A stretch of DNA of 64,000 bases from Anaerolineae bacterium (GTDB taxonomy: Bacteria > Chloroflexota > Anaerolineae > Aggregatilineales > UBA3940), in contig JAFGOY010000061.1 in NCBI GenBank assembly GCA_016926255.1, positions 1-64,000 on the forward strand, given 5' to 3'. The position numbers and the translations under genes were made by a program. Below the pieces are notes generated by a model that worked only from the letters and a program-made list of their open reading frames with translations, had not been told where the DNA came from and made no database searches. Shown in pieces: positions 1-64,000 of the stretch. Positions within the stretch are counted from its first letter, which is position 1; each line of letters opens with the position of its first letter.

Positions 1-129
1 CGGTCGTTAAGCCCGCCAGCGCCGATGATACTGCCGGGGCAGCCCGGTGGGAACGTAGGCCATCGCCAGAAAACCTTTTTTGATTCTCCCGGAATGGTGA
101 TCCACCAACAGATTCCATGATCTCCGAAA
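1..129. other. left edge, no supported gene
   Basis: The window begins 129 bases before the stop of the methyltransferase gene. On the minus strand, the frame continuing past that stop stays open for about 40 codons before another stop near position 16. It has no convincing start codon or ribosome site. Nothing here is called as a gene. The end of a neighbouring gene could lie just outside the window. Confidence 0.3.
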
Positions 130-894
130 TCAGGGCTTTGTCGCTACAACTGCGATACGGGTACAGCGGGCTTCATCAACATAGAGATGGTATTTTATGT
201 AGTAGGCAAAGAACCACCGATTAATAAACCGATTGGTTACAATAAAATGCTCCCCCTGCCCCCCGATTAATCGAAAGAGTACCCTCAATAACCTTGACTG
301 CCCATCGAATGGGACAAATCGAATATTGCGCAACAACGGTGCCATCAGCCTGTGCAGTGATTCGGATGAGAAGTGTTGAAAGTGCTTAGCCTGAACCGGT
401 ACATTGATATGGGGCACCGTCAAGATTAACGTGCCATGTGCGTTGAGATGATCGACTGTCACTCTCAGAAATTTCTCTACTTCTTCTGGCGGAATATGCT
501 CCAGGACTTCGATAGAAGTAATTACATCAAAGCATTCATCAAACGACTCATCGAGGATATTCACCTGGCGGTAATCTAAAGTCGGGTTCAATACCCGAGC
601 TATGGTAATTGCCCGCTCAGAATAGTCGATTCCCATCAGCCTGGCAGATGGCTGCTGCTTCGCCAGCTCCCGTAGAAATCGGCCATCGCCACAGCCTAAA
701 TCACAGAGAGTGTTGTAGGAAAGCGCGGACAGTTGATCCTGAACAACACGTAATCCGCCCAGATAGCGAAATCCCCAGTTCCAATACCGAGTCTGGGTAA
801 AACTTTCTTTATCTAAACTTGGAATGTAATGATACGGAAACCGGTAATCGTCTTCCTGAATCTGCTGCTCTCTGTATAACTTTGTCACGCTCAT
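130..894 (-). CDS. class I SAM-dependent methyltransferase
   Basis: A Rossmann-fold methyltransferase of the Methyltransf_11/25 type that transfers a methyl group from S-adenosylmethionine; the substrate is unknown. Motif I (LCDLGCGDGR) follows an N-terminal lead of about 60 residues, an acidic GIDYSE strand follows, and the post-I motif is FDVITSIEVLEHIPPEE. The C-terminal third is weakly conserved and may bind substrate. The start is placed at the ATG at 894, which has AGGGG upstream; an upstream TTG at 918 in frame has no such site. Base composition is visibly AT-richer than most neighbours, which may mean horizontal acquisition. Such proteins often sit in glycan or glycolipid loci, but no such genes are adjacent here. 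Confidence 0.8.
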   Translation of the reverse strand: MSVTKLYREQQIQEDDYRFPYHYIPSLDKESFTQTRYWNWGFRYLGGLRVVQDQLSALSYNTLCDLGCGDGRFLRELAKQQPSARLMGIDYSERAITIARVLNPTLDYRQVNILDESFDECFDVITSIEVLEHIPPEEVEKFLRVTVDHLNAHGTLILTVPHINVPVQAKHFQHFSSESLHRLMAPLLRNIRFVPFDGQSRLLRVLFRLIGGQGEHFIVTNRFINRWFFAYYIKYHLYVDEARCTRIAVVATKP

Positions 895-1313
895 TCTGTC
901 ATCCCCTGACCAATCCAATGCAAGCGAGCATTCTTCGAAGTATTGACCCGGAATATGGCAGATTGAAGATCGGGACAGGGATAGCGGTGCTGTTTGATGA
1001 GGCTGATGAGGCCGTTGCGAGGCAATCGGATGGCGTGGCAGTCAGTGGAGCTGCTATCTACGAGCAACCGGCAGAAGTGTGGTGGTCATCAGTTTTATCG
1101 ACTTTGTACAGGCCATGACATAACTGATTGATACCATTGATGATTGGCATCATTGATGACAATTTAGATTTTAGCGGTTATCTGACTCCTGGGCAATTAG
1201 AGTACGGATTGAATCCTATAGCTAAAAAGCCCGCGAGAAGACTTCGCGGGCTTGAAATTAATATCGAGTTATCATTCCGGGCAGCCGCGAGGATCGCCCC
1301 TACCCCCGTGACT
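895..1313. other. intergenic region without a gene
   Basis: About 420 bases between two minus-strand genes. It holds the terminator hairpin at 1224-1253 and upstream sequence for the methyltransferase. A plus-strand open frame at 819-1118 overlaps the methyltransferase start and shows no domain or ribosome site. I see nothing else. Confidence 0.4.
1224..1253 (-). terminator. intrinsic terminator of the Uma2 gene
   Basis: A 10-bp perfect stem (AAGCCCGCGA / TCGCGGGCTT) with a 7-base loop. Read on the minus strand it is followed by five T residues. It lies about 60 bases past the stop of the Uma2-family gene. Confidence 0.75.
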
Positions 1314-1967
1314 CTAACGCTGGGCGACCATGTCTTCGACCATCTTGACGACATCGGCGGTGGTGGGCAGAACACGCTTCCACAGCAGATCGAGATCGAG
1401 CGTGAAGCCACGCAAAGCGCGAGACCGAAGCCGACCGGCGATATCCGGACGGAACTCATCATAGTGACCATCGGGACCAAGATGATAGAGATCGGCCAGT
1501 TCGCGGATCGGATCGATCAGCCAGTATTCACGAACCCCGTAGGCTTCGTAGGCGACAAACTTCTCGCCACGATCAATCGCGGTGCTCTCAGTCGACAGCA
1601 CCTCGAAAATGATATCCGGCGGGCCTTCGATGTAGGCGTCATAGACGCGGTCGAAGCTGGAGTTGGAGACGAAGACGATATCGGGGCAGTAGACAATCGA
1701 GTCAGTGAGACGGACTTCATAAGGCAGATCGCGGACAAGCCCGGCGTCAGTCATCTCAACAAAGGTTTTGAGCAACAGAGTGAGATACAGGCGGACATCT
1801 TGATGCTGGCCGGTGGCCGGACTCGGAGCCTTGACAACCGGCGGCTGTTTTTCGGGGGCTTCGACCAACAGGTCTTGAGGATTTTCCTCAGACATCCATT
1901 GCTCGAAGCTCATCTGCTCGCCCCGATCGGGCTGTTGTAACTCGCGAAGGAGGGGATTGATTGCCAT
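1314..1967 (-). CDS. Uma2 family endonuclease (DUF820)
   Basis: A protein with the PD-(D/E)XK-like fold of the Uma2/DUF820 family, which is greatly expanded in Cyanobacteria and Chloroflexota. The family core is visible in the second half: PDIVFVS, then GPPDIIFEVLSTEST, DRGEKFVAYEAYGVREYWLIDP. The D...E...K layout fits the nuclease active site. The first 70 residues are a variable, proline-rich lead. The biological role of the family is not established; a link to transposons is often proposed. The start is the ATG at 1967, preceded by AAGGAG at proper distance, rather than the in-frame GTG at 1985. The gene is monocistronic, with its own terminator. Confidence 0.85.
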   Translation of the reverse strand: MAINPLLRELQQPDRGEQMSFEQWMSEENPQDLLVEAPEKQPPVVKAPSPATGQHQDVRLYLTLLLKTFVEMTDAGLVRDLPYEVRLTDSIVYCPDIVFVSNSSFDRVYDAYIEGPPDIIFEVLSTESTAIDRGEKFVAYEAYGVREYWLIDPIRELADLYHLGPDGHYDEFRPDIAGRLRSRALRGFTLDLDLLWKRVLPTTADVVKMVEDMVAQR

Positions 1968-2117
1968 GCTGCCCTCTCCTTTCACCCTAAATACATACGA
2001 TTTCCTTACCTTAATTATATCATGATTTGGCGCGAATCAAGGTGCGGTGACACAACTTATTAAGAAAATTTAACGCTAGAAGGCAAAGTTTTACATAGTT
2101 TTAATGATTCTGAGTAC

Positions 2118-2156
2118 AAAAACACCCCTTTCGCAAGAACAAACGTGCGAAAAGGG
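2118..2156 (-). terminator. intrinsic terminator of leuS
   Basis: On the minus strand, CCCTTTTCGCA and TGCGAAAGGG form a stem around a loop of about 10 bases, followed by GTGTTTTT. It lies about 70 bases after the leuS stop codon, closing the cupin-leuS transcript. Confidence 0.65.
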
Positions 2157-2225
2157 ATACTATTTTGTGAAAACTGTAATATTTTAGAAAGGCAGATACA
2201 GGCCTTTTTTACCTCTTTTTCGATG

Positions 2226-5045
2226 TCATCCGACGATATTGACCAGCTTTCCAGGGACGACGATCACCTTGCGGGGCGCTTTACCTCCCAGGTGTTTCTG
2301 GACATTTTCGGAGGCGAGAGATCTGGTTTTTGCCTCGTCCTCGCCGATATTCGCCGGAACGACGATACGGTCTCGGACTTTGCCGTTGACCTGGACGATC
2401 AGGGTGATCGACTCTTCCTCGGCCAGTTCTTCGATGGCGGCAGGCCACGCCTGCTGGTGGATACTGTATTCCTCACCGATGAAGGCCCACAGTTCTTCGG
2501 CAATGTGAGGGGTGAAAGGAGCCAGCATCAGCAGCAGGGAACGAATCGCTTCGTCCCAGGCTTCGGTATGGGCAACCGGTGTAGATCGGTAATCCTGCAT
2601 GGTGTTCTTCAATTCCATCAGGGCAGCGATGGCGGTATTGAAAGAAAACTCGTCGATATCGCGGGTGACGCGCAGGATGGTCTGGTGAGTCTTTCGGCGC
2701 AGCGCCCTGACATCATTGTCGGCGGCCTTGGAGCCACCATCACCGGGCTGCGGCGCGGTGACCAGATTCCAGACGTCGTTCAGGAAGCGGATCGGGCCTT
2801 GAATGCCCTGGGAATCCCAGGGGCCGCCCTGATCCCACTTGAAGGCGAACATCAGGTAGGCCCGGACGGTATCGGCACCGTACTTTGAAACCAGATCGTC
2901 GGGATCGATGACATTGCCGCGTGACTTGCTCATCTTCTCCCGGTCTTCGCCGAGGATGATTCCCTGATTGTACAGGCGGGTCATCGGCTCGTCGAAGATC
3001 GACGCGGGCTGGTGCTCCGGGTCGGCGGGTTCGATCTGATCGAAGACGCCGCAGTCACGCATTGCTTTGGTGAAGAAGCGCGTATACAGCAGGTGCATCG
3101 TCGCATGTTCGATCCCCCCCGTGTATTGATCGACCGGCAGCCAGTATGCCCCTTCCTCCGGGTCGAAGGGATAGAAATCGCAGTTGGGACTCAGGTAACG
3201 ATACTGGTACCACGACGAGCACATGAAGGTGTCCATTGTATCGGTTTCACGCTCGGCAGGCCCGCCGCACTGTGGGCAGGTGACGTGGCGCCAGGTCGGG
3301 TGCAGCTTCAGCGGCGATTCGCCGGTGGGCATAAACTCGACATCATCGGGCAGCAGCACCGGTAACTCTTCCTCTGGTACGGCGACGATCCCGCATTCGG
3401 GGCAGTGGATCATCGGGATCGGTGCGCCCCAGTACCGCTGGCGGCTGATCAGCCAGTCACGCAGGCGGTAGTTGATCGCTCCGTGGCCGATCCCCTGCTC
3501 TTCGAGCCATTCGGTGACCGTTGACTTGGCAGCATCGCCGGGCGTGCCGGTGAACTTGGCGGAATTGATCATCGCGCCGTATTCGTGATGGAACAGAGCC
3601 TCCTGGTAGAAAGGCTGTCCCGCCAGCATCTCCATCAGTGTGCGGTTTTCAGCCACGCCGGGTTCCAGCGATTTGCAGCGGGCGAGGATCGCCTGATCGG
3701 CTTCGACCCCATTAAAAGGAACGACACCATCTTCGAAAATGAACAGCCAGCGGCCACCGACGATCTCGACCCAGAAGCCAGACTGTAAGTGCTTTTCGAC
3801 CAGCGCGACATATTCATCGATCTGAGCTGTGTCGAGCGTCACCCGGATGTTCCCATCCTTATCTTTATCGGCTGCGATACCGGCATCGGACAGGGCCTTA
3901 TCGAAACCATCCTTCACCGAACCATTCACGACAAACGATTTCGCCAACCCGTCGATGCGGTCAATCACGGGGATGATCGGCAGACCGAACTTCAAGGCGA
4001 ACTCGAAGTCACGTTCGTCGTGAGATGGAACGGCCATGATCGCGCCGGAGCCGTAGGTCATCAGGACGTAGTCGGAAATCCAGATCGGGATGCGGTCGCC
4101 GTTGACCGGGTTGATCGCGTAGGCTCCGGTGAAGACGCCGGTCTTTTCACGGTCGGTGGCCTCGCGCTCGATGTCGCTGGCGCGGGCGGCCATATCGACA
4201 TAGGCATCGACCTCGGCACGCTGCTCGGCGGTAGTCAGGGCATCGACCAGTGGATGCTCAGGGGCCATGACCATGAAGGTTGCGCCCCAGAGCGTATCGG
4301 GGCGGGTGGTGAAGACGGGCATTTCGTCGCCGCGCTCGGTCTTGAAGACGACATGAGCGCCCTCGCTGCGCCCGATCCAGTTGGTTTGCATCGCCATGAC
4401 TCGCTCAGGCCAGTCGATGGCGCTGAAGTCAAGCAGTTCTTCGGCGTAATCGGTGATCTTGAAGAACCACTGGTTCAGGTTCTTCTTGATAACGGGTGTG
4501 TTGCAGCGCTCGCAGTGGCGATCTTCGCCCCAGACCTGCTCGCGGGCCAGAGTGGTATTGCAGTTCGGGCAGAAATCGACGGGGGATTCTTTCTTGTAGG
4601 CCAGCCTGTTCTTGAAGAACTGGACAAAGAACCACTGCGTCCACTTGTAGTACTTGGGATCGGAACTGATCGCCTCGCGCTCCCAGTCAATCATGGCGCC
4701 CATGCTGCGAAGCTGGCGGCGCATGTTGTCGATGTTGGAGTAAGTCCACTCCTTCGGATGAATTTTGCGCTTGATGGCAGCGTTCTCGGCGGGCAGGCCA
4801 AAGGCGTCAAAGCCCATCGGGAAGACGACGTTGTAGCCTTTCATGCGCAAAAAGCGGGCACGGGCGTCAGAGGGCGACATCGCGTACCAGTGGCCGATAT
4901 GCAGATTGCCCGACGGATAAGGCAGCATGGTCATGAAGTAGAACTTTTCGCGGCTGGTATCGATCACCGAGCGATACAGCCCATCTTCTTCCCATTTCTG
5001 CTGCCAGTGTTTTTCAATTTGCTGAGGATTGTATTCCTTGCTCAT
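2226..5045 (-). CDS. leuS: leucine--tRNA ligase
   Basis: Class I cytoplasmic synthetase that charges tRNA-Leu. The HIGH signature is at residues 49-52 within LPYPSGNLHIGHWYAM. The KMSKS loop is at 704-708 (EKMSKSRGN). The first zinc-binding knot carries CPNC and CERC pairs near 155-185. The CP1 editing domain contains TTRPDTLWGATF. The C-terminal VQVNGKVRD motif is present. At 939 residues it is about 80 longer than the E. coli enzyme; much of the excess lies at about residues 365-490, between the editing core and the RLRDWLISRQRYWG segment. It starts at an ATG after GAGAAGAG. The gene follows a T-box leader and a cupin gene on the same strand, so it is probably controlled by uncharged tRNA-Leu. 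Confidence 0.97.
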   Translation of the reverse strand: MSKEYNPQQIEKHWQQKWEEDGLYRSVIDTSREKFYFMTMLPYPSGNLHIGHWYAMSPSDARARFLRMKGYNVVFPMGFDAFGLPAENAAIKRKIHPKEWTYSNIDNMRRQLRSMGAMIDWEREAISSDPKYYKWTQWFFVQFFKNRLAYKKESPVDFCPNCNTTLAREQVWGEDRHCERCNTPVIKKNLNQWFFKITDYAEELLDFSAIDWPERVMAMQTNWIGRSEGAHVVFKTERGDEMPVFTTRPDTLWGATFMVMAPEHPLVDALTTAEQRAEVDAYVDMAARASDIEREATDREKTGVFTGAYAINPVNGDRIPIWISDYVLMTYGSGAIMAVPSHDERDFEFALKFGLPIIPVIDRIDGLAKSFVVNGSVKDGFDKALSDAGIAADKDKDGNIRVTLDTAQIDEYVALVEKHLQSGFWVEIVGGRWLFIFEDGVVPFNGVEADQAILARCKSLEPGVAENRTLMEMLAGQPFYQEALFHHEYGAMINSAKFTGTPGDAAKSTVTEWLEEQGIGHGAINYRLRDWLISRQRYWGAPIPMIHCPECGIVAVPEEELPVLLPDDVEFMPTGESPLKLHPTWRHVTCPQCGGPAERETDTMDTFMCSSWYQYRYLSPNCDFYPFDPEEGAYWLPVDQYTGGIEHATMHLLYTRFFTKAMRDCGVFDQIEPADPEHQPASIFDEPMTRLYNQGIILGEDREKMSKSRGNVIDPDDLVSKYGADTVRAYLMFAFKWDQGGPWDSQGIQGPIRFLNDVWNLVTAPQPGDGGSKAADNDVRALRRKTHQTILRVTRDIDEFSFNTAIAALMELKNTMQDYRSTPVAHTEAWDEAIRSLLLMLAPFTPHIAEELWAFIGEEYSIHQQAWPAAIEELAEEESITLIVQVNGKVRDRIVVPANIGEDEAKTRSLASENVQKHLGGKAPRKVIVVPGKLVNIVG

Positions 5046-5185
5046 AACTCTTCTCGTTCTACTCCGGAAACATGGTTGTTGATCGGTCTTGGCAATATTC
5101 GGTTACGAATGGAGGTGCGCGAGAAGGCAGTTTTTCACCTGATACTGTGTTCTGTATTCCATCGCGTTCCTTCTTTCAAGGCTGG

Positions 5186-5521
5186 TCAATCCTGATAATC
5201 TTCACGCGGGGGAGAGAAGATATCGATGACGATGCTGTCGACCGGAAAGGTAGCCTGGTGTATCACCCCGCCAGGAACCTGCCAGCTGTCGCCGGGTTTG
5301 CAGTGCTTTTTGACGCCGTTCACAGTGAGAATGATCTCGCCGCTGGAGCAGTACCCTACCTGCTGGTGAGGATGGCTGTGCTCCGGCAGAACAACCCCGG
5401 CGTTGCCGTGAAACTCGACGATCATCATGTCTGCCGTCTGGCCGAGCGTCCGGCGCGTCAGGCCAGGCAGCACTTCAACCGGCTCTGCATCAGCATTAAA
5501 TACAAAGTATTTCTCAGTCAT
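5186..5521 (-). CDS. cupin domain protein in the leuS T-box operon
   Basis: A single-domain cupin of 111 residues, probably cytoplasmic since no signal peptide is seen. The first metal motif reads HSHPHQQVGYCSSGEI, giving His48, His50 and Gln54 where many cupins have Glu. The second motif, PGDSWQVPGGVIHQA, supplies His88. The usual cupin role is metal-dependent small-molecule binding or catalysis; no substrate can be named. It starts with ATG after GAGGAG, only 20 bases past the T-box terminator stem, and leuS follows after 140 bases. It is therefore the first gene controlled by the T-box. A role tied to leucine or amino acid supply is an inference from position only. Confidence 0.8.
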   Translation of the reverse strand: MTEKYFVFNADAEPVEVLPGLTRRTLGQTADMMIVEFHGNAGVVLPEHSHPHQQVGYCSSGEIILTVNGVKKHCKPGDSWQVPGGVIHQATFPVDSIVIDIFSPPREDYQD

Positions 5522-5540
5522 AGCTCCTCACCATTGAAAA

Positions 5541-5843
5541 TAAAAGAGCCTTTACACCGTCCAGGGACGAAAAGGCTCCGCGATACCACCCTGATTGGCG
5601 ATCAGTCCGAACCAACCAGACTGCCGCCCACTCAACAGACGCTTAACGCGCGCCGCACGCCGACTACTACTGATCTTCGCAGCCGGGACTCCTGGACGAG
5701 GTGGGCCACCTGTGTTCGTTGGGACACGATCTTGCCTGCTGCCAGGCTCACACCATCCCTGGCTCGCTGCAACGATGGCTTATCACTTCCGTTCGCCGCC
5801 TTTAGTTTATTCATTTGGGTAGCCGTATTTGCATCCGGCTAGT
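5541..5843 (-). promoter_or_regulatory. T-box leader, probably tRNA-Leu responsive
   Basis: Read on the minus strand, this leader has the parts of a T-box riboregulator. The Stem I apical hairpin is near 5741-5768 (AGCGAG bulge, GATGGTGTGAG loop, CCAGG/CCTGG stem). A CGTTA F-box-like element follows. The near-canonical T-box AGGGTGGTATCGCGG is at 5578-5592. An intrinsic terminator stem (5546-5578) with TTTTA follows it. The T-box and terminator overlap in the usual way for antitermination. The specifier is tentatively CTC (Leu) at 5698-5700, judged from the sequence before GTCC.GGAG; I could not prove it by folding. The downstream genes are a cupin gene and leuS. Confidence 0.85.
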
Positions 5844-5849
5844 TCCAAA

Positions 5850-5878
5850 ATTGTATCGGTGTTCCTGGGGTGAGTCAA
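5850..5878 (-). promoter_or_regulatory. promoter of the T-box-cupin-leuS operon
   Basis: A TTGACT -35 box (5873-5878) and a TACAAT -10 box (5850-5855) separated by exactly 17 bases on the minus strand, just upstream of the T-box leader. Confidence 0.75.
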
Positions 5879-5941
5879 CAGGAATGTTGAGATGTGCTAT
5901 ATTCTTAGCGCAATTCATCAAATCCCGGCGGGTACAGGCGC

Positions 5942-5961
5942 GGGCACAATATGCTGTGCCC
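5942..5961. repeat. inverted repeat upstream of cofD
   Basis: GGGCACA and TGTGCCC arms of 7 bp are separated by 6 bases, about 85 bases before the cofD start. It could be an operator or a leader hairpin. No other copy was noticed. Confidence 0.3.
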
Positions 5962-6046
5962 ATACGATATGGAATCGGGATTTATGTTTCATCAGGCAAC
6001 GTGTTGAAAATTTGGGTTAACGGAGCACCGAGAGGAATCTAACTGT

Positions 6047-7012
6047 ATGGAAGAACGTCTGAAGAAGCCCGGTGACCATGTCGTCTTGCTGGTTGGGGGA
6101 GTGGGTGGGGCAAAGCTGGCGCTGGGGTTGGCCCGCGTTTTACCGCCGGGGTCGCTGACGATCATTGTCAACACGGGCGATGACTTCAATCACCTAGGGC
6201 TGCACATCTCGCCAGATGTCGACACGGTGATGTATACGCTCTCGAACCTGGTCAACCCGAAAACCGGGTGGGGCCTCAACGACGATTCGCTGCACGCGAT
6301 GCGAATGGTCAGGCGATACGGCGGCCCGGACTGGTTCAGCCTGGGAGACAAAGACCTGGGGACTCACCTGATGCGCACCCAATTGTTGAGCGAAGGGCTG
6401 ACACTGACCGAAGTGACCGGGAAGCTGTGCTCGGCGCTTGGCGTTGAACATCCCCTGCTGCCGATGTCGGATGACCCGGTGCGGACGGTGCTCGACACCG
6501 ATCAAGGGACATTGAACTTTCAAGAATACTTCGTCCGAGAGCGGTGGCAACCGGTGGCCAGGGATATCCGGTTCGAGGGGAGCGAAAAGGCAACGCCAAG
6601 CGAGGCGGTGCTCGCTGCATTGGAGCAGGCATCGATGATCGTGATCGGGCCGTCCAACCCCTTCCTGAGCATCGATCCAATTCTGTCCGTGCCGGGCATC
6701 CGGGAGCGGATCGAATCGGCCAGCGTGCCGCGCGTCGCCATCTCGCCGATCATCGCCGGGAAAGCGGTCAAGGGGCCGACGGCCAAGATGATGGCCGAAA
6801 TGGGGATTGATGTGTCGCCGGTGGGGGTCATTGATCACTACCGTAATTTACTGGATGGGATTATACTGGACGAAGCAGACGGTACTCTTCGTGATAAGAT
6901 AGAATCAATTGGAATGCATACCTCCGCGCAGCAAATACTCATGGAAACACAGAACGATAAAATTCGGCTTGCTGTAACTCTGCTGCACTGGGTAGAGGAA
7001 AATTTGTCTTGA
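6047..7012 (+). CDS. cofD: 2-phospho-L-lactate transferase CofD
   Basis: Transfers the phospholactyl (or phosphoenolpyruvyl) moiety from the GDP-activated donor to FO, giving F420-0 (or the dehydro form). The N-terminus has the family's VVLLVGGVGGAKLALGLARVL segment (split here by Leu), then IVNTGDDFNHLGLHISPD and DVDTVMYTLS, both hallmarks of CofD. GPSNPFLSIDPILSVPG and AISPIIAGKAVKGP, also typical, lie in the second half. The length of 321 is normal. The gene overlaps cofC by four bases, so the two are probably translationally coupled. FO synthase (cofG/H) and the glutamyl ligase (cofE) are not in this window. Confidence 0.95.
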   Translation: MEERLKKPGDHVVLLVGGVGGAKLALGLARVLPPGSLTIIVNTGDDFNHLGLHISPDVDTVMYTLSNLVNPKTGWGLNDDSLHAMRMVRRYGGPDWFSLGDKDLGTHLMRTQLLSEGLTLTEVTGKLCSALGVEHPLLPMSDDPVRTVLDTDQGTLNFQEYFVRERWQPVARDIRFEGSEKATPSEAVLAALEQASMIVIGPSNPFLSIDPILSVPGIRERIESASVPRVAISPIIAGKAVKGPTAKMMAEMGIDVSPVGVIDHYRNLLDGIILDEADGTLRDKIESIGMHTSAQQILMETQNDKIRLAVTLLHWVEENLS

Positions 7013-7650
7013 AAAACATCTGGGCGATTGTGCCCGTCAAACCGTTAAACCGCTCCAAAAGCCGTCTTTCGACGGTGTTGAATATCAAACAGCGTGAAGT
7101 GCTCAGCCGGGAAATGCTCGAACGAACGCTGGGTATCTTAAAACAAGTAGAGAAGATCAGCGACATATTGATCGTCAGCCGCGACACGGCGGCGCTGAAA
7201 CAAATCCGCCAGTTTGGGGTGCAGACGCTTCAGGAGAGCGGGGCGCCAGAGCTCAACGACAGCCTGACCCGTGCCACGCAGGTTGTCGGAAGCTGGAATG
7301 CGAGCGCGGTACTAATTGTTGCCAGCGATATCCCCCTGCTGGAAACACGCGACATCGAAGGGGTAATTGGTCTTGCCGAATACTCCCCGGCGGTGGTGAT
7401 CGCCACTGATCGCCACCGGGATGGCACCAATGTGATGCTGGTCAGCCCGCCGGGACTGATCCCGTATCGCTACGGGCCGGGGAGTCTGTACTGCCACGTC
7501 GAAGAAGCCCGGGCGGCTGGCATCGAACCGGTGTACTTCAATTCGCCGACAATCGAACTGGATGTGGATACGCCGGAAGATTTAAAACTTTATCGCCGGA
7601 TGTTGGCCGAACGGGAGATCAACGAACCGGCCTGGTTTGGCAATACCTGA
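7009..7650 (+). CDS. cofC: 2-phospho-L-lactate guanylyltransferase CofC
   Basis: Activates 2-phospholactate or phosphoenolpyruvate with GTP to supply CofD. The nucleotidyltransferase fold starts at residue 4: AIVPVKPLNRSKSRLS is the CofC form of the NTP-binding loop. Next come LIVSRDTAAL, LIVASDIPLLE (metal-binding Asp) and DRHRDGTNVMLVSPPG, then ELDVDTPEDL near the end. The start is TTG in a TTGA overlap with the cofD stop. Length (213) fits the family. It is in operon with cofD and probably with the following LLM oxidoreductase gene. Confidence 0.95.
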   Translation: MKNIWAIVPVKPLNRSKSRLSTVLNIKQREVLSREMLERTLGILKQVEKISDILIVSRDTAALKQIRQFGVQTLQESGAPELNDSLTRATQVVGSWNASAVLIVASDIPLLETRDIEGVIGLAEYSPAVVIATDRHRDGTNVMLVSPPGLIPYRYGPGSLYCHVEEARAAGIEPVYFNSPTIELDVDTPEDLKLYRRMLAEREINEPAWFGNT

Positions 7651-7681
7651 ACGAGAATGATTTGAACAAAAGGAGCGATCA

Positions 7682-8680
7682 ATGTCGGAACGCGTTGCAC
7701 TCTATCTCCAGGATGCACACCCGATCCCGGATGGGATCGAGTATGTAAAGTATGCCGAAAAACGAGGATTCGAAGCCGTGTGGCAGGCCGAATCGCGGCT
7801 GGTACGTGACGCAATCGTGCCGATGGCTGCCTTCGCTGCAACGACCGAGCGGATCAAGGTTGGGTCGGGGGTGATCAACAACTGGACGCGAAACGCGGCG
7901 CTGATCGCGGCGACTTTTTTGACCCTCGACGACCTGGCTCCCGACCGGGCGATCTGTGGGATCGGTGCGTGGTGGGACCCGCTGGCGAAGAACGTGGGGA
8001 TCGACCGGAAAAGCCCGCTGACCGCAATGCGCGAAGTTGTAGAGGTAGTGCGGAGATTGCTCAGCGCCGAGACGGTGACCTTTCATGGTGAGTATGTGCA
8101 CGTGGAGGGGATAAAGCTGGACGTGGTTCACGGGCGAAAAGGACCGCGCAACGTGCCGATCTATATCGGGGCGACGGGGCCAAAAATGATGGAACTGACC
8201 GGCGAAATCGCTGATGGGGCGGTACTGAATTACCTGGTCAAGCCGGAGTACAACATCCAGGCCATGGAACGGCTTGAAGCCGGGGCGAAGAAGTCGGGGC
8301 GGTCGGTAGACGACATCGACCGGCCACAACTGGTGGTCTGCTCGATGGACGACGACCGGCGGCGTGGGTTGGACGGCGCGCGCAAGTTGATTACCCAGTA
8401 CCTAGCGCAGCAGCCGCACTTTGCCAAAGCGCTGGGAGCCGATGAGGGGATGGTCGGCGAGATCAAGAAGCGGCTGGGCTGGCCTGCGACCGAAGAAGAG
8501 ATCGAGGACGCGATGCAGTTCGTGCCCGACGAGATGGTACAGATGGTCGCGGCGGCGGGCACACCCGAAGAATGCCGGGCCAAAGTTCAGGAATATATCG
8601 ACACCGGCTGCACCTGCCCGATCCTCTACCCGCTGGGGCCGGACGTGAAGGCAATGATCGATGCCTTTGCGGTAGACTGA
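7682..8680 (+). CDS. LLM-class oxidoreductase, probably F420-dependent
   Basis: A TIM-barrel oxidoreductase of the luciferase-like monooxygenase superfamily. The N-terminus (residues 1-30) resembles the F420-dependent methylene-H4MPT-reductase-like branch, with [17 protein letters not shown]. The NTP/flavin-binding features of the family are visible: [32 protein letters not shown], and [26 protein letters not shown]. Position just after cofD-cofC (31 bases) supports use of F420 rather than FMN; this is inference from context. The substrate is unknown. It has a good AAGGAG ribosome site. Length 332 is normal. Confidence 0.85.
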
Positions 8681-8711
8681 ATATAGACCTGAAAACACGA
8701 GCATCCTGTAC

Positions 8712-9197
8712 ATGGACAAGAACAAATCGGAAATCACCACGTCGCTACAGCCGAACAGCAGGCACTGCTTCGTGTGTGGATTGGAAAGCCCGGTCGGATT
8801 GAAGATGCGTTTTACCGATGACGGTGTCGATCAGGTGAGATCGATCTATACCGTCGATGATAAATTCCAGGGCTACCCAGGGATCGTTCACGGCGGTGTC
8901 GTGGCAGCAATGCTGGATGAGGCCGCCGGGCGGGTGGTGCTGATCAACGACCCCGACCGGTTCTTCATGACGGCCAAAATGGAAATACGGTATCGCCAAC
9001 CGGTACCGACCGAAACGGAACTGGTGATTGTCGGGTGGATGGTCAGGGATCGTCGGAGACTGGTCGAAGCGCACGGGGAAATCCAACTGCCGGATGGCAG
9101 CATCGCCGCCGAAGCGACCGTGATGCTTGTCGACATCCCGCCGGAGTACGTCGGGGAAGTCGATCACGAGGAACTTGGGTGGAAAGTCTACGACTGA
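8712..9197 (+). CDS. PaaI-type hotdog thioesterase
   Basis: A 161-residue hotdog-fold protein of the PaaI/4HBT group, which hydrolyses acyl-CoA thioesters. The central helix motif is GIVHGGVVAAMLDEAAGR. A CFVCG pair near residue 17 may bind zinc or simply be family-typical. The following strands AKMEIRYRQPVP and RRLVEAHGEIQLPDG fit the fold. It follows the LLM oxidoreductase gene by 31 bases and may be co-transcribed. A connection to F420 chemistry is not evident. The substrate cannot be told from sequence. Confidence 0.85.
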   Translation: MDKNKSEITTSLQPNSRHCFVCGLESPVGLKMRFTDDGVDQVRSIYTVDDKFQGYPGIVHGGVVAAMLDEAAGRVVLINDPDRFFMTAKMEIRYRQPVPTETELVIVGWMVRDRRRLVEAHGEIQLPDGSIAAEATVMLVDIPPEYVGEVDHEELGWKVYD

Positions 9198-9235
9198 TGC
9201 TTCCCTGCGCCCGGCTGTAATCGGCCACTCTCCCC

Positions 9236-9287
9236 CACCCCCTTCGACCGACCTGTGGTCGGCCACTTCCCCCTTTCAGGGGGCAGA
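9236..9287. repeat. GC double-hairpin repeat, copy 1
   Basis: CCCCCTTCGA, then a CCGACC-TGT-GGTCGG hairpin, CCACTT, and a CCCCC-TTTCA-GGGGG hairpin, ending GCAG. It shares this plan and much of its wording with 29692-29740, 39748-39794 and 52051-52090. Here it lies between two plus-strand genes. Confidence 0.75.
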
Positions 9288-9359
9288 TATGAAGGCGAGC
9301 GGATTGAGCACCAGTGAATGTATGTAAACAGAACAAATTGAAAAGTTGTGAGGCAGCCC

Positions 9360-10799
9360 ATGTGGGAGACTTACTATACACCTGCAACACTTGACGAAGC
9401 GATCACCGTTCTGGGTAAACATAAGGGCTCTGCGCGGATCATCGCCGGGGGAACCGACCTGATCCTCGAACTGGAACGGGGTGTGCGAAGCGGCGTCAAA
9501 ACGCTGATCGACATTACACGCATCCCGGGGTTGGACACGATCACCCTGGGCGATGATGGGCTGATCCACCTGGGGCCGCTGGTTACTCATAACCATGTGG
9601 CGGGGTCGAAATTGATCGTCGAGCAGGCGCTGCCGCTGGCGCAGGCATCATGGTGGGAAGCGTCACCGCAAATCCGCAACCGGGGGACGGTGGCTGGCAA
9701 CCTGATCACGGCCTCGCCCGCCAACGATGCGATCACACCGCTAATGGCGCTCGGCGCACAGGTGACGCTGCGCTCGGTGGATGGCGAACGGATTGTGCCG
9801 CTGGCCGATTTCTACACCGGGGTGCGGAAAACGGTCATGGAACCAGACGAGATGCTCACGGCGATAAGCTTCGCGCCGCTCGACACGCCAGCACGGGGGA
9901 TGTTCATCAAGCTGGGACTGAGAAAAGCGCAGGCGATCTCGGTGGTCAACGTGGCGGTGATCGTCGCCCTTGACGGGGAGATGGTAGTTGACGCAAAGAT
10001 CACGATGGGGAGTGTCGCCCCGACAATCATCCGTGCGCCGGAGGCGGAGGAGTTCCTCGCCGGAAAGTCACTGACACAGGAAGCAATCGACGAAGCGGCG
10101 AAGCTGGCAGCCGCCGCTTCGAAGCCGATTGACGACATACGCGGATCGGCGGCCTACCGATGCGAAATGGTTCGAGTGCTGACCCGGCGGGCGCTGATGG
10201 CGATCCGGGATGGCGAAGAAACCGGCGGTCTGCCCTCCGATCCGGTGATGTTGTGGGGTAAATCCAAGGGGTTGGTCAAGAAGGAATTGGGCCAGAGCTT
10301 CGTGCATGGCGAAGATGAACCTATCGAAACAGTGATCAACGGGCAACCGGTAACAATCCGGGGTGCGAATCACAAGACGCTGCTGCGAATGCTGCGCGAA
10401 GACGTGGGGCTGGTCGGGACGAAAGAGGGCTGCGCCGAAGGAGAGTGCGGCGCGTGTACGGTTTACCTGGACGGTGCGGCGGTGATGTCGTGCCTGGTGG
10501 GCGCGCCCCGCGCACACGGGGCAGAGATCGTGACGATTGAAGGGTTAGCCCAGGACGACGGACATCTGCATCCCTTGCAGGAAGCCTTTGTCGAGGAGGG
10601 GGCGGTTCAATGTGGCTACTGCACGCCCGGCTTTATCATGTCGGGGGCGAAGCTGCTTGAAGAACGCCCCAACCCAAGCCACTGGGAAATTCAGCAGAGC
10701 ATTACCGGTAATCTGTGCCGCTGCACTGGCTACTACAAAATAGTCAGCGCCTTTGAGCATGCAGCCGAAACGATGGACAAGGAAGAAGGTAAAAAATGA
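9360..10799 (+). CDS. xanthine dehydrogenase-type FAD / 2Fe-2S fusion subunit
   Basis: A fusion of the medium (FAD, CoxM/XdhB-like) and small (2Fe-2S, CoxS/XdhC-like) subunits of a molybdenum hydroxylase. The FAD part (about 1-290) shows [33 protein letters not shown] and a CO-dehydrogenase flavoprotein C-terminal domain. The iron-sulfur part (about 320-475) has the plant-type cluster [11 protein letters not shown]...SCL and the second all-helical cluster QCGYCTPGF...[11 protein letters not shown]. It passes electrons from the Moco subunit at 12992-15205. The ATG at 9360 is preferred over an in-frame GTG at 9348, because GTGAGG precedes it. It overlaps the next gene by ATGA. The order FAD then FeS is the reverse of eukaryotic xanthine oxidase. 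Confidence 0.93.
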
Positions 10800-11149
10800 G
10801 CTATCAAAGATACGAGCCTAAGAAAAAAAACAACCCGCTACTGCCCCTGATCGGGTTTGTGATTATGGCGCTGGGCGGGGGTTTCTCGTACCTGGCTGCG
10901 CCAGGGGTGATCAACTTTCTGGAAACGACTACGTTTGTATTTGGCTTTTTCGGGCCGATCCTGCCGATTGCGTTTCCCAGCGACTGGCCTCCCCTATTGA
11001 CCCGGGGGGTGATAGCGGGGATGATGTTCCTCGTCATCTTTACGGTGATGATGATCGTGATGTTTGCGATCATGAAGCCGCCCAAGGAGGAAAGTCACGT
11101 CGATATTAGCGACGTGCGCAAGGAAGTGCAGGCGCGGAAGAAACGGTAG
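10796..11149 (+). CDS. small two-helix membrane protein
   Basis: I do not recognise a family. Of the 117 residues, about 1-16 are charged and cytoplasm-like (YEPKKKNNP). Two hydrophobic segments follow, at about 17-42 ([20 protein letters not shown]) and 77-98 ([20 protein letters not shown]), with a hydrophobic stretch between. The tail is lysine/glutamate-rich and ends QARKKR. It overlaps the FAD/FeS gene by ATGA, so it is translated with the molybdoenzyme operon. An anchor or accessory role is possible but not shown. Confidence 0.65.
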
Positions 11150-11190
11150 CCCTCCCCTTTTCGAGATAGCTATTGAGGCGTAGGTACACG

Positions 11191-12915
11191 ATGGAACGGA
11201 CGGTTCCGCGAACTGACAGCGACGAGATCGATCTCTATATTCGCACGTACTATTCGCTGCTGCGAAGCAGCGGCGAAGTTGCGATTGAGACGCTGGTCGA
11301 ATCACACGAGGGAATGGACTCGCTGCTCCACCCGCACGCCCGCGAAGCAACGCTGGACGTGGCGGCGCTGATCTACACATCGCTGCGGCTCCCTTCGTGT
11401 ATCACATCGGTGCAGTTGGTGCTGCTCGGCCAGCGGCCCAACGTCTTTGAGCGGTGGGGCTACCCGGTCGCTGAGTGGCAGGAGGTTTCATCTCAGGCAA
11501 GGCGGCGGCGGGCGTACTATGATGGCAAGGAAACACTGGCGCTGATCATCGCCAGTCGGTCAGACATCGATGACATCATCCCCGTGCTGACTGCGTTCCA
11601 GATCGAGTGGAATAAACTTCACCGCTGGCTGAACATGTCGCAGAACCGACAGTTCTTGGTTCAACTCACCGAGGACGACGTGCTGACCGAGGACGAACTG
11701 GCCGCACTTGGGGCAGCGGTGGGCGTCGGGTTGGACGATATCGAGCGGCTGTATGCCGCCTGGGGATCGTCGATGGTGCCGATGCTCAGATCGGCAGCCG
11801 CCAGCCGCAAACGGTTCAGCGTGCGGCTGCTGGCCGGGTCACTGGCCGATTATCGAAAAGCGATGCAGCACTGGTGGCTGAACGTCAAAAGCCACACGCC
11901 GACCGTGCCGTATGAGCAAAAGCGGGTGTACTTCGTCAGCAGCAACACGCACAGCCTGGTGAATTTGTGGTCGGGGTTCGCATTGAAGCAGCGCGAGCAA
12001 CTGATCGACTATATCGAATCGGCGGGACACAGCGGGCTGCTGGCCGAGTACCGGGAAATCGAAGCGGATGCCGTCCCCAGCAGCAGGGAAAACTTCTTTT
12101 ACTATGCGATGAAGAAGTATCTTCGGGATAACCCGGAGGACAAAGCCCTCCGCAGCGAAGAGGAAGAACGGGTTGGCATCGAGCAGGCACCAAGCGAACT
12201 GGGTTTTGACCTGGACGCACAGATCATCCACCTGGACAAAGTGTCGCCGGAGCAGATCGACCCCCGGCTGTGCCTGCCGGAGATCGAACGGCTGCGGGAC
12301 AGCGAGGCGCTGATCTTCAACATCGACTACCCGCTGGGGATCACAGCCTACGAGGTGCTGACACGCATCTCCGAGAACGTGGGGCAGATCGCCGGGGTGT
12401 ACGTGATGGGCAAATCGGCGACACTCAACGGGCGGGTCGGCGACATCCTGATTCCCAGCGTGGTGCATGACGAACATTCGCTCAATACGTACCTGTTCAA
12501 TAACTGCCTCACCGCGCAGGACGTGGCCCCCTACCTGATCTATGGGACGGTGCTGGATAATCAGAAAGCGGTGAGCGTGCGGGGAACCTTCCTGCAAAAT
12601 GCGCAGTATATGGGGGTGTTCTACCGGGAAGGCTACACGGACATCGAGATGGAGGCAGGCCCCTACCTCTCGGCGGCTTACGAACTTGTCCGCCCGACCC
12701 GGCACCCACAGGACGAGATCGTCTCATTGCATGGCGCGACATTTGATATCGGTATCGCCCATTATGCATCGGACAAACCGTTGAGCAAAGGGAAGAACCT
12801 CGGCGGGGGGAGCCTCTCATACCGGGGAGTCGATCCGACCTACGCGGCTTCGGTGGCGATACTGCGGCGGATCATCAAGAAGGAAATCGAGTGGGTGCGT
12901 TCGAATACGGATTAA
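11191..12915 (+). CDS. uncharacterised protein with nucleoside-phosphorylase-like C-terminus
   Basis: A 574-residue soluble protein. The N-terminal 330 residues are mostly helical and not recognised. From about residue 385 (NIDYPLGITAYEVL) the sequence resembles the purine/uridine phosphorylase fold: GVYVMGKSATLNGRVGDILI, VVHDEHS, and DIEMEAGPYLSAAYEL, which parallels the ME(A) ribose-binding motif of those enzymes. A loop near the C-terminus is glycine-rich (KGKNLGGGSLSYRG). I recall a family of unknown function (possibly DUF6909) with this organisation but am not certain. It lies between molybdoenzyme subunit genes, which suggests nucleoside or purine chemistry. The start is the ATG at 11191; an in-frame TTG lies 18 bases upstream. 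Confidence 0.6.
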   Translation: MERTVPRTDSDEIDLYIRTYYSLLRSSGEVAIETLVESHEGMDSLLHPHAREATLDVAALIYTSLRLPSCITSVQLVLLGQRPNVFERWGYPVAEWQEVSSQARRRRAYYDGKETLALIIASRSDIDDIIPVLTAFQIEWNKLHRWLNMSQNRQFLVQLTEDDVLTEDELAALGAAVGVGLDDIERLYAAWGSSMVPMLRSAAASRKRFSVRLLAGSLADYRKAMQHWWLNVKSHTPTVPYEQKRVYFVSSNTHSLVNLWSGFALKQREQLIDYIESAGHSGLLAEYREIEADAVPSSRENFFYYAMKKYLRDNPEDKALRSEEEERVGIEQAPSELGFDLDAQIIHLDKVSPEQIDPRLCLPEIERLRDSEALIFNIDYPLGITAYEVLTRISENVGQIAGVYVMGKSATLNGRVGDILIPSVVHDEHSLNTYLFNNCLTAQDVAPYLIYGTVLDNQKAVSVRGTFLQNAQYMGVFYREGYTDIEMEAGPYLSAAYELVRPTRHPQDEIVSLHGATFDIGIAHYASDKPLSKGKNLGGGSLSYRGVDPTYAASVAILRRIIKKEIEWVRSNTD

Positions 12916-12991
12916 CCGCAGAGGACGCAAAGAACGCGAAGAAAAAAACAATCATAATAGTAAATGCCTTCAGAGTGTGGAGGAGTAATCG

Positions 12992-15205
12992 ATGACGGAT
13001 CGCCTGGTTGGTCAGAGTGTAAAACGTGTCGACGCCGTTGGAAAGGTGACCGGTGAGACGGCCTATCCCGGCGATCTGAGCATGGACGGCATGCTTCACA
13101 TGAAAGTCCTATTCTCCGAGCGTGCCCATGCGCGGGTGGTGTCGATAGATACGGCCAGGGCCGAGGCGCTGCCCGGCGTCGCGGCGGTATTCACGGCGAA
13201 GGATGTGCCGGTCAACGAATACGGATTGATCATGCCCGACCAGCCGGTGCTGTGCGGCCCAGGAAGTGACAAACCAGGCACGGATATCGTAAGAACGACG
13301 ATGGACCAGATCGCGGTGGTCGCTGCCGAAAGCGAGGGAATCGCTGCCGAAGCTTTGAAGCTGATCGAAGTGGAGTACGACGATCTGCCCACCGTGTTCG
13401 ATCCATTCGAGGCGATGGCCGAGGGCGCGCCGCAGCTTCACGCCGAAAAACCGGGGAACGTCATTGTCCACAACCGGATCAGGCGCGGCGACATGGTGGC
13501 AGGCTGGCAGGCGGCGGAGGTGGTGGTCGAAGGGGAATATCACACAAGCTGGCAGGAACACGCCTATCTACAGCCGGAGGCCGGGCTGGGTTATATCGAC
13601 GAGGAAGGACGGCTGACGGTGACCTGCGCGGGGCAGTGGGTTCACGAAGAACTCGAACAGATTGCCCATGCGCTTGATCTGCCGGAAGAAGAAGTGCGGG
13701 TGATCCACCCGGCGATTGGCGGGGCGTTCGGCGGGCGGGAAGACCTCTCGATCCAGATCGTGCTGGCGCTGGCCGCTTACCGTCTCAAAAAGCCGGTCAA
13801 GCTGATCTGGAGCCGCGCGGAATCGATCAGGGGGCATCACAAACGGCACCCGTATACGGTCAAACATAAATTAGGGGCGACACGAGACGGAAAACTGGTC
13901 GCCATCGAGGTCGATATCGTCAGCGATGCGGGCGCGTATGCCTACACGTCGACGAAGGTGCTGGGGAACGCGACAATGATGAGCACCGGGCCTTACGCTA
14001 TCCCCAACGTACAGGTCGATACGCGGACGGTGTATACCAACAACATACCGACCGGGGCGTTTCGTGGGTTCGGCGGGCCGCAGGCGGCGCTGGCAATCGA
14101 GAGCCAGATGAACAAATTAGCCGAGATGCTGAAGATGGACCCAGTCGAACTGCGGCTAAAAAACGTGCTGCACGACGGGGTGATCACGCACGTGGGGACA
14201 CCGCTGCCGGGTAAGGTTTCGATGGACGAGGTGATCGAGACGTGCGCGGAACGGGGCGGTTGGGAACGTTCAAACGAGGGCTGGCAGCGCAGCCCTATCG
14301 GGCAGCCTGACAATCCTGCCAGACGGCGCGGAATCGGGTTTGCGGCGGGATTCAAGAACATCGGGTTCAGCTTTGGCGCACCGGAGAAATGTACGGCGGT
14401 GGTCGAACTGCACGGTGACTCCGAGATCGAGAAGGTGGTGCTGCAGCACGCGGGTTCGGATGTGGGACAGGGCAATCACACGGTGATGGCTCAGATGGTG
14501 GCCGAAGCGGTCGGTGTTCCACTGGATAAGATTGAGTTACAAATGGCCGATTCGGTGGGCGTGGGGAGTTCAGGAAGCGCGAGCGCGTCACGGCTGACGT
14601 TCATGTCCGGGAATTCGATTCGAGGGGCGGCGGAAGCGGCGCTGAAAGCGTGGCAGGAAGAAAATCGACCAGCAGTTGGCGATTACACTTATATTCCGCC
14701 AAAAACGACTCCCTTCGACCCGGAAACCGGGCAGTGCGATCCAAACTTTGCTTATGGCTATGTCGCCGAGATCATCGAACTGGAAGTCGATCTCGAAACC
14801 GGGCAGATCGAACTGATCAAAGTGATTTGCGCCGATGACGTAGGGAAGGCGATCAACCCCCAGCAGGTGGTCGGGCAGATCGAGGGTGCGGTCGTGCAGG
14901 CGCAGGGCTACGCAATTATGGAAAACTTCCAGATGAAAGAAGGCCGTGTATTGACCGATCAACTCAGCACGTACCTGATCCCAGGGATTCTGGACGTGCC
15001 GAAGGAGGTCGACTCAGTCATTATCGAGGTTCCGAACGAAATCGGCCCCTGGGGGGCGCGGGGAATGGCCGAAATGCCCTACATTCCTTTTGCCCCGGCG
15101 GTGATCGCCGCGATGCATGATGCCACCGGGCTGTGGTTCGACTCCATCCCGCTGACGCCTGACCGGGTAGTAACAAGACTGAGGGAGGCGGGCCTGGGCG
15201 CGTGA
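12992..15205 (+). CDS. xanthine dehydrogenase-family molybdopterin subunit
   Basis: Large catalytic subunit (CoxL/XdhA type), 737 residues, binding molybdopterin cytosine dinucleotide. The N-terminal a/b hammerhead domain (about 1-115) begins VGQSVKRVDAVGKVTGE. Cofactor motifs include IGGAFGGREDLSIQ, TGAFRGFGGPQA and GSDVGQGNHTVMAQM. The catalytic Glu is probably that in GARGMAEMPYIP, where related enzymes have GxGE. CO dehydrogenase's active-site AYRCSFR loop is absent, so it is not a true CoxL. The substrate may be a purine or another N-heterocycle or aldehyde; context gives only a hint. It overlaps the MocA-like gene by four bases. Confidence 0.92.
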   Translation: MTDRLVGQSVKRVDAVGKVTGETAYPGDLSMDGMLHMKVLFSERAHARVVSIDTARAEALPGVAAVFTAKDVPVNEYGLIMPDQPVLCGPGSDKPGTDIVRTTMDQIAVVAAESEGIAAEALKLIEVEYDDLPTVFDPFEAMAEGAPQLHAEKPGNVIVHNRIRRGDMVAGWQAAEVVVEGEYHTSWQEHAYLQPEAGLGYIDEEGRLTVTCAGQWVHEELEQIAHALDLPEEEVRVIHPAIGGAFGGREDLSIQIVLALAAYRLKKPVKLIWSRAESIRGHHKRHPYTVKHKLGATRDGKLVAIEVDIVSDAGAYAYTSTKVLGNATMMSTGPYAIPNVQVDTRTVYTNNIPTGAFRGFGGPQAALAIESQMNKLAEMLKMDPVELRLKNVLHDGVITHVGTPLPGKVSMDEVIETCAERGGWERSNEGWQRSPIGQPDNPARRRGIGFAAGFKNIGFSFGAPEKCTAVVELHGDSEIEKVVLQHAGSDVGQGNHTVMAQMVAEAVGVPLDKIELQMADSVGVGSSGSASASRLTFMSGNSIRGAAEAALKAWQEENRPAVGDYTYIPPKTTPFDPETGQCDPNFAYGYVAEIIELEVDLETGQIELIKVICADDVGKAINPQQVVGQIEGAVVQAQGYAIMENFQMKEGRVLTDQLSTYLIPGILDVPKEVDSVIIEVPNEIGPWGARGMAEMPYIPFAPAVIAAMHDATGLWFDSIPLTPDRVVTRLREAGLGA

Positions 15206-15825
15206 CCGGTTCGGTGGCCGATGGATCGGTAAACGCGATTGTGCTCGCGGCGGGGCTGTCGGTGCGGATGGGACGGCCCAAGCTGCTGCTGCCCTGGGGA
15301 GATGATTCGACGATTATCCGCGAGGTGTGCCGGACGGCGGCAGCCTGTACGGTCAGCGAGGTGATCGTCGTGACCGGGGCGGATCGGGAGGCGATAGAGT
15401 CTCAGCTAACCAATCTGCCGGTGCGGACGGTATTTAACCCCCATTTTGCAACAAACGAGATGATCTCGTCACTTCAGGCCGGGCTGTTGGCGGCGGGGGG
15501 GAATATCGACGCCTGCCTGGTGATTCTGGGCGATCTGCCGGGGTTGTCGCGGGAGATTATCGAGAAAGTGCTGGCGGCGTACCGGGCTGATCTGGGCCGG
15601 ATCGTCGTGCCTGTGTATAAGGACCTATCAGGGCACCCGGTGCTGTTCGACCGGGCTTTCTGGCCAGAACTGGCCCGGCTGGAAATCGGCAGCGCACCCC
15701 GCATGGTTATCGAGGCAAACAGGGACGACGTGTATCGATTGGCGATAGGAAACAGCGCGATCCTGCGGGACATCGACACGCCGGATGATTACGCTCTTGT
15801 GCAGCAATGCAACAACTGCGATTGA
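15202..15825 (+). CDS. MocA-like molybdenum cofactor nucleotidyltransferase
   Basis: A MobA/MocA-like NTP transferase of 207 residues that probably makes molybdopterin cytosine dinucleotide for the neighbouring hydroxylase. The nucleotide-binding loop is LAAGLSVRMGRPKLLLPWG at about residues 14-32. Then come VIVVTGADREAIESQ, NEMISSLQAG (typical of MocA) and LVILGDLPGLS with the metal-binding Asp. GHPVLFDRAFWPEL also fits the family. The GTG start lies in a GTGA overlap with the stop of the large subunit gene, so the two are probably coupled. Confidence 0.88.
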   Translation: MTGSVADGSVNAIVLAAGLSVRMGRPKLLLPWGDDSTIIREVCRTAAACTVSEVIVVTGADREAIESQLTNLPVRTVFNPHFATNEMISSLQAGLLAAGGNIDACLVILGDLPGLSREIIEKVLAAYRADLGRIVVPVYKDLSGHPVLFDRAFWPELARLEIGSAPRMVIEANRDDVYRLAIGNSAILRDIDTPDDYALVQQCNNCD

Positions 15826-15874
15826 TTATCGTATATAATCAATAGAGGGTAACAAGTGAGAGGATAACTCACCT

Positions 15875-16381
15875 ATGGCGAAATCGAAGAAGAAATCACA
15901 TGGTTTTCAAAATGCGCTGCTGTTCGTAATGACTGCAACTCTGGGAGCGGTTGGCGTATTTCTTTACCTGATCGAGCGTCAGAAGGAAAAGGCCGGAGAG
16001 AAATCGGGTGAGAAATCGATGAGTCTTGCTCGGAAGCCGGTGCAGGCGATTACGATCAAGCCGAAGAAAAAGGTCGAGATGGCGGCTCCCGCGCTGACCC
16101 TTTCGTTGAGCGCCGAACCGAAAAAGTTCGTTCGCCGACAGGAAGGAATGATCAGGGCAAAGACGCAGCCCGGCGCAGCCTGCGTGATCATGGCGAAGTA
16201 TTCGACCAAACGGGCACCCACGACGCTGAGCTCTGACCCGGTCAAAGCCGACGAGAACGGCATCGTCGAATGGCGCTGGGAGATCGGCACCGGCGGCAGC
16301 TTTGTCGAGGTGACGGTTGAAGCCAGCCGCGAGGGAGACATACCGGTCAGCGCCAGCCTGAAGACCGATATCGTCGATTGA
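15875..16381 (+). CDS. membrane-anchored protein of unknown function
   Basis: No family recognised. The 168 residues comprise a lysine-rich start (MAKSKKKSHG), one membrane helix at about 12-31 (LLFVMTATLGAVGVFLYLI), a charged linker, then a beta-rich domain from about residue 70. The latter resembles small Ig-like or carboxypeptidase-regulatory-type domains (LSLSAEPKKFVRRQEGMIRA, EWRWEIGTGGSFVEVTVEA) and would lie outside the cytoplasm. It is preceded by a 49-base gap after the MocA-like gene and followed by a clear terminator. Confidence 0.6.
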   Translation: MAKSKKKSHGFQNALLFVMTATLGAVGVFLYLIERQKEKAGEKSGEKSMSLARKPVQAITIKPKKKVEMAAPALTLSLSAEPKKFVRRQEGMIRAKTQPGAACVIMAKYSTKRAPTTLSSDPVKADENGIVEWRWEIGTGGSFVEVTVEASREGDIPVSASLKTDIVD

Positions 16382-16434
16382 CGAACTCTCCAGGGATTTA
16401 CCTGGCGAACTTTGGATAGGGATGGTTTGAATCT

Positions 16435-16460
16435 AAAAGCCCCGGTGCTGGGGCTTTTTT
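16435..16460 (+). terminator. intrinsic terminator
   Basis: AAAAGCCCC-GGTGCT-GGGGCTTTTTT: a GC-rich stem with flanking A and T runs, so it can act in both directions. It ends the plus-strand run that starts at cofD and also faces the minus-strand sulfotransferase-like gene. Confidence 0.85.
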
Positions 16461-16500
16461 AGTGATCGAATCTGTGACGTCAATGGACCGATTGCCAGCC

Positions 16501-17217
16501 TTACCCGTGTTCTCCAACAAATACCCGGTTCTTATGCTGTGAAAACAGTTCAGCTACTTCATATATCCTTGAGCACATTTGCTGTGGCAGGGGCATCGAT
16601 TTGCGGCTCAGCGGTTTCACGATACGATCCCGGTTGTTTGTAAGGTCTTCGGTGCTCAATCCCGTCAAAGTCGAAACACCGAATATCCACTCGTTCTCAC
16701 CGGTATTACACATATCCGCATAATCGACAATAATGCCGCCGTAGAGATGAAGCTGTAACCACGCGGTCATATAAACATTGACATAGCTGTCAACTAACTT
16801 ATCGAAGTCCCAGGCAAATTTGCTATACCGGCTCAAAGCAAAGCTCTCGAAGTCCCTAAAAGATACGATGACCTTCGGGGATATGCCTACCTGTGAGAAA
16901 TAGGGCACAAGCCAGATCAGGGTGGTTGATTTTGCATAGTCCATCGATCTTAACTTTCTAAGACTGCTTCTGAACTGTCTTTCCAGAAAAGCCATTCCAA
17001 ACAATCTCTGGGGCAGAATCGAATCCCTGAGTTTTGTTTTCCGGCTCAGATATTTGTAGCTTGCATGGCACCAGGGATGTTCCATGCTCCCTTTTACAGG
17101 GTTCCAATCTATCTGGACATCCATACCAAAGTTTCCACCACTATTAGCAATGATAGCAGCCAATACACTCGATCCGGAACGTCCAGGGCCAACTATGCAA
17201 AAGAGAGGTTTGTCCAT
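16501..17217 (-). CDS. sulfotransferase-like P-loop protein
   Basis: A 238-residue protein that begins with CIVGPGRSGSSVLAAIIANS, the 5'-PSB phosphate-binding loop of PAPS-dependent sulfotransferases. VIVSFRDFESFALSRYS in the middle matches the position of the 3'-phosphate (3'-PB) motif, normally RxP....S. The acceptor is unknown. The start ATG follows AGGGGAAAG. The gene and its upstream region are clearly AT-richer than the GC-rich genes around it, which suggests transfer. It is separated from neighbours by a terminator on one side and a 240-base gap with a perfect hairpin on the other. Confidence 0.7.
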   Translation of the reverse strand: MDKPLFCIVGPGRSGSSVLAAIIANSGGNFGMDVQIDWNPVKGSMEHPWCHASYKYLSRKTKLRDSILPQRLFGMAFLERQFRSSLRKLRSMDYAKSTTLIWLVPYFSQVGISPKVIVSFRDFESFALSRYSKFAWDFDKLVDSYVNVYMTAWLQLHLYGGIIVDYADMCNTGENEWIFGVSTLTGLSTEDLTNNRDRIVKPLSRKSMPLPQQMCSRIYEVAELFSQHKNRVFVGEHG

Positions 17218-17388
17218 GAACTACTTTCCCCTGTCACCAGGATAATCTACTGGGAGTACACAGTGTATGTGGAAATGTGGGATAACTCGATAAGGCGTAG
17301 AAGAGAAGGAGAGCTGTATGTTCTCAGCCGCACGAGTATACTCAATCACTTTATACGCTTCAAATTAAAAACAGTTCCAAATAACGAA

Positions 17389-17415
17389 GTCCGCTCTATG
17401 CGAAATAGAGCGGAC
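17389..17415. repeat. perfect inverted repeat
   Basis: GTCCGCTCTAT and ATAGAGCGGAC, 11-bp perfect arms around a 5-base GCGAA loop, in the 240-base gap upstream of the sulfotransferase-like gene. There is no T run on either strand, so a simple terminator is unlikely. It could be an RNA stem or an element end. Confidence 0.5.
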
Positions 17416-17458
17416 TCGACAGGTTAAATTGGATGACCCGACCCTCGCCGGGCATTTT

Positions 17459-18196
17459 TTATGGAGCTGCGTCCGGCTTGAGGATCACAATCGGTACCTC
17501 GCAGGGGGTGGGATAGGACCCGTCTTCGGCGAGGACGACCAGCCGGAAGGTGTAATTACCCGGCAGGAGCGAGGTGGCATCCCAGACGCCTAACAAGGCA
17601 TTGGTTGCAACCGGGGTGACGTATGTGCCGACGACGACCCAGGCACCATTGGTGGAGGGACCGTTGATCTCGAATTTGTACTGGGAGAAGTTGAGAATGT
17701 TGGCTTCGCCTTCAACACGCACATTCGCTCCTGAAACAGCCTGACCCGGCTCCGGTAAGGTGATCGTCGAGCCGATGATCGCACAGGCATCGACGACTTC
17801 GTCTACCGGTTCGGACGGGAGTTCTGCTTCCTCCGCCGGAGGCAGGCCGACGGTAGGGGTGATGGTCGGGAACAGGAGGAGACTGGGGGTGCCGGTTGGC
17901 ATCTGGGTGACGAAGACCATCGGGGTGGGAGTTGGCTCTTCCGGCGTCTCGCCCAGGTTCGGTACGACAATATCGTCGATGATGTAGATCGCACCGGCCA
18001 TCACCAAAAAGGTGATAATCGCACCCAGTGAATTCCGGCGCTGCTGGCGGGCGGCTTCTCTTTCCAGTCCAAATACAGCCTTACGCCGTGCATTGTATGC
18101 CTGAAACAAGCTCCGGATAGAGAAGAATATGCCAAACGCCAGCAGGATGTAGAGGACAGGGGCAATGCGTGATGTGAATTGAAGCAGAGTTCTCAT
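17459..18196 (-). CDS. two-helix membrane protein with extracellular Ig-like domain
   Basis: No named family. Of 245 residues, about 9-30 (IAPVLYILLAFGIFFSI) and 55-72 (LGAIITFLVMAGAIYIID) are membrane helices. A Pro/Thr-rich spacer follows (TPTPMVFVTQMPTGTP), then a beta-rich domain (ITLPEPGQAVSGANVRVEG, GNYTFRLVVLAEDGSYPTPC) like those of Chloroflexota surface proteins. It starts 33 bases after the purine nucleoside phosphorylase stop on the same strand and may be co-transcribed, with no evident functional link. Confidence 0.65.
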   Translation of the reverse strand: MRTLLQFTSRIAPVLYILLAFGIFFSIRSLFQAYNARRKAVFGLEREAARQQRRNSLGAIITFLVMAGAIYIIDDIVVPNLGETPEEPTPTPMVFVTQMPTGTPSLLLFPTITPTVGLPPAEEAELPSEPVDEVVDACAIIGSTITLPEPGQAVSGANVRVEGEANILNFSQYKFEINGPSTNGAWVVVGTYVTPVATNALLGVWDATSLLPGNYTFRLVVLAEDGSYPTPCEVPIVILKPDAAP

Positions 18197-18229
18197 TGGG
18201 TTAATCGATTGGTGACAATTTTAAACGGA

Positions 18230-19081
18230 TCAAGATGGGCTATCCAGGCGGCGCAGTAAGCCCCGGAGGATCGCCGTCAGGCGCGGAACAATTACCTTGC
18301 CTGCCTCAAGGACTTCCTCATGGGTGGTTTCACGGTCGCTGTCCGGGTCGTCAATGGCGACGTTCGAAATGCCGGAAAAGCCCAGGACGCGCATCCCACC
18401 ATGACGGGCGACAATCGCTTCGGGCACAGTCGACATCCCGACCGCGTTCGCGCCAATCGCACGGAGGAAGCGGACATCGGCGGGGGTTTCAAAGGATGGG
18501 CCAGCCAACCCTGCGTAAACACCCTTCTGAAGCGAAATTCCCTCAGCGCGGGCGACTTCGACGGCGAGCGCCCGCAGATCTCGGTCGTAGACGCGGCTCA
18601 TGTCGGGGAAACGCGGGCCGAGCGAGTCGTCGTTTGGACCGATCAGGGGATTGGTGCCACCCATACCGATCAGGTTCATGTGATCGGTGATCAACATCAG
18701 GTCGCCGGCACTGAACGACGGATCGATCCCTCCGGCGGCGTTGGTCAGGATCACAATCTCGACACCCATCAACTGCATCACTCGGATGGGGAGGGTTATC
18801 TGTGAAATGGGATAGCCTTCATAATAGTGGCAGCGCCCCCGCATCACGATGACGAGCTGGCCTTCGAGCTGGCCGATGTGGAGCTGCCCCTGGTGGCCGA
18901 CGACGGTCGAAATCGGCCAGTGGGAAATTTGCCTGTAGGGGATGATGTCGGCGTTTTCGACGGAATCAGCTAGATCGCCAAGCCCGGAACCCAGGACAAG
19001 CCCGATGCGCGGCTCCTGTTTTGTTTGTTTTTTAACGGCAGCAGCGGCAGCTTCGAATTCAGCGCGGGTGAATATCGTCAT
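18230..19081 (-). CDS. purine nucleoside phosphorylase
   Basis: A trimeric-type (PNP/MTAP family) phosphorylase that splits purine nucleosides with phosphate to base and ribose-1-phosphate. The phosphate-binding GLVLGSGLGDLAD loop is at about 26-38. Next are VVGHQGQLHIGQ, MRGRCHYYEGYP (family signature), TNAAGGIDPSF and GLAGPSFETPADVRF. AVGMSTVPEAIVARH is the ribose-site segment; SNVAI near the C-terminus carries the base-recognition Asn of 6-oxopurine enzymes. Length (283) is normal. It has an AGGAGG ribosome site. It may feed purines to catabolism; the molybdoenzyme operon is close but on the other strand. Confidence 0.93.
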   Translation of the reverse strand: MTIFTRAEFEAAAAAVKKQTKQEPRIGLVLGSGLGDLADSVENADIIPYRQISHWPISTVVGHQGQLHIGQLEGQLVIVMRGRCHYYEGYPISQITLPIRVMQLMGVEIVILTNAAGGIDPSFSAGDLMLITDHMNLIGMGGTNPLIGPNDDSLGPRFPDMSRVYDRDLRALAVEVARAEGISLQKGVYAGLAGPSFETPADVRFLRAIGANAVGMSTVPEAIVARHGGMRVLGFSGISNVAIDDPDSDRETTHEEVLEAGKVIVPRLTAILRGLLRRLDSPS

Positions 19082-19266
19082 GAGTTTTGCCTCCTGCGAA
19101 AGCTATGCTGAGAACCTCGAACCAGGAACCACAAAATGAGCATAAAGGGCCACAACCTGTTTATCTGGGAGGAGAATATACCTGCGTTGCCGGTTCATTA
19201 TACCCTGCGACGAAAAAGAGCAACAAACACCGTTCTGGAACCCCGACAATTAGGAATAAAGAACGG

Positions 19267-19296
19267 TTGACTCGTTTGAAATGCATATGGTATGAT
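19267..19296 (+). promoter_or_regulatory. promoter upstream of the roadblock gene
   Basis: TTGACT (19267-19272), an 18-base spacer and TATGAT (19291-19296). It is the best -35/-10 pair in the 386-base gap between the divergent phosphorylase and roadblock genes. Confidence 0.65.
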
Positions 19297-19302
19297 CCAG
19301 CC

Positions 19303-19418
19303 GTTGCCCGGCGGAGTGGGGCGAATGTACCTTCGATACGATCATCTGAACACTGTCGCAGCATAAGCATAAGCAGGTCTATAAGGTCAAAACGCTGCTG
19401 TGCAGCGGCTGTTTTTTT
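19303..19418 (+). ncRNA. possible small RNA or attenuated leader
   Basis: Between a strong promoter and the roadblock gene, a stretch of about 115 bases ends in the hairpin CGCTGC-TGT-GCAGCG followed by GGCTGTTTTTTT. The terminator lies about 50 bases before the start codon. Transcripts would either stop there, giving a small RNA, or read through conditionally. Part of the terminator's 3' arm (GCAGCGGCTG) is also complementary to CAGCCGTTGC at 19298-19307, near the expected transcription start, which could allow a competing stem. I could not match it to a known riboswitch class. Confidence 0.45.
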
Positions 19419-19467
19419 AGGAAGACACGTGGAAGGTACAACAACAAGCATAAAGGAGTAATGACAC

Positions 19468-19839
19468 ATGGCACAATCGCGCACCGAGAAAATGGTAGGG
19501 AGACTCCGGGATCTTCAACAGACAGAAGGTGTGGAGGCTTCGGCGGTTGTCAGTGTCGATGGGTTGATCATGGCGTCGGCGCTCCCGGCTGGCGTGGAAG
19601 AAGACCGCGTGTCGGCGATGTCGGCGGCGATGCTCTCCCTCGGCGAGCGAATCGCCGGTGAGTTAGGACGCGGCATCCTCGACCAGGTCTATATTCGTGG
19701 AAATGATGGGCATGTGCTGCTCATGGCGGTCGGGGAAGAAGCGGTTCTAACGCTGCTGGCGCTCGAAAATGCGAAACTGGGACTGGTGCTGCTCGATATG
19801 AGACGGGCGGTCGACGACCTGACAGAACTGCTGAAGTGA
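19468..19839 (+). CDS. roadblock/LC7 domain protein
   Basis: A 123-residue MglB-like roadblock domain protein. The family fold is apparent: a first helix (TEKMVGRLRDLQQTEGVEASAV, split by family consensus), a strand VSVDGLIMASALP, a helix with AMSAAMLSLGERIAGEL, and strands QVYIRGNDGHVLLMAVG. Such proteins often act as GAPs or scaffolds for small Ras-like GTPases (MglA). No GTPase gene is next to it here. It has AAGGAG before the ATG. It has its own promoter, a possible leader RNA and a terminator, so it is probably expressed alone. Confidence 0.85.
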   Translation: MAQSRTEKMVGRLRDLQQTEGVEASAVVSVDGLIMASALPAGVEEDRVSAMSAAMLSLGERIAGELGRGILDQVYIRGNDGHVLLMAVGEEAVLTLLALENAKLGLVLLDMRRAVDDLTELLK

Positions 19840-19895
19840 CAACGCTATGAGGGTGATACACTTATATCCAGGCCCAACTGAAGACTGTCAATCAA

Positions 19896-19938
19896 CGGGG
19901 AGGAAGCCGGTAGGCTAACCTCCCCGTCTCACTTTTTT
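19896..19938 (+). terminator. intrinsic terminator of the roadblock gene
   Basis: CGGGGAGG / CCTCCCCG stem around a 15-base loop that contains a small inner stem (AGCC/GGCT), followed by TCTCACTTTTTT. Confidence 0.8.
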
Positions 19939-19940
19939 AA

Positions 19941-19976
19941 CCTATCCGAGAATTCGCTGTGCGAATTTCGGACAGG
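19941..19976. repeat. CTATCCG palindromic repeat, copy 1
   Basis: A near-perfect hairpin: CCTATCCGAGAATTCGC, loop TGT, then GCGAATTTCGGACAGG. It shares the outer CTATCCG / CGGATAG arms and inner AATTCGC core with copies at 22121-22154 and 43213-43248. This copy lies between the roadblock terminator and pyrG. Confidence 0.8.
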
Positions 19977-20034
19977 GCATCGTAAACCGGCTTTTAGGCT
20001 TAGCTGGTACATAGCATCAGTCATTGCGAGGTAA

Positions 20035-21681
<1,647 letters not shown>

Positions 21682-21713
21682 GTCGAACAGGATATAGAGG
21701 AGACCGAATAGAA

Positions 21714-22118
21714 ATGGGAACGACGACACCCCGGCGTATCGCCGCGGCGGTGGTGCAGCGAACCGACGGCAAGGTGCTGCTCCTGAAGCGAGCGGCGACG
21801 CATACGACTTACCCCGGCAAATGGTGTTTTGTAACGGGGTATGTCGAGGCGGGGGAGCAGCCAGGAGAGGCGGCGATCCGCGAGTTGGGTGAAGAGTTAG
21901 GCGTGTCGGCGGAACCGGTGCGGGGTGGAGAGATCGTTACTGTCGAACTTGGGGGTGATAAGTTGCTGTACGTCTACCCGTTTTTGTTCCGGGTGGAAGA
22001 TTTCGAGGTGGTGCTGGAAAGAGAACACGGTGCTTACACCTGGATCGAGCCGCACGAGGTTGAGAATTATGATACGGTGCCCCGGCTGGCGGATGATTTG
22101 AGATCGCTGGGGTTGTAA
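21714..22118 (+). CDS. NUDIX hydrolase
   Basis: A 134-residue NUDIX protein that hydrolyses nucleoside diphosphate-X compounds. The NUDIX box begins GYVEAGEQPGEAAIRELGEE and continues LGV, matching GX5EX7REUXEEXGU. The start RIAAAVVQRTDGKVLLLKRA is typical. The substrate is not predictable. It has GAGGAG before the ATG. Placement behind pyrG could mean nucleotide pool cleaning, but this is only suggestive. Confidence 0.9.
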   Translation: MGTTTPRRIAAAVVQRTDGKVLLLKRAATHTTYPGKWCFVTGYVEAGEQPGEAAIRELGEELGVSAEPVRGGEIVTVELGGDKLLYVYPFLFRVEDFEVVLEREHGAYTWIEPHEVENYDTVPRLADDLRSLGL

Positions 22119-22120
22119 GA

Positions 22121-22154
22121 CTATCCGTAAATTCGCTTCGCTTATTTCGGATAG
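22121..22154. repeat. CTATCCG palindromic repeat, copy 2
   Basis: CTATCCGTAAATTCGCTTCG followed by CTTATTTCGGATAG. The outer 7-bp arms are perfect. It starts 3 bases after the NUDIX stop codon and lies between convergent genes. Confidence 0.8.
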
Positions 22155-22173
22155 TAAGGCAAGATCGGGACCT

Positions 22174-22211
22174 AAAAACCGCGCTGATAATTATCACGGC
22201 GCGGTTTTTTT
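22174..22211. terminator. bidirectional intrinsic terminator
   Basis: AAAAACCGCGC and GCGCGGTTTTTTT arms around a short AT-rich loop. A runs and T runs on both sides allow it to serve both the NUDIX gene (plus) and the response regulator operon (minus). Confidence 0.85.
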
Positions 22212-22229
22212 AGTGCTTATCGAATGGGG

Positions 22230-22994
22230 TTAGCTGTCTGAATCTTCGGCCTGCTTGCGGAAGTCGACGAAGCGGTAGCCGATCCCCCGTTCGGTGAGGA
22301 TGTACTTGGGATTGCTGGGGTCTTCCTCGATTTTCTCGCGCAGGTAGTTGACATACAGGCGCACGTAGTGAGTCTCGTCGCGGTATTCGTAGCCCCAGAC
22401 TTTCGCCAGAAGCTGTTCGTGGGGGACCGTCCACCCGGCGTTCTCGATGAGGCGGTAGAGCAACCGGTATTCGGTGGGGCGCAGCTTGATGCGCTCCCCT
22501 TCGACGATGACTTCACGGCGGTTGAAGTCGACGCTGAGGCGGTCGTCGATTTTGACGACGGCTTCGCCGGGTTCGAGCAGGCTCTGGGTGCGTCTCAGCA
22601 CCGCCTTGACGCGGCTTACCAGCTCGCGGGCACCAAAAGGCTTGGTGACGTAGTCATCGGCCCCCAGCTCAAGCCCTCGAACCTTATCTTCTTCTTCGCC
22701 TTTGGCGGTGAGCATGATGACCGGCACGCTTGAAAACTCGCGCAGCATGCGGAGCATCTCGAAGCCATCAATCTGGGGCATCATGACATCCAGGACGATC
22801 AAATCGAGGATATGCTTGCGCACCATGTCAAGGGCATCGATGCCGTTGGTTGCCTCAAAAACCTGGAACCCTTCGATCTCCAGGTTCATGCGGATAAAAT
22901 CGATCATGCGCTGCTCGTCATCAACGACGAGAATGCTCATGCCGGTATAGTCAGGCTCATTCTGGTGTTGTTGAACAGGCATGTTAGCTATCAC
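22230..22994 (-). CDS. OmpR/PhoB-family response regulator
   Basis: A two-domain transcription regulator. The receiver domain has the acidic pair in [10 protein letters not shown] (25-26), the phospho-acceptor Asp69 in [17 protein letters not shown] and the [14 protein letters not shown] lysine. The winged-helix domain (about 150-245) has [26 protein letters not shown] and [18 protein letters not shown]. No histidine kinase gene is adjacent, so it is an orphan. The GTG at 22994 overlaps the preceding stop (GTGA); an in-frame ATG at 22982 is an alternative. It is the last gene of the minus-strand kinase/FHA run and may share its transcript. Confidence 0.92.
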
Positions 22995-23233
22995 TCACGG
23001 ACAAAGGTCATCACATCTTCTGCGTCTTCGCTGGGGAGAATCTGCACAAAGTTGATCCGCCACCAGGGGAAGATCACCTGGTTGACTTCTCGAAGGATAT
23101 AGGAGACTTCTTTACCATCGCGGCGCTGGGGGTTCATGCCCATGACAAACTGGTCGGATGGATTGGGGAGGTCTTCCACTTCGAGCACTACCGGATCGTC
23201 ACCTGCAACGTGAACTTGTATACGATAAACCAT
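22991..23233 (-). CDS. small conserved-looking protein of unknown function
   Basis: Eighty residues, not recognised. A beta-rich start ([20 protein letters not shown]) is followed by [20 protein letters not shown] and [19 protein letters not shown], a pattern like a short regulatory or adaptor domain. It is soluble, with no Cys. It overlaps the response regulator start by four bases and lies 52 bases after the FHA gene, so it is probably made from the same mRNA. Overlap and clean codon structure support a real gene. Confidence 0.65.
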
Positions 23234-23285
23234 TTATCTATGCCTCACTGAAATGGTGTAATCCAGGCCAACAAAATCGACCGGT

Positions 23286-23786
23286 TCATTTGAAATAGAT
23301 GTGCATTACAAGTTTGCCCAAACGTATCTCATCACCGTCCCGCAACAGGCGCGACTGGTTAGCCGCAAGCCGCTGACCGTTGAGAAAGGTTCCGTTGGCG
23401 CTGTCGAGATCGACGATTGACAAGACATCTTCCCCGCGCCGGAGCGCAGCATGAATACGAGAGACGCCCTTCTCAAGTGCTCCATGAGGTGTCAGGTCGA
23501 GGTCGGGGGTGATGCCGCTCGATGTATCGTGGCGGCCTATCAGGAATTCGCTGCCGGGGGCAATCGTGACCGGCTCGGCAGCATCACGGATGTGGATGAT
23601 CACCTGGTTGCGATCCTGAAACGTGGCGGTTCCCCAGCCGGACTTGACACTCAACTCGTTGGCTTCGTCTTCAAGCTCACGGGTTGGGACTTCGTCTTGC
23701 AGGTCTTCCCACAAGTTCAGTCCACATTCGTCACAGACCAGCGCCCCTTCCATGTTATCATGACCGCAATAAGGACACTTAATCAT
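23286..23786 (-). CDS. zinc-ribbon FHA domain protein
   Basis: A 166-residue adaptor. A zinc ribbon at the N-terminus (CPYCGHDN...CDECGLNLW) is followed by a linker and a FHA phosphothreonine-binding domain at about 78-165. FHA hallmarks are FLIGRHD (Gly-Arg), GVSRIHAALRR (Ser, His) and LDSANGTFLNGQRL (Asn, Gly). The C-terminus ends with LGKLVMHIYFK. It should bind a phosphorylated partner of the adjacent Ser/Thr kinase. Its start overlaps the end of the DnaJ-VWA gene by eight bases, so the two are coupled. Homologous small FHA proteins accompany kinase operons in Actinobacteria and Chloroflexota. Confidence 0.9.
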   Translation of the reverse strand: MIKCPYCGHDNMEGALVCDECGLNLWEDLQDEVPTRELEDEANELSVKSGWGTATFQDRNQVIIHIRDAAEPVTIAPGSEFLIGRHDTSSGITPDLDLTPHGALEKGVSRIHAALRRGEDVLSIVDLDSANGTFLNGQRLAANQSRLLRDGDEIRLGKLVMHIYFK

Positions 23787-25260
23787 TTCTGTCTCCCAAA
23801 ACTGGTAAAAAGGCTCTAGTACCGTATTTTAACTGCTTGATGCCTTCTTCTGAAAATCTTTGTGTCTGGGCAACTCTTTGCGCTTCGTGAAGGGCTGCCT
23901 GGCCAAGATTTTTTTCACCACTTTCAAAAAGACGGGTCGCCAGGAACTCTAATTTCCGGGTCGCTTCAACGAAGTCGCCTTCTTCGACGGCTTCACGAGC
24001 ACGATCTTGCAGTCGATAGAGGGCCAGGCGGCTCAATGCGTCCAATAGTTCCGGGGGAGGGTCTTCTTCGATGGGTTGATCAGTGATCTTGACGACCAGG
24101 TCCTTGATAATCCGTTCCTCACGATGGGCTGAGCCGAGAACCTGCCCGCTGACATCAATACGACCGACATAGAAATCTTCGTCGGGGGACTCACCCGTAT
24201 TCAAGTGGAACTGCACAAGCAGTTTTGTGCCCAGTTTGCCATCCAGGGAGCCTAAAGGAATAGGCTGAAGGTCGCTTTCCATATTCATCGGGTCGGGGGA
24301 GGTGCGGATGATCGCCTTGATGTTTGCGCCGGGAACCGGACCGACAATGAGTTCAGTGCGCTCCGCGTAGGCGGTCGCCAGGCTGCGGACTCGCTCCTGC
24401 AAAAAACGGCTGACCGCAGCGGCAGAGTTGATGTAAGCGGAAGCCCCCCCGGTGCGTGAAGCCAGAGCGTCGAGGAAACGGTCGTTCCAGTCTTCGCCGA
24501 TGCCCATTGCGCTGATACCAACACCGAGATCACGCGCTTCATCGGCGAGAGTGAGACAGTCATCTTCGTCGCCGTAGGTTCGCCCATCGGTGATCAGGAC
24601 AATATGGTTGACATATTTAGGCTGAAGATTTCGCTTGATCTGGGCCAGGCCGGTTTGCAGCCCGGCGAGGATCGCGGTCGCGCCATCGGCACGCATGATG
24701 CTGACGACTGATTTGATACTGCGCGGGTCGGTCGGGTGCTGGGCTGGGACGAGCACGTCGGCATTATCGCTGAAGGCGACGACTGAAAGAAAGTCTTCGG
24801 CGGCGCTGTCATCGATGATGCGATGAACAGCCGATTTGACATGCTGAATCCGCGCCCCTTTCATTGAAGTGGAGCGGTCGACCACCAGGCAGAGATTGAG
24901 TGGCGCGTCGGTGGTCATGCTCATTTCGAGCAGCGGCTGGATTTTTACCAGGACGTAAAGGAGCTGGGGTTCGCTGATGGGCCTCAAGTATTTACGACTG
25001 AAGATCGTCTCGACGTTCAGGCTGGGAGTAGTAATGGCGTAATCCTGCCAGAGATGGTCGTATTCAGTACGACCGGCAGGGTCATTCAATACTTCATAGG
25101 CTTTATTGATATCGCGGAAAAGGGCAGAAGAGCCGGTCGCTTTGTTGACATCCGGGTGGAAACGGCGGGCCGCAAGCCGATAAGCCTGGCGCAGATCATC
25201 TCGGCTAGCCGCAGGGTCGATTCCCAAAATGGCATAATAGTCAACGAAGCTCATCGGCAT
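23779..25260 (-). CDS. J-domain / von Willebrand factor A protein
   Basis: An unusual fusion of 493 residues. A DnaJ J-domain spans residues 6-72, with the HPD motif at 35-37 (RRFHPDVN) that stimulates DnaK ATPase. A VWA domain at about 120-300 carries the MIDAS motif DRSTS at 128-132, an ITDGRTYG strand and conserved Thr/Asp. The final 100 residues are helical (RAREAVEEGDFVEATRKLEF), resembling the tail of VWA proteins that act with MoxR-type ATPases. No signal peptide is seen. It sits between the FHA and PP2C genes, so it probably belongs to the kinase module. The start could be M1 or M3 (25254), the latter nearer an AGGG site. Confidence 0.85.
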   Translation of the reverse strand: MPMSFVDYYAILGIDPAASRDDLRQAYRLAARRFHPDVNKATGSSALFRDINKAYEVLNDPAGRTEYDHLWQDYAITTPSLNVETIFSRKYLRPISEPQLLYVLVKIQPLLEMSMTTDAPLNLCLVVDRSTSMKGARIQHVKSAVHRIIDDSAAEDFLSVVAFSDNADVLVPAQHPTDPRSIKSVVSIMRADGATAILAGLQTGLAQIKRNLQPKYVNHIVLITDGRTYGDEDDCLTLADEARDLGVGISAMGIGEDWNDRFLDALASRTGGASAYINSAAAVSRFLQERVRSLATAYAERTELIVGPVPGANIKAIIRTSPDPMNMESDLQPIPLGSLDGKLGTKLLVQFHLNTGESPDEDFYVGRIDVSGQVLGSAHREERIIKDLVVKITDQPIEEDPPPELLDALSRLALYRLQDRAREAVEEGDFVEATRKLEFLATRLFESGEKNLGQAALHEAQRVAQTQRFSEEGIKQLKYGTRAFLPVLGDRND

Positions 25261-25275
25261 CCCTATCCAGGGAAA

Positions 25276-26247
25276 TCATTCGGGCATGTGGACCAAAACC
25301 GCCGTGATGTTATCAGGGCCGCCCAATTCGTTGGCAGTCGCGACAAGTTTGTTGCAGGCTTCCTGATCGTCATCGACATATTCATTCAGAATTTCGGCGA
25401 TTTTCTCATCACCAATCACGCCCCATAACCCATCACTACAAAGCAACAGCCGCGAAGTCGGTGGCATCCGGCGTGTAGCTGCATCTACTTCAAGGGTTTC
25501 ACCCTGGCCTATCGCCCGATACAGGACATTGCGCTGCGGATGGACCTCGGCTTCTTCAGGGGTAAGCTGACCCAGTTCAAGCAGGCGGCGAACCAGGGAA
25601 TGATCCCGCGTGATCAACTCCAGGTTTCCCTCGGAGATCAGATAGGCGCGGCTGTCGCCAACATGGGCGATATAAGCCAGATCGCCTCGAATGAGGGCAC
25701 AGGTTGCGGTCGTTCCACCGTTTGGTACCTGATCCTGAACAGCCTGATTAGCCGCCAACATGGAGTCCGACAAAATTTCTGGGATGGTTTTTTGGTCGGC
25801 TGTGCGCTGAGTTCCGTCAACATGGGGAAGGAGCACCTGTTCGACGACTTCGCGAACGAGGGCTTGAACCGTGATCGTGCTGGCCAACTCACCATCATGA
25901 TGGCCGCCCATGCCGTCGGCGACAACAAAAAAGCCGATTGGGGGCGGACTGTTCGTCACTTCCGAACTGATAAGAACAGCCAGGCTTGAATCCTGGTTGT
26001 TGCTGCGCAACTGCCCGACATCACTGACCTGCCCGAAGCGGATATTTCTACTCTTGCTGCTGAACGGCTTGGGAGGAGGGAGAGGGCGTGTCTTGAGCGG
26101 CACTGCCTTCTGGGTTTCATCGGTGATCACAGGTGTGTCTTCAATGCGCGGCAATGTGTCGGCGGCGGAAAAGACTTCGACGTCGTCGGCAGTGGGGGGC
26201 TTGAATAATCGGCGAAACCAGTTCATAGGGTGCTTCTTTCCATTCAT
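25276..26247 (-). CDS. PP2C-family protein phosphatase
   Basis: A 323-residue metal-dependent Ser/Thr phosphatase that should reverse the neighbouring kinase. After a variable, proline-rich lead of about 65 residues the PP2C core begins at RFGQVSDVGQLRSNNQDSSL. Metal ligands lie in FFVVADGMGGHHDGELAS (DGMGG), in LLLCSDGLWGVIGD, and in ELGGPDNITAVLV near the end. HVGDSRAYLI is also typical. No membrane helix is seen, so it should be cytoplasmic. M8 (26226) is an alternative start with GGAAAG upstream. It is 15 bases from the DnaJ-VWA gene and 9 bases from the kinase gene. Confidence 0.93.
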   Translation of the reverse strand: MNGKKHPMNWFRRLFKPPTADDVEVFSAADTLPRIEDTPVITDETQKAVPLKTRPLPPPKPFSSKSRNIRFGQVSDVGQLRSNNQDSSLAVLISSEVTNSPPPIGFFVVADGMGGHHDGELASTITVQALVREVVEQVLLPHVDGTQRTADQKTIPEILSDSMLAANQAVQDQVPNGGTTATCALIRGDLAYIAHVGDSRAYLISEGNLELITRDHSLVRRLLELGQLTPEEAEVHPQRNVLYRAIGQGETLEVDAATRRMPPTSRLLLCSDGLWGVIGDEKIAEILNEYVDDDQEACNKLVATANELGGPDNITAVLVHMPE

Positions 26248-26256
26248 ATACCCGTG

Positions 26257-28245
26257 TTAAGCTTGCAGGGCATAAATATGTTTATCATCAGAGCCGATGT
26301 AAACCACGTCACCGGAAACGTGAGGCGATGAAATAATCGGCCCGTTACTCTGGAAACGCCAGAGAAGGTCGCCTGTCTGGGCATGAAGGCAGTAAAGCGC
26401 CCCATCGGTCGCACCGATGTATAAAGCATCGCCGTAAACGCAGGGTGTTGATGTCACAGCTTTGCCGACCTCATATTTCCAGATTTCGCGTCCACCTAAA
26501 GCGTCGACGGCATAGATAAACCCATCGGCGGAACCAAAGTAGCAATGCGGACCTTCGACGACCGGAGAGGAGACAACCGCACCCCGCGTGCGAAAACGCC
26601 AGTTTGGGTAGCCCTGCTCGACATCAAGGGCGTAGACGTACCAGTCATCAGAGCCGATGTAGACCATGTTTTCATGGATGAAGGGAGTGGACATGATCCG
26701 GCGGCGGGTTTCAAAGCGCCAGAGCAGTTCCCCCGAAACGTCCATGCACATGAACTCCCCGGATTCGGTGCCGAAGTACAAATTGTCATCGGCGACACGG
26801 GGTGAGGAGCGGATCGGGGACATGATGTTGAAGCTCCACATCTCGCGGGCACTGGTTGGGCCGGGCTTCAGAGCATACATGAAGCCATCGTCAGAGCCGA
26901 AGAAAACAAGGCCAACTGCGACCTCAGGCGTGGTGTAAATTCTACCTTCCGTCTTGAATACCCATTTCCGATTACCGGTGCGGGCATCGACAGCGTGCAG
27001 ACGCCGGTCGGTGGAGCCGATAAGGATCGTTCCTCCGCTGTAGGCAGGGCTTGATCCAATACCGCCCTCGGTGGCGAACTTCCAGACAAGGCTGCCGTCT
27101 TTAACGTCAAGCGCCCAGAGGTTGTTATCATAGGAGCCGACGTAGAGGACATCATTATGGACGATGGGCGTCGAACGCACGGCATCTTCAACCTGGAATG
27201 CCCAGATCGGGGTGACCGTGCTTTGCTGGACAGCACCGGCTGCTTCAACGGGAGCTTTTCGGCTTTCCACCGGGGCAGGATAGGCCGCCGGTGCTGCGGC
27301 AGCCTGCGGCACATTGTTAGCCGCGGCAGGGACAGGCGCAACAGCCATGGCACCGTTATTAGCTCCGCCGATGGCCTCAACAGACTGTTTCATCGTCTGG
27401 GCGCTGGCATAACGGTCTTCTGGATCGTAGCTGAGGGAGCGCATCACAATTGAAGCAAGCTCCTCCGGTACGTTGGAATTCGAATCCCTGATGGGCCGCT
27501 TGTGGAACGAAAACGGCGGCTCAAGACGGGGGTCACGCCGGGTCAGGAGGTGGTGGAGGGTTGCGCCCAGCGCATAAATGTCAGCGGCAGGCGAGGCGAG
27601 GCCCTTGTACTGCTCCGGCGCGGCGTAGCCATCGGTGCCGATCATGGTGCCCGGCTGCCCCATCTGGAAAGTCTTAGCAATGCCAAAGTCAATCAACCGG
27701 ACCCGCTTGTGATGGTCGATCATCACGTTGGAGGGTTTCATATCACGGAAAACAATCGGCTCCGGTTCGTGGTTATGCAAATAAGCCAGCACGTCGCAGA
27801 TTTCGATGGCCCATTGACGCACCTGTTCGACCGGGAGGAAGCTCTCAGTGCTGTTGAGAATGGCTTCCAGGTCTTTCCCCTGGATGAATTCCATGATCAG
27901 GTAGGCGCGGTCGCCGAAACTGAAGAAATCGTAAATCTGGGGGATGGCCGGGTGGTTGAGTGTCGCCAGAATTTCAGCTTCGCGTTCGAAATTCTTCATC
28001 GTCTGCTCGCGAAACTGCTGATCCTGGGCCATGTTGATCATCTCTTTTACGGCGACCAACCGGGGCACGGTCGGGAAGTGGAGATCGCGGGCCTGATAAA
28101 CGGCCCCCATGCCTCCCATCCCAACGATACCGAGTATCCGGTAGCGGCTTTGCAGCACCTGACCGGGCTGCAAGGTTCCATCAGGAACGGCAAGCGGCCC
28201 TGCCGAGTCACTCTCGATGTGCCTTGTGTCATTTGGATCCGACAT
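26257..28245 (-). CDS. Ser/Thr protein kinase with C-terminal PQQ-type propeller
   Basis: A 662-residue fusion. Hanks-type kinase domain at about 35-290: GMGGMG loop, VAVKEM (Lys67), FRDMKPSN (168-173; FRD instead of HRD), LIDFGIAK (DFG 186-188) and GYAAPEQ. An Ala/Pro-rich linker (AAAPAAYPAPVE) lacks a membrane helix. From about residue 355 there are eight repeats of roughly 40 residues of the form SSP...YIGS.D..IYALD...G...W, a PQQ-like propeller. Such kinases are often membrane proteins with extracellular propellers; here both parts seem to be in the cytoplasm. It heads the minus-strand PP2C/DnaJ-VWA/FHA run and probably phosphorylates FHA partners. Confidence 0.93.
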   Translation of the reverse strand: MSDPNDTRHIESDSAGPLAVPDGTLQPGQVLQSRYRILGIVGMGGMGAVYQARDLHFPTVPRLVAVKEMINMAQDQQFREQTMKNFEREAEILATLNHPAIPQIYDFFSFGDRAYLIMEFIQGKDLEAILNSTESFLPVEQVRQWAIEICDVLAYLHNHEPEPIVFRDMKPSNVMIDHHKRVRLIDFGIAKTFQMGQPGTMIGTDGYAAPEQYKGLASPAADIYALGATLHHLLTRRDPRLEPPFSFHKRPIRDSNSNVPEELASIVMRSLSYDPEDRYASAQTMKQSVEAIGGANNGAMAVAPVPAAANNVPQAAAAPAAYPAPVESRKAPVEAAGAVQQSTVTPIWAFQVEDAVRSTPIVHNDVLYVGSYDNNLWALDVKDGSLVWKFATEGGIGSSPAYSGGTILIGSTDRRLHAVDARTGNRKWVFKTEGRIYTTPEVAVGLVFFGSDDGFMYALKPGPTSAREMWSFNIMSPIRSSPRVADDNLYFGTESGEFMCMDVSGELLWRFETRRRIMSTPFIHENMVYIGSDDWYVYALDVEQGYPNWRFRTRGAVVSSPVVEGPHCYFGSADGFIYAVDALGGREIWKYEVGKAVTSTPCVYGDALYIGATDGALYCLHAQTGDLLWRFQSNGPIISSPHVSGDVVYIGSDDKHIYALQA

Positions 28246-28370
28246 TTTGTTATCCGTAGAAGATAGATGAATGATAGCTGTCTGAACGATATCGAAGGTA
28301 AAACACGGCCAACTGCCAAAAAAGTATAGATAAGCGATAAACGCAGGGCAAATCTGGCCTGCTTTGCCTG

Positions 28371-28399
28371 ATTATAGGCTTTCCGAGATAATCATGCAA
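28371..28399 (-). promoter_or_regulatory. promoter of the kinase/phosphatase operon
   Basis: On the minus strand, TTGCAT (28394-28399), 17 bases, TATAAT (28371-28376). It lies about 125 bases upstream of the kinase start. The hemW start lies on the other side, so the gap is divergent. Confidence 0.6.
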
Positions 28400-28490
28400 A
28401 GCCACGAACAGCCGCAAAGCGCCAGCCGGACGGGTGTAGAAACGAAGGATATAAAACCCCGGACAGGTGAGGGGCATCCGAAAGCAGCCC

Positions 28491-29660
28491 ATGCAGATCG
28501 ATCCATTCAGCATCTATGTTCACATCCCTTTTTGCCGCTCGCGCTGCTCCTACTGTGCGTTCGTAACTTATGCTGGTCTGGAGGCTTGTCTGCCGGCCTA
28601 TATCGACGCGGTAGAGCGCGAGATCGAGGGTATGGGGCAGAACGCCAGCCCGTGTTCATCACACACACTGTACCTGGGTGGAGGCACCCCTTCGCTGTTA
28701 TCACCGGCGCAGGTGGAAACGCTGATCGGGGCATGCCGGGATCACCTGGGATTGGGTGATGGAGCCGAAATAACCATCGAGGCGAATCCGGACACACTCG
28801 ACGAAAAGAAGTCGATCGGATACCGGGCGGCGGGTGTCAACCGGTTGAGCATCGGCGTGCAGAGCACACAGGCGGAGGAACTCAGGCTGTTCAACCGCCG
28901 ACATACGGCGGAGCAGGCGGCGGAAGCCGTTCAGATGGCGCGGACGGCGGGATTTGACAACATCTCTATCGACCTGATCTACGGCGCACCGCGCCAGACA
29001 CGGACAAGCTGGCGGGCAACACTGGATACGGTGATGGGCTGGCAGCCGGAGCACATCTCTCTCTACGGCCTGACGCTGGAAGAGGACACACCACTGGCGG
29101 CGATGGTCGAGCGGGGGGAACTCGACGCGCCTGACCCTGACCTGGCCGCCGATATGTACGAGGACGCGCAGGAACGCCTGTCGCGGGCGGGGCTGGGGCA
29201 GTACGAAATCTCAAACTGGACGCGGGCCGGGTACGCTTCCCGGCACAACAGGCAGTACTGGCTCAACCGGCCTTACCTGGGGATCGGGGTCGGGGCGCAT
29301 GGATCGGCTGGGGGGCGGCGGATGTGGAACGTGACCTCGATACCGGAATACATCCGGCGCATGGCGGAAGGACAGGCACGGCCTTTCCCGTTCTCACCGG
29401 CAAATGAGGATTACGAGGAGATCAACGAGGGGCTGGCAAAAAGCGAGACGATGATCCTGGGGCTGAGGCTGGTCGAGGAAGGAGTCGACCGGATGGACTA
29501 TGAAGCACGGTTCGGCGAGTCGATTGAAGCCAGCTTCGGGCCGGTGCTGCGCGAACTGGAAGCGGGTGGACTGATAGAATCAAACAGCGAACGAATCCGA
29601 CTGACGCGGCGGGCTTACCTGATCAGCAACCGGGTGCTTGTTCGCTTTCTGCCGGATTGA
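28491..29660 (+). CDS. hemW: radical SAM heme chaperone HemW
   Basis: A HemN-like radical SAM protein of about 390 residues, the HemW type that carries heme rather than oxidising coproporphyrinogen. The SAM cluster motif YVHIPFCRSRCSYCAF gives the CxxxCxxC cysteines near residue 12. LYLGGGTPSLL and IEANPDTLDEKK follow, with RLSIGVQSTQAEELRLFNR and SIDLIYGAPRQT. The C-terminal HemN domain is present (ETMILGLRLVEEGVD). The length fits HemW rather than HemN (which is longer). The start is taken at ATG 28491 because the SAM domain begins right after it; an in-frame GTG lies at 28467. Confidence 0.92.
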   Translation: MQIDPFSIYVHIPFCRSRCSYCAFVTYAGLEACLPAYIDAVEREIEGMGQNASPCSSHTLYLGGGTPSLLSPAQVETLIGACRDHLGLGDGAEITIEANPDTLDEKKSIGYRAAGVNRLSIGVQSTQAEELRLFNRRHTAEQAAEAVQMARTAGFDNISIDLIYGAPRQTRTSWRATLDTVMGWQPEHISLYGLTLEEDTPLAAMVERGELDAPDPDLAADMYEDAQERLSRAGLGQYEISNWTRAGYASRHNRQYWLNRPYLGIGVGAHGSAGGRRMWNVTSIPEYIRRMAEGQARPFPFSPANEDYEEINEGLAKSETMILGLRLVEEGVDRMDYEARFGESIEASFGPVLRELEAGGLIESNSERIRLTRRAYLISNRVLVRFLPD

Positions 29661-29691
29661 AAACGTGACCTGTTCGATAGGCTGCGATCCT

Positions 29692-29740
29692 CTACCCCCT
29701 TTGTCCCTGCGGGACATTTCCCCCTTAAAGGGGGCAAGGA
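29692..29740. repeat. GC double-hairpin repeat, copy 2
   Basis: CTACCCCCTTT, a GTCCC-TGC-GGGAC hairpin, ATTT, then CCCCC-TTAAA-GGGGG and GCAAGG. It lies between convergent hemW and the GGPP synthase gene and shares its plan with copies at 9236, 39748 and 52051. Confidence 0.75.
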
Positions 29741-29762
29741 TGGCGGCCTGAATCTTACAACG

Positions 29763-30788
29763 TCAGCGGTCGCGGTGCAGCAGGAAATGGACTAACTCGT
29801 TCAGTGCCCAGGCCGCTTCGCCCTGGGGCTGCGCTTCCGCGAGATGACGGAGCGTTTCATCCGAGTAGTGACGGGCGAGCTTTTCGGCATAATCATGGGC
29901 ACCGATCTGTTCGAGCAGCGCGACGATCTCGGCGACCTGCCCGTCGTCGAAGGGGTCTTCTGCTGCGTAGAGCTTTTGCAGTTCTTCGCTGCGTTCCAGG
30001 CCATAGAGCACCGGCAGGGACTTTTTCCGCTGGTGTATGTCAATGGCGGCTTCCTTGCCGATCAGGGCCGGATCGCCCCAGATGTCAAGAATGTCGTCGA
30101 GAACCTGGAACGCCAGCCCCAGGTTGCGACCAAAAAGGGCATAGTGCTGCTGCGCTTCTTCATTGCAACCCCCGGCCAATGCCCCCAGGAGAGCCGATCC
30201 TCGCAGCAGGGCAGCGGTTTTCCCTTTGATCATGTCCAGGTATTCGCCGGTGGTGACCGTTTCGCGGTGCTCGAACAGCATGTCGAGGTGCTGGCCACGC
30301 GTCAATTCGAGGCAGGTTTCGCCAAGGATTTTTAGCATATGGGTCGCCAGCGCGGGGTCTTTCGACTCTTTCTGGAGATAGGGGATCGCCAGGAACGCGA
30401 GGGCGAACTGGGCGTCACCGGCGTTGATCGCCTGTGCCTCGCCCCAGATTTTCCAGACGGTGGTACGCCCGCGCCGGGTCGGGCTGTTGTCCTGGATGTC
30501 GTCATGCAGCAGCGAGAAGTTGTGGATCAACTCGACGGCTGCCGCCGCCGGGCGAGCAGCGTTCGGGTCGCCGCAGCCTGCTTCACAGGTCAAAAGGCAT
30601 AAGATCGGGCGGATGCGCTTACCGCGTTTGGTTTCGACCGGCTGGCCGTTTTCGTCGACCCAGCCCATGTGATAGTGAAGCATCCGGTAGAACAGCGGCG
30701 GTGCATTATCGGCGGGGGTAAGGACAGTTTGTAAGTCGGCTTCGACGATGGGCAGTAAGCGGTCAAAGTAGTCCGAGAGCAGTTTCAT
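29763..30788 (-). CDS. polyprenyl (geranylgeranyl) diphosphate synthase
   Basis: A trans-isoprenyl diphosphate synthase. The first Asp-rich motif is LLHDDIQDNSPTRRG, the second VLDDILDIWGD followed by GKEAAIDIHQRKKSLPVL. Residues before the first motif are small, consistent with a C20 product, but chain length cannot be fixed by eye. Length 341 is within the family range. It lies 17 bases after fni on the same strand, so the two form an isoprenoid operon. A product such as GGPP would supply quinones, carotenoids or lipids. Confidence 0.9.
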   Translation of the reverse strand: MKLLSDYFDRLLPIVEADLQTVLTPADNAPPLFYRMLHYHMGWVDENGQPVETKRGKRIRPILCLLTCEAGCGDPNAARPAAAAVELIHNFSLLHDDIQDNSPTRRGRTTVWKIWGEAQAINAGDAQFALAFLAIPYLQKESKDPALATHMLKILGETCLELTRGQHLDMLFEHRETVTTGEYLDMIKGKTAALLRGSALLGALAGGCNEEAQQHYALFGRNLGLAFQVLDDILDIWGDPALIGKEAAIDIHQRKKSLPVLYGLERSEELQKLYAAEDPFDDGQVAEIVALLEQIGAHDYAEKLARHYSDETLRHLAEAQPQGEAAWALNELVHFLLHRDR

Positions 30789-30805
30789 CTGATACTTATC
30801 TTTCG

Positions 30806-31861
30806 TTAGTCCCGTAGAAGGGGGGCGGTCTGTAGTTCCTCAATAATAGAAGCACCACAGGACAACATTGCAATGCGAAGCTGGGCGAGTATGACGTGGA
30901 TCGCTTCGTCAAGAACTCCCTGTGAATCGGCAGCGGCACGCAGGAACGGCCCGGCGACTCCACACAGAGACGCGCCCAACGCTATCGACTTGGCGATGTC
31001 GATTCCATCGCGGAGACCACCACTCGAAAAGATCGGCAGGGACGGGGCACCCCGGCGGGCCATCTGGATCGACTCGGCGGTGGGGATTCCCCAATCGGCA
31101 AAAGCGTGGGCGACTCTCGCATGGAAAGCGGTCGGCGCACGGTGATATTCCACTTCGCTCCAGGAGGTACCACCGGAACCGGCGACATCGATAGCGGCGA
31201 CCCCGACACCGGCAAGCCGACGGGCGACCGGTTCGGAGATGCCCCAGCCGACTTCTTTGGCAATGACCGGGACGGGCAACACTCTGCATACCTGTTCGAT
31301 CCGGTCGAGCAGTCCAGCCCACTGCGTCTCGCCTTCCGGCTGAACGGATTCCTGCAACACGTTGAGATGGAGGATCAATGCATCGGCTTCGATCATCTCG
31401 ACAGCCTGCATGCAGTTCTCGGCATCATAACCAAGATTCAACTGGACGGCTCCCAGGTTGGCGAAAAGTAAAATGTCGGGGGCGACAGAACGCACCTGGA
31501 ACGTCTCTGCCAGGGATGAGTCTTCAATGGCGGCTCGCTGCGAGCCGACTCCCATCGCCAGGCCATGCGCCTGGGCAGCGGCAGCCAGCCGCCGGTTGAT
31601 CGACTGTGCCTGGGACGTGCCACCGGTCATCGAGGAGACGAGCAGCGGGGCCTTGAGTATTTTGCCGAAGAGACGGATGGTTGTATCGATGTCGGATAGG
31701 TTCAACTCAGGCAGGGCACAGTGAACAAACCGGTATCGCTCAAGGCCGGTTGTCAGGTGTGGGAACCGGACATCCTCTTCCAGGTTGATGCGAATATGGT
31801 CAGCTTTGCGCTGTGATGTGTCGGGCGACTGCCTGTTTTCTCGTCCCGTAACTTTCGACAT
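30806..31861 (-). CDS. fni: type 2 isopentenyl-diphosphate delta-isomerase
   Basis: FMN-dependent IPP/DMAPP isomerase. The N-terminus has [14 protein letters not shown] and the domain starts with [18 protein letters not shown] and [10 protein letters not shown], the classic FMN-region of Fni. [37 protein letters not shown] and [11 protein letters not shown]-type segments (here [15 protein letters not shown]) are present. The start is the ATG at 31861; a longer open frame to 31975 runs into the acpP promoter region and has no supporting similarity. It is followed by the polyprenyl synthase gene, which uses its products. Confidence 0.93.
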
Positions 31862-31955
31862 AAGGCGGTGTTCCTTAAGGTTGAATGACGCCCATCTTAC
31901 CTGTTTGAAACTTGACCTGTCAAGATGGGAGATAAAACACTGAGAGCTATCATTT

Positions 31956-31983
31956 TTGACTAACTGTTTGTACATGATAAACT
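31956..31983 (+). promoter_or_regulatory. promoter of acpP
   Basis: TTGACT at 31956-31961, a 16-base spacer and TAAACT at 31978-31983, about 40 bases before the acpP start codon. The spacing is one base short of optimal. Confidence 0.5.
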
Positions 31984-32023
31984 AACTCGAGCTTGGAGAG
32001 AAGAATACACTAGGAGGTGGACT

Positions 32024-32260
32024 ATGGCAGGCTCAGAAGATCGTATTCGCGATATCATTGTCGAACTGCTTGGCGTAGAGCCAGACAAGGTAACGCGTGA
32101 CGCGCGATTCCGTGAAGACCTGGAAGCCGACTCGCTCGACCTTGTAGAACTGATCATGGAGTTTGAACAAGAGTTCAACAGTGAAATCTCGGACGAAGAA
32201 GCGCAGAAGATCAAGACTGTCGGTGACGCCATCGACTACTTAGAAGCGCACATGGGCTAG
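32024..32260 (+). CDS. acpP: acyl carrier protein
   Basis: A 78-residue carrier protein for fatty acid synthesis. The phosphopantetheine attachment Ser37 is in [13 protein letters not shown]. The acidic helix II ([14 protein letters not shown]) and the C-terminal [13 protein letters not shown] are typical. The ATG follows AGGAGG at ideal spacing. It stands alone with its own promoter and terminator; no fab genes are adjacent in this window. Confidence 0.95.
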
Positions 32261-32308
32261 GGTAACACCTGCCTGGAAATGCCGGGATGATTCAAATCGA
32301 ACACGCAG

Positions 32309-32339
32309 CGGGTCAGGGTTGCTGACCCGTTTGTGTTTT
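32309..32339 (+). terminator. intrinsic terminator of acpP
   Basis: CGGGTCAG-GGTTG-CTGACCCG followed by TTTGTGTTTT. The 3' arm contains the stop codon of the convergent minus-strand gene. Confidence 0.7.
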
Positions 32340-32987
32340 GATATCCAGCAGGCGCACAGCCTGAAGGACGACGACAACAAGAAGCCCGACGGTAAAAGCC
32401 GTCACTCCCCAACCGGGAGAGATCGGCGCGGCGTAGTGAGCCTCGAAAGGCTTACGCAGCCGCAGAAAGGCCGATCCGCCAAAGCCAACTGCCAGACCGC
32501 TCAATAGAATGAGTATGCCCTGCCGACCTTTCTCCGGGAGAAGGTCGGTGAGCAGGCTGGCGGCGACCCCCACCCAGATCAACGCGGCGACGAGAAAACG
32601 CGTGCCGAAGGCATCGGAACGCCATAGTTGAAGCACCTGGGGATAAGGCGGAAGCAGCACGAGGCCGGGCAGCAGGGCGACAAATCGCACGGCCCAACGC
32701 CACCACAGCACCCTGATCACGACCGCAGCAACCGCAAGTGCAACCGCCGCCAGCGCGATTCCGAGGCGAAGCCGATCCGGATCGGCGTGGAGCGGCCCGG
32801 CGCGAACATCGACCAGTACGGTCGACCACTCGGCCAGGTCGACGGCGTTAAGGGTCAGGCTCGATACACGATGGGAAATCCAGGGTCCCCAGACGCCAAG
32901 CCAGACCAGGCCAAGAGCCAGCAGACTGATCCGATCGCTGTAGGTTGGGCTGAGGTTAACTCTCAGTTTCCGGGCTATCACTCTCAT
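32313..32987 (-). CDS. multi-pass membrane protein of unknown function
   Basis: No family recognised. From the ATG at 32987 the product has about 224 residues with five or six hydrophobic segments (ISLLALGLVWLGVWGPW near the start, ALAAVALAVAAVVIRVLWW, FVALLPGLVLLPPYPQ, FLVAALIWVGVAASLL, LLSGLAVGFGGSAFL and VTAFTVGLLVVVVLQAV). The open frame extends upstream to 33197 with low-complexity sequence antisense-like to the ATPase gene, so the later ATG is chosen. It overlaps the end of the ChlI-like gene by 32 bases and is probably translated from the same mRNA. Confidence 0.65.
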   Translation of the reverse strand: MRVIARKLRVNLSPTYSDRISLLALGLVWLGVWGPWISHRVSSLTLNAVDLAEWSTVLVDVRAGPLHADPDRLRLGIALAAVALAVAAVVIRVLWWRWAVRFVALLPGLVLLPPYPQVLQLWRSDAFGTRFLVAALIWVGVAASLLTDLLPEKGRQGILILLSGLAVGFGGSAFLRLRKPFEAHYAAPISPGWGVTAFTVGLLVVVVLQAVRLLDIKTQTGQQP

Positions 32988-34239
32988 TATGGTTGATCTC
33001 GTCGTGTAACTGTTCGAACAGGTCGGCGATCTGGGTGCTTTCCTGCTGCTGTTCATCAAAGAAATCGTCAATGAACTGGCTGCGGCGCATGCGCAGGGCC
33101 ATCGGCGCGACGGCGCGGAGATCATCGACGGAGGCTTTTGTGCGGCCATCGGCGGCGGCGTAGGCGCGAGCAGCCTCGAACATGGTGAACTCGGCACGAT
33201 GCGAGTGGATGTTCAACTCGCGCACCAACTGCAAACCGAGATTACGCGCTTCGGGTGATACCTCTACCTTATGCAGCAGTTCGCGAGCGACAACCACGTC
33301 GGCACGGGCAAAGCTGGTTACTTCTTCGAATGAGCGGATGAATGCCCTGGGACTATCTCTGAACAGGCGAATACGCTCATAGACGGCCATGCGTTCCTCA
33401 TATTCGGTGAGGCCGCCAACAAGGACACGCAGCCCAAACCGGTCGAGAATCTGGGGGCGCAATCGACCCTCTTCGGGGTTCATCGAGCCGATCAGCGCGA
33501 AGCGCGCCCGGTAGGTGGCCTTCATCGGGCCGCGCCGGACAGTGTACTGGCCCTGCGCAGCGGCGTCGAGGATGGCGTCAACGATCTCATTGTTGAGCAG
33601 ATTGACTTCGTCGATATAGAGCAGGTTGCGGTCAGCGCGGGACAGGATGCCCCGGTCGAGGCGAACCCGGTTCTGCTGGAGGGCGATGCGCTCGTTGATC
33701 CCGCCGATTACGTCATCGAGGCGGGCGTTCAGGGGAAGTTCGATCAGGCGAACCGGCTCCAGACGGGTGATACTCTCGCCCTGTTCGAGTTTGAGGGCGC
33801 ATTCGGCGCAAACGCCCTCCGGCCCCTCGGCTTCGTAATCTTCGGGCATGCAGCCGTACATACAGGTACTGTGGGCGATCCAGGGCAGGAGATCGCTAAG
33901 ACCACGAGCGGCGGTGGTCTTGCCTGTGCCGCGCGGCCCGATCAGCAGGGTGCCGCCGACGTTGGGATTGATCACCGTTAGAAGGAGCGAAATCCGCATC
34001 TCGATCTGGCCGACAAGCCCCATGAAGGGAAAGGGCAGGTGTTCGGCGAGGCCGAGGTCTTCGCCGGGTGTTTCGAGCACGCGCCGGGATGAGTGGCTGT
34101 TTAGGAGCCGCATCAACATCGAGGTGTGCTGGCCGCGCTCACCGGTCAGCAGATAGGATGGGATATCTTTGGTCTCGACTGCTGCCTCATCGTCAGGTGG
34201 CAGGGTTGGGTCGGTAGCTTCCTGTTTCTTTCTTGCCAT
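32956..34239 (-). CDS. ChlI/BchI-like AAA+ ATPase
   Basis: A AAA+ ATPase of the magnesium chelatase subunit I clade, about 427 residues. Walker A is LLIGPRGTGKTTAARGL, Walker B LLYIDEVNLLNN. IVDAILDAAAQGQYTVRRGP is the presensor insertion typical of ChlI, and sensor regions IGSMNPEEGRLRPQILDRF follow. A cysteine cluster (CMYGCMP...CAECALK) between the Walker A and B regions could bind metal. No ChlD, ChlH or VWA partner is adjacent, so true chelatase function is uncertain; many such proteins in non-phototrophs have other roles. The ATG at 34239 has AAAGGA; an upstream frame to 34260 exists. Confidence 0.85.
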   Translation of the reverse strand: MARKKQEATDPTLPPDDEAAVETKDIPSYLLTGERGQHTSMLMRLLNSHSSRRVLETPGEDLGLAEHLPFPFMGLVGQIEMRISLLLTVINPNVGGTLLIGPRGTGKTTAARGLSDLLPWIAHSTCMYGCMPEDYEAEGPEGVCAECALKLEQGESITRLEPVRLIELPLNARLDDVIGGINERIALQQNRVRLDRGILSRADRNLLYIDEVNLLNNEIVDAILDAAAQGQYTVRRGPMKATYRARFALIGSMNPEEGRLRPQILDRFGLRVLVGGLTEYEERMAVYERIRLFRDSPRAFIRSFEEVTSFARADVVVARELLHKVEVSPEARNLGLQLVRELNIHSHRAEFTMFEAARAYAAADGRTKASVDDLRAVAPMALRMRRSQFIDDFFDEQQQESTQIADLFEQLHDEINHNESDSPETES

Positions 34240-34256
34240 ACGGTTCCTTTTGTCGA

Positions 34257-34634
34257 TCAATCCATATCGGGACGCCGGTCAGAGAGGCGTTTGAAGATGG
34301 CGGGGTCTTCTTCCAGAACGTCGATCATCGAATAGGATAATTCCGAAAAGGATGGCGGAAGCGGGGCACGGGCGGGCAGATCGGGTTTGGGCGGGTGCTG
34401 TGGGATATCGGTGCGAAGCTCGCGCCGGTCAGCGGTGCGCTTCCGCAGGATGCGCGAATCTTTGCTCAATGTGCCGATCCATTCGCCATCGGATTTATAG
34501 ACATCGCCATTTTCTTCGACCCACCCGATCCAGGTTCCCCGGAGGTCCCAGATATTTCCATCGAGCAGGGTGGCGAGCCAGTCACCATAGGAATCCCAGA
34601 TATACTGTCCAGGGAACTTCGCTTTCTTTGCCAT
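34257..34634 (-). CDS. repeat protein resembling 4-fold beta-flower
   Basis: A 125-residue protein whose first 60 residues contain four short Trp-Gly-rich repeats (YIWDSYGDWLATLL, GNIWDLRGTWIGWV, GDVYKSDGEWIGTL, then a last degenerate one). This spacing resembles small beta-sheet proteins I know as 4-fold beta-flower; no certain match. The second half is Pro-rich and ends with SMIDVLEEDPAIFKRL. ATG after GAGGTG. The short gap (17 bases) to the ChlI-like ATPase gene suggests an operon and a functional partner. Confidence 0.65.
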   Translation of the reverse strand: MAKKAKFPGQYIWDSYGDWLATLLDGNIWDLRGTWIGWVEENGDVYKSDGEWIGTLSKDSRILRKRTADRRELRTDIPQHPPKPDLPARAPLPPSFSELSYSMIDVLEEDPAIFKRLSDRRPDMD

Positions 34635-34761
34635 GCTGTCACCTCAGGTGTGATGATAATAGATGATATAGGGATACTGATCTTAGATTCAAAGTGCTGT
34701 CTCTGCCAGCGTTATCATCAAAGATAACCGGAATGTAAGGTAAAAGAAACAACCGGGCATT

Positions 34762-34792
34762 TTGGCACTTAAACGAAGGCCGATGCTATACT
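34762..34792 (+). promoter_or_regulatory. possible promoter of the large histidine kinase
   Basis: TTGGCA (34762-34767) and TATACT (34787-34792) with a 19-base spacer, which is wide. It lies about 50 bases before the kinase start codon in a divergent gap of 209 bases. Confidence 0.4.
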
Positions 34793-34843
34793 AGCCACAA
34801 CAGTTATTTTAACCGCAATAAGCCCGTTACAAAGACGGAAGCA

Positions 34844-37777
34844 ATGACCTTCAATTGGTTGACATTTCAAACTCCTTCTCACCTTGATCTGAGTGTACCC
34901 TGGTTGGGGTACGTCGCAGCCCTGGTCTATGCTTTGCTGGCCGGATTCTTTTTAACTCGCTACCGGCACAGCTTCAATAAGCTCAAGAAACAGCGCTGGA
35001 TACTCTTCGCCGTTTGCCTGATAACGGCCCCGCTGCTCGACCGGGCCTTCGTGGTGACCATTCCCAGCATCGGCACTCAAACCGAAGTGGCCGCCGGGGT
35101 TTTCGGGTTCGTCCCATTGATGGCCGCCGCCCTGTGGCTGGGATCAGGCCCGGCAGGGCTGGTTGGGCTGGTCAGTGGGATGACCCATGCCCTGTTCGTC
35201 AGCGGGCGGCTGACCCAACCGGTCGAGATGGCCCTGGTAGGGATACTGCTGGCGATTGTTTTCAACCAGCCATACCGGGGGAAACTGGCCCGGTGGTTGC
35301 GGCTGCCACTGGTGGCCGTCCCGCTGGTGGCCATTCTGGCTGCGTGGCCGCTCGAACTGGCCGGTATTTTTACGACCGGAAGAGCCGGGCTGCTGGCAAA
35401 TCTCGAACGGACAATCAGTTATATCTTCCCGGTGCTTGAAATATATCTGCTGACCGGCCTGATTGCGGCGGCGCTGTTTCAGATCGTCCTGGCACGCCGA
35501 TCGGCATGGCAGCCGGTTCGTGACGATCAGTTGGTCGTCGCGCCCTGGCAGAAGCACCTTAACCGCCGACTTCTGTATACCTTTGCTCCGCCGGCAGTGC
35601 TGTCGATCCTTCTGGTGGCGATAGTAGCCGGGCTGGCAGGCTACCGCGCGGCAATGCGGCTGATCGTCGCCGAGATGAGCCGGGACGCGTTGAAGATCGG
35701 AGCGCTGGCCGAGAACCAGGAATCCTCTCCCCTTGCCGAGGTGCTCTTTGACAGCCTGGTGGGTTCCGGCGAGGGATTGATCATCGACAGCGGCGGGCAG
35801 ATTGTATTCAATGCTGCTGATTCTGAATTCGAAGGCCAGGTGTTTTCGGTAGAGAACATGCGGTTCCTGTTTTACAGCGGCAGCGGTAGTGCCTATCTCC
35901 AGGTGCAGGCGGATGGCACCCGGCAGATCGTCTATGTGCTGCCCCTGGAGGATGGGGCGGAGTCCCAATCAGCAGTGATCATCGTGCCCGACGAAGTTGT
36001 GCTGCAGCTGGCGATCCAGATCGCGTTTCCGCTGCTGCTGATGCTGACACTCCTCATGGCCGGGCTGTTGATATTGTTTCTGAGGTTGATCCGGCGCATC
36101 ACCGACCCGCTGGAAATGATGGTCGAGGCGACCGATCTGGTCGCTGCCGGACGGCTATCCGAGTCACTGCCATATGTCGGTGAGGATGAAATCGGGCGGC
36201 TGGCAAGCGCTTTCGGAAAAATGCAGACTCGTCTCCGAGAGAGGCTTGTCGAGCAGGAACGGCTGCTGGATGTCAGCCGAAGCGTATCTTCGAACCTGGA
36301 ATTGTTCAGGGCGATGCCGCCTATCCTCAACAGCGCCCTGGACGTGACGGACAGCCAGGGTGTGCGCATCGCGCTGAGCCGTGAGAAAGCGTCGTCTTCG
36401 CAGAGTTTCCAGACCGGGCCGCTGGCTTCGGCAATGGCCGTGCTGGACGAACAGCTTCTCGATCTCGTCGAGAGGCAGGGGACAACGGTGATCAGCCGGT
36501 TGTGGCGGGCCAGTGGAACGCTGGACCTCGCCGAGCTTGACCCCAGTATCAAGTCACTCGTGGCGCTCCCGCTGCGGCGTGATACGACATTCCTGGGTGT
36601 GATGTGGGTTGGTTATGACGAGGAACGGGCTTTCGAAGAAGCTGAGATGACATTCCTCTCGACGCTGGCAGGCCAGGCGGCGGTGGCGATTGCCAACGCG
36701 CAGTTATTTGCCGAAGCTGCCGAAGGGCGGCGAAGGATGGAAGCCGTTCTACAAAGCACGGCAGATGGGATTGTTGCCGTTGATCCGGACGGAAAAATCA
36801 TCCTGTTCAATCCGGCGGCTGAAAAATATCTCGGCGTGCGGGCAGAACGGGCGCTGGGCAGCAAGGCGATCACTGCGATCGCCGCGCCGGAACTGACCCA
36901 CCTGCTGGTCGATTTCCAGGAGCCGAATGCTGTCTTGGAGATCAAAAGCCGGGACAGCCGGACGCTGCTGGTCAGTATTTCGACCATTGTAGGTCAGCGC
37001 AGCGCAGTCGCCGGGCGGGTGGCGGTGGTGCGCGATATCACGGCGATCAAAGACCTCGATAACATGAAGACCGTCTTTATCCGGATGGTATCACATGACT
37101 TGAAGTCGCCGCTGACGTATATGCGCGGCTATGCTTCGCTGGTGCCGATTTCCGGCGATCTCAACGAACGGCAGAAAGAGGCGCTCAACTGGATTAACGG
37201 TGGCATTGAAGCGATTGCCCAGCTTGCAGATCGGCTGACCTACCTGGGGAAGCTGCAATTCGGCGAGGATGTGGAACTCGACCTGTCGCTGATCGACGTC
37301 GAGGAGTTGATCAGGGAAGAATCGGGGAAGCATATCGAACTTGCCCGGCAGAAACGGATATCGGTGGAACTGGATATCGAGGAGAAGCTGCCACTGCTTC
37401 TGGCCGATGGACTGCTTTACGGGCACGCGATCACGAACCTGATTCAGAATGCGTTGAAATACACACCTGATGATGGGAAAGTGCTTGTAAAGGCCTATCG
37501 AGATGGCGAAAACCGCCTCTCTGTTGCCGTCCGTGATACGGGGATCGGGATACGGAAAGAGGATCAGGGCCGGTTGTTCGAGGCGTTCTATCGCGTCCCA
37601 CACCGGGATGGCGATCCGCAGCGCCCGTCGGGTTCGGGGATCGGGCTGGCACTGGTAAAAGCCATCGCCGAAGCGCATGATGGGACGGTCGGCGTCGAGA
37701 GCGATTTTGGGAAAGGCAGCACGTTCATTATCACGCTGCCGATTCTCAACGCGGACGAGATCGCAGATAAACAATAA
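34844..37777 (+). CDS. multidomain membrane sensor histidine kinase
   Basis: A 977-residue sensor. The N-terminal 220 residues hold about six membrane helices (LGYVAALVYALLAGFFL, FVPLMAAALWLGSGPAG and others). Next comes a membrane helix near 245-265, an extracytoplasmic region to about 385, a helix at 390-415, a HAMP domain (RRITDPLEMMVEATDLVAAG), a GAF domain (about 490-630), and a PAS domain (MEAVLQSTADGIVAVDPDGK). The HisKA box is VSHDLKSPLTYMRGY. The HATPase domain has NLIQNALKYTPD, RDTGIGI and GSGIGLALVKAI. No response regulator is adjacent. It precedes mutL by about 100 bases containing a 22-bp palindrome. Confidence 0.92.
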   Translation: MTFNWLTFQTPSHLDLSVPWLGYVAALVYALLAGFFLTRYRHSFNKLKKQRWILFAVCLITAPLLDRAFVVTIPSIGTQTEVAAGVFGFVPLMAAALWLGSGPAGLVGLVSGMTHALFVSGRLTQPVEMALVGILLAIVFNQPYRGKLARWLRLPLVAVPLVAILAAWPLELAGIFTTGRAGLLANLERTISYIFPVLEIYLLTGLIAAALFQIVLARRSAWQPVRDDQLVVAPWQKHLNRRLLYTFAPPAVLSILLVAIVAGLAGYRAAMRLIVAEMSRDALKIGALAENQESSPLAEVLFDSLVGSGEGLIIDSGGQIVFNAADSEFEGQVFSVENMRFLFYSGSGSAYLQVQADGTRQIVYVLPLEDGAESQSAVIIVPDEVVLQLAIQIAFPLLLMLTLLMAGLLILFLRLIRRITDPLEMMVEATDLVAAGRLSESLPYVGEDEIGRLASAFGKMQTRLRERLVEQERLLDVSRSVSSNLELFRAMPPILNSALDVTDSQGVRIALSREKASSSQSFQTGPLASAMAVLDEQLLDLVERQGTTVISRLWRASGTLDLAELDPSIKSLVALPLRRDTTFLGVMWVGYDEERAFEEAEMTFLSTLAGQAAVAIANAQLFAEAAEGRRRMEAVLQSTADGIVAVDPDGKIILFNPAAEKYLGVRAERALGSKAITAIAAPELTHLLVDFQEPNAVLEIKSRDSRTLLVSISTIVGQRSAVAGRVAVVRDITAIKDLDNMKTVFIRMVSHDLKSPLTYMRGYASLVPISGDLNERQKEALNWINGGIEAIAQLADRLTYLGKLQFGEDVELDLSLIDVEELIREESGKHIELARQKRISVELDIEEKLPLLLADGLLYGHAITNLIQNALKYTPDDGKVLVKAYRDGENRLSVAVRDTGIGIRKEDQGRLFEAFYRVPHRDGDPQRPSGSGIGLALVKAIAEAHDGTVGVESDFGKGSTFIITLPILNADEIADKQ

Positions 37778-37831
37778 ATCCGGCGAGTCGTCGAATTTTT
37801 TTGTGCTGCCATCATAGGATTAACAGAATGG

Positions 37832-37853
37832 ACTGACGATCTAGATCGTCAGT
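37832..37853. repeat. perfect 22-bp palindrome
   Basis: ACTGACGATCTAGATCGTCAGT reads the same on both strands. It lies 26 bases before the mutL ATG and 54 bases after the kinase stop. It could be an operator for a dimeric repressor or a terminator stem with a CTAG turn; no strong T run follows. Confidence 0.6.
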
Positions 37854-37878
37854 TCGTTTGATCAGGAATGGACTGCTC

Positions 37879-39675
37879 ATGGCTATTCGCATTCTGTCGC
37901 AGGAGGTTGCCAACCAGATCGCCGCCGGGGAAGTGGTCGAGCGGCCCGCCTCGGTGGTGAAGGAACTGGTCGAGAACTCGCTCGATGCCGGGGCGCGGCA
38001 CATCATCATCGAGTTGGAGGAAGGCGGTAAGCGGCTGATCCGCGTTTCGGATGATGGGTACGGCATCCCGGCAGACGAGGTAGAGATCGCCTTTCACCGC
38101 TACGCGACGAGCAAGCTGGAAACAATCGAGGACCTCAACCGGATCAACACGCTTGGATTTCGGGGCGAGGCACTGGCCTCAATTGCCTCGGTGTGCCGGT
38201 TGACGCTGACCACCCGCGCCGCCGGAGAGGAGATCGGGACGCGGATTCAACTCGAAGGGGGGCGGGTGATCGCTATCGCTCCGATTGGCGCACCGCAGGG
38301 AACGCTGATCGGCGTCGAGAACCTGTTCTACAATGTCCCGGCCCGCCTGAAATTCATGAAGAAGGAAAGCACAGAGCGCGGACACGTCGGGGCACTGGTC
38401 AGCCGGTACGCGATGGCCTATCCCGATGTGCGATTTGTTCTCGAACAGGGCAATCGAGAAGTACTGCGTACAACCGGGAGCGGCGATCTGCGGGATGTGC
38501 TTAACGAGGTGTTCGGGCTGGAGGCCGTCTCACAGATGGTACCGGTTGAACAGCCTGCCGATTCCCCGCGCGACGATCTACCTCCGATTGGGGTAAGCGG
38601 CTACGTCAGCCTGCCCGCGCTCAACCGGTCGAACCGGAGCCAGATTACGTTATTCGTCAACGGGCGCTGGGTGCAGGATTCTAGCCTGACCTACGCGGTG
38701 ATCCAGGCATATCATACGATGCTGATGGTCGGACGCTACCCGGTCGGGGTGCTGATGATCAGTGTGCCGCCGGAAGAAGTCGACGTGAACGTCCACCCGA
38801 CCAAAGCGGAGGTTCGATTCAGGCAGCCGAACGCGGTGTTCAGCGCGGTTCAGCGCGCTGTGCGGCAAACGCTGGTCGACGAAGCTCCGCCGCCGAGCAT
38901 CCGGCACGAGGTGACCTGGGGATCTCCGGATTGGGCGGCCCGCCGCGACCGGATCGCGCAGGTGACGGGCGACCGCATCCGGCAGATGAACATCGACATG
39001 GAGATGGAAGGCCCAGGGCAGCGCCCCTACCAGCAGCCCCCAACTGACATGGAAGGCGAGGTTTCGCCGCCCCCTACCCGAAACCGCAATCTGCCAATGC
39101 TGCGGGTCGTGGGGCAGGTCGGGGCGACGTATGTCGTAGCCGAAGGGCCGACCGGGCTGTACCTGATCGATCAGCACGCGGCCCACGAACGCATTCTCTA
39201 TGAGCAGTTGATGGCCGAACAGACTCAGCATGCAGTCGCCTCACAGGAACTGCTAGAAGCAGTGGCGGTGGAACTGCTGCCGGAACAAGTGGCGCTGGTT
39301 GAGGAGAATCTCGAAGTGCTGAACGAGGTCGGATTTTTGGTCGAGCAGTTTGGTCGGAACACAATCCGGCTGCGGGCGGTTCCGGCAATCGTCAGCAGTG
39401 GCGACCCGGTCGAGGCACTGCTGGCGGCGGTGGGTGAGATCGAGAGCGGGGAGATGCCGACCGAAGCAACCGCCGAGGAGATTCTGATCGCGCGGGTCTG
39501 CAAGCAGGTGGCGGTCAAGGCCGGGCAGGTGTTGAGCTACGAGGAGATGGCGGCGCTGATCCGCCAGCTTGAGGAATGCGAATCGCCGCGAACGTGCCCA
39601 CATGGCCGCCCGACGATGCTGCACATGTCGGCGGAACAGTTGGCGAAGGAGTTCGGGCGGCTGGGGGCGATATAA
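37879..39675 (+). CDS. mutL: DNA mismatch repair protein MutL
   Basis: Mismatch repair ATPase, 598 residues from the ATG at 37879 (an in-frame upstream start at 37858 adds seven residues with no support). GHKL motifs: VVERPASVVKELVENSLDAG, DDGYGI and LGFRGEAL. The C-terminal dimerisation domain has LIDQHAAHERILYE, which matches the DQHA(X)2E(X)4E metal site of endonuclease-type MutL, and CPHGRP near the end. This fits organisms without MutH. Its partner mutS is not in this window. Confidence 0.96.
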   Translation: MAIRILSQEVANQIAAGEVVERPASVVKELVENSLDAGARHIIIELEEGGKRLIRVSDDGYGIPADEVEIAFHRYATSKLETIEDLNRINTLGFRGEALASIASVCRLTLTTRAAGEEIGTRIQLEGGRVIAIAPIGAPQGTLIGVENLFYNVPARLKFMKKESTERGHVGALVSRYAMAYPDVRFVLEQGNREVLRTTGSGDLRDVLNEVFGLEAVSQMVPVEQPADSPRDDLPPIGVSGYVSLPALNRSNRSQITLFVNGRWVQDSSLTYAVIQAYHTMLMVGRYPVGVLMISVPPEEVDVNVHPTKAEVRFRQPNAVFSAVQRAVRQTLVDEAPPPSIRHEVTWGSPDWAARRDRIAQVTGDRIRQMNIDMEMEGPGQRPYQQPPTDMEGEVSPPPTRNRNLPMLRVVGQVGATYVVAEGPTGLYLIDQHAAHERILYEQLMAEQTQHAVASQELLEAVAVELLPEQVALVEENLEVLNEVGFLVEQFGRNTIRLRAVPAIVSSGDPVEALLAAVGEIESGEMPTEATAEEILIARVCKQVAVKAGQVLSYEEMAALIRQLEECESPRTCPHGRPTMLHMSAEQLAKEFGRLGAI

Positions 39676-39747
39676 TGAAGAAAATCAGGCAAACCTTTTG
39701 GGCTTGCCCGATACAAAGACGCTTTTGATTTTTTGCATGGAGAAGCA

Positions 39748-39794
39748 CCCCCCTTCGACCGACCCTCGGTCAGCCACTTCCCCCACGGGGGCAG
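39748..39794. repeat. GC double-hairpin repeat, copy 3
   Basis: CCCCCCTTCGA, CCGACC-CTC-GGTC, AGCCACTTC, then CCCCC-AC-GGGGG and GCAG. Closest to the copy at 9236-9287. It lies between the convergent mutL and LysM genes. Confidence 0.75.
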
Positions 39795-39814
39795 TCAGGG
39801 GTGGCTTTGTTTTC

Positions 39815-40912
39815 TCAGGGGGTGCCCCAGGTAAAACGCCAGGTTTCCCCGTCGCCGCTGATCTGCTCCGCGTCGACATCGTCGCCGTCGATAACCACCA
39901 CATCCCATTCGTAGACAATCGAATCGCCGCCGTCGGGCTGGAGGCTGGCAGGCAGCCGGTAGACATTGCTGCGTGTGGCAGCCTGGAAGGTTTGATCGGT
40001 TTCGATATCGCGGAGCGTGATCAGATAATAGGTGCCGGCGTAAAGCGGGTGGGTGGCGGCCCATTGCAAGACGACCGTTTCGCTGCGGTCGATCACCGAA
40101 TTATCGGCGGGGGCCAATAGCGTCGGTGGGCTGGGTGTGGGGGTGGGCGTCGCGGTCGAGTCGGGTGCCCCGGTGGGGGTCAGGGTGGGGGTCAGGGTGA
40201 CTCGGATGTAAATCCGCAGGATATCGCCAACGCTGATCAGCGAGTCCTGGGTCAGGCCATTGTCGTTGAGAATATCGGGGACGGTGGTGTTATAGACGTA
40301 GGCCAGGTAGGAGACGGTTTCGCCTTCGGCGATCTCGTGCATCCAGTACTGACCATCGGGGGACATGCAGCGGTTTTCAAGGTTGCAGCCGCGATAATCC
40401 CCGGTTTCCGAGGGTGCGGAAGGTGTTTCCTCAGCGCTCTCGGCACCGGGCTCCAATGTATTTGTCGGGCCGAGTGTCGGGCCGCCGGGGGTGGGTGTCT
40501 GCCGGGGAATCAGCAGGACGGTATCCGCCGGAATCGGATCATCGGGGCTGGTCATGCCATTGAGCGCCAGCAGTTCGGGAATGACCGATAGATCACGATA
40601 GCCAAACTGCTGGATGATGAAATAAAGCGTATCACCTGCCTGAACGACATACTGGTAGGGTTCAAGCGTGGCAGTGGCGGCAGGCGGTGGCGGTTCTGTC
40701 GGGGGTGCTTCTTCGGTGGGCCGGGGCGATGGGGAGGACGTGGGCGTCAGAGAAGCGACCGGAGAGGCGATTACGGCTTCTTCTGGTTCGTCACGGCCTC
40801 CGAATGCGAAAATCAGGCCAACGACGATCGCCACGATCAGCAATATTCCACCGATGATCAACATACGGCGGCTTCTCAAAAAGGTGATATCGTCGCGCAA
40901 ATTGGTTCCCAT
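39815..40912 (-). CDS. membrane-anchored LysM protein
   Basis: A 365-residue cell-envelope protein. One membrane helix (residues 16-36: IIGGILLIVAIVVGLIFAF) leaves the rest outside. Two LysM domains bind glycans such as peptidoglycan: YVVQAGDTLYFIIQQFGYRD and a second after EIAEGETVSYLAYVYNTT. They are joined by Thr/Pro linkers (TPTPGGPTLGPT). The C-terminal 100 residues are beta-rich (TYYLITLRDIETDQTFQ) with a PPTLLAPADNSVIDR start seen in Chloroflexota surface proteins. The gene has no clear operon partner. Confidence 0.85.
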   Translation of the reverse strand: MGTNLRDDITFLRSRRMLIIGGILLIVAIVVGLIFAFGGRDEPEEAVIASPVASLTPTSSPSPRPTEEAPPTEPPPPAATATLEPYQYVVQAGDTLYFIIQQFGYRDLSVIPELLALNGMTSPDDPIPADTVLLIPRQTPTPGGPTLGPTNTLEPGAESAEETPSAPSETGDYRGCNLENRCMSPDGQYWMHEIAEGETVSYLAYVYNTTVPDILNDNGLTQDSLISVGDILRIYIRVTLTPTLTPTGAPDSTATPTPTPSPPTLLAPADNSVIDRSETVVLQWAATHPLYAGTYYLITLRDIETDQTFQAATRSNVYRLPASLQPDGGDSIVYEWDVVVIDGDDVDAEQISGDGETWRFTWGTP

Positions 40913-41019
40913 ACCTCGATCCGGATAGCTACTCTGTGTTCATACGAGGGGCAGTATACCGTCAAAGCGGCGCTGTTTCCAGACGGTTTGTTGACCATTT
41001 GGCGACGGTGGGGCGCTGT

Positions 41020-41595
41020 TCACCCGGCTGCCAGCCGCCCATCAAGGCCCAGATCGGCGGCGATTTCCTGCATGGCTTCGAGCACCAGCGGCACGTGTTC
41101 CTCCCAGAGATCGACGCCCAGATCTTCACAGCCCTGCTCTATATCTTCGCGATTGGCCCCGGCAGCAAAAGCCCGGTCTTTCCACTTCTTCTTGATCGAT
41201 TTGACCTTGACATCGGCGATGTTTTTGCTTGGGCGAACCAATGCAACGGCGGTGATCAGGCCAGTCAGTTCGTCGACTGCATACAGGGCTTTGTCGCGCA
41301 GGGTTTCACGGGGGATGCCCGTTTCGATGCCGTGACTGAGGATCGTTCGAATGTCTTCCTCTGAAACGCCCCGTTCGCGGAGAATCGGCGCGCCTTTGGT
41401 TGGGTGATCGTCAAGACTGGGATGAATCTCCCAGTCGAAATCGTGCAGGAGGCCGACAACAGCCCAGTCTTCCTCGTCTTCTCCGTACTTTCGGGCGTAG
41501 GCGCGCATTGCGGCCTCGACAGCCAGCATATGGTTGATCAGATTCTCACTCTTTATGAACTCGTTGACCAGTTCAAGGGCTTCGGTGCGATTCAC
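41020..41595 (-). CDS. HD-domain protein
   Basis: A 191-residue metal-dependent phosphohydrolase-like protein. The HD pair is in VVGLLHDFDWEIHP, followed by HPTKGAPILRERGVSEEDI and a second helix with ILSHG. It resembles the uncharacterised YedJ/HDIG-like group. Substrate unknown. The GTG start overlaps the stop of the preceding nucleotidyltransferase gene (GTGA) and has AAAGGAG upstream, so it is translationally coupled to that gene. Confidence 0.8.
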   Translation of the reverse strand: MNRTEALELVNEFIKSENLINHMLAVEAAMRAYARKYGEDEEDWAVVGLLHDFDWEIHPSLDDHPTKGAPILRERGVSEEDIRTILSHGIETGIPRETLRDKALYAVDELTGLITAVALVRPSKNIADVKVKSIKKKWKDRAFAAGANREDIEQGCEDLGVDLWEEHVPLVLEAMQEIAADLGLDGRLAAG

Positions 41596-42554
41596 AAACG
41601 ATCTCCTTTGATGATCTCACCATCGATTTTGTTGTTCGGCCCGATCTGCCGCCCCAGGATGACCGACTCGCGAATGACACAGCCCTCCCTGATGCGCGAA
41701 CCCGCTTCGAGATAGACATTCGGTCCCAGTTTTACATTCTTTCCGACCGTGACTCCGGGGTCGATATGAACCGGCGGGACGATCTTGGTCGATTTTGGTA
41801 TCTCACTCAAAATCGCCGATTCGTTCAAGGCAGCCATCATCTGGACATTCGCCAGCCGAAGGTCTTCGGGGGTATCGAGGCGGTGGCGCTCCTGAGTTTC
41901 GAGCGCCCCGACCAGGAATTTGTCATCGATCATCAGCTGGATGGCTTCGGACAGGACACTTTCGCCGCTCTGTTCCTTCACCTGGACTTTGTCGAGATAG
42001 TCGAGGATGGTTGGCTTGAAGCAGAAGATGGGCAGGGCCGTCTTGTAATCCTGGTGAGCGCCGAGAGGCTCCTCGGAGATGATCATCACGTGGCCGCGCG
42101 GGTCGAGAAGGACACCCGCTGCCTCGACGATTTCATCCGGCGCATAGAACAGCGTCAGGGCCGCTTCGCTGCTGGGATGGGTTGAGAAGTACTGGCTGAG
42201 TTTTTCGACATGGGATTCCGGGACGAGGTTATCACAGGACGCGATCATGAAGGGGCCATCGATCAATTTACGGGTGGCAAACAGGGTCGACGCGGTGCCA
42301 CGCCGGTGACCCTGCGGCGCAAAGCTGATATCAGCATCGGCGTACCACTTGGTGGAAAGCCACTCGACGACACTGCCTTCTTTTTCACCGACGACAACCG
42401 TGAAACGGCGGATTCCACAGTTGTAGTAACTTCTCATCACCCGCTCGATGATCGGTTTGCCCAGCACAGGGAGCATGGCTTTGGGACGCGTGCGGGTCAG
42501 AGGTTCCATCCGGCGGCTGGGGCTGGCAGCCATAATAATCGCGTGGTCGATCAT
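41592..42554 (-). CDS. sugar-phosphate nucleotidyltransferase-like protein
   Basis: A 320-residue NTP-transferase fold with a C-terminal left-handed beta-helix (about 245-320: VHIDPGVTVGKNVKLGPNVYL). The N-terminal loop reads MAASPSRRMEPLTRTRPKAM, where active enzymes have AAGxGTRLxPLTxxxPK: the GxGTR glycines are replaced. The PLT and PK parts are kept. Other motifs (FMIASCDNLVPESH) are present. The altered loop could change nucleotide use or activity; sequence alone does not decide. It is operonic with the HD gene downstream. Confidence 0.8.
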   Translation of the reverse strand: MIDHAIIMAASPSRRMEPLTRTRPKAMLPVLGKPIIERVMRSYYNCGIRRFTVVVGEKEGSVVEWLSTKWYADADISFAPQGHRRGTASTLFATRKLIDGPFMIASCDNLVPESHVEKLSQYFSTHPSSEAALTLFYAPDEIVEAAGVLLDPRGHVMIISEEPLGAHQDYKTALPIFCFKPTILDYLDKVQVKEQSGESVLSEAIQLMIDDKFLVGALETQERHRLDTPEDLRLANVQMMAALNESAILSEIPKSTKIVPPVHIDPGVTVGKNVKLGPNVYLEAGSRIREGCVIRESVILGRQIGPNNKIDGEIIKGDRL

Positions 42555-42602
42555 GATTTGACCGTTCCTATGATTGATAAATAAATGCTACTGGTTTCTC
42601 GA

Positions 42603-43076
42603 TCACTTTTCCATAAAGACATGCACCAGGCCGGGATGAATCTGCTCGTGTTTGAATTCCACGTAGCCCAGCTTCTTATAAAAATACAGGTTGCGCTCGC
42701 TGAGATGGCCGGTGAACAGTTCATAGCGATCAACGTGTGAGAAAGCAGACTCTATCGCCGCCATCAACTGTTTGCCGATACCCCGGTTCTGGCATTCAGG
42801 ATCGACGATCAGCCTACCGATATAGCAGGTTCCGTTCTGTTCGTCGGCGCGCACCGAACCGACGATGCAACCGTCGAGGCTTGCTTTGAGAAATGTGTAT
42901 CGGGAAAAATCGGCGGTGAGACTGTCAAGCGTCTGGGTGAGAGGTGGAATGTTCTGGTCGCCGTAAATCTCTGCTTCGCCGGTAAAGGCCAGTTTTTGCA
43001 GGGCAAGAATGTCGGCGGCATCTTCGGCGGCGGCCTCTTCGATGATGATTGTGTCTGAACTGTCGAGGTCTGGCAT
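42603..43076 (-). CDS. GNAT family N-acetyltransferase
   Basis: A 157-residue acetyltransferase. The acetyl-CoA loop is IVDPECQNRGIGKQLMAAIE (motif A with Q-x-x-G-x-G/A). Strands CYIGRLIVDP and the final YKKLGYVEFKH fit the fold. The substrate is unknown. It is the first gene of a short minus-strand run with the nucleotidyltransferase 48 bases downstream, but the spacing makes co-transcription uncertain. Confidence 0.88.
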   Translation of the reverse strand: MPDLDSSDTIIIEEAAAEDAADILALQKLAFTGEAEIYGDQNIPPLTQTLDSLTADFSRYTFLKASLDGCIVGSVRADEQNGTCYIGRLIVDPECQNRGIGKQLMAAIESAFSHVDRYELFTGHLSERNLYFYKKLGYVEFKHEQIHPGLVHVFMEK

Positions 43077-43166
43077 GGCTATCCCCTATGAAAGCGATGA
43101 TCTTTACACAACTCACCCGTTCGGCATTGTACCACGAGGAAGCCGGGGCAATCAATTGCCGGAAGT

Positions 43167-43196
43167 ATGACAGCGCCGAGCGTCGTTGGCTATAAT
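43167..43196 (+). promoter_or_regulatory. promoter of argF-rocD
   Basis: ATGACA (43167-43172), an 18-base spacer and a consensus TATAAT (43191-43196). It leaves a leader of about 110 bases before argF, in which the third palindromic repeat lies. Confidence 0.55.
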
Positions 43197-43212
43197 TAGA
43201 AGGCATTGACAA

Positions 43213-43248
43213 CCTATCCGCCAATCCACTTCACTCACTTCGGATAGG
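43213..43248. repeat. CTATCCG palindromic repeat, copy 3
   Basis: CCTATCCG ... CGGATAGG with outer 8-bp perfect arms. The inner part (CCAATCCACTTCACTCACTT) has drifted from the AATTCGC core seen in the other two copies. This copy lies in the transcribed leader of argF rather than after a gene. Confidence 0.75.
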
Positions 43249-43312
43249 TGCAAAATCAGCCCGTCAGGGTATTTCCAGACAGGTTGTTAACCTGAAGCAA
43301 AGGAAGCGTAAG

Positions 43313-44248
43313 ATGGCACCACAACATTTTCTCTCCGTACGGGATGTTTCCGCTGAGGACTTCAACACCATGATCGACAAGGCAATCGAGATCAAAAAAG
43401 CGCCTGACCCATGGGGCGACTCGCTGAAAGGCAAGACCCTGGCGATGATCTTCCAGAAGACCTCGACCCGTACACGCTTCTCTTTCGAAGTTGGTATGAC
43501 GCAGTTAGGCGGGCATGCGATCTTCGCGCAGACACAGCATACCCAGATGGGAATCCATGCCGATATTGCCGACGAGGGCAAGGTCATCTCCCGGTATGCT
43601 GATCTGATCATGGCACGGATGATGTATTACAAAGACCTGGTTGAGATGGCTAAAGGCTCCGAGGTGCCGGTGATCAACGGGTGCGACGAGCGTTATCACC
43701 CGGCGCAGGCGCTGACCGACCTGATGACGGTCAAGGAGAAGCTGGGTCGAACTGAAGACGTCAAGATCGTTTACATGGGTGTGGCGAACAACGTCAGTAA
43801 CTCGCTGTCGATGGGAAGCATCTACGCGGGGGCGCGGTTCACGCTGTGCGTCCCTGAGTTCGATCCCCCGGCGGTAGACGAGGAGCAGCTTGCACTGCTG
43901 CGGGCGAACGACCGCTACGAAGAAACCGATGACCCAATCGAGGCGATGAAAGATGCTGACGTGGTCTACACCGATACCTGGATCAACATGGAGCATTTCG
44001 ACAACCCAGACTACGCCGACGAACGCGAACGGCGGATCAAAACATTCCAGCGATACCAGATCAGCGAGGAGCTGCTGAAACTTTCGGGTAAAGATACGCT
44101 GGTGATGCACTGTCTGCCTGCCCACAAAGGCTACGAAGTCGACGAGGAAGTATTGTATACGCCAAACTCGGTGGTATTTGATCAGGCGGAAAACCGATTA
44201 CATGCACAAAAAGCCCTGATGCTCTGGCTTCTGGGGAAACTCCAATGA
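43313..44248 (+). CDS. argF: ornithine carbamoyltransferase
   Basis: Makes citrulline from ornithine and carbamoyl phosphate. The carbamoyl-phosphate site is [34 protein letters not shown] follows. The ornithine-binding [15 protein letters not shown] segment is near the C-terminus. Length 311 is normal. The ATG follows AAGGAAG. A four-base ATGA overlap couples it to rocD. It may act in biosynthesis; a catabolic role cannot be excluded from sequence. Confidence 0.95.
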
Positions 44249-45483
44249 GTAACACATCTAAGCCCAAAGCGGACATCAAACTCGACTCGGCTGCCCTGAT
44301 CGAGATGGCGGAGCAGCTCGGCGCTCACAATTACAAACCCCTGGACGTGGTCTGCACGCGCGGCGAAGGTGTCTGGCTGTACGACGTAGAAGGAAAGAAA
44401 TACCTCGACTGCCTTAGCGCTTATTCGGCGGTCAACCAGGGGCACTCGCACCCAAAGATCATTGAGGCATTGATCGAGCAGGCGAGGCGGCTGACGCTCA
44501 CTTCGCGGGCGTTTCGAAGTGATCAGCTTCCCCTGTTCTACAAGGACCTGCTCGACCTGACCGGCTACGAAATGGCGCTGCCGATGAACAGCGGGGCCGA
44601 AGCGGTCGAGACGGCGATCAAGGTGGCCCGCAAGTGGGCCTATACTGTCAAAGGTGTGGATGACAACCAGGCGGAGATCATCGCTGCAGCTGGGAATTTT
44701 CACGGGCGGACGACGACGATTGTTTCGTTCTCGACTGAGCCACAGTACCGGGACGGGTTCGGGCCGTTTACACCGGGCTTTGTGATGGTGCCCTACGGGG
44801 ATGCGGAGGCAATCGAGGCGGCGATCACGCCGAACACCGCCGCCGTGCTGATCGAACCGATCCAGGGCGAAGTGGGAGTGGTCGTGCCGCCGGAGGGCTA
44901 CCTGCGGCGCATCCGCGAGATTTGCGATGCAAACAATGTTTTATTCGTGGCCGACGAAATCCAGACCGGGCTGGGGCGCACTGGCAGGCTGATGGCCTGC
45001 GATCATGAGGACGTCCGGCCCGATGTGGCAATCCTGGGTAAGGCGTTGAGCGGTGGGGTCTACCCTGTTTCGGCGGTGGTGGCCTCGCGGGAGGTGCTGG
45101 GCGTCCTGAATCCGGGCGATCACGGCTCGACGTTTGGCGGGAATCCACTGGGAGCGGCGGTATCACGGGCGGCCATGCGCGTGATCGTCGAGGAAGGGCT
45201 GGTCGAGAACGCCGAAAAGATGGGAAAGTATTTCCGCGATCACCTGGAGGAAATCAACAGCCCGCATATCGACCATATACGCGGAAAGGGGCTGCTGATC
45301 GGCGTGGTGCTGAAACCAGAGGCGGGCGGTGCGAGGCGCTTTTGCGAGACGCTCCAGGATCGCGGCATCCTAGCGAAGGATACGCACGGCCATGTCATTC
45401 GGTTCGCCCCGCCGCTGATCATCGATCAGGAAACGCTCGATTGGGCGCTGCCGATCATCCGTGATGTGCTGATGATGCCCTAG
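44245..45483 (+). CDS. rocD: ornithine aminotransferase
   Basis: A class III PLP aminotransferase, 412 residues, that converts ornithine and 2-oxoglutarate to glutamate semialdehyde and glutamate. The Lys that binds PLP is in [16 protein letters not shown]. Also present are [33 protein letters not shown] and [15 protein letters not shown]. The MEAEQL region and HATINQG-like part ([12 protein letters not shown]) match OAT proteins. It is directly behind argF, with which it competes for ornithine. A terminator follows 22 bases after the stop. Confidence 0.92.
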
Positions 45484-45504
45484 CCGTCGATGATATTGTC
45501 ATAC

Positions 45505-45542
45505 AAGCAGCCATTCTCCAACAATGGGGATGGCTGCTTTTT
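45505..45542 (+). terminator. intrinsic terminator of argF-rocD
   Basis: AAGCAGCCAT and ATGGCTGCTTTTT arms with a 13-base loop. It shows that the next gene starts after it, at 45617 and not at an upstream in-frame ATG at 45524. Confidence 0.85.
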
Positions 45543-45616
45543 CAGGATGGATAAAAAATGTGCATCGCTGCCCTACCATGTTGCCCTTCATCTGTGCCCG
45601 TGTTAGATTCCGACCT

Positions 45617-47296
45617 ATGAAACAAATCAGCCGACTCTTCACTATCCTGATAGCCCTGCTGCTGGGTGGCCTGCTGGCGGCGTGCCAGTTTGTCCCTGAA
45701 CAGGGCGATACGACGGTTACTATCGTGGCTGATGGGACAACGCAGGTGATGGTCGTCGAGAGCGATCTGACGGTCAGTGATGTGCTGCGCGGATCGGGGA
45801 TTTCGCTGGGGGAACTCGACCGGGTGAATCCGCCAGGCTACAGCCGCGTCAGCGATGGGATGACAATCACTGTTGTGCGGGTGGTGGAAGAGACGATTGT
45901 TGAACGGGAGGAAGTGGCATTTCAACGCCAGACGGTGCCCAACGATGGCATGGCCGAGGGCGAAACACGGCTGCTCCAACCGGGTGTAAATGGCATCGCG
46001 GAAGTGACGTACCGGATCACGTATGAAAACGGCGGAGAAGTCTCGCGGAGCGAAATCCGGCGGATACTGATCGAACCCGCACAGGACGAAGTGATCATGG
46101 TTGGCAGTCAAACCGACCTGCCGACGGTGACAGTCAACGGGACGCTGGCTTATATTTCGAGCGGGAATGCTTGGATCATCCGGCAAAACAGCGCCAATCA
46201 CCTGCCGCTGACGGTCGATGGCGGCCTGGACGGAAAGGTTTTCGAGCTGTCGGATGATGGCAAGCGGCTGGTGTATACGAAATCGCTCAACGGCGACGAC
46301 GAAGAAGCTTTCAACGCGCTGTGGGTGATCCTCGATATGGATGACACGGAAAGCGAACCGGTTCGGCTCGACCTGGAAAACATCCTGTTCTCGGCCTGGG
46401 TGCCGGGCGTCGAGCGGACGATTGTCTATTCGACCGCCGAGCCGCGCAGCACCTTCCCCGGCTGGCAGGCCAACAACGACCTGTGGCGGGCGCAGATCAG
46501 CGCGACGGGTGGGCTGGTTCAGCAGGAGCAGCTTCTTGAAGCGTCGAGTGGGGGCATCTACGGCTGGTATGGCACGACCTACACTTTTTCTCCCGATGGC
46601 GTGACGCTCGCCTGGGCGCAGCCGGACGCGGTCGGAGTGCTGCTGCCGGAATACGGGGGAACAGGCGACGACGAAGAAGCAGGGGATGAGGAGGAAGAAG
46701 ACGACGAGTCGGAATCGCCAACCGGGCTTCCGACCGGCTACACGCGGCTGACCATCGCCATCTTTGCACCCTGGAACGCCTACGATTTTATCTGGGTGCC
46801 GACTCCTGCCTGGGCACCGGACGGGCTGGTGTTCGCGGCGGCGACGCATGGCGAACCGATGGGCAGTGAGGTGGCGGAGGACAGCCCGGTATTCAACCTG
46901 TCGATATTCCCCTACGATGGGTGGTATAGTGTCAATGTCGTCGAGCAGGTAGGGATGTGGGCTGAGCCGCGTTATTCACCGGCGGAAACGCCAGACGGCG
47001 AAGAACTCGATGTGAGTCTGGCCTATTTACAGGCAATCAACCCACTGGACAGCGCCTTCAGCCGCACCCGGCTGGTAGTGATGGATCGGGATGGCAGCAA
47101 CGAGCGGGTCGTCTTCCCCTCCGACGAGCGGCCCGGATTACTCCCACAGCAGATTGCATGGTCGCCGGATGGCGGGCAGATCGCGGTGATCGATCCCGGC
47201 CCGGAGGGTGACCTATTCCTGGTGGACGTGGTCACCGGGCGGGCGCAGCAAATCACCACCGACGGGCAAAGCAGTAATCCACGCTGGGTGCCATGA
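45617..47296 (+). CDS. DUF348/G5 lipoprotein with C-terminal TolB-like propeller
   Basis: A 559-residue surface lipoprotein. A signal peptide ends at LGGLLAAC (lipobox, lipidated Cys). A DUF348 domain (about 20-65: VTIVADGTTQVMVVESDLTV) and a G5 domain (up to about 145: VNGIAEVTYRITYENGGEV) follow. This pair is found in RpfB/YabE cell-wall proteins, but there is no resuscitation-promoting catalytic domain here. A TolB/PD40-like propeller fills the C-terminus (AWSPDGGQIAVIDPGPEGDL). An acidic linker lies near residue 365. ATG at 45617 is chosen because of the terminator upstream. The stop overlaps the next gene by ATGA. Confidence 0.85.
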   Translation: MKQISRLFTILIALLLGGLLAACQFVPEQGDTTVTIVADGTTQVMVVESDLTVSDVLRGSGISLGELDRVNPPGYSRVSDGMTITVVRVVEETIVEREEVAFQRQTVPNDGMAEGETRLLQPGVNGIAEVTYRITYENGGEVSRSEIRRILIEPAQDEVIMVGSQTDLPTVTVNGTLAYISSGNAWIIRQNSANHLPLTVDGGLDGKVFELSDDGKRLVYTKSLNGDDEEAFNALWVILDMDDTESEPVRLDLENILFSAWVPGVERTIVYSTAEPRSTFPGWQANNDLWRAQISATGGLVQQEQLLEASSGGIYGWYGTTYTFSPDGVTLAWAQPDAVGVLLPEYGGTGDDEEAGDEEEEDDESESPTGLPTGYTRLTIAIFAPWNAYDFIWVPTPAWAPDGLVFAAATHGEPMGSEVAEDSPVFNLSIFPYDGWYSVNVVEQVGMWAEPRYSPAETPDGEELDVSLAYLQAINPLDSAFSRTRLVVMDRDGSNERVVFPSDERPGLLPQQIAWSPDGGQIAVIDPGPEGDLFLVDVVTGRAQQITTDGQSSNPRWVP

Positions 47297-50200
47297 CCAA
47301 TCGAAACAAGCAATTAACCAGTTTGTTCTTATTGATCGGGGCGTTGATCGCTACGCTGGGGGCGGCGGCACTGATCGTGCAGCGGCAGGCACGGCTGCGG
47401 GGTGCGTTCGACGGACTGCCGGGTGACGATCTTCCAGCGCGGGTGCCGGTATTGGGCGTCAATGTCGAACTGACTCTGTATTCCCCGGCGGAACTGGAAG
47501 AGAACCTCGACCTGATCGATCAAACCGGGTTCGTGTGGCTGCGGCAGGCCTTCGCCTGGGACGAGATCGAAGCGGAACAGGGCATCTATGATTGGTCGGC
47601 CTATGATCAGATGGTGGAGGAAGTCGCGGCGCGTGAGATGAAGCTGGTAGCCGTGCTGTGGCAATCACCGGAATGGGCAGCGAACAGCCCGACCGCGCCA
47701 CCAGATGATCTGGATGCGTTTGCTGATTTCACGGCAGCGCTGGCCGAACGTTATGGCGATCAGATCGACGTTTACCAGATATGGGACGAGCCAAACCTGG
47801 AAAGCGGCTGGGGGGGCAGTCCGCCCAGCGCGATTGATTATGCCGCGTTACTGGAAGCGGCCTACGGCGCGATCCATGCCGCCGACTCCGAAGCTATGGT
47901 ATTGACTGCCGGACTTGCGCCGACCATCGAAACGGGGCCGAAGAACATCAGCGATGTGCTCTACCTGCGGGCGCTGTACGAAAACGGGGCCGGGGAGGTC
48001 TTCGACGGGGCAGCGGGCAAACCCTACGGCTTCGACAGCGGGCCGGACGACCGGCGGGTAAACAAGAACCTGCTGAACTTCTCGCGGATGGTGCTGCTGC
48101 GCGAGGTGATGATCGAGTATGGGGACGCGAGTAAGCCGCTGTGGGCGAGTCACTTCGGGTGGAACGCACTGCCGGAAGGCTGGGCAGGCGATCCTTCGGC
48201 GTGGGGGCAGGTGAGCGCCGGTCAGCAGGCGGTGCAGACCATCGCCGCATACGAACGGGCGCTGAACGAATGGCCCTGGTCGGGGGCGCTGATCCTCGAC
48301 GGCTGGCAGCCTGATGTTCTCGCCGACGATGCGCGGTGGGGCTTCGCGCTGCGTGATCAAAACGGGGAGCTTTCGCCGCTGGCGGAGGCCATTCAGTCGC
48401 GGTCGGCAGGCTTCAATACTGCGCTCTGGCCGGGACGATACCCGGCGCAGTCTGCACCGGTGGATTACAACGGTGAATGGGAATTCTCGGAACTGGGCGC
48501 GGACATCATGGAGAACGGCGGCAGCACCGTCGATCTGGATTTTGTGGGCGATCAACTGGCGGTGACCGCACGGCGGGACAACTACCGGGCGTACCTGTAC
48601 GTCGAGATCGACGGGGAGCCGTCGGTGAGCCTGCCGCGTGACGAGCGGGGAGCCTACCTCGTGCTGACCTCGCCCGACCTCCAGCCGCAGGTCGAGACGC
48701 TGCCGGTGGCGACCGGTCTCGACGATGGGGCGGTTCACCACGCGCATATCGAGGCGGAACGCGGCTGGGATCAATGGGCGCTGGCCGGGTTCGCGGTCGG
48801 GGCGAAGGTCGATACAACCGGCTACGACATCCTGATCGGGGCGCTGGCGCTGCTAGCTATCGCGCTGGTGGTTTTCGGCTTCCGGGCCGGACGGGGCGCG
48901 GGCTGGCGTGGGGCGGTCGATAAGGCGCTGGGCTGGATCGGCTCACGGGTGGGCGACTCGGTGCATTTCTTGCTGACAGCGCTGGCGGGATTGACCGTAT
49001 GGATCGGGGCGGCACTGACCTGGGGCGGGCTGATCCCCGATGTTTTGCGGCGGCTGGGCGATGGACCGTCGCTCGTGATCACGGCGCTGACCGCCGGGGT
49101 CTTCTACTTTTCGCCCTGGCTGGTACTGACGATTATCGCGTTAATCGTCTATTTTTTACTGATCGTCGCCCGGCCCGGCGTCGGGCTGGCGCTGATCGTT
49201 TTCTTCGCGCCCTACTTCTACCACCCTCGCCCGCTGTTCGACCGAGCGTTCAGCATGGTGGAGATCACCAGCCTGCTGACTCTGGTAGCGTGGGCGATCC
49301 ACATCATCGGCAGCCGGAAGGTCAACGGTTGGCCGTCTCTGCGCTACCTGTGGGGGCGAATGACCTCGCTGGATAAAGCGGTGGGGCTGTTCGCGGCGCT
49401 GTGCGTGGTATCGATCAGTTGGGCCAATCTGACCGGCGTGGCGGTTACCGAACTGCGGCAGATCGTCATCGAGCCGATGGTGCTCTACGTGGTGATGCGG
49501 ACTTTCACGCTGACCCGGCGGGAGCAGTGGCGGATCGCCGATATGTTCGTGCTGGCCGGGGTGATCGTCGCGGTGATCGGGCTGGGGCAGTATGTGACCG
49601 GCACGAACCTGATCACCGCCGAAGCGGGGATTCCCCGGCTGCGAAGTGTATACAATTCGCCAAACGGGGCGGCGCTGTTCCTGGGGCGAACGATACCGGT
49701 GGCGGCGGCGGTGGCGCTGATCGGCGGGGAGAAATGGCGGCGCTGGCTGTATGGGGCAGCGGTGCTGATCATGATCGGGGCGATGGGGCTGACGCTGTCA
49801 AAGGGTGGACTGCTGCTGGCGCTGCCTGCTGCAATCGGGATGGTGGTTGTTCTGTGGCTGGGGCGCAGGGGGCTGATCCTGGTTGGCGTGGGAGCGGCGC
49901 TCGAAGGGCTGGCGCTGATCCCGCTGTCACGGATACCGCGCTTCAAGGGATTGTTTGATTTTACAAGCGGCACCAGTACGAGTTTCTTCCGGCTGCAATT
50001 ATGGAAGAGCGCCGTGCAGATGATTAAAGAGCACCCGCTGACCGGCGTTGGACTCGACCAATTTCTTTACGCTTACCGTGGACGGTACATCCAGCCGGAG
50101 GCATGGCAGGAGCCGAACCTCTCGACGCCGCACAACTTCATCCTCAGCTTCTGGACTCGATTGGGGTTCGTCGGGGTGGCGGTAGTCGTGTGGATGCAGG

Positions 50201-50448
50201 TGGCTTTCTGGCGGATGGCGTGGTGCACACAGAAACGGTTGAAGGATGGGAACGAATCGCTGCGGGCGCTCGTCATAGGATTGATGGGGAGTATGGCAGC
50301 ATTTGTCGCGCATGGGCTGGTAGACGAACCCTACTTTTTGATCGATATGGCGTTTGTCTTTTTTATGACGCTGGGATTGATGCACCAGATCGGGGAGGGG
50401 ATGGAAGATGGAAGTATTGATCAACAACCGGACACTGCGCTTAGTTGA
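47293..50448 (+). CDS. glycosidase-like domain fused to O-antigen ligase-like protein
   Basis: A 1051-residue fusion. After an N-terminal membrane helix (about 9-28) comes a TIM-barrel region of GH39/GH5 type (about 50-370). The first catalytic Glu166 is in QIWDEPNLES. The place of the second reads LWASHFGWNAL: His287 stands where TEFGW-type enzymes have the nucleophile Glu. A beta-rich spacer follows, then about twelve membrane helices (from about 510) with a Wzy/WaaL-type polymerase/ligase pattern (GVGLDQFLYAYRGRYI, TPHNFILSFW). It should sit in the membrane with the barrel outside. Coupled by ATGA to the preceding lipoprotein gene. Confidence 0.8.
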   Translation: MTNRNKQLTSLFLLIGALIATLGAAALIVQRQARLRGAFDGLPGDDLPARVPVLGVNVELTLYSPAELEENLDLIDQTGFVWLRQAFAWDEIEAEQGIYDWSAYDQMVEEVAAREMKLVAVLWQSPEWAANSPTAPPDDLDAFADFTAALAERYGDQIDVYQIWDEPNLESGWGGSPPSAIDYAALLEAAYGAIHAADSEAMVLTAGLAPTIETGPKNISDVLYLRALYENGAGEVFDGAAGKPYGFDSGPDDRRVNKNLLNFSRMVLLREVMIEYGDASKPLWASHFGWNALPEGWAGDPSAWGQVSAGQQAVQTIAAYERALNEWPWSGALILDGWQPDVLADDARWGFALRDQNGELSPLAEAIQSRSAGFNTALWPGRYPAQSAPVDYNGEWEFSELGADIMENGGSTVDLDFVGDQLAVTARRDNYRAYLYVEIDGEPSVSLPRDERGAYLVLTSPDLQPQVETLPVATGLDDGAVHHAHIEAERGWDQWALAGFAVGAKVDTTGYDILIGALALLAIALVVFGFRAGRGAGWRGAVDKALGWIGSRVGDSVHFLLTALAGLTVWIGAALTWGGLIPDVLRRLGDGPSLVITALTAGVFYFSPWLVLTIIALIVYFLLIVARPGVGLALIVFFAPYFYHPRPLFDRAFSMVEITSLLTLVAWAIHIIGSRKVNGWPSLRYLWGRMTSLDKAVGLFAALCVVSISWANLTGVAVTELRQIVIEPMVLYVVMRTFTLTRREQWRIADMFVLAGVIVAVIGLGQYVTGTNLITAEAGIPRLRSVYNSPNGAALFLGRTIPVAAAVALIGGEKWRRWLYGAAVLIMIGAMGLTLSKGGLLLALPAAIGMVVVLWLGRRGLILVGVGAALEGLALIPLSRIPRFKGLFDFTSGTSTSFFRLQLWKSAVQMIKEHPLTGVGLDQFLYAYRGRYIQPEAWQEPNLSTPHNFILSFWTRLGFVGVAVVVWMQVAFWRMAWCTQKRLKDGNESLRALVIGLMGSMAAFVAHGLVDEPYFLIDMAFVFFMTLGLMHQIGEGMEDGSIDQQPDTALS

Positions 50449-50950
50449 AGGCGACATTACCGAACTGAAAACAGATGCAATCGTCAACGCGGCCAACCGG
50501 CACCTGCAATTAGGCTCCGGCGTGGCCGGGGCGATCAGGCGAAAAGGCGGGCCGTCGATTCAGCGGGAATGTGACAGGATCGGGTCGTGCCCGGTCGGTG
50601 GGGCGGCGATCACCGGCGGGGGGAACTTGAAGGCCCGGCACGTGATCCATGCCGTCGGCCCGTTTGGAGACGACCCGGCAGCCGACTCGCTGTTGCAAAG
50701 CGCGACTCTTTCCAGCCTGCGGGTGGCGGACGAAAACGGCCTCACCTCGATTGCGTTTCCGGCGATCTCGACTGGTGTTTTCGGGTTCCCGATGGGCGCG
50801 GCAGCCGAAATCATGCTCTCAGCGATCATTGAATACCTTGACGAAGAAGAAACCGGTCTCGAACTGGTGGTGTGCTGCTTATACGGCCAGGAAGCCTTCG
50901 ACACCTTCGCCTCCGAACTACTCAGGCAGATCGACAAGCACGAGCTATAG
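50408..50950 (+). CDS. macro domain protein
   Basis: A 180-residue macro domain that should bind ADP-ribose and may remove it from proteins or hydrolyse O-acetyl-ADP-ribose. Motifs: ITELKTDAIVNAANRHLQLG and GSGVAGAIRRKGG for the ADP-ribose phosphates, GGNLKARHVIHAVGP, and ISTGVFGFPMGAAAEI. It overlaps the end of the ligase fusion gene by 41 bases in another frame and is likely co-translated. The reason for its place in a polysaccharide region is unknown. Confidence 0.9.
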   Translation: MEVLINNRTLRLVEGDITELKTDAIVNAANRHLQLGSGVAGAIRRKGGPSIQRECDRIGSCPVGGAAITGGGNLKARHVIHAVGPFGDDPAADSLLQSATLSSLRVADENGLTSIAFPAISTGVFGFPMGAAAEIMLSAIIEYLDEEETGLELVVCCLYGQEAFDTFASELLRQIDKHEL

Positions 50951-51035
50951 CGTCTCCCCGGCGTTTTGGCTACAATACGCCCGCTTTACCGAACGGTAAA
51001 TTTGAAGCGCTCAATTCCAAAAGGGAGGAGCGACC

Positions 51036-51974
51036 TTGCGAGTTTTGATCACCGGTGGGGCGGGGTTCCTCGGCTCACATTTATGCGATAAATTCCTGGC
51101 CGAAGGCCATACCGTGATCGCGATGGACAACCTGATTACAGGGAGTGTGCGAAATATCGAGCACCTGGCCGGGAATGAACGATTCCTGTTCATCAAGCAT
51201 GATGTCACCAACTACATTTACATCGAGGGGGAAGTCGACGCGGTGCTGCATTTCGCGTCACCGGCCAGCCCAATCGACTATCTCAAGTTCCCGATCCCGA
51301 CTCTGAAAGTCGGGGCGCTGGGGACTCATAAAGTGCTGGGATTGTCGAAGGACAAGGGGGCAGCTTTCCTGCTGGCCTCGACCTCGGAGATTTACGGCGA
51401 TCCGCAGGTGCATCCACAGCCCGAAACCTACTGGGGCCACGTCGATCCGATCGGGCCGCGCGGTGTTTACGACGAGGCAAAGCGCTTCGCTGAAGCGATG
51501 GCGATGGCCTATCACCGCTACCACGATGTGAATACACATATCGCCCGCATCTTCAACACCTATGGGCCGCGAATGCGCCTCGATGACGGGCGGGTGGTGC
51601 CGAACTTCATCGGGCAGGCGCTGCGCGGCGAACCGCTGACCATCTATGGCGATGGCCTCCAGACGCGAAGTTTCTGCTACGTTTCCGACCTGGTCGAGGG
51701 GTTGTACCGGCTGCTCATGTCGGATGAAAACGATCCGGTGAATATCGGGAATCCACACGAGTTCAACATTATCGAATTTGCGGAGCTGATCAACGAGCTG
51801 ACGGGCAACGACGCGGGAAAGGTGTTCGAGGAAGGGAAGCGGATCAAGGGCGATCCGCAGACTCGAAAGCCGGATATCAGCAAGGCGAAGCGGGTGCTGG
51901 ACTGGGAACCGAAGGTCGATATCCGCGAGGGGTTGCAGCGGACGATTGAACATTTCAGGAAGCGTATGAAGTAA
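51036..51974 (+). CDS. UDP-glucuronate decarboxylase-like NAD-dependent epimerase
   Basis: Extended SDR of 312 residues, close to UDP-glucuronate decarboxylase (UXS), which makes UDP-xylose. The NAD loop is [16 protein letters not shown] at 5-20. [14 protein letters not shown] and [16 protein letters not shown] are typical of UXS. The catalytic pair is in [12 protein letters not shown] (Tyr, Lys). [18 protein letters not shown] fits too. TTG start with GGGAGGAG at ideal distance. It lies inside the surface polysaccharide region and probably supplies a nucleotide sugar. Confidence 0.88.
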
Positions 51975-52050
51975 GATGACCGGTTGTGAGTCAGGAGTTT
52001 ATTTCCCGGCGCTATTTGAAATTGGTGGGGCTACAAATCGCGACGTTTTC

Positions 52051-52090
52051 ACCCCCTCCCCAGCCCTCCCCCTCAAGGGGGCGGGTGCGG
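52051..52090. repeat. GC double-hairpin repeat, copy 4 (degenerate)
   Basis: CACCCCCTCCCCAGCCCTCC followed by CCCTCAAGGGGGCGGG. The second hairpin (CCCCC-TCAA-GGGGG) is kept, the first has lost its pairing. It lies between two plus-strand genes. Confidence 0.6.
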
Positions 52091-52190
52091 AACGTTGGTT
52101 TTGTGAGGGAAAAACATGGTTGCACCATTCAATTCTTAAAATTCAAAAGTGCCGGGCTAAAAATGAACTATCTCAGGGGTGGACACTGAG

Positions 52191-53732
52191 ATGATCAATT
52201 TCAGCCTGCGGCGATGGCGTATGCCGTCAGAGTGGCTGCCCCTGTGGGGAAAACTACTGTTAGGCGCGGGTGGGATTGCGGTTGGGCTGGCGCTGGCACG
52301 GCTGCCGCTGCTGTGGGCAGCGATTGGGCTGCTGGCGGTGATTCTGGTGGCGCTGACGATCATCGATCCGCTGGTGGGATTGTCGGCGGCGCTGGTGCTC
52401 GGCCCGACCAAGCCGCTGACCGATTACTTCGTGCCACAGCTTCCGCTCGACCTGGGGCAGATCGCGCTGATCGTCACGCTGGGAACGTGGGTTCTGAAGA
52501 TGGCCCGCGAGCGGCAAATCCGGCTGCCCCGGTCGGCGGTCAACGTGCCGCTGCTCGTCTTCATCGGGGCGGCGGGGCTGAGCTTTCTCAATGCGCTCTC
52601 GCTGGGCTACGCACTCAAAGAACTGATCAAGTGGGTGCAGCTTCTGCTTGCCATGTGGATGGTGATCGACCTTGCCGGGGAAAAACGCTGGCCCGCAGCC
52701 GTCGGGGTGATGCTCGGCACGGGGGCGGTCGAGGCGCTGATCGGCGTGTGGCAGTTCTGCCTGCGCGGGGATGGCCCGGAACACTTCCTGATCCTCGACA
52801 ACCGGTTCTACCGGGCCTACGGCACCTTCGAGCAGCCGAACCCTTACGCGGGGTTCATCGGGCTGATGGCTCCGCTGGCGGTCGGGCTGGCGCTCGGCGC
52901 GCTGGGGTACTGGATCAAACCAGTGTGGGCGGAACTGAAAGCCAATCGACCGGTCAATATGCGGTGGGTGATCCCGGCAGTGTTCAATTCGAACTGGCTG
53001 CCGCTGGCCGGGCTGATCGTGCTATGTGGACTGCTGGCGGCATCGTTGCTGATGTCGTGGTCACGCGGGGCGTGGCTGGGCTTCGCTGCGGCGCTGGTGG
53101 TGATCCTTTTCGGGTGGCCGAAAAAGGCCTGGGTGGGCGCGGCACTGGTGATCGCCGGGCTGGTGGGGGGCATACTGGCGCTGCGCTTCAACCTGCTCCC
53201 GGCGGCGATTGCGTCCCGGCTGACCGGGTTCACCGAGTTCCTGCAAACTTTCGACGTGCGCGGCGTGGACATCAGCCCGGCGAATTACGCAGTACTGGAA
53301 CGGCTCGCCCACTGGCAGACGGCGCAGGAGATGGCGCGGTATAATCTATGGCTCGGCGTGGGGATCGGCAATTACGACCCGGTCTATCCCGGCTATGCGC
53401 TGATCAACTGGCCGTATGCGCTCGGCCACGCGCACAATATCTATCTCAACCTGCTGGCCGAAACCGGCGTGGTAGGGCTGGTCGCCTATGCAGTGCTGTG
53501 GATTTGTGTGTTCTGGCAGACGTGGCGGGTGACCCGGTGTGCCGATGGCTGGCAACGGGCGGTCGCATTGGGTCTGCTGGGCATGTGGACTCACCTGACC
53601 GTGCATCAACTGGTCGATAAGCTGTATGTGGCAAACATGCATCTGCATATCGGCGCGGCGCTGGGGATTTTAAGCATACTGGTTATTCAATCAACACAAA
53701 TACGAGAAAAACAACTTGACCGAAACAACTGA
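52191..53732 (+). CDS. O-antigen ligase-like membrane protein
   Basis: A 513-residue Wzy/WaaL-like protein with ten or more membrane helices (LLGAGGIAVGLALARLPLLW, GAVEALIGVWQFCL, WLPLAGLIVLCGLLAASLLM and others). The long periplasmic-type loop contains GVGIGNYDPVYPGYALINW and AHNIYLNLLAETG, the part of the family that holds active-site Arg/His residues. It polymerises or ligates surface glycan units. The ATG at 52191 has GGGGTGG upstream; an in-frame GTG lies at 52179. It is the second such protein in 5 kb, besides the fusion at 47293-50448. It overlaps the GtrA gene start. Confidence 0.85.
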   Translation: MINFSLRRWRMPSEWLPLWGKLLLGAGGIAVGLALARLPLLWAAIGLLAVILVALTIIDPLVGLSAALVLGPTKPLTDYFVPQLPLDLGQIALIVTLGTWVLKMARERQIRLPRSAVNVPLLVFIGAAGLSFLNALSLGYALKELIKWVQLLLAMWMVIDLAGEKRWPAAVGVMLGTGAVEALIGVWQFCLRGDGPEHFLILDNRFYRAYGTFEQPNPYAGFIGLMAPLAVGLALGALGYWIKPVWAELKANRPVNMRWVIPAVFNSNWLPLAGLIVLCGLLAASLLMSWSRGAWLGFAAALVVILFGWPKKAWVGAALVIAGLVGGILALRFNLLPAAIASRLTGFTEFLQTFDVRGVDISPANYAVLERLAHWQTAQEMARYNLWLGVGIGNYDPVYPGYALINWPYALGHAHNIYLNLLAETGVVGLVAYAVLWICVFWQTWRVTRCADGWQRAVALGLLGMWTHLTVHQLVDKLYVANMHLHIGAALGILSILVIQSTQIREKQLDRNN

Positions 53733-54264
53733 TACTCAACCATCAACTTCCCTGATCGAACGAATTAAAGCGTTTACACAGGATAAAGAGTTCGAACGGT
53801 TTTGGAAATTCTGCGTGGTGGGCACCATCGGCGCAGCGATTGACTATGGAACGTTCACGGCGCTGAACGCGGTCGGCTGGTTCGATTCGGTAGTGCTTCA
53901 CCTACCTTTCGACCTGCACATCACCGGGGTCGGGATATCGGGGACGATTGCCTTAATTCTGGCGGTGATCAGTAACTTCATCTGGAACCGCTACTGGACT
54001 TATCCCGACTCGCGGTCGAAGCCGGTTGTGGGGCAGCTCATCATTTTCTTCCTGGTGAACATCGTCGGAATCATCATTCGCATCCCGATTCTCGAACTGT
54101 TGAGCATACCGCTGGCAAATCTCTCTACAAAGATCGTGCCCACGCTGGCGCAGTCGAGAGCCATCTGGCTAGGCGAAAGCGGCGCATGGGCGATTGCCGT
54201 CGTGATCGTGCTGTTCTGGAACTTCTTCGTCAATCGTTACTGGACGTACAACGACGTCGACTGA
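53716..54264 (+). CDS. GtrA family membrane protein
   Basis: A 182-residue protein with four membrane helices. GtrA proteins are thought to move polyprenyl-linked sugars across the membrane. Typical features are FWKFCVVGTIGAAIDYGTFT, ISNFIWNRYWTYPDSR and a final FVNRYWTYND, each with the RYWTY signature. The TTG start overlaps the ligase gene by 17 bases. It lies next to a glycosyltransferase gene in the glycan region. Confidence 0.88.
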   Translation: MTETTDTQPSTSLIERIKAFTQDKEFERFWKFCVVGTIGAAIDYGTFTALNAVGWFDSVVLHLPFDLHITGVGISGTIALILAVISNFIWNRYWTYPDSRSKPVVGQLIIFFLVNIVGIIIRIPILELLSIPLANLSTKIVPTLAQSRAIWLGESGAWAIAVVIVLFWNFFVNRYWTYNDVD

Positions 54265-54302
54265 CAATAAACATTGTCGTCGGTACAGATTCGGAAGACG
54301 GC

Positions 54303-55448
54303 ATGTCTCAGGCCGCATATCCCATAATCGCCATCGACTATACACCGGCGCTCGAACAGGGCGGCGGTATTGGTCGCTATACGCGGGAACTGGTCAGGGC
54401 GCTGGGGCAGATCGACGATCAGAGCGACTACCGGCTGTTCGCCGCCGGGCAGCGGGGAGATCATCTCCCGGAGCTGCCCGGTTCTAACTTTGTGTGGCGA
54501 CCGTCATCCATCAGCGGCGAATGGTATGCGCGGCTGTGGCACCGCGCCCGGGTGCCGGTGCCGGTCGAGTGGTGGACGGGGCCGGTCGATCTGTACCATG
54601 CAACCGACTTCACCCTGCCGCCAACGCGCGGACGGACACGAACAATATTGACCGTCCACGATCTATCATTTGTCCGTGCCCCGGAGACCGCCGATGCCGG
54701 TCTGCGGGCTTTTCTGAACAGGGTAGTGCCGCACTCCATCAAGCGGGCCGATCACGTGCTGGCCGATTCGGAGGCGACTCGCAGCGACATCATCGAACTG
54801 TACGGCACACCGGCGGATAAAGTCAGCGTGCTGTACAGCGGGGTCGGCGAGCGGTTCGGGCCGGTGACGGATCGAGCGGCGGTCGACTCGGTGCGCACTC
54901 GATACGAAATCGGCGAGGGGCCGTATATATTGAGCGTGGGAACCGTTCAGCCGCGAAAAAACTACGTCAGGCTGGTGGAAGCGTTCGCGGCGCTGGATCG
55001 GCCTGATCTCAAACTGGTGATTGCCGGAGGGAAGGGCTGGCTCGATGACCCGCTGTATCGAAAGATAGCGGAACTGAGGCTGGAGGAACGCGTCCGCCTG
55101 ATCGGGTTTGCGGATGATGATGATCTCCCGGCGCTATACAGCGGGGCGGAGGTATTTGCTTTTCCATCGCTGTATGAAGGATTCGGACTGCCTCCGCTGG
55201 AAGCGATGGCTTGCGGGACTCCGGTCGTAGCGTCGAATGTGTCGTCGGTACCGGAGGTGGTCGGCGAGGCAGGATTGCTGGTCGATCCGACATCGGTGGA
55301 AGCGATCCGTGAGGCAGTTGAGCGAGTGCTGGATGACCAATCACTGCGGACATCGCTGAGAGAAAAAGGGCTGGAACAGGCCCGGCGGTTCACCTGGAAG
55401 AAGGCTGCCGAACAACTCAAATCGACTTATGATCGACTGCTGAAGTAA
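54303..55448 (+). CDS. GT4-family glycosyltransferase
   Basis: A retaining GT-B glycosyltransferase of 381 residues from the ATG at 54303, preceded by GGAAG; the longer upstream frame overlaps the GtrA gene and shows no similarity. Features: GGGIGRYTRELVRAL at the N-terminus, LSVGTVQPRKNYVRLVEAF, then YSGAEVFAFPSLYEGFGLPP and EAMACGTPVVASNVSSVPEV, the donor-binding E-x7-E motif. It transfers a sugar in the surface glycan pathway; donor and acceptor are unknown. Confidence 0.92.
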   Translation: MSQAAYPIIAIDYTPALEQGGGIGRYTRELVRALGQIDDQSDYRLFAAGQRGDHLPELPGSNFVWRPSSISGEWYARLWHRARVPVPVEWWTGPVDLYHATDFTLPPTRGRTRTILTVHDLSFVRAPETADAGLRAFLNRVVPHSIKRADHVLADSEATRSDIIELYGTPADKVSVLYSGVGERFGPVTDRAAVDSVRTRYEIGEGPYILSVGTVQPRKNYVRLVEAFAALDRPDLKLVIAGGKGWLDDPLYRKIAELRLEERVRLIGFADDDDLPALYSGAEVFAFPSLYEGFGLPPLEAMACGTPVVASNVSSVPEVVGEAGLLVDPTSVEAIREAVERVLDDQSLRTSLREKGLEQARRFTWKKAAEQLKSTYDRLLK

Positions 55449-55472
55449 TACCATTTTTGTAAGGACACGATA

Positions 55473-56798
55473 GTGACTGAACGTTACCCCAAACACACAC
55501 GCAACCTGATCACCTTTGGCATCGACTATGTCGCCTTTGGTCTGGCACTGGGAGCGATGAACCTGAACACGGTCCTCCCGGCCTTCGCCGCGGAATTGGG
55601 TGCATCGACAAGGATGATCGGTGTCATATTGACCATTCTCTATCTTGCATGGGGGCTGCCCCAGGTTGTCGCGGCCAATATCACAGCACGGCTGGAAAAG
55701 AAAAAACCCTTCCTGCTTAAGGTGGTTTTGCTTTCGCGCCCGGTGACACTGGCGGTTCCCATTGTCATCTTTCTGACGCAGGGTACACCCGTCTGGTTGA
55801 ACCTGCTGGTTATGTTGCTGGCGTTTGCGATCTTTTTCCTGACGGATGCATTTGCCGCCGTTCCCTGGTTCGATATGCTGGCACGGGCATTTCACGAAGA
55901 TACACGCGGGCGGGTGATGTCGGTGTGGCAGATATTGACGGCGCTGCTGATGCTGGGCATCTCGGCGCTGATTACCTTCATCCTCAGCGATTCCGGCCCG
56001 GGGTTTCCTAATAATTATGCTTACCTGTTCCTGACCGCTGCGATCCTGTTGATCCTTTCATCCATCGGAATGCTGGGTATCTACGAAGTACCCGATCAAA
56101 AAGGGGAGCCGGAGACCACCCATATCCCCTGGAAGGATTACGGGCGGCATATCCTCACACTGTGGAAAACAGATGAACGGTTCAGACAGATCGTGGTTAC
56201 CCGTGTGCTGTTCAGCCTGAGTGCGATGGCTTTCCCTTTCTACGTGCTTTACGCTACCGACAGCCTTCAGTTCTCGGAGCAGGTGATTGGCCTGTTTGTG
56301 CTGGCCACGACGTTTGGAACTTCGGTTTCGAGCTTTTTGCTGGGACGAGTGGCTGACAAATACGGGGCACAGCGGACTGTTCAGATCGGTTCGGTGCTGA
56401 TGGTCACGATGCCGATACTGGCGATTCTGTTCACGCTGCTGAATGGCAATGTCAGTAGTGTGATTCGCTATGCCTACGTATGGATTTACGTTTGTATGGG
56501 GATGGGCGATGCTCTCGTTATGATCGGCCACTACAACTATGTGTTCGATATTGCCACGCCGGGGCATCGTCCCATCTATGTGGGGACATATGGGGCGCTC
56601 ATTTCGATTGGCGTGCTAGGGCCGGTATTCGCCGGGTGGCTGGTCAGTGTGACCTCGTACCAGGTACTGTTTATCGTCTCACTCGCAGCCGGTTTGATAG
56701 GGCTGATCCCTGCCTTTCGCCTGATCCCTGCCCGTGATGGGCTGCTCAAAGCATCTAACGTGGGTTCCCAGCATGAGCCGCAATCAGCGGGCGGGTGA
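55473..56798 (+). CDS. MFS transporter
   Basis: A 441-residue protein with about twelve membrane helices in two halves. The family loop between helices 2 and 3 is not clearly visible; LLGRVADKYGAQRTVQIG in the second half has the G-x(3)-D-(R/K)-x-G-(R/K) pattern. The first helices lie at FGIDYVAFGLALGAMNL. It may be an exporter; substrate unknown. GTG start with AAGGA. Its last 44 bases overlap, on the opposite strand, the end of the DUF58 gene, so the two are convergent. Confidence 0.88.
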   Translation: MTERYPKHTRNLITFGIDYVAFGLALGAMNLNTVLPAFAAELGASTRMIGVILTILYLAWGLPQVVAANITARLEKKKPFLLKVVLLSRPVTLAVPIVIFLTQGTPVWLNLLVMLLAFAIFFLTDAFAAVPWFDMLARAFHEDTRGRVMSVWQILTALLMLGISALITFILSDSGPGFPNNYAYLFLTAAILLILSSIGMLGIYEVPDQKGEPETTHIPWKDYGRHILTLWKTDERFRQIVVTRVLFSLSAMAFPFYVLYATDSLQFSEQVIGLFVLATTFGTSVSSFLLGRVADKYGAQRTVQIGSVLMVTMPILAILFTLLNGNVSSVIRYAYVWIYVCMGMGDALVMIGHYNYVFDIATPGHRPIYVGTYGALISIGVLGPVFAGWLVSVTSYQVLFIVSLAAGLIGLIPAFRLIPARDGLLKASNVGSQHEPQSAGG

Positions 56799-58038
56799 GG
56801 GCCAGACGGAGATCGTCGCCATGGCGGACAAGATAGGTCGGGACGTTGAGCCTGCCTAATCGCAGGGCGGTGGCCTGCCCGCCAGGACGACCACCAAAAC
56901 TCTCCGAATCGATCACGATGGCGACAACGCGCAGCCCGCGCTGGATTAACTCGTGGGCGGTGGTCACCCAGCTTTCACGGGTTGAGGCGGTGACCAGTAC
57001 CAGGGTCGTCCCACGTGCCATTTCGCCGCCATGCAGCGAGATGAAGCGGGAAAACGGGATCGTGCCCTGTGCCCTGACAACTGCCAGCGTTTCGAGGATT
57101 TTCGTTCGCTGGCGCGCGCCTCTATCGACCTGAATAATCTCCTGCTTCTGGCCGTGCGTGGCGAATCCAACCGCACGGTCTTTTTGCAGAAAGTGAATCG
57201 CCAGGGACGCGGCGGAGGCGACGGCATACTCCTCGGTGGTTGGGGGGAGTAGAAAACCACCGCCGGTCGAGGTGATCAACCTGTCTTCACCGTTGGCGGT
57301 CGGATCGTACTCACCGACCTGGATTGTCTGGTCGGAGTCGAGCATGATCCAGATATCGGCCAGCGGGTCAAGCTCGAACTCCTTGACAATGATCCGCCTG
57401 CGGCGGGCAGTAGAGGGCCAGTGGATGCGGCTGAAGCTGTCACCGGTGGCATAATCGCGCACCCCGGCGGCGTTGGTCGTCACCTGGTGGGTGCGCTGAC
57501 GCTGCGCGTCACCGCCGGAGAGAACGCCAACCGGCAGGTAAAAGTTGGGAATATCGATAGTGGGTGGATAGACGATCAACGGGGTGGTCTCGCTGATCGT
57601 TCTTTCTGCCTGGAACAGGCCGAATGGGTCGCCGGTGACAATGCGGAGCGGCCCCAGATGGTAAACGCCGCGCTGCACGCACAGTGTCCGCGTGACCCAG
57701 GTGGCCTCGGAGCGGGGGCCGAGGCTGCTGATCACGTGGCTGGCGCGGTGGCCGGGGAGATTCGATTGATCATAGACTTCGAGCCACAGCTTGGGCAGCA
57801 GGCCGGTGTTGCGCACCAGGAAAGTTTCTTCAAATGTCTGGCCAACCTGTGACCGGCGGGATTGGATGTGGCGCTGGAGTTTGATCCCGCTGGCGCTGTT
57901 CCACGCCCAGAACAGCGAGAAGAAAAACAGCCCGGCAAACGCATAGGCGACGTTGAAGAAAAACGCCTTGCGCGTGGCTAATCCGGCCAGCAGGCTGACA
58001 ATAATGACCAGGTATACCGCGTTGCGCCGACGCCCCAT
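56755..58038 (-). CDS. DUF58 domain protein
   Basis: A 427-residue membrane-anchored protein. Two membrane helices at the N-terminus (YLVIIVSLLAGLATRKAFFF, then YAFAGLFFFSLFWAW) are followed by a beta-rich domain and the DUF58/VWA-like core: ATGDSFSRIHWPSTARRRRI is the family signature. It works with the MoxR ATPase encoded just upstream (four bases away); such pairs are thought to assemble or mature proteins at the membrane. No transglutaminase gene, often the third member, is present in the window. Confidence 0.9.
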   Translation of the reverse strand: MGRRRNAVYLVIIVSLLAGLATRKAFFFNVAYAFAGLFFFSLFWAWNSASGIKLQRHIQSRRSQVGQTFEETFLVRNTGLLPKLWLEVYDQSNLPGHRASHVISSLGPRSEATWVTRTLCVQRGVYHLGPLRIVTGDPFGLFQAERTISETTPLIVYPPTIDIPNFYLPVGVLSGGDAQRQRTHQVTTNAAGVRDYATGDSFSRIHWPSTARRRRIIVKEFELDPLADIWIMLDSDQTIQVGEYDPTANGEDRLITSTGGGFLLPPTTEEYAVASAASLAIHFLQKDRAVGFATHGQKQEIIQVDRGARQRTKILETLAVVRAQGTIPFSRFISLHGGEMARGTTLVLVTASTRESWVTTAHELIQRGLRVVAIVIDSESFGGRPGGQATALRLGRLNVPTYLVRHGDDLRLALTRPLIAAHAGNPR

Positions 58039-58042
58039 CGGG

Positions 58043-59002
<960 letters not shown>

Positions 59003-59083
59003 TGCGGATCTCCTGGTCACAAAAGTGAATCAATGTCTGTAAGATTATACCAGCGGACGGGCAGGCTGACAGCCCGGAAATTC

Positions 59084-59111
59084 TTGACGCCTCCCGGTGG
59101 TACGATATAAT
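59084..59111 (+). promoter_or_regulatory. promoter of tRNA-Lys
   Basis: TTGACG (59084-59089), a 16-base spacer and TATAAT (59106-59111), ten bases before the tRNA 5' end. Confidence 0.8.
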
Positions 59112-59121
59112 CATGGCTCCA

Positions 59122-59194
59122 GGCCCGCTAGCTCAATTGGCAGAGCAGTTGACTCTTAATCAATTGGTTGCAGGTTCGAGTCCTGCGCGGGTCA
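59122..59194 (+). tRNA. tRNA-Lys (anticodon CTT)
   Basis: A full cloverleaf. Acceptor arms GGCCCGC and GCGGGTC (one G-U pair); D arm GCTC...GAGC; anticodon arm GTTGA-CTCTTAA-TCAAT with anticodon CTT; 5-base variable loop; T arm GCAGG-TTCGAGT-CCTGC; discriminator A. CCA is not encoded. It has its own promoter and terminator. Confidence 0.97.
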
Positions 59195-59202
59195 CACTAC
59201 TA

Positions 59203-59242
59203 CTGTGAGCAAAGTCTGTTCTGCTCACAGTTTTCTCTTTTT
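59203..59242 (+). terminator. intrinsic terminator of tRNA-Lys
   Basis: CTGTGAGC and GCTCACAG arms with a 12-base loop, followed by TTTTCTCTTTTT, eight bases after the tRNA end. Confidence 0.85.
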
Positions 59243-59290
59243 GCTATAGTAATCAACACTCACTTCTGTTGACCGAGGGCAAGATAGATT

Positions 59291-59584
59291 ATGTATTGTC
59301 CAAAATGTGGTGATGTGCTTACGGAAACACCTGAAGGCATTGTTTGCCAGAAAGGCAACATGCAGTTGAGTGCTCATTTAAGCAATCAGCTTGAAGAATG
59401 CTATGTAAAAGGCGCACGAAAACCCCGAGATTTCCGTTTCGGTTTCCAGGTGGGAGGGACTTGGTTTTGTCCTGGCTGCGGTGTTCAGATTGTGGAGCAA
59501 GAAGGTACTCTTTCCTGTCCTAAGTGTAGAAGGAGTATCAATGAGTTTGTTCGAGAACTTGTGGAACTACATTCTCATCGTTGA
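59291..59584 (+). CDS. zinc-ribbon protein of unknown function
   Basis: A 97-residue protein with a CPKCG pair at the start and a second ribbon near 58-81 (CPGCG...CPKC). The order resembles double zinc-ribbon proteins. No catalytic domain is visible. Codon use is more AT-rich than the neighbouring GC-rich genes. It lies between tRNA-Lys and a recombinase remnant, so it may be cargo or residue of an integrated element. The second half (RSINEFVRELVELHSHR) is helical. Confidence 0.6.
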   Translation: MYCPKCGDVLTETPEGIVCQKGNMQLSAHLSNQLEECYVKGARKPRDFRFGFQVGGTWFCPGCGVQIVEQEGTLSCPKCRRSINEFVRELVELHSHR

Positions 59585-59590
59585 TATGCC

Positions 59591-59725
59591 CTACTTCGCA
59601 CCCCACCCGGCAACCGGTGAATATTTGCTGTGCTCCTGCTGAAGCGTTCTGGTATCGTAGCGGAGATACATCTTTGTGACTTCGATGGATGAATGCCCCA
59701 TCACGTCCATGAGCACACAGGGATT
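59591..59725 (-). pseudogene. tyrosine recombinase C-terminal remnant
   Basis: On the minus strand, the frame after DNPCVLMDVMGHSSIEVTK continues MYLRYDT to a stop at 59591. GHSSIxxTxxYxR is the C-terminal motif of tyrosine recombinases (the G-H pair and the region of the nucleophile Tyr). The N-terminal domain and the HxxR motif are absent; the reading frame runs directly into the end of the GH3 gene. It is therefore a gene fragment. Nearby tRNA-Lys makes an old integration event plausible. Confidence 0.6.
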
Positions 59726-59726
59726 A

Positions 59727-61970
59727 TCAATCGGACGCCAGAATTTGCAGCCGGGCTTCGAGGCGGCTGTCGAGGCTGCCCCCGACCATGATCTCAAACT
59801 CTCCCGGCTCGACGACCCATTCATATTCGGCGTTTAACAATGCAAAGGCACCGGGTTCGAGTGTAAAAATTACCTCGCGGCTTTCGCCGGGCTGCAGCGT
59901 CAGCCGTCGAAAAGCCTTCAACTCCCTGACCGGGCGCGTGACCGAACTCACACAGTCGCGTATGTATATCTGCACCACCTCGTCACCGGCGCGGCTGCCC
60001 GTATTCGAGACGGTCAACGTGATATGCACGTCCATCCCGATCTGGATTACGCCCGGCTCGATGTGCAGCGCGCTGTACTCGAAGGTGGTGTAGCTGAGGC
60101 CGTGCCCGAAGGCAAAGAGCGGGCTGTTTTCGGTGAACAGGTAACCGCGCCGGGCCGATGGCTTGTGATAGTAGTATGCCGGAATTTGCCCGACCGAACG
60201 CGGAAAGGTGATCGGCAGCCGACCGCCGGGATTGATCGCCCCGAACAGGGCTTCGGCCAGGGCGGTACCGCCCTCCTGCCCCAGATACCAGCATTCCAGT
60301 ATCGCCGGGACATGCTGCTCCGCCCAGACAATCGACAGGGGACGCCCGTTGAACAGAGTTAAGACGGTCGGCGTCCCGGTCTGCACGACGGCCTGAATCA
60401 GCGCCTCCTGCTGGCCGGGTAGATCGAGGCTGTCCCGATCACCCAGGTGCATGGCACCCCAGCCCTCCCGGCAGACGGATTCGTTTTCACCCAGCACCAG
60501 GATCGCTACATCAGCCTGACGGGCAACTTCTACCGCTTCAGTAATGCGCTGTGCTTCTTCCGCCGGGTCGGGCAGGCGCACCTCGTGCTGCCACCATCCT
60601 TGCCAGCCGCCGCCATCCTCGGTGATCCGGCAGCCCTCGGCGTAGAGGACTTCGATCTGCTTCCCGGTAAACCGGCGGATGCCGTCCAGTACACTCACTC
60701 CGCGAGAAGGCTCGGCGCTGTAGCCGCCCTGGAGGATCACCCCAGCATTCGGGCCGATCACGGCTACCCGGCGCAGGCGATCAGGAGCGAGCGGCAGCAG
60801 TGGGCTACCATCGGAAAGTGGATCGTTTTTCAGCAGTACGATGGATTTGCGGGCGGCTTCAAGCGCCAGGGAGAGATGATCGGTACAGCCGACGACGGCT
60901 TCGGCTTCCACCGGATCGGAATAGGGCTGCTCGAACAAGCCTAAGAGGAACTTCTGGCGCAGAATGGCGGCTACAGCCCGATCAATGTGTTCTTCGGCAA
61001 GCTGCCCGCCGAGCACCTGATCCTTCACCGCGGAGAAGCAGGCATCCAGTTCAAAGTCGATACCGGCGAGCAGTGCCTGCCGGGCCGCATCGGCGGTATT
61101 TTCTGCCACGTGATGCAGCCGCACCAGGTCTAAAATCCCGGCACCGTCGGAGGTGACAATCCCATCAAAGCCCCACTCCCGGCGCAGGACTTTTTGCAGC
61201 AGCCAGGTGTTGACATGCGCCGGGATGCCGTCGATCTCGTTGTAGGATGCCATCACCGATCCGACTCCGGCGTCCTGGATCGCGGCCCGGAAAGGCTCCA
61301 GGAATACAGAACGAAGCTCGTGTTCGGCGAAATTGCCGGGGCCGCAGTTGGTGCCGCTCTCCGGCTGCCCGTGCGCGGCGAAGTGCTTCGCTGTTGCCAG
61401 GACTCGCCCGGTTCCCTGCAAACCGCGCACTGCAGCGCTTCCCATCTGCGAGGCCAAGTACGGGTCTTCGCCGTAGGTTTCTTCGGTGCGGCCCCAGCGC
61501 GGATCGCGGGCCAGGTCGAGCACCGGTGTCAAGGCCCATGTCCCACCACGTGCACGCATCTCGGCGGCTGTCGCCGTGAAGACTCGCTCTATCAGCGCCG
61601 GGTCCCAGGTGCTGGCGAGCGCGATCGCCTGTGGAAAGCTGGTCGCGTGTTTGCCCATCAGGCCATGCAGTGCTTCATCGACAATGAATGCGGGGATTTT
61701 CAGGCGGGTCTGGGTGACCAGATAGCGTTGGATCGTGTTGACCGCTTCGGCGGCCTCATGGCTGGTTCGGGACAGCCCTACCCGCAGAATCCCACCCGCG
61801 CCGTGGACCATGTTCAGATACGAGACGTCGACCTCCTGATCCGCAAGAGATAGTGGCTCACCGGATGGCCTGAGTACGGTCATCTGGGCCAGCTTTTCGT
61901 CCAATGTCATGCGGCCCAGCAGGTCGGCGACTCGCGCTTCTACCGGCTGGCTTGCATCCTTATAGGCCAT
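59727..61970 (-). CDS. glycoside hydrolase family 3 beta-glucosidase-like enzyme
   Basis: A 747-residue GH3 enzyme that removes terminal beta-linked sugars. The N-terminal TIM barrel has KHFAAHGQPESG and FDGIVTSDGAGILDLVRL, where the Asp is the nucleophile. The second domain (about 370-560) includes KNDPLSDGSPLLPL and VAVIGPNAG. The GENESVCREGWG segment gives the probable acid/base. A fibronectin III-like domain closes the protein (GDEVVQIYIRDCVSSVTRPV). No signal peptide is seen, so it is probably cytoplasmic. ATG with GGAGG upstream. Its stop abuts a recombinase remnant on the same strand. Confidence 0.93.
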   Translation of the reverse strand: MAYKDASQPVEARVADLLGRMTLDEKLAQMTVLRPSGEPLSLADQEVDVSYLNMVHGAGGILRVGLSRTSHEAAEAVNTIQRYLVTQTRLKIPAFIVDEALHGLMGKHATSFPQAIALASTWDPALIERVFTATAAEMRARGGTWALTPVLDLARDPRWGRTEETYGEDPYLASQMGSAAVRGLQGTGRVLATAKHFAAHGQPESGTNCGPGNFAEHELRSVFLEPFRAAIQDAGVGSVMASYNEIDGIPAHVNTWLLQKVLRREWGFDGIVTSDGAGILDLVRLHHVAENTADAARQALLAGIDFELDACFSAVKDQVLGGQLAEEHIDRAVAAILRQKFLLGLFEQPYSDPVEAEAVVGCTDHLSLALEAARKSIVLLKNDPLSDGSPLLPLAPDRLRRVAVIGPNAGVILQGGYSAEPSRGVSVLDGIRRFTGKQIEVLYAEGCRITEDGGGWQGWWQHEVRLPDPAEEAQRITEAVEVARQADVAILVLGENESVCREGWGAMHLGDRDSLDLPGQQEALIQAVVQTGTPTVLTLFNGRPLSIVWAEQHVPAILECWYLGQEGGTALAEALFGAINPGGRLPITFPRSVGQIPAYYYHKPSARRGYLFTENSPLFAFGHGLSYTTFEYSALHIEPGVIQIGMDVHITLTVSNTGSRAGDEVVQIYIRDCVSSVTRPVRELKAFRRLTLQPGESREVIFTLEPGAFALLNAEYEWVVEPGEFEIMVGGSLDSRLEARLQILASD

Positions 61971-62178
61971 ATCTGCCTCCGAATTTATGACTGTTAGCTT
62001 GATTCTACTTCGGCGGTATCCGTTTTATGAAGTATAAGCGAAAATGAATTCTGCCCGGTTGTTGGAAACCCCATATTCACCTAGACTATGATTCAATCTG
62101 TAGATGCGTTTTGCTTGCTACGGATAGATACAACGACGGAATATCCAGGTAGATAATGAATCGAACAGGGATAAAACC

Positions 62179-62847
62179 GTGAATGACTATAGCTATCTCA
62201 GTGTTGACAATCCGTATTCTCACCTGGCGCAGCAGTTTTTGAAGGCCCTCCTTGGCGGTCAGCGTGATACTGCTACCTGGCTTATTCTTGACTCAGTTGA
62301 ACGTGGTATGACCGTCAAAGAGATTTACCTGAATGTATTTCAGAACACTCAGCGTGAAATTGGAAGATTGTGGGAAACCAACCAGGTCACCGTAGCCCAG
62401 GAACACTATTGCACAGCCGCCACGCAGATGATTATGGCCCAGCTTTATCCCTACATCTTTAACACAACACGGGTTGGGAAACGAATCGTGGCGACCTGTG
62501 TGAGCGGTGAGCTTCATGAGATTGGCATGCGTATGGTGGCTGACTTCTTTGAATTGGAAGGCTGGGATACCTACTACATTGGTTCAAATACACCTGCTTC
62601 CAGTATCGTTGCTGCAATCGAAGAACGGGAGGCAGATGTGCTGGGAATCTCTGCTACCATTCATTTTCATGTGGGTGCCGTAAAGAAACTCATTGAGGCT
62701 GTGCATGCAAGTGATGCCGGGCGAGATGTCAAGGTGCTCGTGGGAGGCTATCCGTTCATTACGACGGAGAACCTGTGGCAAAAGGTAGGCGCAGATGCCT
62801 TTGGTCGGGACGCAGCGGAGGCGATCTCGCTGGCGAATGAACTGTAA
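62179..62847 (+). CDS. B12-binding protein with light-sensor W-x9-EH motif
   Basis: A 222-residue cobalamin-binding protein. The N-terminal helical cap (about 10-95) contains Trp65 and, ten residues later, Glu75-His76 in LWETNQVTVAQEHYCTAATQ. W-x9-EH is the hallmark of CarH/CarA-type adenosylcobalamin photoreceptors. The Rossmann B12 domain (about 100-222) has ELHEIG at 111-116 (His113; conservative D-to-E change of DxHxxG), then GSNTP and VLVGGYPF. No DNA-binding domain is present. The GTG start has ACAGGG upstream. The next genes are a helical protein and a histidine kinase, so it is probably a sensor for that kinase. Light sensing itself is inference. Confidence 0.85.
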   Translation: MNDYSYLSVDNPYSHLAQQFLKALLGGQRDTATWLILDSVERGMTVKEIYLNVFQNTQREIGRLWETNQVTVAQEHYCTAATQMIMAQLYPYIFNTTRVGKRIVATCVSGELHEIGMRMVADFFELEGWDTYYIGSNTPASSIVAAIEEREADVLGISATIHFHVGAVKKLIEAVHASDAGRDVKVLVGGYPFITTENLWQKVGADAFGRDAAEAISLANEL

Positions 62848-62911
62848 GCCTGATAAGACGGCTTCCGAATGCACGCGGTCGAACGTCAGGCGTATATCGG
62901 GAGGATGGGTT

Positions 62912-63319
62912 ATGTTAGAGCCGCCCCAGATGAGCGTTTCAGTTCGGACACTGGCTGAGTTCCGCGACAAAAAAGACGAACTGGTCAGGAAGACGCTGCC
63001 CCGGCTGATGGAATTAGGGGTTGACTATACACATCTCGGTGACCGGGCAGAAGAGATTATGAGCGCCGGGTTTGGTTTTTTAACCCGGATGCTTGAAACG
63101 GCTCTAGAATTCAGTGAATCTGCCATTCTGGCGCACCAACTGGCGTGGAGTACGGAACGGCTGCCCCATGATGGCGTTTCGGTACAGATGCTGGTAAACA
63201 ACCTGTACGTTTATCGACAGGTGGTGGAGGAAAACCTGTCTGCTCAGAGTGGGAGAGAGATCGAGAGAATCCTGGCTTGGATGATCGGCCAGCTTGAGGC
63301 GTCAGACCCCAATCAATGA
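62912..63319 (+). CDS. helical protein of unknown function
   Basis: A 135-residue all-helical protein, not recognised. It starts at the ATG at 62912, with GGGAGG upstream; a longer in-frame frame upstream overlaps the B12-protein gene. Four or five amphipathic helices are predicted (VRTLAEFRDKKDELVRKTLP, LMELGVDYTHLGDRAEEIM, FLTRMLETALEFSESAILA, VSVQMLVNNLYVYRQVVEEN). This is like the N-terminal helical sensor bundles of RsbR-type or B12-cap proteins, but no decisive motif is seen. It lies between the B12 protein and the kinase genes with a small gap on each side. Confidence 0.6.
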   Translation: MLEPPQMSVSVRTLAEFRDKKDELVRKTLPRLMELGVDYTHLGDRAEEIMSAGFGFLTRMLETALEFSESAILAHQLAWSTERLPHDGVSVQMLVNNLYVYRQVVEENLSAQSGREIERILAWMIGQLEASDPNQ

Positions 63320-63355
63320 TCAGATGATGCCTGCAATTGGGATTGGTGAGTAGTG

Positions 63356-64000
63356 ATGGGCATGCAACCGGAATATGCGGGCACTGCGTTCCGGTGTGAT
63401 TACAGTGGAACCATAAAGCAGATCGTTCGCAACGATTCTGGTATGCTGGATGGACTGGCTGTCGGGCAGTTGCTGGCCGATGTTATCGATCCTGCCAGCC
63501 ACGACAAAATGCAGAACTTCCTCAAAGCAGTCAATGAACAGGGAGCGGCCTTTGACTGGGAGTTGAATGTCCGCGACGGCGACCAGTTAACCACACTTCA
63601 TTTTGCTGGCATTCACTATGATCCTGACGAAGTGCTAATTGTATTAGCACGTACGGGCAGCGCTGTAATGGCCTTATTTGATGACATGATGCGGATGAAT
63701 AATGAACAGGTCAACCATCTGCGGCGTGTCATTAAAGAGCAGTCGGAGCGGTCTCGGACGAAATCTGAACATGACAGTGCGCTGTACGATGAACTGAGCC
63801 GCCTGAACAATGAACTCGCTAACCTGCAACGCGAACTTGTCAAGAAGAACGCTGAACTGGAACGCCTAGATAAACAAAAAAACCGGTTTCTTGGAATGGC
63901 GGCGCACGACCTTCGTTCCCCGCTCAGTGTCATCTTGATGTACAGCGATTTCATCATGCAGGAAGCTGGGGATATGCTCAATGAAGAGGCGCGGGAGTTT
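63356..64000 (+). CDS. sensor histidine kinase, cut by window end
   Basis: The visible 215 residues are the N-terminus of a histidine kinase. An N-terminal PAS-like domain (about 10-105: FRCDYSGTIKQIVRNDSGML) is followed by a coiled coil (ELSRLNNELANLQRELVKKN) and the HisKA dimerisation helix. The phospho-accepting His184 is in LGMAAHDLRSPLSVILMY. The ATPase domain must lie beyond position 64000. No membrane helix is seen in this part, so it is a soluble kinase. It follows the B12-binding and helical genes in the same direction, which suggests a shared operon and a cytoplasmic signalling route. Confidence 0.85.
   Translation, partial: MGMQPEYAGTAFRCDYSGTIKQIVRNDSGMLDGLAVGQLLADVIDPASHDKMQNFLKAVNEQGAAFDWELNVRDGDQLTTLHFAGIHYDPDEVLIVLARTGSAVMALFDDMMRMNNEQVNHLRRVIKEQSERSRTKSEHDSALYDELSRLNNELANLQRELVKKNAELERLDKQKNRFLGMAAHDLRSPLSVILMYSDFIMQEAGDMLNEEAREF

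Follow-up and report, generated by a model that had tools for sequence, protein, structure and literature searches.

The question raised by this locus is whether a Ser/Thr kinase, a phosphatase, a J-domain protein and an FHA protein encoded side by side form a single signalling system and, if so, what that system does. The window is a stretch of 64,000 nucleotides on contig JAFGOY010000061.1 of an Anaerolineae bacterium. An earlier note, made from the sequence of the window, had described four closely spaced or overlapping genes; the four open reading frames were confirmed at the same positions, all on the minus strand, with gaps of 9 nt between the kinase and PP2C genes and 15 nt between the PP2C and vWA genes, and an overlap of 8 nt between the vWA and FHA genes. 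The operon extends past the FHA gene, where the earlier note had ended it, into a gene for an 80-residue protein, here called S80 (23233-22991), and then into one for an OmpR-type response regulator (22994-22230), both also on the minus strand. A scan for promoters and terminators gave signals that were not above those of shuffled sequence.

The order found throughout the Anaerolineae is kinase-propeller (KIN-PQQ), PP2C, vWA with or without a J-domain, Zn-ribbon-FHA and S80, often followed by the response regulator, which is the final gene in many members of the class. Among 60 loci of the class, one per genome, all four genes occur in order in 47, the FHA gene lies directly downstream in 59, S80 is inside the operon in 54 and the response regulator in 38; KIN-PQQ is the first gene in all complete loci. 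Outside the class, in loci chosen by S80 alone, each of the 8 that carry a vWA gene reads KIN-PQQ, PP2C, vWA, FHA, S80, while the response regulator is present in 2 of 10 S80-seeded loci, both belonging to the same class as the window. Since the first five genes stay together in other Chloroflexota classes too, the core of the operon, consisting of kinase, PP2C, vWA, Zn-ribbon-FHA and S80, is phylum-wide. The pairwise distances of these five proteins are correlated (r = 0.71 to 0.89, against permutation maxima of 0.09 to 0.14), and this survey of genome neighbourhoods, which the earlier note had proposed as a check, leads us to reject a chance neighbourhood on the strength of conserved gene order and correlated distances: the genes are a co-inherited unit.

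KIN-PQQ (26257..28245, minus strand, 662 residues) combines a kinase domain (Pfam E = 1.3e-43), in which the catalytic motif FRDMKPSN and the DFG motif are both intact, with beta-propeller repeats; the linker has no membrane helix. The eight-blade PQQ-type propeller of the earlier note stands as far as the blades are concerned, as eight WxF/YxGS repeat pairs can be read in the sequence, but 'PQQ' is a repeat name only: models of PQQ enzymes score far under their cut-offs, and a PQQ enzyme was rejected. Identity with AfsK was rejected as well (equivalog score of 224 bits against a cut-off of 1300), as only the kinase plus propeller plan is held in common. The PP2C phosphatase (25276..26247, minus strand, 323 residues; Pfam E = 1.6e-19) carries an N-terminal extension of 70 residues and scores 222.5 bits with the Stp1-like model, whose cut-off is 230.

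The Zn-ribbon-FHA protein (23286..23786, minus strand, 166 residues) begins with a CxxC...CxxC ribbon (Zn_ribbon_3, 26.7 bits, slightly below the cut-off of 27) that matches ArnA in a PDB search (E = 4e-4), and follows an ArnA-like plan. Its FHA domain (Pfam E = 3.2e-16) keeps the residues of the phosphothreonine pocket, with GR and SRxH each present in 63/63 sequences. In the same PDB search the closest FHA domain is that of GarA/OdhI; the protein was rejected as an OdhI equivalog (NF041660, 43 bits against a cut-off of 200). S80 has no Pfam family and no sequence match in the PDB. Its model (pLDDT 89) predicts a five-stranded, Sm/LSm-like barrel, and LSm/Sm chains fill the list of matches with Z scores of 6.3 to 7.1, a range in which common arrangements also score. 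S80 and the response regulator are probably output or assembly parts.

The DnaJ-vWA protein (23779..25260, minus strand, 493 residues; Pfam DnaJ E = 9e-19, VWA E = 2.4e-20) consists of a J-domain (residues 7-68, 25057..25242), a vWA domain set in an ArnB-like split beta-sandwich (vWA residues 118-296, 24373..24909), and a C-terminal four-helix bundle. Its AF2 model has a pLDDT of 92.4 and matches ArnB over residues 79-485 (Z = 30.9 to 8s05_A and 27.5 to 5a8j); the sequence profile does so too (E = 1.3e-20), spanning the vWA domain, the sandwich and the start of the bundle. The top structural match (4fx5, Z = 36.3, residues 80-487) is a vWA protein of Catenulispora acidiphila, which unlike the protein of the window has no J-domain. 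The MIDAS, with its DxSxS, Thr and Asp, is intact in the window, as the earlier note had said, and in 64/64 relatives.

The nearest characterised relative of the operon is the ArnA/ArnB pair of the archaellum regulatory module of Sulfolobus acidocaldarius (PDB 8s05, 5a8i, 5a8j). There, a Hanks kinase phosphorylates the helical bundle of ArnB; the phosphorylated form is bound by the FHA domain of ArnA, and the unphosphorylated form by the ArnA Zn finger (PMC12852372, PMC6509490). As in that module, the gene for a Zn ribbon plus FHA protein adjoins that for a vWA protein with a split beta-sandwich, an intact MIDAS and a helical bundle holding candidate threonines, and the Arn network also has a Hanks-type kinase and a Ser/Thr phosphatase, here present as co-encoded genes. 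The Chloroflexota kinase, however, bears a beta-propeller, unlike ArnC (OB plus TPR), and the phosphatase is a PP2C rather than the PP2A of the Arn network, so that the operon resembles the arn network in its predicted way of working and is not an orthologous copy. Only the Chloroflexota set has all genes in one operon, a near-invariant TRxL tail, a J-domain fusion, S80 and a response regulator, and it has no link to the archaellum. The remark in the earlier note, that its author knew of no described system with this set, was thus too strong for the core, although the open papers searched did not describe this operon.

With moderate confidence, we interpret the operon as encoding a soluble switch of the ArnA/ArnB type that works by Ser/Thr phosphorylation, supplies its own kinase and phosphatase and is wired through a shared motif. 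In the view of the earlier note, the J-domain is instead the part that does the work: the vWA protein would be an Hsp70 co-chaperone gated by phosphorylation, its vWA part selecting clients while the kinase and FHA protein control access. The domain has the J fold of an Hsp40 protein of class C, with HPD at residues 35-37 (25158-25150) between helices II and III, and helices I-IV predicted with high confidence within residues 8-75; HPD, which the earlier note had recognised in the window, is kept in 56/64 J-vWA relatives and in locus L046, and the fusion of J and vWA in one polypeptide recurs across many families of Anaerolineae. Against this, the vWA protein of the same operon usually has no J-domain in other Chloroflexota classes, J-less forms occur in several Anaerolineae lineages including one clade, the domain is degenerate in 8/64 relatives with HPD lost in three separate lineages, and a DnaK gene is not seen in the operon. 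The J-domain, probably gained once, is mostly intact, yet degenerate or lost in several lineages; it is therefore plausible that DnaK recruitment is a lineage-specific add-on rather than the core function that the earlier note had made of it, and the view of the J-domain as the working part seems to us possible but unlikely. L046 looked J-less because the ORF caller had missed its J-domain, which lies in frame but lacks a canonical start codon; the locus was scored as J-containing in the second tree.

What is new here is a Thr-x-x-[Leu/Ile/Phe] motif that each of the four proteins carries in a flexible or terminal stretch. In the window it can be recognized as T7-R-H-I in the N-terminal segment of the kinase (28216..28227), T53-R-P-L in the PP2C extension (26080..26091), T35-R-E-L in the linker that joins the Zn ribbon to the FHA domain (23673..23684) and T481-R-A-F in the C-terminal tail of the vWA protein (23809..23820), all on the minus strand. 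T-x2-[LIFM] occurs in 33/41 kinase N-termini (17.9 in shuffled sequences), 42/54 FHA linkers (25.0) and 61/62 vWA tails (25.5), with 0/1000 shuffles in each case, and in 32/49 PP2Cs (25.5; p = 0.027); serine at the same spacing gave no comparable excess in the same shuffle test of the four proteins. The narrower T[RQ]x[LIFM] is found in 18/41 kinases, 16/49 PP2Cs, 11/55 FHA proteins and 61/62 vWA tails, against 26/603 background N-termini, the background rates being taken from neighbouring genes. The motif was first noticed in these sequences and tested on them afterwards, the S80-seeded loci outside the class being the only held-out ones, and the shuffles treat kinship only through a redundancy filter. 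The motif is specific for threonine and for spacing, strongly so in the kinase, FHA linker and vWA tail and more weakly in PP2C. From position and enrichment in relatives, these sites are candidates for docking of the FHA domain through phosphothreonine.

The tail of the vWA protein could also be read structurally, as a T-R-x-L helix cap, the other T-x-x-L motifs being unrelated and the proteins cooperating with no shared FHA ligand. Thr-Arg is invariant in 53/53 J-vWA relatives, Arg482 as much as Thr481, and the model places the pair where helix 4 ends; the weak enrichment in PP2C points the same way. However, the same spacing- and Thr-specific excess is found in the N-termini of the kinases and the linkers of the FHA proteins, segments that share no fold, and the tail past residue 485 is predicted to be disordered. 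While the invariant pair itself could be structural, we consider the helix-cap explanation as a whole rather doubtful.

The PADLOC search gave matches to generic kinase models for the kinase (PD-T4-6, mad6), to a single weak model for PP2C and to none for the vWA, FHA and S80 proteins, so that the operon is not filed as defence. TerY-P systems are of the kinase, PP2C and vWA triad type. That the operon is a TerY-P-like triad serving stress or conflict is very improbable. Triads of the same three classes, as well as DnaJ/HSP70 links, are described in bacterial conflict systems, GAP1-N2 systems among them (PMC7159879), but no Ter, GTPase/effector or other conflict-system genes are seen beside the operon in the window, whose neighbours read by eye as housekeeping, the vWA protein has ArnB architecture, FHA and S80 are constant partners, and the operon is a single co-inherited unit over the whole phylum rather than a patchy island.

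In the ArnA/ArnB-type switch that we favour, the propeller kinase would, on some signal, phosphorylate the threonine of the shared motif in itself, in the PP2C extension, in the Zn-ribbon-FHA linker and at the C-terminal end of the vWA helical bundle, and the FHA domain would recognise the phosphorylated sites. On binding its own linker the domain would close, as in OdhI/GarA; with the tail of the vWA protein it would form a tight complex like that of ArnA and ArnB; and by binding kinase and PP2C it would dock writer and eraser. The FHA domain of GarA binds its own phosphorylated N-terminus, and the likeness to OdhI/GarA of Actinobacteria extends to a threonine in the N-terminal segment with a hydrophobic residue at +3 (PMC2784874); what differs here is a Zn ribbon ahead of the motif and a gene that stands with those of a kinase, a phosphatase and a vWA partner, and self-binding is a prediction only. 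The MIDAS may hold an acidic client or partner, PP2C would reset the switch and, in Anaerolineae, the J-domain may bring DnaK to the vWA complex. A more specific proposal, which we advance tentatively, is that of a phospho-gated Hsp70 system, with one phosphothreonine code (T-R/Q-x-L/I/F) on kinase, phosphatase, FHA reader and J-domain/vWA co-chaperone, and DnaK delivered to MIDAS-bound clients in one phosphorylation state only.

Overall these results suggest that the Chloroflexota as a phylum have a bacterial equivalent of the ArnA/ArnB switch, in which a single operon encodes writer, eraser, reader and target. They offer a specific and testable code, one short threonine motif that four proteins share, in a phylum that has hardly been studied. 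The closeness to the archaeal module bears on the age of FHA-vWA signalling, and the J-domain fusion points to a possible route from protein phosphorylation to the control of Hsp70 recruitment.

The four genes that the earlier note had described as one operon were confirmed in place, with strong Pfam-domain matches (E-values of 1.3e-43 for the kinase, 1.6e-19 for PP2C, 9e-19 for DnaJ, 2.4e-20 for VWA and 3.2e-16 for FHA); the kinase is soluble, with motifs FRDMKPSN and DFG, and the propeller attached to it has the eight repeats first reported. The operon extends past the FHA gene on the same strand, first with a gene for an 80-residue protein, here S80 (23233-22991), 3' of the FHA gene, and then with one for an OmpR-type response regulator (22994-22230). 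Nearby, a Roadblock/LC7-domain protein, a type of small GTPase regulator, is encoded at 19468-19839 (+; Pfam 5.2e-18), and a gene at 32956-34260 (-), about 4.7 kb upstream of the operon, was called by eye as a Magnesium-chelatase-like AAA+ ATPase, a class of frequent partners of vWA proteins.

The gene set is a co-inherited unit, because its order recurs across loci and the distances of five proteins agree. With the vWA protein as query, 99 out of 199 Anaerolineae genomes gave relatives; a separate scan gave 21 contigs, of which 20 are named Chloroflexota and the other KSB1. The order kinase-propeller, PP2C, (DnaJ-)vWA, FHA, S80, response regulator recurs in a domain survey of 82 loci. Among 60 class loci from different genomes these partners of the vWA gene number 55, 50, 59, 54 and 38, respectively, and the four genes are complete and in order in 47. 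An independent phylum set was retrieved by S80 alone: in all 10 of its loci with a vWA gene, 8 of them outside the class, the four genes stand in order and S80 accompanies them. Across the five proteins, inter-genome distances are concordant, with r = 0.71-0.89 against permutation maxima no higher than 0.14. The KSB1 contig (L055), the sole relative seen beyond Chloroflexota in searches mostly within that phylum, reads PP2C, vWA, FHA, kinase, with the tail KLRYETRKL. A related family (L112-L116) has another layout, in which vWA and FHA genes stand, without a J-domain, among several kinases and FHA-containing proteins. In L054, L098, L106 and L107, which are J-less or short-FHA lineages, a divergent gene matching FHA and response-regulator profiles and a second, propeller-less kinase adjoin the operon.

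S80 is predicted to fold as a five-strand Sm/LSm-like barrel, with matches at Z 6-7, values that fall short of proof for RNA binding. In three loci (L157, near a contig end, L158 and L164) S80 directly follows an FHA gene with no vWA, PP2C or kinase genes near, which suggests an FHA-S80 pair independent of the vWA protein; S80 may thus work together with the FHA protein. In L152 S80 lies directly 3' of the kinase-propeller gene (13-nt overlap), in a stretch without PP2C, vWA or FHA; weaker S80 relatives (family f74; L159, L160, L161, L163) occur without kinase, PP2C, vWA or FHA genes.

The predicted structure of the DnaJ-vWA protein (pLDDT 92.4, pTM 0.90) has a J-domain up to residue 75, a vWA domain inserted into a beta-sandwich, and a C-terminal four-helix bundle. 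The entire post-J part best matches 4fx5 (Z 36.3) and ArnB of the ArnA-ArnB complex (8s05, Z 30.9 over 369 residues); the ArnB paralogue 5a8j matches at Z 27.5, and a profile search also matched ArnB (E 1.3e-20). The Zn ribbon of the FHA protein resembles that of ArnA, and its FHA domain is closest to GarA/OdhI. In Sulfolobus, the kinase ArnC phosphorylates Thr in the ArnB helical bundle, which is then bound by the ArnA FHA domain, while unphosphorylated ArnB is held by the ArnA Zn finger (PMC12852372, PMC6509490).

On reading the flexible segments of the operon proteins, a Thr followed three positions later by a hydrophobic residue was seen to recur. Thr with a hydrophobic residue at +3 is a recognised FHA ligand type (pT+3 selectivity). 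After filtering for redundancy, and set against 1000 shuffles, which do not entirely remove phylogeny, T-x2-[LIFM] was found in 33 of 41 kinase N-termini (17.9 expected), 42 of 54 FHA linkers (25.0), 61 of 62 vWA tails (25.5) and 32 of 49 PP2C extensions (25.5; p = 0.027). In all four segments the excess of Thr is highest at this spacing; T-x1 is more weakly enriched in the kinase, T-x3/x4 in the vWA tail is enriched from adjacent residues, and Ser at x2 shows no enrichment in the four segments. T[RQ]x[LIFM] is present in 4% of the N-termini of 603 neighbouring genes; its share rises to 44% in the kinase segments, 33% in those of PP2C, 20% in those of the FHA protein and 98% in the vWA tails. 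T481 and R482 are invariant among the J-vWA relatives (53/53), with Leu at position 484 in 51 and Phe in 2. The window motifs are D-TRHI, K-TRPL, P-TREL and G-TRAF. The test is post hoc apart from the held-out loci outside the class, retrieved after the motif was first spotted, in which GTR[GS]L terminates 8/8 vWA proteins. The earlier note was aware of no described system with this set; bacterial ArnB-like vWA proteins were already pointed out by the ArnAB authors (PMC12852372), but the complete Chloroflexota operon, its J-domain fusion and the common motif seem undescribed in the searchable literature.

The proposed recruitment of DnaK through the J-domain would be plausible as an addition in part of the lineages. 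HPD is present in 56 of the 64 vWA proteins having a J-domain, maintained by selection in most Anaerolineae, but is not kept in eight (HSE in L073, QPN in L077, changed in L079, loops altered or missing in L086, L101, L103, L104 and L105). In trees of the vWA part, whose root is loosely placed, the J label requires four changes; the simplest reading is that the domain was gained early and then lost in the L052-L056/L106-L111 clade, in L108 and in L049, with HPD decaying in three lineages. L155, outside the class, also has a J-domain. Because the domain was apparently lost or its HPD decayed in several lineages, the operon works without Hsp70 recruitment in some organisms. In the J-vWA gene of L046 the J-domain is in frame, upstream of 5400, but no ATG, GTG or TTG precedes it, which may point to an unusual start codon or to a fault in the assembly.

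We read the operon as encoding a phosphothreonine switch in which the kinase would be the writer, PP2C the eraser, the FHA protein the reader and the vWA protein the target. Since its linker carries the motif, the FHA domain would close on it, a step modelled on the self-closure of GarA (PMC2784874), and the copies of the motif in the kinase and in PP2C would dock writer and eraser. An acidic partner is probably held by the vWA MIDAS, and in Anaerolineae the J-domain may recruit DnaK to the complex.
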